From OM182 bacterium (GTDB taxonomy: Bacteria > Pseudomonadota > Gammaproteobacteria > Pseudomonadales > Azotimanducaceae): a stretch of DNA of 38,839 bases. Positions 1-38,839 of this stretch are shown here, in pieces. The position numbers and the translations under genes were made by a program. Numbering within the stretch: the first letter of the stretch is position 1; each line of letters starts with the position of its first letter. The notes beneath the pieces are model-generated. The model was given only the letters and a program-made list of their open reading frames with translations, ran no database searches and was not told the DNA's origin. The stretch lies in assembly GCA_004213835.1 (NCBI GenBank), contig SHAE01000006.1:1-38839 (forward strand). Direction: 5' to 3'.

Positions 1-1418
1 CCCTGTTCAGCAGCGTCGATGGCCAGTTGGGCGAGGTAGTTGCGCGGTACATAGAGCGGATTTGTGCGATTCATCAGCTGCGCTCGCGGGCTATGGGACT
101 GGTTTTGCTGCTCCGCGGTATGCAGATAGTCGCTCAGCCACTGCTGCGTCTGTTGCCGCAGCGCCTGGCTGATTTGTCTTGGCGCGTAGTAAGCGTCCTG
201 CAAAAATACTGCGTCGGTGGTTGGATCTTTGACGTCGGCCAAGTGGCGAAAGAACAGGGTCATATCGGTTTCGGTCTCGGTGAGCAATTGCAGTAATCGG
301 TTGGTCAGATCAGCATCATAAGTTGGCAGGCCCAGCTTATTAGCCATCATGTTTTGCCACTGGTGTTCATAGGTCGTTGCGTAGTTGCCTAATATTTCTT
401 CTAGCGGCTTGCTCTCTTTTACCAGCGGGTAAAGGGCGTTAGCCAACTGCAGCAAATTCCACTGGGCAATGGCGGGTTGTTGAGCGAAGCGGTAGCGTCT
501 TTGACCGGCGTCGGTCGTATTGGGTGTCCAGTCCGGGTCGAAACCCTCCAGCCAACCGTAGGGACCATAGTCAATGGTCTCGCCAAGAATCGATAAGTTG
601 TCGGTGTTCATTACGCCGTGCACGAAGCCGACGCGCATCCACTGAACCATTAGTGTCGCTGTGCGCTGGCACACGCGCGCAAACCACGCTAAGTAACGCT
701 CGATTGGATCTTGGTGCGCTGTTGCGATGGCAGGAAATTCTCGTTCAATTACGAAGTTGGTAAAGGTCTCCAGAAGTTCTGTCTCTTGGCGGGCAGCCAG
801 CATCTGAAAGTGACCGAAGCGCACAAAGGATGAGCTCACGCGGCAAACCACCGCGCCGGGTTCGAGCGCGGGATGGCCGTCATAAAGCATGTCACGCATG
901 ACTTGCTCGCCAGTGCCAATGAGCGATAGCGCTCGCGTCGTTGGCACCCCCAAATGAAACATCGCTTCGGAACAAACGTATTCGCGTAGCGACGAACGCA
1001 GCACGGCCAGTCCATCCGCCGTGCGCGAGTAAGGTGTCTCGCCTGCACCCTTAAGCTGTAGCATCAAGTGGCCGGTTGCGGTTTTCACCTCGCCTAAATT
1101 GATGGCTCGTCCGTCACCGAGCTGCCCGGCCCAGTTGCCAAACTGATGCCCGCCGTAGCAGGTAGCGTGGGCATCCATGCCGGGCAACAGCTTATTGCCG
1201 GCAAAAACCTGCAAAAAATCCTCACTCCCGCGATCGGCCTCGCTCAGCCCAAGGAGCTGGGCAACCTGTGCCGAGCTATGGATAAGGTAGGGAGCGGCTA
1301 CGGTGGTTGGTTCAACGCGAGAAAAAAGCGCGCCGCGCACCTGTCTGCGCTCGCTGCCGCTTTGTGAGTCGGCGGGCAAATCGCGGGTAAAGGCGTTGTC
1401 GAAAACCAGTGATTGCAT
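1..1418 (-). CDS. selO: SelO/YdiU protein adenylyltransferase (C-terminus cut by window edge)
   Basis: This is a pseudokinase-fold enzyme that moves AMP from ATP onto Ser/Thr/Tyr of target proteins, a role linked in the family to redox homeostasis. About 472 codons lie in the window, starting at ATG 1418 with AAGGA about 11 nt upstream. The family is usually about 480-520 residues, so only the extreme C-terminus is missing. Family hallmarks seen are QLKGAGETPYSR near residue 121 (ATP-binding Lys123), HPALEPGAVVCRVSSSFVRFGHF-like text in the middle, and HGVMNTDN near residue 265, which holds the metal-binding Asn/Asp, followed by IDYGPYGW. It is transcribed divergently from the P450 gene. The C-terminal cysteine found in some homologues cannot be checked because that end is outside the window. 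Identification is firm; physiological targets are unknown. Confidence 0.95.
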   Translation of the reverse strand, partial: MQSLVFDNAFTRDLPADSQSGSERRQVRGALFSRVEPTTVAAPYLIHSSAQVAQLLGLSEADRGSEDFLQVFAGNKLLPGMDAHATCYGGHQFGNWAGQLGDGRAINLGEVKTATGHLMLQLKGAGETPYSRTADGLAVLRSSLREYVCSEAMFHLGVPTTRALSLIGTGEQVMRDMLYDGHPALEPGAVVCRVSSSFVRFGHFQMLAARQETELLETFTNFVIEREFPAIATAHQDPIERYLAWFARVCQRTATLMVQWMRVGFVHGVMNTDNLSILGETIDYGPYGWLEGFDPDWTPNTTDAGQRRYRFAQQPAIAQWNLLQLANALYPLVKESKPLEEILGNYATTYEHQWQNMMANKLGLPTYDADLTNRLLQLLTETETDMTLFFRHLADVKDPTTDAVFLQDAYYAPRQISQALRQQTQQWLSDYLHTAEQQNQSHSPRAQLMNRTNPLYVPRNYLAQLAIDAAEQ

Positions 1419-1550
1419 CGTTTTGTTGGTTCCTTAATAACCCGCACAGGGTAATGCCTCGTTCTTGCTAACTCGACCTATTTACGCCGACGACTTCACC
1501 TTTATACCCTCGCCTCGTGGGGGTTCTGAGTGTATGTTTTGAATCATCCA

Positions 1551-1557
1551 AAGGAGG
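1551..1557 (+). promoter_or_regulatory. Strong ribosome binding site for the P450 gene
   Basis: AAGGAGG lies 5 nt before ATG 1563. It fixes that start in preference to an in-frame ATG at 1530, which has no Shine-Dalgarno sequence and would add 11 unconserved residues. Confidence 0.85.
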
Positions 1558-1562
1558 AAATC

Positions 1563-2801
1563 ATGTCCGAAGCAGTTGCCACACAAGCATTCGATGCTCA
1601 CGCCACCGCGCTGGAAGATTTTGATGTCAGCAGCGCAAAACTCATGCAGTCCGACCAACACTGGGACTACTTCGCACGACTGCGCGATGAAGCACCCGTG
1701 CACTACTGCAAGGACAGTATGTTCGGGCCTTATTGGTCGATCACACGCTTTGCCGACATTATGGAAATCGAAAAGAACTGGCAGGACTTTTCCTCAGACC
1801 TTGGCATTACGCTGGGTGATCGGCCCGAAGATTTTTCGACGCCGAACTTTATCGGCATGGATCCGCCGAAGCACGACCAGCAGCGTCAAACGGTGCAAGG
1901 CGTGGTTGCCCCCATGAATCTCAAGCAAATGGAGTCCTTGATTCGTCAACGCGCGGTCAACATTTTGGAATCTTTGCCGGTAGGTGAAACGTTTAACTGG
2001 GTTGATCTTGTTTCGGTGGAACTGACCACGCAAATGCTCGCCACCATCTTCGACTTTCCATTCGAGGATCGCTACAAGCTCACCTATTGGTCGGATATGG
2101 CGACCTCTGGCGAGCTAGGCGGTGGCCCAACGCCTGAGGCTGAACGACGAGCGGCACTGCTGGAGTGCTTGGAGTACTTCACTAAGCTGCGCGAGAAGCG
2201 CGGCAACGAGCCCCCTAAGATTGACCTGCTGTCTATGCTGGCCCACGGCAAAGATACGCAAAACATGCCGCCCATGGAGTTCTTAGGCAACTTGGTGCTG
2301 CTCATTGTTGGTGGCAACGACACCACACGCAATTCGATTTCTGGTGGTGTGCTGGCGCTCAACCAAAACCCCGGCGAGTACGACAAGCTGCGAGCCGATC
2401 ATTCACTGATACCCAACATGGTCTCCGAGATTATTCGCTGGCAAACGCCGCTGGCCTTCATGCGTCGCACGGTCACACGCGATCTGGAATTTCGTGGCCA
2501 GCAGATGCGCAAGGGTGACAAGCTAGCCATGTGGTATGTCTCGGGTAATCGCGATGAGCGTGTCATCCCTGACCCAGATCGATTTTGGATCGATCGACCG
2601 AATGCGCGGCATCATTTGTCTTTTGGTTTTGGGCTGCATCGCTGCATGGGTAATCGTCTTGCAGAAATGCAGCTACGGGTGCTTTGGGAAGAAATCATGC
2701 AGCGCTTCTCCTTCGTTGAAGTGGTGGGCGAGCCGGAACGAGTGCAGTCGAGTTTTGTGCGCGGCTACGCGAGTTTGCCGGTGAAACTGCACGCGGTTTA
2801 G
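1563..2801 (+). CDS. Cytochrome P450, CYP153-like (terminal alkane / fatty-acid hydroxylase family)
   Basis: The product is a 412-residue soluble bacterial P450. All signatures are intact: I-helix GGNDTT (G250-T255), ExxR in the K-helix (E289-R292), and heme loop FGFGLHRCMG with the axial Cys361. Several stretches are typical of the CYP153 family as I know it: HYCKDSMFGPYWS, MDPPKHD, GGNDTTRNS, MWYVSGNRD and CMGNRLAEMQLR. CYP153 enzymes hydroxylate the terminal carbon of alkanes, fatty acids or terpenoids. They need a 2Fe-2S ferredoxin and a ferredoxin reductase, and neither is encoded in this window. An SDR and a transporter follow on the same strand, so the product alcohol may be oxidised by the neighbour (inference). 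Subfamily and substrate are not determinable here. Confidence 0.93.
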   Translation: MSEAVATQAFDAHATALEDFDVSSAKLMQSDQHWDYFARLRDEAPVHYCKDSMFGPYWSITRFADIMEIEKNWQDFSSDLGITLGDRPEDFSTPNFIGMDPPKHDQQRQTVQGVVAPMNLKQMESLIRQRAVNILESLPVGETFNWVDLVSVELTTQMLATIFDFPFEDRYKLTYWSDMATSGELGGGPTPEAERRAALLECLEYFTKLREKRGNEPPKIDLLSMLAHGKDTQNMPPMEFLGNLVLLIVGGNDTTRNSISGGVLALNQNPGEYDKLRADHSLIPNMVSEIIRWQTPLAFMRRTVTRDLEFRGQQMRKGDKLAMWYVSGNRDERVIPDPDRFWIDRPNARHHLSFGFGLHRCMGNRLAEMQLRVLWEEIMQRFSFVEVVGEPERVQSSFVRGYASLPVKLHAV

Positions 2802-2901
2802 CTGCAAAAAGAAAAGCGCCCGGATATAAAGACAAGACCCAAGTGCCCCTTTGATTAGGGGTGAGTGTTACCGCATTGGGCAGAGGGGAGAGGGAAGAGA
2901 A

Positions 2902-3678
2902 ATGTCGCTATCGCAATTGAGTCGGTCCATCGAAGGGCTGGTAGCAGTCGTCACAGGAGCCGGTAGTGGCATGGGCGCGGCCACGGCCAAACTGTTTGCG
3001 GACCAAGGTGCCAAGGTCGCTGCCTTGGATATCAATGCCGCGAGTGTTGCCGCCGTGGTTGATGAAATCACTGCCGCCGGCAAAACGGCTCATGCATGGA
3101 CCCTTGATCTGTCTGATAGGGATGCCATTGGACAGGTGATCGGCGACATAGCCGCACATTTCGGCGGCATCGACCTACTGATTAATAACGCGGGTATTTC
3201 TGTACCGGCGCCAATTGATGGCGACGGCTATGAGGAGGCCTGGGCTACATCCTTATCGGTACTGCTTACCGCGCAACATCGCACCATCAGAGCCGCGCTG
3301 GTACACCTGCGCCAGTCGAGCAATCCGCGCATCGTCAACATCGCCTCTACCGAAGGCCTAGGCGCGACTAAGGGCGGTAGTCCCTACACCGCGGCCAAGC
3401 ACGGCGTCATAGGTTTGACTCGATCTCTGGCTGTCGAACTCGGTGGAGAGGGTATTACCGTTAACTGCATCTGTCCGGGGCCAATCAAAACCGGCATGAC
3501 GCAAGCGATTCCCGATGAACAAAAACAGATTTACGCGCGTCGTCGAGTCGCGCTCAAACGCTATGCCGAGCCAGAAGAAGTGGCGCATGGCTCCCTTAAT
3601 TTTTGCTTACCGTCTTCCAGCTTTATGACCGGTACTGCCTTGCCTGTGGATGGTGGACTGACGATTAAGAATGCGTAG
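2902..3678 (+). CDS. Short-chain dehydrogenase/reductase (FabG-like)
   Basis: The product is a 258-residue classical SDR with a Rossmann fold. The NAD(P)-binding TGAGSGMG starts at residue 18, NNAG follows in strand beta-4, and the catalytic triad is Ser in NIAST, then Tyr and Lys in SPYTAAK (about S132, Y145, K149). The C-terminal PGPIKTGM and VDGG are usual for the class. ATG 2902 is chosen because GAGAGGGAAGAG precedes it; the upstream in-frame TTG at 2851 lacks a ribosome binding site. It lies 100 nt after the P450 and 33 nt before the symporter, all on the plus strand, which suggests one transcript. Oxidation of a P450-made alcohol, or the 3-hydroxyacyl-CoA step of beta-oxidation, would both fit. 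The substrate is unknown. Confidence 0.9.
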   Translation: MSLSQLSRSIEGLVAVVTGAGSGMGAATAKLFADQGAKVAALDINAASVAAVVDEITAAGKTAHAWTLDLSDRDAIGQVIGDIAAHFGGIDLLINNAGISVPAPIDGDGYEEAWATSLSVLLTAQHRTIRAALVHLRQSSNPRIVNIASTEGLGATKGGSPYTAAKHGVIGLTRSLAVELGGEGITVNCICPGPIKTGMTQAIPDEQKQIYARRRVALKRYAEPEEVAHGSLNFCLPSSSFMTGTALPVDGGLTIKNA

Positions 3679-3711
3679 CGGGTTGTTGTCCTGCCATCTG
3701 AGGTACGCATC

Positions 3712-5115
3712 GTGAGTCAAAGCACCGACAAAGTTTCCTGGTCGACTACCCTAGCTTTTGGCGCGCCTGCCATTGGTGCGGGCTACATGTATCTGATTCT
3801 TGCCTTGTACGTGATGAAGTTCTCCACGGACGTGTTGCTGATTGCCCCGGCGGTGATGGGGGCCATATTCAGCCTATCGCGCATCTGGGATGCCATTTCA
3901 GATCCCTTGGCGGGCTACCTCAGTGACCGAACCACCTTTCGCCTCGGTCGTCGCCGCACTTGGATTTTGGCCAGCTGCATTCCCATTTCGATTGGCTTCT
4001 ACGCGGTGTTCGCACCGCCGTTTTCCATGCAGGGCGCCGACCTAACGCTGTGGATGACGATTGCCATCGTCGGGTTTTACTCCGCAATGACGCTGTTCTT
4101 TGTGCCGCATATGGCGCTGGGGGCAGAGCTATCGGTGGACTATCACGAGCGCAGCCGGCTGTTTGGCGTACGCCATATTTTCTACACCCTCGGCTCAATT
4201 CTTTCCCTAGGTGCCATGTACCTGCTCATCAACGAAGAGTTCGCCGAGGGCGGCAACGTTCGTCTGATGGCGCGTGAACAGGCTCTTGTCGCCATTGCGA
4301 TCATGGTGGTGCTGGTGATTTATGCCGTCGTCATGTTGCGCGAGCGACCGGAGTTTCAAAATCGCCAGCAGGGCGGGCCACTGCAAGCCTTTACGGATAT
4401 CTGGGGCAACCCCCACGCTAAACTGCTTATTATCGTGACGTTTATTGAATATGTGGGCAGCGCAGCAATCGCAGCGTTGACCCTATACATCTCTCAGTAT
4501 GTGGTTGGTGCGCCGGCCATGGCGCCGCTGATTATTCTTGCCTACATGATTCCTTCTACGGTGTTCGTGCCGCTGTGGATACCGCTGTCGAAACGTTTTG
4601 GCAAGATCAGGGTGTGGATGTTCGGCATGATCCTCACTGGGCTATCTTTTGGCGGCATGTTCTCGCTGCCCTTTATCGATAGCGTCGAGCAGCGTCTCTT
4701 TTGGATTATCGTGCTGGCTGCCTTTGCGGGATTGGCGGCAGGCTGTGGCGGCACCCTTGGGCCGTCGGTGCAAGGTGATGTGATCGACTACGACGAGTAC
4801 AAAACCGGTGAACGCAAGGAAGGCTCGTACTTTGCGGCATGGAACTTTGTCCATAAAAGTGCCCTAGGCGTAATGCTGCTGCTCACCGGGTTTGTGCTGG
4901 ATTTTGCCGGCTTCATGCCCAATGTTGAGCAGACCATGCAGGTGAAAATCGCCATGGTCAGTCTGTATGGACTGTTCCCCTTGGTGTGCTACACCGTCGG
5001 CGCGATTTTATTCAGCCGCTTTTCGCTGGATGAAAAAGCCTATGAGGTAATTCGCACCGAGCTAGACGCTCGGCGCGCTAAGGCGGCGGAAGAAGCCGAC
5101 GCTACCGCCCAGTAA
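3712..5115 (+). CDS. GPH-family (MelB-type) MFS cation symporter
   Basis: The product is a 467-residue inner-membrane protein with about 12 hydrophobic helices. The glycoside-pentoside-hexuronide:cation symporter signature is present in the first cytoplasmic loop: RIWDAISDPLAGYLSDRT followed by RLGRRRTW. The second half carries GDVIDYDEYKTGERKEGSYF, also typical of GPH members. The start is GTG 3712 with TGAGGT about 8 nt upstream. Substrates of GPH members near catabolic clusters in marine Proteobacteria are often not sugars, so uptake of the P450 pathway substrate is possible but unproven. Its last 14 nt overlap the 3' end of the convergent crotonase gene. Confidence 0.88.
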   Translation: MSQSTDKVSWSTTLAFGAPAIGAGYMYLILALYVMKFSTDVLLIAPAVMGAIFSLSRIWDAISDPLAGYLSDRTTFRLGRRRTWILASCIPISIGFYAVFAPPFSMQGADLTLWMTIAIVGFYSAMTLFFVPHMALGAELSVDYHERSRLFGVRHIFYTLGSILSLGAMYLLINEEFAEGGNVRLMAREQALVAIAIMVVLVIYAVVMLRERPEFQNRQQGGPLQAFTDIWGNPHAKLLIIVTFIEYVGSAAIAALTLYISQYVVGAPAMAPLIILAYMIPSTVFVPLWIPLSKRFGKIRVWMFGMILTGLSFGGMFSLPFIDSVEQRLFWIIVLAAFAGLAAGCGGTLGPSVQGDVIDYDEYKTGERKEGSYFAAWNFVHKSALGVMLLLTGFVLDFAGFMPNVEQTMQVKIAMVSLYGLFPLVCYTVGAILFSRFSLDEKAYEVIRTELDARRAKAAEEADATAQ

Positions 5116-5893
5116 AGTTACCGGGGCGTCGCTCCGCCACCGCTTTCACACCTTCGCGATGATCGGCGGTTTGCTGCAGGCGATGCTGCTCCAGAAATTC
5201 GTGATCGGTCTGGGTCTTCACTGCGGCTGACAGGCCGTCACGCATGGTTGCGCGTACCGAGGCCACAGCCAGCGGTGCATTTTCTGCAATTTCTGCGGCC
5301 AGCTTTATCGCCTCGGCGCGCAGATTTTCTTTATCCGTGAGCACGTCGGCGAGGCCCATTTCATAGGCTTGCTCGCCGGTAATGCGGCGACCGGTCAAAA
5401 ACAGCATGTGGGCTTTTTGCTTGCCTATGAGGCGCGCTAACGTGTGGGTAAGGCCGAAGCCAGGATGAAAACCAAGCTTGACGAAGTTAGCGGTGAAGCG
5501 TGCCTCTGGGCAGACCACGCGGAAGTCCGGCATGACCGCAAGGCCAAAGCCGCCACCGACGGCGGCGCCCTGTACGGCTGCAACCACAGGAATGTTGGTG
5601 TCGAATAAGCGCACCGCGGCGGCGTACAGCGGATTGCCTGCTTCGACTTTGCGATCAGCGCGTTCTTCGTTACCAGAGGCACTGCCGAAGTTATTGCCCG
5701 CACAAAAGTGTTTACCCTCGCTGCAGAGCACGACAGCGCGCACATCGTCACTAGCCTCCATTTTGCCAAAGGCATCGGCCAGGTCGCTGATCATTTGGGT
5801 ATCAAAAAAGTTGTTTGGTCCGCGCTGGATTTCCACCACCGCGACGTAGTTTTCAATGGTGATGCCGAGACCGTCGTAATTCATATCCAGCAT
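5102..5893 (-). CDS. Crotonase-superfamily protein (enoyl-CoA hydratase/isomerase-like) lacking both usual catalytic Glu
   Basis: The product has 263 residues and the crotonase fold. Oxyanion-hole elements are present: KHFCAGNN near residues 61-68 and AAVGGGFG near 111-117. The two hydratase acids, Glu144 and Glu164 in rat mitochondrial enoyl-CoA hydratase, align here with Gly117 (GGGFGLA instead of GGGCELA) and Phe137 (ARFTANF instead of AQFAQPE). A normal syn-hydration mechanism is therefore unlikely. Isomerase, thioesterase-like or other crotonase chemistry should be considered. ATG 5893 follows GGGGAGAGGA closely. It is 15 nt downstream of the DUF6580 membrane gene, so the two are probably co-transcribed. 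The 3' end overlaps the symporter gene by 14 nt. Confidence 0.85.
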   Translation of the reverse strand: MLDMNYDGLGITIENYVAVVEIQRGPNNFFDTQMISDLADAFGKMEASDDVRAVVLCSEGKHFCAGNNFGSASGNEERADRKVEAGNPLYAAAVRLFDTNIPVVAAVQGAAVGGGFGLAVMPDFRVVCPEARFTANFVKLGFHPGFGLTHTLARLIGKQKAHMLFLTGRRITGEQAYEMGLADVLTDKENLRAEAIKLAAEIAENAPLAVASVRATMRDGLSAAVKTQTDHEFLEQHRLQQTADHREGVKAVAERRPGNFTGR

Positions 5894-5908
5894 GTTGTCC
5901 TCTCCCCG

Positions 5909-6451
5909 TTATCGGTTGGGCAAGGGCACCCAACGCTCGAGAATGAACAATAAGCCGTGCACTGCGCCAAAGGCAACGGCGCCGAAAATCAGGTTGGCAG
6001 CGATACCGCGCAGCAGAAAGGGTATGCCCGCCGCGTAGCAGCTTATCCAACCAGCGACGGTGCTTGGGTAGTAGCCCGCTGCCAGCGGAGCGGCATTGCT
6101 GATGAGATAGAAAATCACTGCACTGATTACCGCAGCGCCACCAATGCGCAGCACGCGCACCCGCGCCAGTATGGGTATGACGCCAGCCGCGCTTACCAGA
6201 TGTGCGATGTAGACCAATGCCATGGAGGCGATACCGTAGGTGCCAATGATCACATCCACGGTGGCGACGCTGACCAGTACCGGCAACGGCACAAGGTGCC
6301 TCGGCAGATAGGCGGCGGCGAGCATGCCGATCGCCCCCACCGTCGACATGCCGGCGGGGTGGGGTAGCAGGTGCGACGAGGCGCCAACCACACACAGTGC
6401 CAAGGCAATTAACCAGGGTTTGGTATCAAAAGAGGGCGCAGTCATTGGCAT
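5909..6451 (-). CDS. DUF6580-like integral membrane protein
   Basis: The product is a 180-residue, very hydrophobic protein with about five membrane segments (roughly residues 13-30, 38-52, 57-75, 84-118 and 140-170). Conserved-looking features are HPAGMSTVGAIG near 32, VSVATVDVIIGTYG near 61 and SNAAPLAAGYYPSTVAGW near 117. From memory these match DUF6580, a family of small membrane proteins sometimes compared with ECF-transporter S components. The function is unknown. ATG 6451 has TTGGAGGT about 8 nt upstream. A 180-codon open frame in another register of the same strand (5853-6395) is rich in Arg/His and is not a gene. It lies 15 nt before the crotonase gene, forming a likely two-gene operon. 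Confidence 0.75.
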   Translation of the reverse strand: MPMTAPSFDTKPWLIALALCVVGASSHLLPHPAGMSTVGAIGMLAAAYLPRHLVPLPVLVSVATVDVIIGTYGIASMALVYIAHLVSAAGVIPILARVRVLRIGGAAVISAVIFYLISNAAPLAAGYYPSTVAGWISCYAAGIPFLLRGIAANLIFGAVAFGAVHGLLFILERWVPLPNR

Positions 6452-6629
6452 GGGGGGTTACCTCCAAGTCTTTATATGAGACCAACTATAGTAGCTGCGC
6501 CACAGTTTGTACCTGCAAGTCCTGCAACAAGCTTATGAGATTGATAACCAGTTCCCTTGCTAGGGCATCAATGCGTCACATGCGGTGGGTTATAGTGAGG
6601 GTTTGGTTCGGGGAGAGTGGGCAAGCAAG

Positions 6630-7886
6630 ATGGCGAGTCGCGACATCTATTCCGTGTTGGCTGTGCCCAATTTCCGTTGGTTATGGGTGGGCAGCCTAGG
6701 CTCGTCGTTTGCGATGAACATGCAAATGATCGCCCGCGGATGGTTTGTTTACGATTTGACGTCATCGGCCATGGATCTGGCCTGGGTGACACTGTCCTTC
6801 ATGTTGCCCTCTGTACTGTTCTCTCTGTACGGCGGTGTACTGGCTGATCGTCTGCCGAAACGCAAGTTGATCGTCTTTGCCCAAAGTCTTAATGCCATTG
6901 CCACGCTGGTCATGGCGTGGATCATCTTTTCAGGCACGGTGGTGTTCTGGGATTTCATTTGGTTCGGCTTTTTCAATGGCAGCATCTTGGCGTTGTCCAT
7001 GCCCGCGCGGCAGGCTTTCGTGCCAGAACTCATACCCCAACCCCTAATTTTCACAGCCATGGCGCTAAATACCACCGGCTGGAATTTGTCGCGCATTGTT
7101 GGCCCAGCTCTGGCGGGGTTGTTGATTGCTTGGCTGGCCGACGGCGACAAACAATCGGCCTTCGGCGTGGGTGTGGTCTATCTGGTGATTGCTGGGCTTT
7201 ATTTAAGCTCCGCCCTGACCACGCTACTGGTCAATGTGCCCGGCGATTCCTCGCAGAGTCGTCGCGACGGCACCTATAACGAAATGCGTGAGGGCCTAGC
7301 CTACGTGTTTGCGCAACCGCGCATTTTTGCACTGCTGCTGCTGTCTATTATTCCGTTTTTGTTTGGCATGCCGCTGAACACGCTGCTGCCTGCGTTTAAC
7401 CAAGATGTCCTTGGCGGACATGCTGACAGCCTAGGTATTTTGGTTTCCGCCATGGGCGGCGGTGCCATCATCGGATCGATGATGATGGCCGCCATGGGTG
7501 ACATGCGGCGTAAGGGTCGGTGGCTGGTCATCAGTAGCCTCGCTTGGGCGGGGGCCACAGCGGCCTTCGGCATCACCGGCGATGTCGCCTTGGCCATGCT
7601 CGCAATCGCGTTGATCGGTTTGGTGAGCGCCTGGAATATGTCACTCAATCGTGGACTGCTGCAGCATACGGTAGACGCTCACATGCGCGGGCGTATCATG
7701 AGCATCGACATGATGTTTCATGGCCTGATGCCGTTGGGTGTATTTCCCATCAGTTGGGTGGCCGAACACTACGGTGTGGGCACAGCGCTATTGGTCAGCG
7801 GTATCGCTTTTGCCGGCATGATCGTGCTGTCGATGGTGTTGTCGCCAGCGGTAAGAGCCATGACGAGGGATGCACGCGCACAGTAG
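6630..7886 (+). CDS. MFS transporter, EntS/MFS_3-type exporter
   Basis: The product is a 418-residue inner-membrane protein with 11-12 predicted helices. The N-terminal pattern VPNFRWLWVGSLGSSFA, then ARGWFVYDLT and GGVLADRLPKRKL, is typical of the MFS_3 group that includes the enterobactin exporter EntS and many drug or metabolite efflux pumps. The central loop MREGLAYVFAQPRI is also typical. ATG 6630 is preferred, with GGGGAGAG about 11 nt upstream; in-frame GTG 6585 would add 15 residues. It is divergent from the DUF6580 gene and 33 nt upstream of the amidohydrolase, suggesting co-transcription. The substrate is unknown. Confidence 0.87.
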   Translation: MASRDIYSVLAVPNFRWLWVGSLGSSFAMNMQMIARGWFVYDLTSSAMDLAWVTLSFMLPSVLFSLYGGVLADRLPKRKLIVFAQSLNAIATLVMAWIIFSGTVVFWDFIWFGFFNGSILALSMPARQAFVPELIPQPLIFTAMALNTTGWNLSRIVGPALAGLLIAWLADGDKQSAFGVGVVYLVIAGLYLSSALTTLLVNVPGDSSQSRRDGTYNEMREGLAYVFAQPRIFALLLLSIIPFLFGMPLNTLLPAFNQDVLGGHADSLGILVSAMGGGAIIGSMMMAAMGDMRRKGRWLVISSLAWAGATAAFGITGDVALAMLAIALIGLVSAWNMSLNRGLLQHTVDAHMRGRIMSIDMMFHGLMPLGVFPISWVAEHYGVGTALLVSGIAFAGMIVLSMVLSPAVRAMTRDARAQ

Positions 7887-7919
7887 CGCTTGGCGAAAAA
7901 ATAACAGTAGGTAACGACC

Positions 7920-9797
7920 ATGCAGTGGGATCTGATCATTCGTAACGCCAAGGTATTCGACGGCCATGGCAGTCCGGGCCGGGTTGGCGATGTTGCCATT
8001 AAGGCAGGCAAAATCGCCGCGCTCGGTGGTCGGCTGCCGACGGCGGAAAGTGCCGCCGTACACGATGCCGATGGCCAGTGGCTGACGCCGGGTTTGCTGG
8101 ATATTCATACTCACGAAGATTTAGAGGCAGAACTCGACCCGGGGCTGCCAGAAGTAGTACGCCACGGCACGACCAGTGTAGTGGTGGGTAATTGCAGCAT
8201 TGGCCTGGCCTTTGGTAACCAGCGTCAATCCAGCATGGACTCTGCTCAAGATCCGATAGTCGACTGCTTTGCCCGGGTTGAGAACATTCCTAAAACCGTG
8301 CTGTCGAAGGCCGCAGATAAGGCGACTTGGTCAAAACCCGCAGACTACCTCAGCCACTTAGACGAGCTGCCGCTGTCGGCGAACATGGCGCCGTTCTTAC
8401 CGCACTCCATGCTGCGCATTGAAGTGATGGGCCTGCAAGACAGCGTGTCACGCCAGCCCACCAAGGCAGAACTTGATCGCATGGCGGGCATTCTCGATGA
8501 GGCCATGCAAGAGGGCTATATCGGCTTATCCACAGATGGCCTGCCGCTGCATTTTCTGGCGAACGAGCCCAATTTGAGTAAACGCATTCCTACTCAATAC
8601 GCTGAATTTGACGAGTACAAAAAGCTCACCGATGTGGTGCGCAAACACGACCGTGTGTGGCAAATGACGCCCGCCACCGACGATGGCGCACTCACCGCGC
8701 GCCTGTTCATGCTCAGCAGCGGGCGTCTTTACGACAAGCCGTTGAAAATCACCGCGCTGGCAGCCATCGACAGTGTGAATAATCGCAGCAATCTCGCTCG
8801 TGGCCTGCTTTTTACCAACTTGCTCAACAGCCGGGCTCTGCAGGGGAACTTTCGCCTGCAGTGTTTGAGCGCGCCGTTTCGGGTGTATTCCGAAGGTGCG
8901 GTCAGTCCGCTAGCGGAAGCCGACCCGTTGATGCGTCGGTTGATCGAGACCGAGCTGGAGGATGTGGAACGGCGACAAGAAATACTGGCCGACCCAGAAT
9001 TCATTGAGGCGTTTCGCACCATGTGGTCACGCGGTAAGAGTGGTTTCAATATAGGGCACTTGCGGCGCAAGCTACGGCTAGAAAAAGAGTTTCTGACCCG
9101 CGATTTGAACGACATGCAGATTTATCGCTCCAGTGTGGATGCTTGGCCCGGCCAGACCATGGCATGGATCTATCACCGCTATCAGGCATGGTGTCTAAAC
9201 AGCGAGTTTATCGACGATGCAAACGAGGCCGAGGCATTTACCGCCCTAGGTAAAGACATTCGCGATGACGGTGAATTCTTCCTTGGGCTGCTGCGGCATT
9301 TTGATACCGATTTGCACTGGTGCTATGTGGCCGCGAATAAAGATCCAGCAGTGATCAAACGGTTGCTACTGCACCCAAAACTACTCCCAGGCTTTAACGA
9401 CAGCGGTGCACACGTTACCAACATGGCGTTTTTCGACGGCAACCTGCGCGCGCTTAAAATTGGGTTAGAAGAGTCTGAAGCCTGCTTCACCCAAATGCTG
9501 TCGCGACTCACCAGCGAGCCCGCTGAATTCTTTGGTTTATCGGATGTTGGTAGCCTGAGAGTTGGCAGCCGAGCGGACATGCTTTTGTTGAACCCAGAGC
9601 AACTCGCGAGCTACGACGGTGAAGCCAGCGTGCAGTATCAATACCGCGACGTATTCGATTGCCATCAGCTGGTAAATCGATCCGACGGCGTGGTGGGTGG
9701 TGTCTTTGTTAGTGGTCAGCAGGTTTGGGATGGCGCCGACTTCTGCGGCGATCACGGTAAGCGCGCCCTGGGCGGGGCGTTGCGAGTGGGCAGCTAA
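7920..9797 (+). CDS. Amidohydrolase, N-acyl-D-amino-acid deacylase-like (COG3653 type)
   Basis: The product is a 625-residue metal-dependent hydrolase of the amidohydrolase superfamily. The N-terminal small beta domain (LIIRNAKVFDGHG) is followed by the metal-site strand IDIHTHED-like text with H63 and H65, and VVGNCSIG with Cys92, which corresponds to the Cys metal ligand of D-aminoacylases. FNDSGAHVTNM near residue 492 supplies the conserved Asp494. The C-terminal part GSLRVGSRADMLLLN re-forms the small domain. The second-site His ligands of characterised D-aminoacylases could not be placed with confidence (QMTPATDDG occupies that region). Other substrates, such as cyclic amides or lactones, are therefore possible. 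The start ATG 7920 has only a weak GTAGGT ribosome binding site. It follows the exporter gene by 33 nt. Confidence 0.82.
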   Translation: MQWDLIIRNAKVFDGHGSPGRVGDVAIKAGKIAALGGRLPTAESAAVHDADGQWLTPGLLDIHTHEDLEAELDPGLPEVVRHGTTSVVVGNCSIGLAFGNQRQSSMDSAQDPIVDCFARVENIPKTVLSKAADKATWSKPADYLSHLDELPLSANMAPFLPHSMLRIEVMGLQDSVSRQPTKAELDRMAGILDEAMQEGYIGLSTDGLPLHFLANEPNLSKRIPTQYAEFDEYKKLTDVVRKHDRVWQMTPATDDGALTARLFMLSSGRLYDKPLKITALAAIDSVNNRSNLARGLLFTNLLNSRALQGNFRLQCLSAPFRVYSEGAVSPLAEADPLMRRLIETELEDVERRQEILADPEFIEAFRTMWSRGKSGFNIGHLRRKLRLEKEFLTRDLNDMQIYRSSVDAWPGQTMAWIYHRYQAWCLNSEFIDDANEAEAFTALGKDIRDDGEFFLGLLRHFDTDLHWCYVAANKDPAVIKRLLLHPKLLPGFNDSGAHVTNMAFFDGNLRALKIGLEESEACFTQMLSRLTSEPAEFFGLSDVGSLRVGSRADMLLLNPEQLASYDGEASVQYQYRDVFDCHQLVNRSDGVVGGVFVSGQQVWDGADFCGDHGKRALGGALRVGS

Positions 9798-10064
9798 TAG
9801 CCCGCAATCAAACAAGCGGTTGTATCGTTCGAAATCTTGGATTGCTCTCGCTTGGTGAACCTCGCCTGCGCTTGACTCTCACATTCGACAAAATTTGATA
9901 GACAACGCAGTTTGCTCTGAATAAAGTAACGCCTATGGTCTTTGATGTTAAAAAAAACAGCTATTTGATACTCAATCGGCTTTGACGCTCGTATTTAGCG
10001 GTTGGCTAACATCATAAGACGCCAGTTGGGCAATGGGCACCTACTTCAGTCTTAAAGAGCGATC
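9798..10064. other. Intergenic region upstream of the Fic gene
   Basis: This is 267 nt with no open frame worth calling. It is more AT-rich than its flanks and includes an A8 run near 9950. I found no convincing terminator for the amidohydrolase and no good sigma-70 pair for fic. Confidence 0.5.
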
Positions 10065-11186
10065 ATGAAATACGATCTGAGCAACGCAATTCAATACCAC
10101 TACGGGATGTTTCCGCCCCAAACCCTCGATTACGAGCAATTTATGCCAGAGCTACTGCTGGCCACAGATGCCATCGCCCGCTACGACCAGATGCTTAAGG
10201 GCATGCACAACAGTGAAATATTGCTAGCCCCACTGCGCAGCCAAGAGGCAGTAATCTCCTCCCGCATGGAAGGCACCATCAGCACGCTTGATGAAATACT
10301 CAGGTATGAAGCCGACTACCACGAAGGGCAAGAAGCCACCGCTTCGGTGAGATCTGAAGTAGTCGAGACCATGCTTTACCAGCGTGCGCTCAAAAACGCA
10401 CAGCGGGCAATGGAAAGCGGCCAGCCGCTATCGCTCTCCTTGGTAAAGACACTGCACGAACAGTTGCTCTGGTTCGGTCGTGGAGCGCGTAAATCGCCGG
10501 GCAAGCTGAAAGTTGAGCAGAATTACCTCGCAGACAAGAACCAAAGAACGATCAAATTCGTGCCGATTGCCCCGGAACATCTGCAAAGCGGTCTCGACGC
10601 GCTGTTTCAACACATAGACGATGACAGTCGTCCGATTTTGCTGCGAGCGGCGTTGGCGCACGTTGAATTTGAAGCCCTGCATCCGTTTGAGGATGGCAAC
10701 GGACGCATCGGTCGAATGCTCATAACGTTAATGCTTTGGGCATCTGGCTGTATCTGCGCACCGCATTTTTATATCAGTAGCTATTTGGAAGATCACAAAC
10801 ACGAGTACATCGACATCATGCGGCGTGTTTCACAGTCAGGGGATTGGGAGGGCTGGTGCCAGTTCTTTTTAACGGCAGTACACCAGCAGGCAGTACAGAA
10901 CTTGGCGATGGCAGAAGATATACGAACGCTTTACGAAGACATGAAGCTGGAGTTTGCAGATCTCTTGGCGTCCAAGTGGAGTGTTACCGCGCTGGATTTC
11001 ATTTTCGCCAACCCAGTGTTTCGCAACAACACGTTTACTGGACGGGCCGGGATACCAACGGCGACTGCCGCAAGATTCACCCGTTTGCTGCTAGAAAAAG
11101 GACTGCTTTCAACACTCGAGTCGGCATCAGGGCGTAAGCCAGCTATGTATTCGTTTGAACCGTTGCTACAGATTGTGCGCGTTTAA
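10065..11186 (+). CDS. Fic-domain protein adenylyltransferase, class II (N-terminal inhibitory helix)
   Basis: The product has 373 residues. Fic enzymes transfer AMP from ATP to hydroxyl side chains of target proteins. An N-terminal Fic_N region contains the inhibitory motif S65-SRM-E69-G70, matching (S/T)xxxE(G/N). Its Glu blocks productive ATP binding until released. The Fic core motif HPFEDGNGRIGR spans H206-R217 with the catalytic His206 and phosphate-binding GNGR. The C-terminal ~80 residues (NTFTGRAG, TATAARFTRLLLEKGLL) look like a winged-helix DNA-binding domain, usual for this subfamily. No separate antitoxin gene is adjacent, which fits the built-in inhibitor. It stands alone between catabolic genes behind an AT-rich leader, so lateral acquisition is possible. 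Confidence 0.93.
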   Translation: MKYDLSNAIQYHYGMFPPQTLDYEQFMPELLLATDAIARYDQMLKGMHNSEILLAPLRSQEAVISSRMEGTISTLDEILRYEADYHEGQEATASVRSEVVETMLYQRALKNAQRAMESGQPLSLSLVKTLHEQLLWFGRGARKSPGKLKVEQNYLADKNQRTIKFVPIAPEHLQSGLDALFQHIDDDSRPILLRAALAHVEFEALHPFEDGNGRIGRMLITLMLWASGCICAPHFYISSYLEDHKHEYIDIMRRVSQSGDWEGWCQFFLTAVHQQAVQNLAMAEDIRTLYEDMKLEFADLLASKWSVTALDFIFANPVFRNNTFTGRAGIPTATAARFTRLLLEKGLLSTLESASGRKPAMYSFEPLLQIVRV

Positions 11187-11266
11187 ACGCGGTAGCCGTG
11201 CAGTAACAAGGCGTTTTGCAGCGGCTTGAACAAGCAGGAGAGGACGGTCGGTTCGAGGTGAGGGAA

Positions 11267-11297
11267 TACAGATACCCGGACATACCGGGTATCTGTA
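11267..11297. terminator. Perfect 13-bp hairpin between convergent genes
   Basis: The arms 11267-11279 and 11285-11297 are perfect reverse complements around a 5-nt loop. It sits between the end of fic (plus) and the end of the acyl-CoA dehydrogenase gene (minus), which suggests a bidirectional transcription stop. No T-run follows on either strand, so intrinsic termination is uncertain. Confidence 0.55.
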
Positions 11298-11307
11298 GCG
11301 AGCAGCT

Positions 11308-12468
11308 TCAGTCTTTTGGCTGTCCCAAGATGCGTTCAGCAATAATGTTGCGCTGAATGTTTGGGGTGCCGCCGCCGATTACCACATTGGGCCAGTTCAA
11401 TGCGCCCTTCGACCAAGTACCACCGTCAACGGCTTCTTCGCCGCCCTTAAGCTGCAGTCCAGCCTGGCCGGATAGCTCAATGGCAAAGTCATCCATCTCA
11501 ATTTCCAAACTGGCGCGGTGCAGTTTATTCACTGAGGTCTCCGACGTTAACGGCTCGCCCTTAATTTGCTTGGTGAGATAGCGCAGACCGTTGTACTTCA
11601 TGGCCGCGATCTTGACTTCAAATTTGGCCACGGTGCGACGCACATTCGGGTCGTCGGCTGCGGGCTTACCCTGACGCTTGGAGTTTTTCACCAAGGTTTT
11701 CAGGTCATCGAGCTTGGCCTGCAGTTGGGTAACTTCGCCAATGCTGGAGCGCTCATTGGCCAGTGCCGAAACCGTCACCTTCCAGCCTTCGCCTTCAGCG
11801 CCGAGCCGGTTTTCAACCGGTACCTGCACGTCGGTGAAGAAAATCTCAGCAAAGTGTTTGTCGCCTGCCATGTTTTGAATGGGGCGTACTTCCACACCCG
11901 GTGCGTCCATGGGTACGAGGAAGCATGTGATGCCATCGTGCTTGGAAGTGACATTAAAGTCGGTGCGGGTGAGCAAAATAATCCACTGGGACCACGGCGC
12001 GCCGGTGGTCCAGATCTTCTGGCCATTCACTACATAGTGATCGCCCTTAAGCTCGGCCTTGCACTGAATCGCCGCGAGGTCGGAGCCGTGATTGGGCTCT
12101 GAGTAACCGGTGCACCAGGTGACCTTGCTGTCCAAAATGTCTGGGATGAACTTCTGTTTTTGCTCCTCGGTGCCGTATTCCATGATGCCCGGGCCAACCC
12201 AAGCCAGACCCATCATAGAGGTGCCTAGCGGCGGTGCCTTGGCCAGCGACATCTCTTCTTTGAGAATGGCTTGCTCCATGAGCCCGCCATCGCTGCCGCC
12301 AAATTCCTTCGGCCACGCAAAGCCTACCCAGCCCTTGGCGCGTACTTTCTCCAGCCACGTGGCAAGAAAGTTCTTGTCGCGCTGCTCCTTCGGCGGCAGG
12401 TGCTCGGCGATAAAACCGCGCACTTCTTCGCGAAACGACTGCTCTTGTGGTGTGTAGTCAAAGTCCAT
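11308..12468 (-). CDS. Acyl-CoA dehydrogenase, catalytic-type subunit of a probable heteromeric pair
   Basis: The product is a 386-residue FAD enzyme that oxidises an acyl-CoA to the 2,3-enoyl-CoA. N-terminal helical, middle beta (TGYSEPNHGSDLA near 120, NGQKIWTT near 148) and C-terminal helical domains are all present, with GGGTPNIQRNIIAERILG near the end. The medium-chain-type catalytic Glu (YEGT) is replaced by Gly (GGGT). A Glu-Arg at E239-R240 (ALANERSS) stands where long-chain and isovaleryl enzymes keep their base. ATG 12468 is chosen because AGGAGGT lies 5 nt before it. Its ATG overlaps the TAA of the upstream dehydrogenase (TAATG), so translation is probably coupled. The arrangement resembles alpha2beta2 steroid side-chain FadE pairs (inference). 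Confidence 0.9.
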   Translation of the reverse strand: MDFDYTPQEQSFREEVRGFIAEHLPPKEQRDKNFLATWLEKVRAKGWVGFAWPKEFGGSDGGLMEQAILKEEMSLAKAPPLGTSMMGLAWVGPGIMEYGTEEQKQKFIPDILDSKVTWCTGYSEPNHGSDLAAIQCKAELKGDHYVVNGQKIWTTGAPWSQWIILLTRTDFNVTSKHDGITCFLVPMDAPGVEVRPIQNMAGDKHFAEIFFTDVQVPVENRLGAEGEGWKVTVSALANERSSIGEVTQLQAKLDDLKTLVKNSKRQGKPAADDPNVRRTVAKFEVKIAAMKYNGLRYLTKQIKGEPLTSETSVNKLHRASLEIEMDDFAIELSGQAGLQLKGGEEAVDGGTWSKGALNWPNVVIGGGTPNIQRNIIAERILGQPKD

Positions 12469-13571
12469 TACAGACCTCCTAAAGTTGCAATTCTGTCCAT
12501 GTGGTAGTCCGAGTCGCCGTACATTGGGCGCGCCCATTTTGAGCGCTTGAGGTACAGCTGGGCATCGTAGTCGGCGGTAAAGCCAATGGCGCCGTGCAGG
12601 CCCACACCGTCTATGCCAATTTGGGCAAAGGCATCAGAAGCGTAGCCCTTAGCCATGGAAACGGCCTTGGCAAGCTCTTGTGGGCTGTCATCGACCGCCC
12701 ACGCGGCGAAATAGCACAGCGAGCGATAGCTCTCGAGGTCCACAAACATGTCGGCTAGGCGATGCTTAACGCCCTGATACTGGCCAATAGGTTTGCCAAA
12801 CTGGATGCGATCCTTGGCGTAGCCGCTGGTCATTTCCAAGATGGCGGCCCCAGCGCCAACCATTTCCGCAGTGGTCGCCACGCCACCGCAGTCGGTTAAG
12901 AACGCGAGCTGTTCAGGGCTGATGGCGAGCAAGTCGGCGGTGGTGATTTGTACGCCGTCGATGTCGACGCGGGCCATGGGCTTGGTGCTGTCGATGGTCG
13001 GTTGCGCTGTCACTTTGACCTGATCACTGCCCACCGCCGCCAACGCAAGCCCGTTAGGGCCTTGCACAGCCAGCAGCATGTAGTCGGCTGCCAGTGCGTC
13101 ATTCACAAAGGGTTTCTTGCCATGCAGGGTCACGGTATCGCCATCGACGGTGGCCTTGGCGGTAACGGCCTCGGCGGCAATCCAGTTAGCCTCGTCATAC
13201 AGACCGATGGTTACCACGGCCTCGCCAGATGCCATGGCAGGCAGCCAACGGGATTTTTGATCCTGCGATGCACAGTGCAATATGGCGGTACTGGCCAAGG
13301 CGTGTGAGGCGATGGGCAGCGGGCACAGACCCTCCGCAGCGGCCTCTAGCACGACGATTAGATCGATCCACTTCAGGCCAAGCCCACCATAGTTTTCGGG
13401 AATGGTCAGGCCCAGCCAGCCAAGCTCGGCAGCTTGCTGCCACAGCGCCTGATCAAAGGGTGTCTCGTTGGCGGTTATCTCGCGCACCCGTGTCATCGGG
13501 CAGGCCTCTTTCATAAAGCGCTGCACCTGCTCCTTCAGCAGATTCTGCTCTTCAGTAAATCCAAAGTTCAT
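12468..13571 (-). CDS. Acyl-CoA dehydrogenase, partner subunit
   Basis: The product is a 367-residue acyl-CoA dehydrogenase-family protein starting at ATG 13571 behind GAGGGAGAG. The fold markers FTEEQNLLKEQVQRFM, GWLGLTIPENYGGLGL, KDRIQFGKPIGQYQGVKHRLADM and the C-terminal MYGDSDYHMDRIA are seen. The usual SEP-(N/x)HGSD flavin loop is not conserved, and neither catalytic-Glu position carries Glu: YGDS replaces YEGT and there is no ER motif in the helix-G region. This suggests a partner that helps bind FAD or substrate while the downstream subunit catalyses, as in FadE26-FadE27-like pairs (established for that family, inferred here). It shares one base with the next gene. It is divergent from an SDR across 175 nt that should hold both promoters. 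Confidence 0.87.
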   Translation of the reverse strand: MNFGFTEEQNLLKEQVQRFMKEACPMTRVREITANETPFDQALWQQAAELGWLGLTIPENYGGLGLKWIDLIVVLEAAAEGLCPLPIASHALASTAILHCASQDQKSRWLPAMASGEAVVTIGLYDEANWIAAEAVTAKATVDGDTVTLHGKKPFVNDALAADYMLLAVQGPNGLALAAVGSDQVKVTAQPTIDSTKPMARVDIDGVQITTADLLAISPEQLAFLTDCGGVATTAEMVGAGAAILEMTSGYAKDRIQFGKPIGQYQGVKHRLADMFVDLESYRSLCYFAAWAVDDSPQELAKAVSMAKGYASDAFAQIGIDGVGLHGAIGFTADYDAQLYLKRSKWARPMYGDSDYHMDRIATLGGL

Positions 13572-13746
13572 ATGCTCTCCCTCGCACGCTTTGCTTATCG
13601 CCAACGGACGTTGCTCTCTGTCACGTCTGTAGGATGCCGATTAAAGAAAGGCCGCAACCAAACGCGGACTGATACTACCACCGGCTTTCGCGCTGGGTCA
13701 TCATCGGCCCAGTTGTCTAATGAATCGAGCAAGGGGGAGAGAGGTA

Positions 13747-14499
13747 ATGGATCAACTATTGGACTTCACTGGCAAGGTGGCCTTGGTCACCGGCGGTAGT
13801 CGTGGACTGGGTCGTGAGATGGCTCTTGCGCTGGCAGCGCGTGGCGCAGATGTGATCATCACCAGCCGTAAGGCTGATGCCTGTGAGGCAGTGGCCGAGG
13901 AAATAGAGGCGCTTGGTCGCAGTGCCATGGCCTATGGCTGTCATGTCGGTCATTGGGGTGAGATCGATGCCATGGTTGAGGCCGCCTATGAGCGCTTCGG
14001 TAAGATCGATATCTTGATCAATAACGCAGGCATGTCGCCGCTCTACGAATCGCTGTCGGCTATTTCTGAGGAGCTTTTCGACAAGGTGATTGGTGTGAAT
14101 TTAAAAGGCCCGTTTCGTTTGATGGCTACCGTAGGTGAACGTATGGCGGCAGGCGATGGCGGCAGTATCGTCAACATCAGCAGTATTGCCTCGCTGCAGC
14201 CGTCGCCCAATTCCGAGCCCTATGGCGCCGCGAAGTCTGGTTTGAACGCGCTCACACGTTCCTTCGCCTTTGCCTTTGGCCCAAACGTGCGGGTGAACGG
14301 CATTGCAGCGGGCCCGTTTCTTACCGACATTTCTAAGGCGTGGGATATGGCGGCTTTTGAAAAACAAGCCAAGTCGCGTCATGCCCTGAAGCGTGGCGGT
14401 CAGCCTGATGAAATCGTCGGCGCGGCCCTGTATCTGGCAGGTCCCGGTGGCAGCTTTACCACGGGCACGGTCATTCGGGTGGACGGCGGTACGCCTTAG
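13747..14499 (+). CDS. Short-chain dehydrogenase/reductase (FabG-like)
   Basis: The product is a 250-residue classical SDR with TGGSRGLG at residue 15, NNAG at 92, and catalytic Ser146, Tyr159 and Lys163 (PYGAAKSG). The C-terminus has the usual VDGG. ATG 13747 follows GGGGGAGAGAGGT; an in-frame ATG at 13720 would add nine unconserved residues. It is divergent from the acyl-CoA dehydrogenase pair and could supply the 3-hydroxyacyl-CoA or alcohol oxidation step of the same pathway (inference). Its TAG overlaps the stop of the convergent ATP-grasp gene by 4 nt. Confidence 0.9.
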   Translation: MDQLLDFTGKVALVTGGSRGLGREMALALAARGADVIITSRKADACEAVAEEIEALGRSAMAYGCHVGHWGEIDAMVEAAYERFGKIDILINNAGMSPLYESLSAISEELFDKVIGVNLKGPFRLMATVGERMAAGDGGSIVNISSIASLQPSPNSEPYGAAKSGLNALTRSFAFAFGPNVRVNGIAAGPFLTDISKAWDMAAFEKQAKSRHALKRGGQPDEIVGAALYLAGPGGSFTTGTVIRVDGGTP

Positions 14500-15392
14500 G
14501 CGAGCTGGAGTTGCAGAAACGCCGCTACGGCATCGATGACATCGATGTCGAAGTCTTTGTCGTAGAGCCGCTGCAGAGTGCCAAGCCCGCCAGGATTGGC
14601 AATATTGACCTCCATCAACGTGTCGCCAACCAGATCAATGGCAGCGAAGCCGATGTGTTGACCCAGCATGTCGGCGGCGAGGTTTGTCACGAGGCGCAGC
14701 TGCGTGGCGCTGAGTTCGGTTTTTGCCGTTAGCGCTTCTTTCGCTAAGTTCGCGTGTAGGGCATTGGTGGGTACCCGCAGATAGCTGCCAATGATTTGTC
14801 CGCCAACAATGAGCGTTCGGGTTTCTCCTTGAGCGATCTGGGGCAAAAAACGCTGCAGCACAAAGTACTCGCCGGGCTGTTGGCTCATGACCTGCCTCAA
14901 GCGATCAGTCTCATTGCTTGCCAAACGAATCACGCCCTCGCCAAAACTACCTGCCATGGGTTTGAGTACCCAGTCGCCGAGGTCTTCGCGCATGGCGGCG
15001 ATCAGCCGCTCGGGCTGTGCCGCCATATACGTATCGGCAGAATGCTCTATCCAAGCCGCCTTGCCGTGTTTCATCACTAGGGCGCTCGGTGGATTAATCA
15101 GTTTGCGCGGGGGCAACTCGTTAAACAGATGCAGCCAGTCGAGAAAGCCTTGGCGCGGACCAAAGCCGATGGGCCAAACCAGATCGAATTGGGCGAGGGC
15201 ATCGCCATTGCACGCTAGGCCTGCTGGGGTGCGATGCACCGCGCGATGTTCTACCTCACTGACCTGCCAGCCCCCAGCGCGAAATAGGCTGGGTAGCACT
15301 TGGGCGTTGTCGTTGCTTGCTTGATGCGCGACGCCAGAAGCATCCGGATTTGGACCGGGTGTGATCAAAAAAAGAATGCTCGGTGTCGGCAT
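14496..15392 (-). CDS. GshB-like ATP-grasp ligase, divergent
   Basis: The product has 298 residues from ATG 15392; a TTG at 15416 would add eight. It aligns through most of its length with bacterial glutathione synthetase: an N-terminal preATP domain (SILFLITPG), the ATP-binding strand GDWVLKPMAGSFGEG, VLQRFLPQI, ETRTLIVGG, and the metal/ATP end MEVNIANPGGL. Two GshB hallmarks are altered: the DPPFD substrate loop is replaced by WPIGFGPRQGF, and the flexible GGRGE loop by KEALTAK. It is therefore probably a paralogue with another substrate rather than the housekeeping enzyme. No clear ribosome binding site precedes either start. It is divergent from nadA and convergent with the SDR. Confidence 0.75.
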   Translation of the reverse strand: MPTPSILFLITPGPNPDASGVAHQASNDNAQVLPSLFRAGGWQVSEVEHRAVHRTPAGLACNGDALAQFDLVWPIGFGPRQGFLDWLHLFNELPPRKLINPPSALVMKHGKAAWIEHSADTYMAAQPERLIAAMREDLGDWVLKPMAGSFGEGVIRLASNETDRLRQVMSQQPGEYFVLQRFLPQIAQGETRTLIVGGQIIGSYLRVPTNALHANLAKEALTAKTELSATQLRLVTNLAADMLGQHIGFAAIDLVGDTLMEVNIANPGGLGTLQRLYDKDFDIDVIDAVAAFLQLQLA

Positions 15393-15428
15393 GAGGTTTA
15401 GCGAGTCGCTATGCAATGAGGTGTTGTC

Positions 15429-15487
15429 GCGAATCAGGCCATAAATCCGCTATTTGTGACAGCCTCAGGTTTGGTCTTATGATTCGC
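15429..15487. repeat. 8-bp inverted repeat around the nadA promoter
   Basis: GCGAATCA (15429-15436) and TGATTCGC (15480-15487) are exact reverse complements. The right arm overlaps the proposed -10 box. This could be a split operator controlling nadA and/or the divergent ATP-grasp gene, or chance. Confidence 0.4.
15456..15483 (+). promoter_or_regulatory. Probable sigma-70 promoter of nadA
   Basis: GTGACA (15456-15461, 5 of 6 to TTGACA) and TATGAT (15478-15483, 5 of 6 to TATAAT) are spaced 16 nt apart. Transcription would start about 20-25 nt before the nadA GTG, giving a short leader with little room for a riboswitch. Confidence 0.55.
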
Positions 15488-15513
15488 AGCCGTTAAACAC
15501 ACTGGTCATTCAA

Positions 15514-16569
15514 GTGAGCAATCAGTCTGACGCGCTGCCCGATTATTCGCTGTCACCAGAGCAAGTACCCTTGGTGGGCAGCTTGGTGCTGGAGGAAACC
15601 GAACGCGACACACTTAAGGCGCGCATTGCCGACACGCTGCAAAGCCGAGGCATGGCCTTGGTCGCCCACTATTACGTCGACGGCGACATTCAAGATTTGG
15701 CAGAGCAAACTGGCGGCTGTGTTGCTGACTCGCTAGAGATGGCGCGCCTTGGTCGCGATCATGCGGCTGGCGAACTGGTGGTGGCCGGTGTGCGTTTTAT
15801 GGGTGAGACGGCAAAAATCCTCTCGCCGGAAAAACGCATTTTTATGCCAACCCTTGAAGCCGAGTGTTCCCTCGACCTTGGTTGCCCGCCGGACGCGTTC
15901 GCCGAGTTCACCGCCCAGCACCCAGATAGAACCGTCGTGGTCTATGCCAATACCTCAGCGCGAGTCAAAGCCTTGGCCGACTGGGTGGTCACCAGTAGTT
16001 GCGCGCTGGACATCGTCAGTAGTTTGAAAGCCAAGGGTGAAAAAATTCTCTGGGCGCCGGACAAACACTTAGGCCACTACATTCAGCAGCAAACCCAAGC
16101 CGACATGCTGCTGTGGAGCGGGGCATGTGTAGTGCACGAAGAGTTTAAGTCCAAGGCACTGGATGATCTGCGCAAGGTTTACCCCGACGCCGGCATTTTG
16201 GTACACCCGGAATCCCCTAGCTCGGTCATCGCCGGTGCTGACGTGGTGGGTTCCACAAAGGCGATTGTCGACGCTGCTGCGGCCATGCCTAACGACACCT
16301 TTATCGTCGCCACCGACCGGGGCATTTTTCATAAGCTGCGTCAGCAAAATCCGGGCAAGACGTTTATAGAGGCGCCAACGGCTGGTGACGGCGCTACGTG
16401 CCGCTCCTGCGCGCATTGCCCATGGATGGCGATGAACGAGCTACGAGCCTTGGATCGAGTGCTAAGAGATGAGGCCTATCGCAACCAGTGCGAGATTCAC
16501 GTGGACCCGCTGTTAGGTGAGCGGGCCAAGCTGCCGCTAGATCGCATGCTCGCCTTTCAGGCGAGCTAG
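15514..16569 (+). CDS. nadA: Quinolinate synthase NadA
   Basis: The product is a 351-residue cytosolic 4Fe-4S enzyme that condenses iminoaspartate with dihydroxyacetone phosphate to quinolinate in de novo NAD synthesis. The three cluster ligands are in place: Cys118 (AECSLDLGC), Cys205 (SGACVVHEE) and Cys302 in CRSCAHC. Each is offset by five from E. coli Cys113, Cys200 and Cys297. HYY near residue 52 and MGETAKIL near 96 are also conserved. The start is GTG 15514 with no strong Shine-Dalgarno sequence. It runs convergent with bepA, only 6 nt apart. The nadA-bepA-tusA neighbourhood is conserved in Pseudomonas-type genomes. Confidence 0.97.
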
Positions 16570-16575
16570 CAAGGC

Positions 16576-18081
16576 CTAGCCCTGGCTGGAACGGATTTCC
16601 GTGCGCAAATCCTGAATGCGTTGGGTCAGCTTGGCATGTAGTTGTCGATTGCCACCTGCGACCAAATTTTTTGCGTACTCCAAATGCTGGATGGCTCGGT
16701 GAGAGGCGCCGTTTAAGTAAAAGTATTCTGCGCGCGCCAAGTGCACCTCGGTAACGTTTCCGGCGAGGCCTGATGTTTCCGCCAACTGAAACCAAATCAG
16801 CGTGTCATGGGGGCGCTGTTTCGAAAGCTGTTTGTAAATTGCGTTGGCCTCACCAAAGCGCTCTTCGTCGATTAGCGTCTGCGCGAGCAGCATGGCAAGG
16901 GGGTAGCTGTCTGGGTAATAGGCGAGCGAGCGGTTTAGTACTGCTTTTGCTCGCTCGAGACGGCCTGCTTCAATCAGCACTTCGGCGAAGGCGGCAGTGT
17001 ACAAAACGCTCTCGGCATCGTATCGATACAGTCTCTCGGCACGCTCCACGGCTTCTGCGTGATCGCCATTGCGGCTCAAGGCCAATGCCAAGCCATAGTT
17101 GCTGGCCATGTTGTTGGGTTTATCGGTAGCAGCTTTGCGGAACTTCGTGACATCGAAGGCCGGGTTGGTGGTGAATTTCTGTTCCGCACGAATCCGCGCG
17201 ATTTGAAAGTCCAGCTCTTGCTCAGGGTCGATGGGCGGCACATCGGTGATATCCCGAGCCTGGTTCTTAGCATCGCTGATACGGCTCTCAGAGAGGGGGT
17301 GGGTCAGTAAAAATTCCGGTGGTCGTCGCGTAAAGCGATAGGCCTGCTGCATGCGCTCGAACATACGGGCTTGGCCTGTGGGATCAATATTGGCCCGCAC
17401 CAAGGTGCTAAGCCCAACCCGGTCGGCTTCTTGCTCGCGTTCTCGGCTAAAGCGCAGCTGGTTCGACTGACTGATGGCCTGAGCGGTAGATAACGCGGCA
17501 ATACCAGCGTCAGCGCCACCTGCTGCGCCTACCAGTATTGCCGCCACCATGCCGATCATGCTGGGTATGGAGCTCGCCTGCTGCGCCTGTATGCCACGGG
17601 CGAAGTGCCGCTGGCTCAAGTGCGCCATCTCGTGGGCAATGACTGAGGAGTATTCGGCGGAATCTTGGGCGTAAATCAGCAGGCCAAGGTTGATGCCAAT
17701 AATGCCGCCCGGTGCAGCAAAGGCGTTGATTTGTGGGTTGTCGACGACGGCAATGGCCTGCATCGGTTGCTGCATCTCTGAGTATTGGGCGAGGTAGGCA
17801 ATATGCTGTTCAACGTAGTACTGAATCACCACATCGTCGGCCATGGGCAGCGCGGCATTCAACTGCTTGAGAAACATCGAGCCAATGCGCGCCTCCATTT
17901 GCGGCGACACGATGCTTGAAGACCCATCGCCCAAACTGGGCAAATCATGGGGGTTCGATGCCGCAACCGAGCCGGTTAAGCCGCACAGCAATAGCACTGT
18001 GCCACTTGCGACGCCCAAGCATCGCTGAATGATGCTTTTGCCGCCGCGGCTAAGACATTGGGGTGGTAACGCAAACATCAC
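16576..18081 (-). CDS. bepA: BepA-like periplasmic M48 metalloprotease with TPR domain
   Basis: The product is a 501-residue protease-chaperone for outer-membrane protein (LptD/BAM) quality control. An N-terminal signal peptide (hydrophobic about 23-38, cleavage after SVAA-like text) leads to the zinc motif HEMAH (H150, E151, H154). The third ligand Glu218 is in REQEADRVG, and the lid-type HPLSESR is near 258. The C-terminal ~200 residues are tetratricopeptide-like helical repeats (DAESVLYTAAFAEVLIEAGR, SYPLAMLLAQTLI). The start is GTG 18081 (GGAG 9 nt upstream); ATG 18078 is the next codon and equally possible. It is divergent from tusA across 162 nt. The order with nadA and tusA supports the assignment. 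Confidence 0.92.
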   Translation of the reverse strand: MMFALPPQCLSRGGKSIIQRCLGVASGTVLLLCGLTGSVAASNPHDLPSLGDGSSSIVSPQMEARIGSMFLKQLNAALPMADDVVIQYYVEQHIAYLAQYSEMQQPMQAIAVVDNPQINAFAAPGGIIGINLGLLIYAQDSAEYSSVIAHEMAHLSQRHFARGIQAQQASSIPSMIGMVAAILVGAAGGADAGIAALSTAQAISQSNQLRFSREREQEADRVGLSTLVRANIDPTGQARMFERMQQAYRFTRRPPEFLLTHPLSESRISDAKNQARDITDVPPIDPEQELDFQIARIRAEQKFTTNPAFDVTKFRKAATDKPNNMASNYGLALALSRNGDHAEAVERAERLYRYDAESVLYTAAFAEVLIEAGRLERAKAVLNRSLAYYPDSYPLAMLLAQTLIDEERFGEANAIYKQLSKQRPHDTLIWFQLAETSGLAGNVTEVHLARAEYFYLNGASHRAIQHLEYAKNLVAGGNRQLHAKLTQRIQDLRTEIRSSQG

Positions 18082-18243
18082 CAGATACTACTCCAACACG
18101 GTACGATTTGAATGACCCCGAGCGATAACATTTGCCCGCGACCGCTAACGACAACACGCAAAGACCTAGTTATGTCGGGTTTCTCACGCTCAAACGCGAG
18201 CAATTGTGCGGAGCCAGCGTTGGCCCTGTGTTACATTGGAAGC

Positions 18244-18489
18244 ATGAGTTTGAATGATCAATCAGTCGACATATCACTCGATTTGCAGGGGTTGATGTGC
18301 CCGATGCCGCTGTTGAAAGCCAAGAAAGCGCTGAACGGTATGAGTGCTGCGCAAGTGCTCCACGTGCTTGCCACCGACCCTGGCTCTAAGCGTGATTTCG
18401 AGGTCTTTGCGCAGCAAAGCGGCAACACGCTGCTTGATTGCGCAGAAGACGATGGTGTTTTTTCTTACCTGATTCGGAAAAAAGCATGA
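18244..18489 (+). CDS. tusA: TusA-family sulfurtransferase / sulfur carrier
   Basis: The product is a small 81-residue protein of the SirA/TusA family. LQGLMCPMPLLKAKKAL near residues 15-31 contains the CPxP motif whose Cys carries persulfide sulfur. DPGSKRDF near 46 is also typical. ATG 18244 follows TTGGAAG; an upstream in-frame ATG at 18112 would add 44 unconserved residues. Its TGA overlaps the ATG of perM (ATGA), so the two are translationally coupled. This copy belongs to the nadA-bepA-perM neighbourhood. It may correspond to the molybdenum-cofactor-related paralogue there rather than the tRNA thiolation TusA (inference). Confidence 0.9.
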   Translation: MSLNDQSVDISLDLQGLMCPMPLLKAKKALNGMSAAQVLHVLATDPGSKRDFEVFAQQSGNTLLDCAEDDGVFSYLIRKKA

Positions 18490-19568
18490 ACTTTGTCGAC
18501 GTGCTTGGCGGCTGGGTCAATCGTTACTTCTCACGCCCTGACGCTATTTTCCTGATCTCAGCACTGCTCGTCATATCGCTGGTGCTTTATACCTTGGCCG
18601 GCGCCTTGGCGCCGGTACTCACGGGCCTCGTCCTGGCGTTTTTGCTGCAGGGTCTGGTCGGGCGTCTCGAAAAGCTCGGCTCCCCTCATTTGTTGGCAAT
18701 TGCGGTGGCCATGATCGTGTTGATCGGCACAGTCGCCACCGCAGTGTTGTTAGTGGTGCCGCTGCTTTGGCAGCAGGCCGCAGATCTGTTGGCGTTGGCG
18801 CCAACTCTGGTCGGCATGTTGCGCGACGGTTTGTCCAGTCTTGCGGAAGCGTTTCCCGAGTTTATTACCGAAGAGCAAATTCTTGGCGTGGTCAACGAAA
18901 GCTCCAAGGAGCTTGGCAACCTAAGCGGCGTATTGCTCGAAAGCGCATTTTCTCAAGTGTTTTCGTTGTTCGGCCTGTTGATTTATCTGGTCTTGGTGCC
19001 GATCTCGGTATTTTTCTTGCTCAAGGATAAAGAACTGTTGATGGCGCACCTTGCTTCTCTGCTGCCCAAGGATCGGCCGCTACTGGACGCGGTGGGTTCT
19101 CAGATGAACGCCCAATTGGGGAACTACGTGCGCGGCAAGGCTATCGAGATCTTGCTGGTGGGAACGGTTAGCTTCATCACGTTCCTTTTTTTTGGTCTTA
19201 ACTACGCAGCCCTGCTTGGTGTGCTGGTTGGGATCTCGGTGCTCATCCCGTTTATCGGCGCGGCGATCGTTACGCTGCCGGTTTTTATGATCGCCGTGCT
19301 GCAATTTGGCTGGTCCTTGGATCTCGCCTGGGTCATGTTGGCCTACGCGGTTATCCAGTTTTTAGACGGTAACGTGTTGGTGCCTCTGCTGTTTTCCGAG
19401 GCAGTAGACCTACACCCAATCACCATCATTATTGCAATCTTGGCCTTCGGGGGACTGTGGGGCCTTTGGGGCGTCTTTTTTGCCATTCCCTTGGCAACCT
19501 TCATAAAGGCGATTTATGTGGCGTGGCCTCGTGCGCCAATGGATGCCGAGGTTTCCAACACCGCCTAG
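18486..19568 (+). CDS. perM: PerM / AI-2E-family membrane protein
   Basis: The product is a 360-residue inner-membrane protein with about eight helices. Family-typical stretches are the N-terminal tandem helices (about 20-90), the long amphipathic region PTLVGMLRDGLSSL, then VLVPISVFFLLKD near 180, QLGNYVRGKAIE near 208 and LIPFIGAAIVTLPV near 250, with VLVPLLFSEAVDLHP before the last helices. Members are proposed permeases or exporters; several act as Na+/H+ antiporters and one as an autoinducer exporter, so the substrate here is unknown. ATG 18486 overlaps the tusA stop by 4 nt, fixing the start. Confidence 0.9.
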   Translation: MNFVDVLGGWVNRYFSRPDAIFLISALLVISLVLYTLAGALAPVLTGLVLAFLLQGLVGRLEKLGSPHLLAIAVAMIVLIGTVATAVLLVVPLLWQQAADLLALAPTLVGMLRDGLSSLAEAFPEFITEEQILGVVNESSKELGNLSGVLLESAFSQVFSLFGLLIYLVLVPISVFFLLKDKELLMAHLASLLPKDRPLLDAVGSQMNAQLGNYVRGKAIEILLVGTVSFITFLFFGLNYAALLGVLVGISVLIPFIGAAIVTLPVFMIAVLQFGWSLDLAWVMLAYAVIQFLDGNVLVPLLFSEAVDLHPITIIIAILAFGGLWGLWGVFFAIPLATFIKAIYVAWPRAPMDAEVSNTA

Positions 19569-19632
19569 AAAGCTGCTGCGTCATGCTTCGCCCTAACCAA
19601 AACCGACAACGATGTTTCATTTGGAGTCAGTA

Positions 19633-22245
19633 ATGAAAATAACGTTTGGCCGCTTAGGCATGCTTTTTTTTCTCTTCTTGCTTACGTCCTGCGCGAGCAC
19701 TTTGCCCTTGGCTTTGTCCGGGCAAACGGTGCAATCGCCGTCTGGCGAGGATGCCGCCCCAGCGGCGGCCGGGGCATCGGCTTCTGCCAAGGAAGATGCA
19801 GAAGACGACGGTCTACCCACCATCGCATCGGTGGTAGAGGGCGCCGCACGTTTTGCGGGATTCTTCGATCTGTATCAAAGCTCGGATGATGGCGCAGTGT
19901 ATTTGCGCATTCCCACAGACAATCTAGATCAGGAGTTGATCTACACCGCGACGGTAACCGATGGAGTGGTAGAAACTGGGCTATTCCGCGGGCAATACCG
20001 CGACAACAAGCTGATTAAGCTGCAGCGTCATTTCAATCGCATCGACATCGTGCAGCCCAATACACGCTTTTACTTTGACCCCCAAAGCCCGCTTAGCCGC
20101 GCTGCCGATGCAAACGCGCCGGATGCGGTGCTGGCGGTGATGGAGATCTTGGCCGAAGAGCCCGCACAGGACGATCAGTCCCCTGCGGTGCTGGTGAAAT
20201 TTAGCCCGGTATTGCTCAGCGAAAACTTGGTGCAAATTAAGCCCGCCAAAAGACCGGGCGCTGCACCCGGTGACGATCTGACCTTGGGCAAGTTCAGTGC
20301 CGAGCGATCCAAAATTTCGACAATGGCGAGCTACCCTGACAACACACTGGTTTACACCGACTATGTTTATGAACTAGCGGCCCCCCTCGCATTCGGAGGC
20401 GATGATGTCACCGACGCCAGAGCCATCATGGCCAGCGTACAGCACAGTTTCATTAAAGTGCCTGACGACGGCTATCAGTCGCGGCTTGACGACTATCGCG
20501 TGGGCTATTTCACCGACCGTGTGACGGATTTGACGAGCCGTGATCCAGCACCCTATCGCGATGTCATCAATCGCTGGAACTTGGTGAAAAAGAATCCCGA
20601 TCAAGCCATCTCGGAGCCGGTGGAACCCATTACCTGGTGGCTGGAAAACACGACGCCCTTGGAGTTTCGGGAAATGATTACCGAGGCCGCACTGAGTTGG
20701 AATACAGCCTTTGAAGCGGCAGGTTTTCGCAATGCCGTGGTCGTCAAGCAGCAACCCGATGATGCGGATTGGGACGCTGGCGATATTCGCTACAACGTGT
20801 TGCGCTGGACCTCATCGGCGACTCCGCCGTTTGGTGGCTATGGGCCAAGCTTTACGAATCCGCGAACCGGTCAAATCATTGGCGCGGACATCATGCTCGA
20901 GTTCGCCTTTTTGACCAATCGGCTGCGCATTCAAGACTTACTCCAGCCCGATGATGCCATGCCGTCCGGTACGCCCGAGCATCACTGCGCCTTAGCCGCG
21001 CAAATGCAGGCTGACGTGATTTTTGCCCAGCATGCCTTGGTCAGTGCGGGTGCCGATGCGGCGCTCTCGGAGCGTCTGATTGAGGACAGTTTATACATGC
21101 TGATCCTGCATGAAATCGGCCATACCCTTGGACTGACGCACAACATGCGTGCAAGCCAACTGCAGCCCGACGTCTTCGATGCTGATGCGGTGGCAGCGCT
21201 CGGCCTCTCAGGTTCGGTAATGGACTACGAAGCGGTGAACGTGGCACCAGATGGCAAGACACAAACGTGGTTCTACCAAAAGCGGCCGGGCCCCTACGAC
21301 GCTTGGGCGTTGCAGTATGGCTATGGTGAGTATTCCGATGCACAGTTGCAGCAGGTTCTTGCGCGCTCTACTGAAGCGGAACTCGTCTACGGTAACGACG
21401 CCGACGACATGCGCAGCTCTCGAAACGGCATTGATCCGCATATCAATATTTATGATTTAAGCAGCGACGCGATTGGCTATGCCGAAATGCGCTTGGCCCA
21501 TCTGCGCACCGTGCAAGATCGTCTGCCAGAGCAGTACGAGGGCAAAACCTACCAAGGTCTTGTGAATGCCTTTGCCTCACTGATGAGTCAGTACCGGCGT
21601 TCAGGTGGCGTGGTCTCCAGATATGTTGGCGGTGTGCACATCAATCGCCAGCCGCCGAACTCAGTCGAAACGTTGCCGTATACACCGGTGGCTGCCACCG
21701 AACAGCGCCGTGCCATGCAGGTGCTGAACACCTACCTGTTCGCCCCGGACGTGTTGGCCGGTGCACAGCCACTGTTTGTCCGACTGCAGCCGCAACGACG
21801 TGGATTCGATTTTTACGGCGAGCCCGAAGACCCAAAAATTCATGAATCTCTGCTGCGCAGTCAAAAAAGTGTGCTCAGGCACTTGTTGCACTCGAACACG
21901 CTGCAGCGCCTGACCGACACGCAAACCTACGGTGGTGAGTATTCGGTCATCGAAATGTTGAATACGTTGACCGAGGGTATTTTTGCCGCAGACCTTGAAG
22001 GTGACGTAAACAGTTATCGCCAGAATTTGCAGGTGGAATACGTGGACATGCTGGTTGCCGCCATGAACCGCGAGGCCAATGGCCACAATATTCGGTCCGC
22101 ATTGTTTGCGCAGTTGCTGGATCTAGCGGAGGCTTTGCAGTCGAAGATTCAGGGTTCGGATTTTGCTGGCTTAAGCGCTGCAAGCCAGGCTCACAGTCAG
22201 TATCTCGACTTTATCCTGCGTAAAGCGCTAACGGTCGACGAATAG
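19633..22245 (+). CDS. Large zinc-dependent met-zincin lipoprotein (DUF5117/DUF5118/DUF4953 type)
   Basis: The product is an 870-residue exported protein. A lipoprotein signal peptide ends in LLTSC with lipidated Cys20. The N-terminal half (RFAGFFDLYQSSDDGAVYLRI, TATVTDGVVETGLFRG, FSPVLL) fits the DUF5118/DUF5117 beta-rich domains. The protease domain has HEIGHTLGLTH (H493, E494, H497, H503), an extended zincin motif, with the Met-turn SVMDYEAV about 35 residues on. A helical C-terminal domain follows. Proteins of this kind are found in Bacteroidetes and Proteobacteria as putative cell-surface or periplasmic proteases; targets are unknown. ATG 19633 has TTGGAG upstream. It occupies the position usually held by bcp and gcvR between perM and dapA, so it looks inserted there. 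Confidence 0.9.
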   Translation: MKITFGRLGMLFFLFLLTSCASTLPLALSGQTVQSPSGEDAAPAAAGASASAKEDAEDDGLPTIASVVEGAARFAGFFDLYQSSDDGAVYLRIPTDNLDQELIYTATVTDGVVETGLFRGQYRDNKLIKLQRHFNRIDIVQPNTRFYFDPQSPLSRAADANAPDAVLAVMEILAEEPAQDDQSPAVLVKFSPVLLSENLVQIKPAKRPGAAPGDDLTLGKFSAERSKISTMASYPDNTLVYTDYVYELAAPLAFGGDDVTDARAIMASVQHSFIKVPDDGYQSRLDDYRVGYFTDRVTDLTSRDPAPYRDVINRWNLVKKNPDQAISEPVEPITWWLENTTPLEFREMITEAALSWNTAFEAAGFRNAVVVKQQPDDADWDAGDIRYNVLRWTSSATPPFGGYGPSFTNPRTGQIIGADIMLEFAFLTNRLRIQDLLQPDDAMPSGTPEHHCALAAQMQADVIFAQHALVSAGADAALSERLIEDSLYMLILHEIGHTLGLTHNMRASQLQPDVFDADAVAALGLSGSVMDYEAVNVAPDGKTQTWFYQKRPGPYDAWALQYGYGEYSDAQLQQVLARSTEAELVYGNDADDMRSSRNGIDPHINIYDLSSDAIGYAEMRLAHLRTVQDRLPEQYEGKTYQGLVNAFASLMSQYRRSGGVVSRYVGGVHINRQPPNSVETLPYTPVAATEQRRAMQVLNTYLFAPDVLAGAQPLFVRLQPQRRGFDFYGEPEDPKIHESLLRSQKSVLRHLLHSNTLQRLTDTQTYGGEYSVIEMLNTLTEGIFAADLEGDVNSYRQNLQVEYVDMLVAAMNREANGHNIRSALFAQLLDLAEALQSKIQGSDFAGLSAASQAHSQYLDFILRKALTVDE

Positions 22246-22263
22246 AGCCGCCTTGGGTGGCTC
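22245..22263 (+). terminator. Hairpin directly after the met-zincin stop codon
   Basis: An 8-bp stem, GAGCCGCC with GGTGGCTC (one G-T pair), has a 3-nt loop and begins at the last base of the stop codon. The following TAACACCAATTGTTT is only loosely T-rich. It is probably a weak terminator separating this gene from dapA. Confidence 0.45.
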
Positions 22264-22358
22264 TAACACCAATTGTTTAGCGTCCAGCCAGACAAACGTT
22301 GCCAGAGTAGAAGCCCCTGCGTACCATTTCGGCTTTACCATCTGAGCGAGCCAACGAT

Positions 22359-23246
22359 ATGTTGACAGGGAGCATTGTCGCTCTGGTCACCCCCATGCAT
22401 GAAAATGGCGAGGTGGCTTGGGACGCGCTTGATGAACTGATCGAGTGGCACATCGCGAGCGGCACCCACGGCATTGTGCCCATGGGTACCACAGGTGAAT
22501 CTGCAACGCTTGATACGCAGGAGCATCTGCAGGTAATCAAGCGCACCATAGATCGCGTGGCCGGACGCATCCCAGTGATCGCCGGCACGGGCAGTAATTC
22601 AACCGCCGAAGCCATTCACCAAACACGCGAAGCCGAGGCCGCCGGCGCGGATGCCTGTTTGTTGGTCACGCCTTATTACAACCGTCCGACCCAGGAAGGT
22701 TTGTTCCGTCACTTCGAAGCCATCGCTGCTGCTACGTCTACCCCGATCGTGTTGTACAACGTGCCGCCACGTACTGGGTGCGATTTGGCGGCGGTAACGG
22801 TTGGACGCTTGGCGGGCATTGAAGGTGTGGTAGGCATCAAGGATGCCTGCGGCGACGCCAGCCGGGTGACACAGATTCTCGCGGCAGTAAAAGATCAGGG
22901 CGTGGACAATTTTTTCGTGCTGTCTGGTGAAGATGCGCAAACCATGCAAATGATGGAACTGGGCGCGGTGGGCACCATTAGCGTAACCGCCAACGTGCTA
23001 CCGGCCAAAATGTCCGCATTTTGCAGTGCCTACTTAAATGGCGATGTGGCCCAAGCGGTATCCTTAGACCAGCAGCTGCAACCGGTGCATGACATTTTGT
23101 TTGTGGAATCGAGCCCAACACCGGCAAAGTGGGCGCTATCGGATATGGGACGCATTCCGGGTGGCATTCGGCTGCCCCTAATACCCTTGAGCGCGGAACA
23201 CCACGAAGCAGTCCGCCAACGCATTCAGGCAGCAGGAAACAGTTAA
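22359..23246 (+). CDS. dapA: 4-hydroxy-tetrahydrodipicolinate synthase
   Basis: The product is a 295-residue TIM-barrel enzyme that condenses pyruvate and aspartate semialdehyde, the first committed step of lysine and diaminopimelate synthesis. The active-site residues sit at the E. coli positions: Thr44-Thr45 (GTTGES), Tyr133 (YNVPPRTG) and the Schiff-base Lys161 (VGIKDA). Arg138 is in PPRTG. The gene is followed by bamC with a one-base overlap (TAATG), the classic dapA-bamC arrangement. The 113-nt upstream gap contains a hairpin but no recognisable lysine riboswitch. Confidence 0.98.
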   Translation: MLTGSIVALVTPMHENGEVAWDALDELIEWHIASGTHGIVPMGTTGESATLDTQEHLQVIKRTIDRVAGRIPVIAGTGSNSTAEAIHQTREAEAAGADACLLVTPYYNRPTQEGLFRHFEAIAAATSTPIVLYNVPPRTGCDLAAVTVGRLAGIEGVVGIKDACGDASRVTQILAAVKDQGVDNFFVLSGEDAQTMQMMELGAVGTISVTANVLPAKMSAFCSAYLNGDVAQAVSLDQQLQPVHDILFVESSPTPAKWALSDMGRIPGGIRLPLIPLSAEHHEAVRQRIQAAGNS

Positions 23247-24388
23247 TGAAAATAGCCCCAACTCTGGTGATGGTGACCGCTGCATCGATTTTGACAGGCT
23301 GCGGCATGTTGCCCTCAATACCCTTTATCGGCGACGACGATAAACCCGAAAAAACGACCTATATCGACCTGCGACCTCAGGCGCCGCTGGAGGTTCCTGC
23401 AGATCTGCGCCAAGTTGAGCCCAGCCAAGTGTCAGCGATTCCTGACATTGGCGTGCAGCGCAACGCTTCTTATTATCCGGACCGACCGCCGCTGCCCGAT
23501 GCCAAGTACGCTTCAGACAATCGCGACGAGGTACGGGTGCAGCGCCTTGGCAGCCGCAGTTGGCTGGTCATTCCTGAGTCACCGACCACGGCATGGCCGA
23601 AGATGAAACAGTTCTTCGCAGATAACGGCATTGTGCTGGTGGATGACCGTCCGCAAGTAGGTCGCCTGAACACCGTTTGGCTCGAAGATGCTGGTAGTCC
23701 CGCCCGTGACGTTGTGCGTACCCTCGTGCAGCGCGCGCGTAGCGATGCGGGTCTGGAAATCGGCAAGGATCGATTTCTACTGCGCGTAGAACAAGGCATG
23801 CAGCCTCAATCGACCGAGGTGCATTTGCGTCACGACAACGACGATTTGAATGGTGTGGTGGAACCCGACATTCTGCGCGTGCAGGACGTGAACTCCGACT
23901 TGGTTGCGGCGGAAAAAGCGCTGCTGGAGCAGATCGGCGGCTACGTGGCGGCACGTGTGGCGGAAAGCACGGTATCCAAGGTGGCGCTGCAGATTGGCAG
24001 CCAGCCGAAAAGTGATATGCGGCGCAATGCCGACGGTATTCCCGAGCTGAGCTTCTTCCTCGATCGGGGCCGAGCACTCGCTTCACTGACACAGTCGCTG
24101 CGTAATGCAGGGGTACTGATCAACAGCGAAGACAGCGATGCTGGGCGTTTCGATATCAGTATTCCCAACGAAGTGTTAACCGGCAAAAAGGGTAGTGGCA
24201 TTCTCTGCCGCGTGACTTTTTCCTGTGGCTCGCAGAACGAGACCAACGTCACATTGTTAATGAGCGAAGCCATTGCCACGGATAAGGGCGACGCCTACAA
24301 GATCTTCGTGCTGCAAGACGGGCAGCTGATGGCAGATGCCGACAAGGCCCAAGAGATCTTGGTGATGATTCGCGAGTTCGCTACTTGA
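23246..24388 (+). CDS. bamC: Outer-membrane assembly lipoprotein BamC
   Basis: The product is a 380-residue lipoprotein of the BAM complex, which inserts beta-barrel proteins in the outer membrane. The signal peptide ends with SILTGC and lipidated Cys19. An unstructured N-terminal arm (LRPQAPLEVPADLRQVEPS), which in E. coli lies along BamD, is followed by two helix-grip domains (about 95-215 and 255-375). ATG 23246 overlaps the dapA stop; the longer frame from 23129 only reads through dapA. No clear Shine-Dalgarno sequence is seen, so coupling to dapA is likely. Position and features agree. Confidence 0.93.
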   Translation: MKIAPTLVMVTAASILTGCGMLPSIPFIGDDDKPEKTTYIDLRPQAPLEVPADLRQVEPSQVSAIPDIGVQRNASYYPDRPPLPDAKYASDNRDEVRVQRLGSRSWLVIPESPTTAWPKMKQFFADNGIVLVDDRPQVGRLNTVWLEDAGSPARDVVRTLVQRARSDAGLEIGKDRFLLRVEQGMQPQSTEVHLRHDNDDLNGVVEPDILRVQDVNSDLVAAEKALLEQIGGYVAARVAESTVSKVALQIGSQPKSDMRRNADGIPELSFFLDRGRALASLTQSLRNAGVLINSEDSDAGRFDISIPNEVLTGKKGSGILCRVTFSCGSQNETNVTLLMSEAIATDKGDAYKIFVLQDGQLMADADKAQEILVMIREFAT

Positions 24389-24404
24389 TTCGACAGCTAA
24401 ACTC

Positions 24405-25190
24405 ATGAGCATAGCCTCCTTAGGCAGCGGTAGCCGAGGTAATGGCACCCTTGTGGCCATTGGTGACGCCGTGTTTTTGGTGGACTGCGGCTTCAACCTT
24501 AAACAAACCGAGCAACGCTTAGCGCGGCTGCAGCTAAGTCCCGGCGACCTTACGGCGATACTGGTCAGCCATGAGCACAGCGACCATATTGCCGGGGTAG
24601 CGGCGCTGGCCCATCGCTACCAAATTCCCGTCTACGCGTCCTTCGGCACCCTGAAAAATGGCCCTCAAGACTTTACCTGTCAGGCTTTCGACGGCGATGT
24701 GCCCTTTGAGCTAGCTGGCGTCACCGTCAACCCGGTTGTGGTACCTCACGACGCCCGAGAACCGACGCAATTCGTCTTTGAGCAGGACGGTAAACGTGTT
24801 GGCGTGTTGTCCGATCTCGGCTGTATAACGAAGCATGTGGTTGATCAATTTGCCAACTGCGACTACCTGTTGCTGGAGGCTAACCATGATCGCGACATGC
24901 TGCTGCGCGGTAGCTACCCACCGGCTTTGAAGCGCCGTGTGGGCGGTGATTTAGGCCACCTGTCCAACACCCAAGCGTTTGAGCTGTTGCATCGAATTGC
25001 CCATCCGAACCTGCATGTGGTTATCGGTCATATCAGTGAACAGAACAACGACGTTGGCGTCGTAAATGCGCTTTTTGCTGAACTGGAGCCGAAGCTTGCC
25101 AGCCTGCATGTTGCTACCCAGCGCGAGGGTCAGGGGTGGATTGGCGAGCCGCCCATTACCCGTCAAATATCCTTCGATAAGGTGATGTAA
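24405..25190 (+). CDS. MBL-fold metallo-hydrolase (YycJ/WalJ-like)
   Basis: The product is a 261-residue metallo-beta-lactamase-fold protein. The metal motif HEHSDH covers H56-H61, with GSGSRGNGTLV at the N-terminus typical of the YycJ/WalJ group. Later ligands are His in VVVPHDARE, Asp in LLSDLG-like VGVLSDLG and His in VVIGHISEQNND. Members are putative 5'-3' exonucleases or phosphodiesterases. It follows bamC by 16 nt, as in Pseudomonas-type genomes, where purC comes next; here purC is not present in the window. It is probably in the dapA-bamC operon. Confidence 0.88.
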   Translation: MSIASLGSGSRGNGTLVAIGDAVFLVDCGFNLKQTEQRLARLQLSPGDLTAILVSHEHSDHIAGVAALAHRYQIPVYASFGTLKNGPQDFTCQAFDGDVPFELAGVTVNPVVVPHDAREPTQFVFEQDGKRVGVLSDLGCITKHVVDQFANCDYLLLEANHDRDMLLRGSYPPALKRRVGGDLGHLSNTQAFELLHRIAHPNLHVVIGHISEQNNDVGVVNALFAELEPKLASLHVATQREGQGWIGEPPITRQISFDKVM

Positions 25191-25253
25191 CATAGCGGTC
25201 GCCTGCCGCCATCTGGGGCAGAACAAAGCAACCGCGATCTAGGAATACACCCC

Positions 25254-26096
25254 ATGCCGTCCATCAATGTCTCCATGGAGAACTTTCAAGCCGACGTTGT
25301 CGATGCGTCTCAGAACATGCCAGTGGTGCTGCTTTTCTGGGCTGAACAAGTACCGGAATCTGCCCAAGTCAAAGTCCTCGCTGAACTGGTGTTAGCCGAC
25401 TACGAGGGCAAGGCCGTGTTGGCGCTTTCGGATGTGGCTCAAGATCAAAGCTTGGCACCTAGGCTGCAGGTGCAGGGCCTGCCCAGTATTCGCATCATTC
25501 ATAAAGGAGCTATTGCCGAGCAGATCGATGGACCGGTGGATGAAGCACAGCTTCGCACCGTGATGGACGGGCTTACTCAGTCTTCCATCGAAGCCATGCA
25601 GGGTAATCTCGAGCAAATGATTGCGGCGGGTGACTTCGCTGCCGCTGCCGCGACGCTGCAGCAGAGCATTCAGGAAGAGCCTAATAACCAGGCGCTGAGA
25701 ATCGAGCTGGCGGACGTGTTGGTGCGCAAAGGCGATTTGGACGATGCGCGGACTGTGCTGGCGTCCATTCCCGAGGACACCGAAGGCAGGCCCAGACCAC
25801 AAAACCGGCTGGAGTTCGTCGAAGAAGCGGCTGCAATGGACAGTCTTGAGTCGTTGCAGGCGGCGGTCGCGGCAGATCCCCAAGACCTTGAGGCACGTTA
25901 CGCCTTAGCGGTCGTGCAAATGGTGGCTGGCGAAACCGAGGTGGCGCTACAAATGTGCTTGGAAATATTGCGTGATGATCGCGAGTTTCGGGACGACATT
26001 GGTCGCCTCACCATGATTCGCATATTCGATGTACTTGGTAAGGGCAATGAGTTGGCCACGAAGTACCGCAGGAAACTCTTCAACGCACTGCATTAA
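25254..26096 (+). CDS. cnoX: CnoX/YbbN-like thioredoxin-fold chaperone with TPR tail, no active-site Cys
   Basis: The product has 280 residues: an N-terminal thioredoxin fold (about 1-110) and a C-terminal tetratricopeptide-like helical domain (about 115-280), the architecture of CnoX (YbbN), a redox-linked chaperedoxin that passes clients to GroEL and DnaK. The active-site segment reads FWAEQVPES, so the CxxC of thioredoxins and the single Cys of the E. coli SxxC are both absent. The cis-Pro loop is kept as GLPSI. The C-terminal half (AAAATLQQSIQEEPNN, LEARYALAVVQMVAGE) matches the family. ATG 25254 has AGGA 9 nt upstream. A chaperone without the redox switch is the likely role. Confidence 0.85.
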   Translation: MPSINVSMENFQADVVDASQNMPVVLLFWAEQVPESAQVKVLAELVLADYEGKAVLALSDVAQDQSLAPRLQVQGLPSIRIIHKGAIAEQIDGPVDEAQLRTVMDGLTQSSIEAMQGNLEQMIAAGDFAAAAATLQQSIQEEPNNQALRIELADVLVRKGDLDDARTVLASIPEDTEGRPRPQNRLEFVEEAAAMDSLESLQAAVAADPQDLEARYALAVVQMVAGETEVALQMCLEILRDDREFRDDIGRLTMIRIFDVLGKGNELATKYRRKLFNALH

Positions 26097-26182
26097 TGCA
26101 TCCGAAATGCACTTCTGATGCCCGCCAGCGAACCCGATGGGGGACTGCGGTTTAAGTCTTGTGCAGACTCGGAGTACAAAAA

Positions 26183-26191
26183 TGTGGATAA
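26183..26191 (-). promoter_or_regulatory. DnaA box, perfect consensus
   Basis: TGTGGATAA on the plus strand reads TTATCCACA on minus, the strong-affinity consensus. Confidence 0.65.
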
Positions 26192-26302
26192 AAAATCGCT
26201 CGCTAACGATTAGTATTCGCGACCAAAATGCGTGCTTTTCAGGAATATTCTTACAGAAATATGACGTTATTAGTTAGCAAGCACTAACTTACGGTGGCTG
26301 TT

Positions 26303-26311
26303 TTATGCACA
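26303..26311 (+). promoter_or_regulatory. DnaA box matching TTATNCACA
   Basis: TTATGCACA fits the relaxed DnaA-box consensus, on the opposite strand to the 26183 box. Confidence 0.5.
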
Positions 26312-26375
26312 CGCGCACGCAAGAAAACTGTTAGTGGCAAGATGCATGCTTTCTTTCTCATCAAGCTCGAATACA

Positions 26376-26418
26376 TTCGTATAACCTATTGAAAAATATA
26401 TATAAATAGGAATTCGAA
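26376..26418. repeat. AT-rich imperfect palindrome (possible unwinding element)
   Basis: CCTATT (26385-26390) pairs with AATAGG (26405-26410), and outside them TTCG (26376-26379) with CGAA (26415-26418). The centre is almost pure A/T (GAAAAATATATATA). In an origin this would be the natural site of duplex opening. Confidence 0.5.
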
Positions 26419-26478
26419 CACGTAATTTGGGTGACTGACGGCGGCGCTAAGGTAAAAAGCGCACATTTCACGCGCAAG

Positions 26479-26499
26479 TTATCCTCAAAGTTATCCACA
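26479..26499 (+). promoter_or_regulatory. Two tandem DnaA boxes, one perfect
   Basis: TTATCCTCA (26479-26487, one mismatch) and TTATCCACA (26491-26499, perfect) are direct repeats with a 12-nt period, on the far side of the AT-rich core from the 26183 box. Confidence 0.6.
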
Positions 26500-26515
26500 G
26501 GGTTGGGTGCATTTC

Positions 26516-26524
26516 TGTGCACAA
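26516..26524 (-). promoter_or_regulatory. DnaA box, one mismatch
   Basis: TGTGCACAA reads TTGTGCACA on the minus strand, one base off TTATNCACA. It is the weakest of the five. Confidence 0.3.
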
Positions 26525-26720
26525 AAAGCATCCTACCTCGCCCAAGGGGAAGCGTGAGAAATTTGGTAACAGCGACAAGACAAATTGTAACGCGCTAAGT
26601 GCATGAGAACGCAGACGACGCCATGCGAAGGCCAGCAACAAAGATACCGGTGCGGGCCAATTAGGATCGCTAACGCGCCCATGGTAAAACGATCATTCCA
26701 AGGCCAAGGCGTTGCCAACC

Positions 26721-28118
26721 ATGACTGACTCAGAGCAAATCCCAGCAACCCCACCGCAGCGATTGCAGGAGACACTGGCTCGATATCAAGAATTAGGAGT
26801 CCGGCAGGTAAAGCTCGGCCTGACAGATATCGATGGGGTGATCCGCGGCAAATATGTGGGTCTGCAGAAGTTTGCTGGGCTCATGCACAAACAGGGAGGG
26901 TTCTGCGACTGCGTATTCGGTTGGGATATCGACGACCAACTCTACGATGCGGGTACCTATACCGGCTGGCACAGTGGTTTTCCGGATACTGGCTATCGAT
27001 TGTTGGTGGAAAGCGAACGCTGGCTGGCGGAAGAGGAGTGTCCTTACTTTATCGCCGAGTTCGTGCAACGCGACGGCAGTGATCACCCACTATGCCCTCG
27101 TACGCGGTTGCGTACGGTGTTGGATAACCTCGCGGAGCAAGGCTTAACGGTGCGCGCCGGGTTTGAGTACGAATTTTTTCTCTTCGATGAAACACCCCAT
27201 AGCATCCGCGACAAAGGTTATCGAAATCTCACGCCCATCACGCCGGGGAACTTTGGCTATTCGGTACTGCGAACTTCGGCGCTGGGCAAGGAGTTCACCG
27301 AGTTTATGAACTATTGCGCGGACATCGACTGCGAACTAGAAGGGTTGCACTGCGAAACCGGCCCCGGCGTGTGGGAAGCGGCCTTGGCCTCCAAATCGGG
27401 ACTGGAAGCCGCTGACCGGGCGTCGCTTTTTAAGACCATGGCCAAGGGTTACTTTCAGCGCCGATTGATGTTGGCGACCTTCATGGCGAAGTGGTCGATG
27501 GACTATCCCGGACAAAGCGGCCACCTGCATCTAAGTCTCAGCGATGCCGACGGTCAAAACATTTTCTACGATGCCGCAGATCCCGCGGGCATATCGGCAA
27601 AAATGCGCCAGGCCGTAGCGGGCTTGCAACGCTACTTGCCAGAGTTTTTGGCCATGCTCGCGCCAACGGTGAACAGCTATACTCGTTTGGTTAAAGGTGC
27701 CTGGGCACCCACCGCGGCGACTTGGGGTATTGAAAACCGCACCGCTGCGATTCGTGTCATTCCCGGCGATCTGCATAGCCAGCGCATCGAAGTACGAGTG
27801 GGTGGTGCAGACGCTAACCCCTATCTGGTGCAGGCGGCGGCCTTGGCTGCTATGAATATCGGCATGCAAGAACAGCTCACCCCCAACGAACCAGTCGCTG
27901 GCAATGCCTATGAAGCGGAGGATGACTTGCCGCTGCAATTTCACTTTGCGTCAGATCTTTCGTCCGCAGCGAATCGATTTGGCGAATCCACGGCGGCTAA
28001 GAAGCAGTTCGGTGAAACCTTCGTCGAGCATTTCGCCATGACGCGTCGATGGGAAGTCAGCGAGTACCATCGCACCATCAATAGCTGGCAGCTCGAACGT
28101 TATTTTGAAATAGTCTAA
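26721..28118 (+). CDS. Glutamine-synthetase-family ligase (gamma-glutamyl-amine / GlnT-PuuA-like)
   Basis: The product is a 465-residue cytosolic ATP-dependent ligase. GS fold markers are QVKLGLTDIDGVIRGK near residue 32 (N-terminal beta-grasp), GFEYEFFLF near 145 (metal Glu), GQSGHLHLSLSD near 264, ENRTAAIRV near 340 and GGADANPYLVQAAALAA near 370. The Tyr adenylylation loop of GlnA-I is not evident and RxGGADANPY replaces RxPD-type text. It therefore belongs with the GS-like enzymes that glutamylate amines, or with an ammonia-using GS of unusual type, rather than with housekeeping GlnA. ATG 26721 is preferred over TTG 26712. It is followed at 27 nt by an amidotransferase gene, as in amine catabolic cassettes (inference). 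Confidence 0.88.
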   Translation: MTDSEQIPATPPQRLQETLARYQELGVRQVKLGLTDIDGVIRGKYVGLQKFAGLMHKQGGFCDCVFGWDIDDQLYDAGTYTGWHSGFPDTGYRLLVESERWLAEEECPYFIAEFVQRDGSDHPLCPRTRLRTVLDNLAEQGLTVRAGFEYEFFLFDETPHSIRDKGYRNLTPITPGNFGYSVLRTSALGKEFTEFMNYCADIDCELEGLHCETGPGVWEAALASKSGLEAADRASLFKTMAKGYFQRRLMLATFMAKWSMDYPGQSGHLHLSLSDADGQNIFYDAADPAGISAKMRQAVAGLQRYLPEFLAMLAPTVNSYTRLVKGAWAPTAATWGIENRTAAIRVIPGDLHSQRIEVRVGGADANPYLVQAAALAAMNIGMQEQLTPNEPVAGNAYEAEDDLPLQFHFASDLSSAANRFGESTAAKKQFGETFVEHFAMTRRWEVSEYHRTINSWQLERYFEIV

Positions 28119-28145
28119 GAACACTCAGGCCAAGGCGATCTCCTA

Positions 28146-28904
28146 ATGCCCCTGCATCTCGGCATCCTACAAACAGATTCTGTGCTCGAAGATCTACAGC
28201 CGCGTTTTGGCGATTATCCCAGCATGTTCGAGGGTCTGTTTCGGGCGGAAGACCCGACAATGAACATCACGACCTACAACGTGCAGCATGCACTGCCAGA
28301 CAGCCTTGATTGCGATGCGTATCTCATTACGGGCTGCAAACTCAGCGTCTATGACGACCTACCTTGGATTCGCGAGCTTGCAGAGTTCGTGCGCCAGGCG
28401 ATTGCGGCAAAGAAGAAAATCCTCGGCATCTGCTTCGGCCATCAGCTGATCGCGCATTTCTTTGGTGGTGAGGCGGGTCCCGCGCCTGTTGGCTGGGCAG
28501 TGGGGGTGCAAACCAGTGACGTGGTGCTCAATCCGCGCTGGATGAACGCAGTAGGAGTACCGCCGTCCCAGTTAAATTTGGTCTCCAGCCATAAAGACCA
28601 AGTGCTGAAATTACCCGACGGGGCCGAAGTGTTCGCCACCAGCGATTTTTGTGAGGTGTCTGGATTCACGATGGGCAACGAGGTGCTCACCATACAAGGC
28701 CACCCGGAGCTCACCACTGATTATTCGCAGGCCCTCATGGGCGTGCGCCGACAGCTGCTGGGTGAGGAGGTTTACCAGGCCGGTATCGATAGCTTGCAAA
28801 AGAACACCGACGAGCGCCTGTTTACCCAGTGGATGCTGGCCTTCATCAACGACCGAGCTTCGGCAGATGAGCGAGCGGAGGTCAGCCAACAACGTCATGG
28901 CTAA
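28146..28904 (+). CDS. Class I glutamine amidotransferase-like protein
   Basis: The product is a 252-residue protein of the GMP-synthase-type GATase-1 fold. The nucleophile elbow GICFGHQ has Cys96, and QGHPEL supplies His186 and Glu188, so the triad is complete. SSHKDQVLKLP near 147 is typical of the GATase1_2139-like group found next to glutamine-synthetase-like genes. It may hydrolyse glutamine or a gamma-glutamyl amide made by the upstream ligase; which one cannot be decided from sequence. It is not a PuuD-like peptidase C26 by its elbow sequence. It overlaps the next gene by 8 nt. Confidence 0.87.
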   Translation: MPLHLGILQTDSVLEDLQPRFGDYPSMFEGLFRAEDPTMNITTYNVQHALPDSLDCDAYLITGCKLSVYDDLPWIRELAEFVRQAIAAKKKILGICFGHQLIAHFFGGEAGPAPVGWAVGVQTSDVVLNPRWMNAVGVPPSQLNLVSSHKDQVLKLPDGAEVFATSDFCEVSGFTMGNEVLTIQGHPELTTDYSQALMGVRRQLLGEEVYQAGIDSLQKNTDERLFTQWMLAFINDRASADERAEVSQQRHG

Positions 28905-29397
28905 GGTACCCCGTAGTTTTGGACGATTCTTGTTGCGCGGCGCCGCACTGCTGAAAAACCCGCGTTTACTCAAACAAATGCTGACCAAGGCCGTCAGCAA
29001 GTTGGGCCGCGCAGAAGGCGGCCCGCTGAGTGAGGTAAAGGAGCAGTTGCAGCGTTTGATCGCGCTGCTCAAAGCCTATGTTTCTGGCGAATATCGAGAA
29101 GTGTCGACTCAGACGATGGTTACCGTGGCGGCGGCCATTGTATATTTTGTCGTGCCCTTTGACGGCATACCCGACTTCTTGTTCGGCTGGGGCCTAGTAG
29201 ATGACGCCGCCGTCATCAGCTATGTGGTGGCGCAACTGTCCAGCGAACTCGAGGCTTTTGCTGTATGGCAAGAGGCTCAAGAGCAAGACGCTCAACAGCA
29301 AGAAGTCCAACAGCAAGAAGTTCAACAGCAAGAGGCTGACAAGCAAGATGCTGATCAAGACAAACTTCCACCAGACCGGCCCGAAGACGACAGTTAA
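28897..29397 (+). CDS. YkvA/DUF1232 protein with Gln-rich repeat tail
   Basis: The product has 166 residues. A DUF1232 core around 78-112 shows YFVVPFDGIPDFLFGWGLVDD, matching the family pattern PxDxIPDxxxxxGxxDD, with one or two membrane-associated hydrophobic stretches. The family has no settled function. The N-terminal ~60 residues are basic and helical (FLLRGAALLKNPRLLKQML). The C-terminus is a low-complexity tail with three tandem copies of QQQE(V/A) and then acidic residues. ATG 28897 lies inside the amidotransferase gene (8-nt overlap). The 3' end overlaps the next gene by 50 nt in another frame. Confidence 0.82.
   Translation: MAKVPRSFGRFLLRGAALLKNPRLLKQMLTKAVSKLGRAEGGPLSEVKEQLQRLIALLKAYVSGEYREVSTQTMVTVAAAIVYFVVPFDGIPDFLFGWGLVDDAAVISYVVAQLSSELEAFAVWQEAQEQDAQQQEVQQQEVQQQEADKQDADQDKLPPDRPEDDS
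29293..29337 (+). repeat. Three tandem 15-bp coding repeats
   Basis: Units start at 29293, 29308 and 29323 with the core CAACAGCAAGA; the first two differ by one base. They code QQQEV, QQQEV, QQQEA in the YkvA protein and end 10 nt before the ATG of the next gene. Copy-number change would be in-frame. Confidence 0.85.
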
Positions 29398-30187
29398 AGC
29401 AACACACCCCCTGCACCTGGCCGCTGTTCCCTTTTGGGCAATTTTGCTCGTCTGCACTTTGCTCACAGCGACAGGACCCGCCTACGCCAAGCCGTTGCCC
29501 ACCACAGACTTAACCGTCAAATACCGCGTCTACGCCTTCGGTTTACCGACTTGGTTTGATGCCAGCGTCGATGTCGACTTCGAGAACGATCAAGTGGCTA
29601 TGACGAGCGAGTTGAAAAGCTGGCTGGTGAGCCTTTTTCATGAAACCAGCTTTACCTTCAGTGATTGCGACTACCAACCGCAAAGCTATACCAATAAGGG
29701 GTCCAGCCCGGGCTGGAAGTTCGATGATTCGCTGCAATATGACTGGGTAAATTTGACCGCTCAGTACCAGGGCTTCTTGCAGCGCCCCAATGAAGATGAG
29801 CCGGTATTTCAAGAACTCGAACATGCGTTGGATGACCCGGATCAGCCGGGGTTCTACGTCGATAAGCTCACCCAGTTCTATGTGATGGGCTGTCACTTTG
29901 GCAGCAATGATCAAGACACCCCGCTGCTGCTGAATTACCTAGATGACACACTGGGGCGATATCGAGTGCGTATCGTCAAACGCGGCAAAAGAATCAAGGT
30001 TGCTGGCACCTCGTATTCGACCATCGAAGTTCAGTCGGAGCCTTTTGAGGCAGCGCCTGGCAGTATCCACCGTCGCGTCAATTACTGGTTGGCTCCTGAT
30101 CTAGGCTACTTGCCGGTCTTAGTCAAAACCAAGATGGGCAGCATGCCGTTGAAGGTTAGGCTGACCGATGTTCGCGCCGCAGATTAA
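29348..30187 (+). CDS. Exported DUF3108-like protein
   Basis: The product has 279 residues. An N-terminal signal peptide has a long n-region (about 26 residues), a hydrophobic core VPFWAILLVCTLL and a cleavage site after GPAYA near residue 45. The mature part begins KPLPTTDLTVKYRVYAFGLPTWFDAS and is beta-rich, with patterns such as FSDCDYQPQSYTNKG and TSYSTIEVQSEPF fitting DUF3108, a periplasmic family of unknown function. Two Cys (in SDCDY and MGCHF) could pair in the periplasm. ATG 29348 lies 50 nt inside the YkvA gene; no other ATG precedes the signal sequence, so the overlap seems real. A poor ribosome binding site suggests translational coupling. Confidence 0.7.
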   Translation: MLIKTNFHQTGPKTTVKATHPLHLAAVPFWAILLVCTLLTATGPAYAKPLPTTDLTVKYRVYAFGLPTWFDASVDVDFENDQVAMTSELKSWLVSLFHETSFTFSDCDYQPQSYTNKGSSPGWKFDDSLQYDWVNLTAQYQGFLQRPNEDEPVFQELEHALDDPDQPGFYVDKLTQFYVMGCHFGSNDQDTPLLLNYLDDTLGRYRVRIVKRGKRIKVAGTSYSTIEVQSEPFEAAPGSIHRRVNYWLAPDLGYLPVLVKTKMGSMPLKVRLTDVRAAD

Positions 30188-30349
30188 CCACGCGCCTTTA
30201 TCCCGACACCGTATTAGACCTCGCGTCTCAATTGCGCCACTATCTTTGCGCACGGCTGCACCCATCGCCGGTCAGCAGGTGTTGAAAGACGACTTTTGGG
30301 GAAGTGGTTTTTCTGCAATTAACGGCTCAGAAAGAAGAGGGGAGCAAGC

Positions 30350-31981
30350 ATGGACTTTCATTTTGCCTCGGCATGGGAAATTGTTGCCGACAAATATCCC
30401 AACCGCATCGCCACCATATCCGACGACAAACCGCTTAGCTGGAAAGAGTTCGAGCGACGCGCATCCTGCATCGCCAGCCTACTCGAGGAACACGGCCTCG
30501 GCGCAGATTCCAAAGCCGGCCTGTACCTACATAACTGCAGCGAATACCAAGAAGCCCAGTTCGGTATTTTCAAGGTGGGCGGTTGCCCAATTAACGTCAA
30601 TTACCGCTACAAATCTGACGAACTCGTTTACTTGCTTGAGAACAGTGATGCCGAGGCGGTGTTTTTTCAGTCTTGCTACGCCATGCGTATCTGGGAGATT
30701 CGCGAGCGTCTGCCGAAGGTCAAACTCTTTGTGCAGATCGATGACGGCACCGAGTCGCTGCTAAAGGGCGCGGTGGATTATGAGCGTGCCATTCGTACCC
30801 ACCAGCCATTACCCCGCCGCATACAAAATCCCGAAGGGGTTTATATGCTCTACACCGGCGGCACCACTGGTATGCCCAAGGGTGTGATGTATCCCGTGGG
30901 GCAGTTTGCGCAGTTCTTCTTAGCCATGGGGGCGGAAGGTCGTGGCATTCAACCGCCGGAAAATCTCGCGGCTTACGGTGATTTTCTTGAGCAAATTGAC
31001 GAGCCCCCCATCAGTTTGCCGGCCTGTCCGCTGATGCACGGTACCGGTGTTTGGCTCGGTAGCGTCGCGCCCATGTTGCTCGGCGGCACGGTGGTGACGA
31101 CCTCAAAGCTCGGACTCAATCCAGACAAGCTGCTGACCATGATCGAAGATCATAAAGTCACCGATCTGGTAATCGTCGGTGATGCCTTTGCACGGCCTAT
31201 TTTGGGCGCTCTCGATGAGGCCGAAAAGCGCGGCACACCCTATCGGATTGAATCCCTCAAACAAGTTGCCTCCAGCGGCGTGATGTGGAGCACCGAGATT
31301 AAGCAGGGCTTGTTGCGCCATCACGACATGGTTTTGGCGGATGTCATGGGCTCTACCGAAGGCGGCATGGGCAGTTCCGTGATGACCCGAGAAGCCGCCG
31401 CCAGCACCGCAAAATTTGAGCTCAATGAAGGCGTCGCCGTCATCACCGACGATGACCGCATGGTAGAGCCGGGTTCCGGCGAAATGGGCAAAATCGCCAC
31501 ATCGGCCTTTGTGCCATTGGGTTATTACAAAGACCCGGAAAAATCTGCGGCCACATTTCGCGAGGTGAATGGCGTGCGCTACAGCTTCCCCGGCGACTAC
31601 GCCACAGTGGAGGCTGATGGCTCTATCACCCTGTTAGGGCGTGGCAGCGTTTGCATCAATACCGCAGGCGAAAAAGTCTTTCCTGAAGAGGTGGAAGAAG
31701 CGGTTAAGCGCCACGAGAGCGTTGAAGATTGCTTGGTGGTGGGCTTACCTGATGAGCGTTTTGGTGAGCGCGTGGTGGCTGTCGCCTCAATCTATGAAAG
31801 TGCCAAAGTCAGCCCCGACGATGTCATGGGGTTTACTGCCGAGCATTTGGCAGGCTACAAGCAGCCCAGACAGGTTTTATTTGTCGAACAAGTGCGGCGC
31901 GCACCCAACGGCAAGGCCGACTACAAGTGGGCCAAGGGTGTTGCGGAAAAAGGTGTTTCTGAACAGGCTGTCGCACAGTAA
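30350..31981 (+). CDS. Acyl-CoA synthetase (AMP-forming, FadD-like)
   Basis: The product is a 543-residue ANL-superfamily ligase that activates a carboxylic acid to its CoA thioester through an acyl-adenylate. The P-loop-like A3 motif YTGGTTGMPKG spans 168-178. MGSTEGG and the hinge GRGSVCINTAGEKV follow, with the catalytic Lys522 in APNGKADYKW. The overall style recalls the FadD19/FadD3-like synthetases of steroid and terpenoid degraders more than E. coli FadD (inference). A strong ribosome binding site (GAAGAGGGGAG) precedes ATG 30350. A CoA-transferase follows 46 nt downstream. Confidence 0.92.
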   Translation: MDFHFASAWEIVADKYPNRIATISDDKPLSWKEFERRASCIASLLEEHGLGADSKAGLYLHNCSEYQEAQFGIFKVGGCPINVNYRYKSDELVYLLENSDAEAVFFQSCYAMRIWEIRERLPKVKLFVQIDDGTESLLKGAVDYERAIRTHQPLPRRIQNPEGVYMLYTGGTTGMPKGVMYPVGQFAQFFLAMGAEGRGIQPPENLAAYGDFLEQIDEPPISLPACPLMHGTGVWLGSVAPMLLGGTVVTTSKLGLNPDKLLTMIEDHKVTDLVIVGDAFARPILGALDEAEKRGTPYRIESLKQVASSGVMWSTEIKQGLLRHHDMVLADVMGSTEGGMGSSVMTREAAASTAKFELNEGVAVITDDDRMVEPGSGEMGKIATSAFVPLGYYKDPEKSAATFREVNGVRYSFPGDYATVEADGSITLLGRGSVCINTAGEKVFPEEVEEAVKRHESVEDCLVVGLPDERFGERVVAVASIYESAKVSPDDVMGFTAEHLAGYKQPRQVLFVEQVRRAPNGKADYKWAKGVAEKGVSEQAVAQ

Positions 31982-32027
31982 GGCCAAGTAGAACAAACGA
32001 ATAACAACGCAGACAACAGGCACTTTT

Positions 32028-33254
32028 ATGACGGCTGAGCAAAATTCCGATCTTCAACAAGGACCGCTGGCAGGGGTTCGAGTAGTCGATCTCACCAGTA
32101 TGATTTCTGGGCCGGTGGCCACCATGATGTTGGCGGATCAAGGCGCTGACGTGATTAAGGTTGAAGCGTTGGATGGCGATCTGGTGCGCGGCGCAGGAGC
32201 CACCCGGCGCGGTATTACGTCGACCTTTATTTCCTCTAATCGTTCCAAGCGCGCGCTGGCGGTGAATCTAAAAACGCCCGAAGGCGTTGAGGCGCTTAAG
32301 AAGCTGCTCAAAACCGCCGACGTGATGGTGCAGAATTTTCGTCCGGGTGCCATCGAGCGCATGGGCTTTGGCGAAGACGTGGTGCGAGGTTTGAAAGACG
32401 ACATCATCTTCGTTTCCATCAGTGGCTTTGGCGACGAAGGGCCCTATGCCCACCAGCGGGTTTACGACCCAGTCATTCAGGCATTGTCTGGATTGGCGGC
32501 AATACAAGCTGATGGCGAAACCGGCCGCCCAAAAATGATCCGCACGATTATCCCCGACAAGACCACTGCAGTGACAGCTGCTCAAGCCATCACTGCTGCG
32601 CTGTTTGCGCGTGAGCGAACCGGCAAGGGTCAACACATACGGCTTGCCATGCTCGACACCATGGTGGCCTATCTGTGGCCGGAGGGAATGGGCGGTTTCA
32701 CCTTGGTGGGCAAGGAAGTCACCAACGCGCGCGCCCAGCTTTCACCAGATCTTATCTTTCAAACCCAAGACGGCTACATCACAGCAGGCGCCATGAGCAA
32801 CAAAGAGTGGCGAGGCATGTGCACCGCCCTTGGGCACCCAGAGTGGCTAGAGGATCCGCGTTTTCTGACCGTCAACGACCGTGCGGTCAATGCGACCGAG
32901 CGACTGACTCTGACCGGCGAAGTCTTAGCCACCAATACCTCAGCCTATTGGCTGGAACGGCTCGATGCCGAAGGCGTGCCCTCGGCGCCGGTGCTATCGC
33001 GCGAGGACGTCATTACACACCCGCAGATTCAAGCCAACGATTTGATCCATGAGTACGAACACCCCATTGCCGGTCGCATTCGTCAGCCGCGTCCGGCTGC
33101 GCGGTTTGATCAGACGCCCTCGGGCATTCAACGCCCGGCGCCGGGACTTGGCGAGCATAGCGCCGAGATATTGGCGGAGCTTGGTTATGCCGAAGAGGAA
33201 ATCGCACGCCTTGTGGCGCAAGGCGTGCTTGGGGTGATGGTGGCTCCCGAGTAG
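32028..33254 (+). CDS. CaiB/BaiF-type (class III) CoA-transferase
   Basis: The product is a 408-residue transferase that moves CoA between carboxylic acids. The N-terminal GVRVVDLTSMISGPVATMML and ADQGADVIKVE, RSKRALAVNLK near 72 and NFRPGAIERMG near 103 are textbook family III. The catalytic Asp is Asp210 in RLAMLDTM, the place of Asp169 in formyl-CoA transferase. It is probably co-transcribed with the acyl-CoA synthetase upstream. Alpha-methylacyl-CoA racemases share the fold, but the Asp context and length fit a transferase better. It ends 22 nt from the convergent anti-sigma gene. Confidence 0.92.
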   Translation: MTAEQNSDLQQGPLAGVRVVDLTSMISGPVATMMLADQGADVIKVEALDGDLVRGAGATRRGITSTFISSNRSKRALAVNLKTPEGVEALKKLLKTADVMVQNFRPGAIERMGFGEDVVRGLKDDIIFVSISGFGDEGPYAHQRVYDPVIQALSGLAAIQADGETGRPKMIRTIIPDKTTAVTAAQAITAALFARERTGKGQHIRLAMLDTMVAYLWPEGMGGFTLVGKEVTNARAQLSPDLIFQTQDGYITAGAMSNKEWRGMCTALGHPEWLEDPRFLTVNDRAVNATERLTLTGEVLATNTSAYWLERLDAEGVPSAPVLSREDVITHPQIQANDLIHEYEHPIAGRIRQPRPAARFDQTPSGIQRPAPGLGEHSAEILAELGYAEEEIARLVAQGVLGVMVAPE

Positions 33255-33276
33255 CGGGGCCTTGAGTGCTGCTAGG

Positions 33277-34935
33277 TTAGTCGCTGGCTGCTTCCTTATT
33301 GCGATTCAGCCAAAGTTGCAGCATCAATCCAAGGCCGAGAATCGTCGCGACCAAGTTGAACGCGCCACCGATAAACGGCAGATGAATGGCAATCGTCACG
33401 ATGAGTAAGCCCACCAGCAACGACAAAACCAGTCCCGGCTGTTTTTCGGGTTTCTCCAAAATAGCCTTACCGATCAGGTGCGCTACCACGATTTTTGCCA
33501 GATACCAGGCGGTAAGCCAGATTGCGATGGCAATAAACGAAAGAGGCAGGCCCACCACAGTGATGGCGACAATGACTGCCATGACCGGAACACTGACCAG
33601 TGCGAGAAAACCCACGCCAGCGGTTTTTAGACTGTCTCGGGCATCACCCAAGTCGAGTTGCGCCAGTTTGGGGAATAGGGTCATTGCCAGCCAGCCCACC
33701 AGCAGCGCAGCGATAAACCACAGTGCGCTCCAGAGATAAAAGTCGTGGTGAGCCAGAGGATTGCGAGCCTGAAAATTGTCAGGTTTGCCCTGATAACTGA
33801 TGTCGCCACGAATGACCGCGTTGCCACCCAATTCAAGCTCTTCCTCGCCGGGTATGCGATAAGACAGGTCGCCGCCGATTTCTGCCGAATCTGTGACCGT
33901 AACCCGCCGCGCGGAAAGCTCCACATCCTCACCGACATCGCCAGATATCGAGACGCGTTCCGCGCCTGCAAATAAATCCTTGGCGACGCTGCCAGCCATA
34001 TCCAGTGACCCGCTGCCGCTGACCAGATTGCCCTTTGCGATCGTGTCGCGGTCCAGTTCAATCGAGTCGCCGGCGAGCCATAGATCGCCATCAAGCATGG
34101 CCGCCTCAAATTCCACCGAGTCGCCGGCCGTTACGGTCATGCCTTCAACGTTGCCGGTGACCAGTACATCTTCAGCAAAGGCGATTAGCGTGCCGGCGAT
34201 ATTGCCGGTCACGGTAACGATCTCGGCAGCGACAAAGAGATTGCCTTCGACGTTGCCATGCACGGTCACATCCTGCGCAGCAACGATTAAGGTGTCGTTG
34301 ATGGTTTCTGACGCGTCGATGACCACAGCTTCTTCTTGGTGAATGACTTCGAGTGCGTGGCTGGGTGGTGCCATGCCGAACAACGTGACCGAGCCCGCGA
34401 CCGTGAGCAGCAAGGCCGGAAAGATGCCCGGCTTGCGCCAAATGCTGCGCAGACCGAATAGTGCGAGTACACCAAGAACGGCGATAATTAACGCCAGATA
34501 GTTGTTAAGCATGTCAGCTCCTTTCTCTTGAAAAAATAAAAACGTTCGATTGGCAAGCGCGTAAGTGCTCGGTGTCCAAGTCTCAGTGCCCCATGCCACA
34601 GCGCTTAACACCAGTTCTTCAAACAAGGCTTTCCATGACCACTGCACCAGTCCAGTGACTAGGCTGGCCATAAGGGTGGCGAGAGTTAAATCGCGAAGCG
34701 GATGCGCACGGCGAAAACGCGATGGGTTCGGTGCCTGCAAAGATTGAGCGTCGGCGCTTAGCGCTAACGCTTTGCTAAAGCTTCGTGCTTCGGCTTGCAG
34801 GGTCGCCACAAGCGAACGGCATTCATGACAGGACGTTAAATGACTGGAAACTGCAGTCACCTGTCCTGCGTCCTCTTGCGGGTGCAGCGCAGATTCTGCG
34901 TACATCATTAGCTGCAGTTGGCTTTGATGCGCCAC
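33277..34935 (-). CDS. Membrane anti-sigma factor (zinc finger) fused to a bactofilin-like beta-helix and C-terminal membrane domain
   Basis: The product is a 552-residue multi-domain protein. Residues 1-60 are a ZAS/zf-HC2 anti-sigma domain with H32-x3-C36-x2-C39. Membrane segments follow (about 83-103, 143-163 and 171-190), the last ending in a signal-peptidase-like SHA. Residues ~195-370 are a run of short beta-strand repeats (VTVHGNVEGNLFVAA, VTVTGNIAGTLIAF, VLVTGNVEGMTVTAG), the pattern of polymer-forming bactofilin (CcmA) domains. About five further helices end the protein. Start GTG 34935 has AAAGGGGGG upstream and lies 2 nt after the sigma gene stop, so the two are coupled. It should hold the sigma factor inactive and sense an envelope signal through the beta-helix (inference). 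Confidence 0.82.
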   Translation of the reverse strand: MAHQSQLQLMMYAESALHPQEDAGQVTAVSSHLTSCHECRSLVATLQAEARSFSKALALSADAQSLQAPNPSRFRRAHPLRDLTLATLMASLVTGLVQWSWKALFEELVLSAVAWGTETWTPSTYALANRTFLFFQEKGADMLNNYLALIIAVLGVLALFGLRSIWRKPGIFPALLLTVAGSVTLFGMAPPSHALEVIHQEEAVVIDASETINDTLIVAAQDVTVHGNVEGNLFVAAEIVTVTGNIAGTLIAFAEDVLVTGNVEGMTVTAGDSVEFEAAMLDGDLWLAGDSIELDRDTIAKGNLVSGSGSLDMAGSVAKDLFAGAERVSISGDVGEDVELSARRVTVTDSAEIGGDLSYRIPGEEELELGGNAVIRGDISYQGKPDNFQARNPLAHHDFYLWSALWFIAALLVGWLAMTLFPKLAQLDLGDARDSLKTAGVGFLALVSVPVMAVIVAITVVGLPLSFIAIAIWLTAWYLAKIVVAHLIGKAILEKPEKQPGLVLSLLVGLLIVTIAIHLPFIGGAFNLVATILGLGLMLQLWLNRNKEAASD

Positions 34936-34937
34936 GC

Positions 34938-35459
34938 CTAGCCCCCCTTTGTCGCTGCGGTGAGTTTCGCGCGCAGTTGTTGTTTGGCGCGCAGCAGCAG
35001 TACGCCAACGTGGCTGCGATTTAGTTCGAGCAGCACGGCGATATCGTCGTAACTCAGCTGTACCTGGTAGGCCATGACGAAGGGCAGGCGATATTTTTCG
35101 GGTAGTCGGTCTATGGCGTTATGGAGCTGCGATTGATTTTCCGCGGCGATCAAAACGTCTTCAGTCAGCGCATCTGCTGACGCAAGTTGGTCAAAATCGG
35201 CTTCCGCGCTCATATCCACCTCCTGCCATCGACCGTCCAACCGCAAGCGGTCAATGCAATGGTTGTGCGCAATAGCGGCGATCCAATGCCAGAACGGTTT
35301 GTCTGATTGGTACTGCCGAAATGTTTTGTAGGCGCGGGTAAATGTCTCTTGCGTCGCATCCTCCGCGCATTCATGGCGCAGTGGCAGTCGGCGGCACAGC
35401 GCAAACACTCTGGGGTAATACTCTTTGTATAGAATTTCAAAGGCAGCACTGTCGGCCAT
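34938..35459 (-). CDS. ECF-type RNA polymerase sigma factor
   Basis: The product is a 173-residue sigma-70-family factor with only regions 2 and 4. Region 2 is FEILYKEYYPRVFALCRRL to DATQETFTRAYKTF plus FWHWIAAIAHNHCIDRLR. Region 4 is LPEKYRLPFVMAY and the helix-turn-helix LSYDDIAVLLELNRSHVGVLLLRAKQQLR. Its gene is followed 2 nt later by its presumed anti-sigma partner. ATG 35459 has GGGAAA upstream. The group within ECF classification and the target promoters cannot be told from this window. Autoregulation from 35460-35616 is likely but I could not pick out a promoter. Confidence 0.92.
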   Translation of the reverse strand: MADSAAFEILYKEYYPRVFALCRRLPLRHECAEDATQETFTRAYKTFRQYQSDKPFWHWIAAIAHNHCIDRLRLDGRWQEVDMSAEADFDQLASADALTEDVLIAAENQSQLHNAIDRLPEKYRLPFVMAYQVQLSYDDIAVLLELNRSHVGVLLLRAKQQLRAKLTAATKGG

Positions 35460-35616
35460 GAAGTTTTCCCAAACACTCGCAATGAATTACGTGCGAGAGA
35501 GCGAGTTATTACATCTTCAAGCGATGCGCGGCCGAGTTTTTACCGAAATGATCGTGAAAGGAGAAGCAGGTCACAGTATCTGCCCGCCATTGCCTGTTGG
35601 TGTGGGCAGGCCTGCC

Positions 35617-36990
35617 TTAGTGGGCGGTGTTCTGCGCTTTGCGCGACAGGCGTTCGCGACGACCGCCAACGGCAATAAAGAAGGGGCCAAGACAGCAGAA
35701 CAGCATGAGCGCTGCGAGTACTTGGAAGGCAATTTGATAGCTGCCGGTTTGATCGTAGATCAGACCCGCAATGGGCGACGCGAGGAGCGCCCAGGGCATC
35801 TCCACAAAGCGCAGCAGGCCCGCAGCAGCACCGAAAGATCGACTGCCCAAGGTGCTGGAAATAGCGAAAGTGCGCAAAGGCGACATACCCGAGTAGCCGA
35901 AACCGTAAAGACAGCCCGCAAAGATCGCCGCTGCGGTTGACTCTGCGACGCTAAAAGACAGCAGCGCCAAACCCTGGCAGATCAGCGCTAACCATATGCT
36001 CACTCGCGCGCCAAGAAAGTCAGAGAGCCAGCCGACGACGGGCTTGCCCAAGGCTGCAAACAGCGCTGTCATCGACAACACCAAGGCAGCGGTTTCGCCA
36101 TTTAGGCCAATGTCTTGTAGGTGCGAGAACAGGTGCAGCATCACTGCGGCGAACACACAGAACATGGAGCCGAAGATCACACTTATGGCCCAGAAGCCGC
36201 GATGCGTGAGCATTTGTCGCGTGCTCCATTCGACGCTGTCCTCGGCAATGGCCACCATTTCCTCGGGGTTGTCATTGACGTATTGCTGGCCATCGCGCAC
36301 TTCGCCAATGTCTTCTGGGCGATCACGCAGGAATAGGTAAACCGCAGGAAACAGAGCCAGCGCTGTAGTGGCACCAAAAACAAGGTAGGCGTTGCGCCAG
36401 TCGATCGCCTCGATCATCGCATTGACCAAGGGCGGCATGACAATGCCTGAGAGTGATGCACCCATAACCGCGAAGGAGATGGCGCGACCACGCCAGTGAT
36501 CGAACCAATTGATGACGGAGCGATGCCATACCTGTCCACCCATGGTGGCCATGCCAAGGCCCATGCAGACGCTGACCACGAAGTAGAATTGCACTAGGTC
36601 AGAAACGTAGGCCAGCATGACATAGGAAGCTGACACGATGGCGACGCCATAAAGAATGACCTTTCTTGGCGACCCGTAATCCAAATAGCGCCCTAGGTAG
36701 GGGGCAATCAGTGCGCCGGTAATGACCGCGCAGGAAAAGCCCATGGAGATACTGAAGCGATTGCCGTCATCCAGGGTTTCGGCAAGATGGGGTAGGAATA
36801 GGCCCCTAGAATAGGAATAAAACCCGGTGCCCAAGAATCCCAGCAGCGCAGACACGAGCACGACTATCCAGCCATAAAACCAGCCGCTGCTCGAACTTTG
36901 GTTATCGTTGTTGATGCTGCCCCCATGCTCCGGGCAGCCTGCCCGGCGTACGCGCTGAGCGGGTCGGCTCAGATACAAGCCAGAGAGCAT
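35617..36990 (-). CDS. MFS transporter (OFA/monocarboxylate-like)
   Basis: The product is a 457-residue inner-membrane protein with 12 predicted helices. FYGWIVVLVSALLGFLGTG at the N-terminus, then PRKVILYG, GQVWHRSVINWFDHWRGRAISF and the late LSDFLGARVS, resemble oxalate/formate and monocarboxylate porters. ATG 36990 is chosen; the frame stays open to 37086 but that would add 32 Arg/Ser-rich residues. The true start is uncertain because no good Shine-Dalgarno sequence is seen and the hydrophobic part begins about 35 residues later. It is divergent from an acyl-CoA ligase, so uptake of a carboxylate to be activated is plausible (inference). Confidence 0.83.
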   Translation of the reverse strand: MLSGLYLSRPAQRVRRAGCPEHGGSINNDNQSSSSGWFYGWIVVLVSALLGFLGTGFYSYSRGLFLPHLAETLDDGNRFSISMGFSCAVITGALIAPYLGRYLDYGSPRKVILYGVAIVSASYVMLAYVSDLVQFYFVVSVCMGLGMATMGGQVWHRSVINWFDHWRGRAISFAVMGASLSGIVMPPLVNAMIEAIDWRNAYLVFGATTALALFPAVYLFLRDRPEDIGEVRDGQQYVNDNPEEMVAIAEDSVEWSTRQMLTHRGFWAISVIFGSMFCVFAAVMLHLFSHLQDIGLNGETAALVLSMTALFAALGKPVVGWLSDFLGARVSIWLALICQGLALLSFSVAESTAAAIFAGCLYGFGYSGMSPLRTFAISSTLGSRSFGAAAGLLRFVEMPWALLASPIAGLIYDQTGSYQIAFQVLAALMLFCCLGPFFIAVGGRRERLSRKAQNTAH

Positions 36991-37124
36991 AACCCACTTG
37001 GCTGACTGATGGCGCTTGGCACGCGCGCTAGCGCTTGTCGAGGGACAACTGCTATGTCCGCCGAAATGCCGGTGATAGACTTTCACGCGTTCACGAGGAA
37101 GACTTTGCGGAGGAGAAACCCACT

Positions 37125-38780
37125 ATGGCGATGCAACATACGCCCTTACTGATGTCCAATATTTTAGATCGCGGTGCCACGGTCGCGCCCAATGAAGAAA
37201 TCGTTACCTTGACCGAAACTGGCGTGCGTCGTCAGTCTTACCGAGAAACCCGTGATCGCGCGCATCAGCTAGCTCATGCGTTGGCTGGCGCTGGCATCAA
37301 GGTCGGTGATCGCGTGGGCACCTTTATGTGGAACGGCTCGCGCCACTTGGAGGCGTATCACGCCGTTGCAGGCATGGGGGCGGTACTGCATACGTTGAAT
37401 GTGCGTCTGTCGCCAAAGGATCTCGAATACATCATCAATCATGCTGAAGACCAGATCATCATCGTGGACGCGGATGTATTGCCGCTGCTGGAAGTACTCA
37501 ACGGCAAAATACCGACCGTGCGTAAAATCGTCGTCGCTACGGAAGACGGCTTCGAGGGTTGGTCTACTCAGCTGCCTGATGCCGTTGACTATGAAGCGTT
37601 CATCAATGGCCAGCCCACCCACTACGAGTGGCCGCAGATTGACGAAAATTCTCCCATGGGGCTGTGCTACACCAGCGGTACCACGGGTAACCCCAAGGGC
37701 GTGGAGTACGAACATCGCTCCCAGTACCTGCATACGCTCACCCAGTGCATGACCGACTCCATGGGTCTAACCGGCACAGATACGGTTTGCGGCATCGTAC
37801 CCATGTTCCACGCCATGGGCTGGGGTATTCCATGGTCGGCGCTGATGTTGGGTTGTAAGCAGGTCATGCCCCATCGATTTATGGACCCCGCGCGCCTGCT
37901 GGACTTGATGGTGGCGGAAAAAGTCACGCTGTCTGCTGGTGTGCCGACGATCTGGCAGGGTGTGAAAGGCCTGTACGAAGCGAATCCCGATGCCTATGAC
38001 CTGTCATCGCTGTCGCGTCTCACTTGTGGCGGTAGTTCTCCACCACCTTCCCTAATTCGCTGGTTCTGGGATGAGCTCGACGTGGAAATGATCCAAGGCT
38101 GGGGCATGACCGAAACCTCGCCACTGGCAACGCTGTCGCGCCGCGTCATGAAGCGCTCTCAACTGGCGTTGTCTGAAGACGAGCAATTCGAAAATGTCGC
38201 CAAGGCCGGTCAGCTGATGCCCGGGTTGGAGTTGGATATCTTCGATGAAGAGTTCAATCGTCTGCCACACGATGGCGAAACGGTTGGTGAGATTTTGGTG
38301 CGCGGACCGTGGATTTGTTCTGAATACTTCAATAATCCGCAGCCCGACAAGTTCCATGACGGCTGGTTGATCACCGGTGACGTGGGCAAGATTGACCCAG
38401 AGGAATATCTGATCATCGCCGACCGCTCGAAAGACCTGGTGAAAAGTGGTGGTGAATGGATCTCGTCTGTGGATTTAGAAAATCACATCGTGGGTGTTGA
38501 AGGCGTGGCCCAAGCTTGCGTGGTGGCTCAACCGCATCCCAAGTGGGATGAACGCCCAGTCGCCTTGGTCATCTTAGATGCCGACAAAGAAGTAAGTGAA
38601 CAAACCATTTTGACGCACTGCGAAACGGCCTTCGCTAAGTGGCAGCTGCCGGACGAAATACTGTTTGTAGACGCGATACCGCTGACCTCAACCGGCAAGA
38701 TGGACAAAAAAGTTGTACGCGCGGATCTTGAGTCGAAGGGCTATCAGCTGCCATCGCTGCGCAGCGAATCGGCGGGATAA
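37125..38780 (+). CDS. Fatty-acyl-CoA ligase, AlkK-like
   Basis: The product is a 551-residue ANL-superfamily ligase. A3 motif YTSGTTGNPKG begins at Tyr182, the MFHAMGWGIPW motif is near 222, QGWGMTETSP near 325 supplies A5, and the hinge IADRSKDLVKSGGEWIS is near 435. The catalytic Lys is in TSTGKMDKK at the C-terminus. MFHAMGWG and the overall length fit the AlkK / medium-chain fatty-acid ligase group. With the CYP153-like P450 at the other end of the window it would suit activation of acids from alkane or lipid oxidation (inference). ATG 37125 follows GGAGGAG. The frame is open from 37035, but that segment is unconserved. Confidence 0.92.
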   Translation: MAMQHTPLLMSNILDRGATVAPNEEIVTLTETGVRRQSYRETRDRAHQLAHALAGAGIKVGDRVGTFMWNGSRHLEAYHAVAGMGAVLHTLNVRLSPKDLEYIINHAEDQIIIVDADVLPLLEVLNGKIPTVRKIVVATEDGFEGWSTQLPDAVDYEAFINGQPTHYEWPQIDENSPMGLCYTSGTTGNPKGVEYEHRSQYLHTLTQCMTDSMGLTGTDTVCGIVPMFHAMGWGIPWSALMLGCKQVMPHRFMDPARLLDLMVAEKVTLSAGVPTIWQGVKGLYEANPDAYDLSSLSRLTCGGSSPPPSLIRWFWDELDVEMIQGWGMTETSPLATLSRRVMKRSQLALSEDEQFENVAKAGQLMPGLELDIFDEEFNRLPHDGETVGEILVRGPWICSEYFNNPQPDKFHDGWLITGDVGKIDPEEYLIIADRSKDLVKSGGEWISSVDLENHIVGVEGVAQACVVAQPHPKWDERPVALVILDADKEVSEQTILTHCETAFAKWQLPDEILFVDAIPLTSTGKMDKKVVRADLESKGYQLPSLRSESAG

Positions 38781-38839
38781 CCGCCAATACACTGGGTGGC
38801 TTAAGTTGAAGGGGTGTTGGTGACAGCGTCCCTTTTTTT
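38781..38839. other. Window end after the acyl-CoA ligase
   Basis: This is 59 nt of non-coding sequence ending in a run of seven T. A terminator may lie here, but the bases before the T-run form only a poor stem. Confidence 0.3.

Follow-up and report, generated by a model that had tools for sequence, protein, structure and literature searches.

The gap between a cnoX-like gene and a glutamine synthetase-family (GS) gene in the DNA analyzed here probably carries a datA-like DnaA-IHF-DnaA element that would lower the level of active DnaA after initiation, a reading to which we assign a probability of about 0.7. The window, by which we mean the whole stretch of 38,839 nucleotides that was analyzed, is part of a MAG of 1.6 Mb in 103 contigs that is 70% complete. 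Datа-dependent DnaA inactivation (the DDAH system) has been worked out mainly in Escherichia coli. If our reading is true, the occurrence of a datA-like counterpart constrained in its spacing, both in uncultured Pseudomonadales and among other Gamma- and Betaproteobacteria, would give this layer of control a greater age and a broader distribution than studies of E. coli imply. Comparison of natural variants would then allow testing whether the machine is defined by spacing and not by genomic neighborhood. We found no datA counterpart in Pseudomonadales or Betaproteobacteria in the titles and abstracts of open-licence literature; counterparts of DARS2 in other gammaproteobacteria have already been published, according to passages of two reports (PMC4245941; PMC8682772).

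The cnoX-like gene upstream (25254..26096, plus strand) encodes thioredoxin and TPR domains (Pfam Thioredoxin and TPR_20), and the GS gene downstream (26712..28118, plus strand) matches Pfam Gln-synt_C. Plasmid records showed partial similarity to the GS gene only (five records). Within the gap, a palindrome, GTTAGCAAGCACTAAC (26273..26288; GTTAG ... CTAAC type), starts 30 nt before the first DnaA box, TTATGCACA (26303..26311, plus strand). This box is followed on the same strand by an IHF-type sequence, TAACCTATTGAAA (26382..26394; consensus YAANNNNTTGATW), which is a candidate site recognized by its match and had gone unnoticed in an earlier note on this DNA. Two tandem boxes come next, TTATCCTCA (26479..26487) and the exact box TTATCCACA (26491..26499), again on the plus strand. 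Measured start to start, 79 nt separate the first box from the IHF-type sequence and 97 nt separate the latter from TTATCCTCA, with TTATCCACA at +12, and thus the tandem reads TTATCCTCA, 3 nt (NNN), TTATCCACA. Two minus-strand boxes lie farther out, an additional exact TTATCCACA at 26183..26191 and the weak TTGTGCACA at 26516..26524.

All five of these boxes had been reported in the earlier note, and each was confirmed in place. Their clustering in the cnoX-GS gap is beyond chance: the 615-nt gap holds two exact boxes, or four when up to one mismatch is allowed, and neither count was matched in any of 2000 dinucleotide-preserving shuffles of the gap. Across the whole window there are 10 boxes at up to one mismatch, compared with a shuffle mean of 5.3, and 6 of 100 shuffles reach 10. 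Because this overall number is just mildly raised, the clustering is the striking part. In the entire MAG, TTATCCACA occurs exactly six times, two of them in this gap. The AT-rich core described previously also held up, with a GC minimum of 31% over 100 nt (from 26321) and of 23% over 60 nt (26369..26428) against 55.7% for the window, and the 60-nt minimum encloses the IHF-type sequence.

Comparison across the genus revealed that the five boxes are unequal. We used 30 loci with a GS gene, consisting of the window and 29 of 36 relatives; the array counts leave out seven same-genus genomes (G012, G013, G021, G022, G024, G032, and G035), and the identity counts leave out L027 and L029, whose contigs begin within the array. 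The tandem TTATCCTCA-NNN-TTATCCACA is present in 30 of 30 loci, including 29 in the fetched stretch and one in G018, where it is found approximately 2.4 kb upstream of the GS gene. G075, an additional member of the genus, likewise carries the tandem. At one locus (L027, or L073; G027:C39), the tandem is located approximately 1.1 kb before the GS gene, and therefore an insertion between the two seems to be present. The first box, TTATNCACA, precedes the tandem by 175-177 nt in all 28 loci that are long enough. By contrast with this genus-wide trio at 26303, 26479, and 26491, an exact match to the minus-strand box at 26183 occurs in just 2 of 30 loci (the window and its closest relative, L001 and L002), and the weak box at 26516 occurs in near relatives only. 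Examining the boxes in relatives, as the earlier note had proposed, thus favored a functional site.

The IHF-type sequence is also retained at a defined position. The motif YAANNNNTTG appears at -97 or -98 from the tandem in 24 of 30 genus loci, and the pattern missed it in the other six, which counts against a datA-like reading. When the sequences are read at this fixed position, all 28 share AA in columns 2-3 and TG in columns 9-10. Mean pairwise identity in these 28 ungapped sequences is 0.979 for the tandem, 0.937 for the first box, 0.786 for the palindrome, and 0.692 for the IHF site, compared with 0.408, 0.334, 0.321, and 0.358 for spacers and flanks, values that are depressed because the alignment is ungapped. 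Some form of the palindrome is present in all 28 aligned sequences. We considered whether it might be a regulator site used genome-wide, and in eight genomes it was found at 0-3 distinct places per genome, with 0-5 for the reversed control. Since these counts are similar, the count test is uninformative. An ihfA gene scored above the family cut-off in seven of eight genus genomes.

A strict box-IHF-box pattern, with the reversed pattern as a control, was used to scan 24 genomes (18 of the genus and 6 outside it). Sixteen of the 24 matched, every one of them from this genus, and the control gave no matches; none of the six non-genus genomes searched had the pattern. Fourteen of the matching places correspond to the window-type locus, which was therefore found in 14 of the 18 genus genomes, and three correspond to a second locus discussed below. 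In G006, G009, G025, and G031, the strict pattern misses the window-type locus, yet the boxes and spacing are retained.

The arrangement resembles that of datA in E. coli K-12. We compared the window with the datA, oriC, DARS1, and DARS2 stretches of E. coli, and the datA stretch reads TTATCCACA, 65 nt, TAACCTATTGATA, 97 nt, TTATTCACA, followed by an opposite-direction box at +12. We take the two same-direction boxes that flank the single IHF site to be datA boxes 2 and 3, its high-affinity boxes, an assignment of our own made from the published order, and accordingly treat the boxes at 26303 and 26479 as their counterparts. The order of box, IHF site, and box, the directions of these boxes, and the IHF-to-second-box spacing (97 in E. 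coli; 97 or 98 in the genus) are shared. Moreover, the two IHF sequences share a stretch of 11 identical nucleotides (TAACCTATTGA), and both sites carry an additional box at +12, are intergenic, and are situated away from the origin. E. coli datA is approximately 467 kb from oriC; in G018, the genus member in which this distance was obtained, the array is likewise on the origin side and off oriC, 662 kb from the skew minimum on a 4.65-Mb contig. Passages of several reports define minimal datA as boxes 2, 3, and 7 plus one IHF site (PMC5742627; PMC4585315; PMC5835720; PMC10380432) and describe the essential boxes as sharing one direction with optimized intervals (PMC5742627; PMC4585315; PMC5835720). 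This geometry, together with the conserved boxes and spacing and the IHF-type sequence, supports the suggestion in the earlier note that the cluster might be a DnaA-control site acting in titration or reactivation.

There are also differences from E. coli datA. The spacing from box 2 to the IHF site is 65 in E. coli versus 79 in the window, and this spacing matters for datA according to a passage of PMC4585315. The +12 partner of box 3 points in the opposite direction in E. coli and in the same direction in the window. In E. coli datA, the low-affinity box 7 is probably TTGTAAACA, which precedes the first box by 12 nt, whereas the window has no box-like 9-mer at that distance and thus no obvious counterpart there, with weak boxes elsewhere still possible. 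Given the longer spacing and the lack of an obvious box 7, the site is best described as a variant of datA and not as a proven member. The window array further differs in its extra conserved palindrome and in its neighbors, which are cnoX and GS instead of the glyVXY-datA-queG order of E. coli. Among the array loci listed from a wider scan (at least 119; see below), there was no match to the datA neighbors orn, queG, and rsgA, and nnr was matched in two. We also considered tRNA read-through as it occurs at E. coli datA, and no tRNA gene was found in the window; of 34 other loci scanned, only L267 and L068 have one. More distantly, clusters of DnaA boxes outside the origin in Bacillus subtilis and Streptomyces coelicolor are called datA analogues in a passage of PMC5742627, and those of B. 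subtilis differ in that this species has no IHF, according to a passage of PMC13220808.

From features that were observed directly (the boxes, the IHF-type sequence, the spacing, their conservation, ihfA in the genus, and a non-origin place in relatives), we infer binding of DnaA and IHF, ATP hydrolysis, and its timing at the array. In the mechanism we propose, IHF would bind and sharply bend the AT-rich site at 26382, and this bend would juxtapose DnaA at 26303 with DnaA on the tandem at 26479 and 26491. DnaA from both sides would then meet head to tail; the conserved boxes all face one direction, which would suit head-to-tail contacts of ATP-DnaA. By analogy with datA, the assembly might promote hydrolysis of DnaA-bound ATP, and also hold DnaA, after initiation. 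The outcome would be that re-firing of oriC is limited. The genome that contains the window has a weak DnaA-domain match on contig C22 (24 bits, cut-off 23), which presumably represents Hda.

The possibility raised in the earlier note that the cluster is a replication origin at an unusual place is extremely improbable. It would account for boxes clustered around an AT-rich core, as is also seen at an oriC beside dnaA. The window's MAG has no match to the DnaA C-terminal domain, and therefore placement of the origin rests on relatives. Along the 4.65-Mb contig of G018, sampled in 20-kb stretches, GC skew is positive up to 1.14 Mb, negative between 1.20 and 3.83 Mb, and positive again from 3.84 Mb onward to the end. 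Within 3.832-3.850 Mb, cumulative skew reaches its minimum at 3,842,513, just upstream of dnaA and between frames read as yidC and dnaA. The surrounding cluster reads parB-parA-rsmG-mnmG-mnmE-yidC ... dnaA-dnaN-recF-gyrB, in which dnaA and mnmG were confirmed by family search and the other names are our reading of frames. The array of G018, at 4,504,291, is 662 kb from this minimum and within positive skew, and on the array-bearing contig of G007, skew is positive in 20 of 20 stretches that cover its first 400 kb. A V-shaped minimum just upstream of dnaA was found in four of four genus members (G018, G007, G025, and G004) as well as in G141. Furthermore, of 33 genomes with matches to both dnaA and mnmG, 24 have the two on a single contig at a distance of 5.8-7.6 kb, one has them 18 kb apart, and eight have them on separate contigs.

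The association of skew with dnaA is not absolute in the order, and this leaves the origin reading some room. In G112, a local minimum is approximately 9.5 kb from dnaA, and in G044 (L117, G044:C7) and G149 (L122, G149:C208), from another family, the slope is unchanged through dnaA, such that the origin in that family may be elsewhere. We considered the array as the origin of this second family (f9) and rejected it, with G044 showing positive skew in twelve adjoining 20-kb stretches around the array. A displaced copy of oriC was likewise rejected, because the IHF-97-box half of the array was absent by pattern at the dnaA-side loci of eight relatives (0 of 8). Thus, for the genus and as far as skew can tell, the array is not a replication origin. 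The GC-skew check named beforehand in the earlier note went against the origin that it had proposed. A separate idea, that the array is always on the leading strand, is true for G018, G007, and G044 and is not general: among the places listed, the array strand has positive skew in 22 of 41 from Gamma- and Betaproteobacteria.

Other readings accept a role for DnaA away from the origin. In a DARS-like site, assembly of DnaA and IHF would drive the release of ADP and the regeneration of ATP-DnaA ahead of initiation. E. coli DARS1 and DARS2 are also DnaA-box clusters away from oriC, DARS2 requires IHF in passages of PMC4585315 and PMC4245941, and DARS-type sequences are known from other proteobacteria according to passages of PMC10380432 and PMC5742627. 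However, the three-box core of DARS1 and DARS2 has boxes I and II in opposing directions, as described in part of PMC8682772, whereas the conserved boxes of the array all point one way and the two boxes that oppose them, at 26183 and 26516, are not kept across the genus. The arrangement of an IHF site 97 nt before a box was also absent from the E. coli DARS1, DARS2, and oriC stretches, of which the oriC negative is weak because the motif used found no IHF site in that stretch. An IHF site is present in E. coli oriC. We consider a DARS-like function unlikely. A passive titration cluster, in which the boxes merely sequester DnaA and have no catalytic role, is in keeping with a cluster in a MAG that has six exact boxes in all, but it leaves unexplained the fixed IHF position and the fixed 175-177 nt between boxes, and we regard it as very unlikely.

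The proposal of a DnaA-regulated promoter, also made in the earlier note and applied here to the GS gene cluster, draws on the position of the tandem, whose start precedes the GS match by 87-317 nt in 28 of the 30 genus loci. However, this distance is variable, as L027 and G018 demonstrate, and similar arrays persist where GS is not adjacent. In G169, from another genus of the same family, the array has cnoX on one side and, on the other, a homologue of the gene that occupies 37035-38780 in the window; all three share one strand, as they do in the window, and no GS match was found within the 14 kb. L219 has no GS match in its 8-kb locus. In G044, the array is flanked by genes that we read as dut and trmA; hemE and priA flank it in the betaproteobacterial loci L218, L233, and L272. 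In L229 and L241 the array is before priA, and the remaining loci have other neighbors. These arrangements favor a site that stands on its own over a promoter of GS, and as a result the promoter reading is weakened and appears quite unlikely.

The datA-like arrangement extends beyond the genus, with a patchy distribution. The exact tandem is present in 7 of 194 genomes of the order, corresponding to three of three genus members sampled, one of four other genomes of the family, and three of six from a genus of a second family. In the latter, G149 and G176 share with G044 a spacing of 190 and similar upstream sequence. Of the four non-genus arrays in the order, a single one, L069 (G149), matched the IHF pattern, with the motif at -100, and hence the IHF evidence outside the genus and within the order is thin. 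The IHF-plus-tandem strict pattern was matched in 5 of 369 sampled genomes of the class, with no control matches, so the strict form is uncommon. A first box was not required by this pattern, and all five (window included) have one 174-187 nt upstream, which is TTATNCACA in four and TTTTACACA in one. The low frequencies in the order and the class also count against the datA-like reading, as do the scarcity of the IHF motif in the non-genus arrays and the misses of the strict box-IHF-box pattern, both within the genus (14 of 18 genomes matched at this locus) and outside it (0 of 6).

A contig scan for the box-gap-tandem arrangement that did not require an IHF site gave at least 119 loci and is not a census. 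Judged by record titles, 70 of these loci, representing 72 places and including seven loci of this genus, are from Gamma- or Betaproteobacteria; records titled merely Proteobacteria or Pseudomonadota were counted as other. Among the places listed, the IHF consensus with up to one mismatch is located at -95 to -100 in 47 of 72 gamma- and betaproteobacterial places, compared with a mean of 1.0 and a maximum of 4 matches in control windows of equal width. For other bacteria, it is found in 4 of 50 places listed (control mean 0.95, maximum 3). The enrichment blurs when two mismatches are allowed, with 59 of 72 and 11 of 50 of the places listed matching and control means of 6.5 and 4.7, respectively. 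Origin genes (dnaA, yidC, mnmE, or gyrB) occur within the stretch of up to 8 kb at 4 of the 70 gamma- and betaproteobacterial loci listed and at 13 of the 49 other loci listed, and many of the latter are therefore probably ordinary origins.

The second locus recovered by the strict pattern scan is beside hemF. It was found at G018:C6:1,085,134-1,085,304 (L283), G031:C268:2678 (L284), and G009:C500:3604 (L285). In G018 and G009, this second array lies between a BON-like lipoprotein gene and hemF (names from our own reading), and in G031 it adjoins hemF. Its two boxes are spaced at 162, the value also found in E. coli datA, and its IHF site is at 96 or 97. A search for hemF yielded 23 loci, one of them too short for judging, and a box pair with a spacing of 153-163 adjoins hemF at 9 of the 22 judged, with the IHF motif in five of those nine. 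By spacing, the hemF-side array is the better match to datA, which is a further point against the datA-like reading of the window site; by distance to the origin, the window-type array is the better match. In G018, the second array is near the place, between 1.14 and 1.20 Mb, where positive skew gives way to negative.

Perhaps, then, these arrays are versions of one movable DnaA-IHF-DnaA switch with a near-fixed IHF-to-box spacing of 97-98 nt. Under this proposal, which we advance tentatively and at somewhat less than even odds, the switch would be an old element that controls replication in Gamma- and Betaproteobacteria and occupies lineage-specific loci (cnoX-GS, dut-trmA, hemE-priA, and BON-hemF). 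Some genomes would have two versions, one of the 176-nt type and one of the 162-nt type that shares its spacing with E. coli datA; in one genome (the 4.65-Mb contig), these would be on the origin and terminus sides of the chromosome.

Two further observations came from the wider scan. L216, on a contig titled Phycisphaerales, has a complete array whose IHF motif is at -97, and this contig is possibly a misbinned proteobacterial one. In addition, the Herminiimonas records L218 (3361-3555 and 4168-4362) and L272 (1110-1305 and 1497-1690) each carry two successive arrays, approximately 0.4-0.8 kb apart, in the hemE-priA gap.
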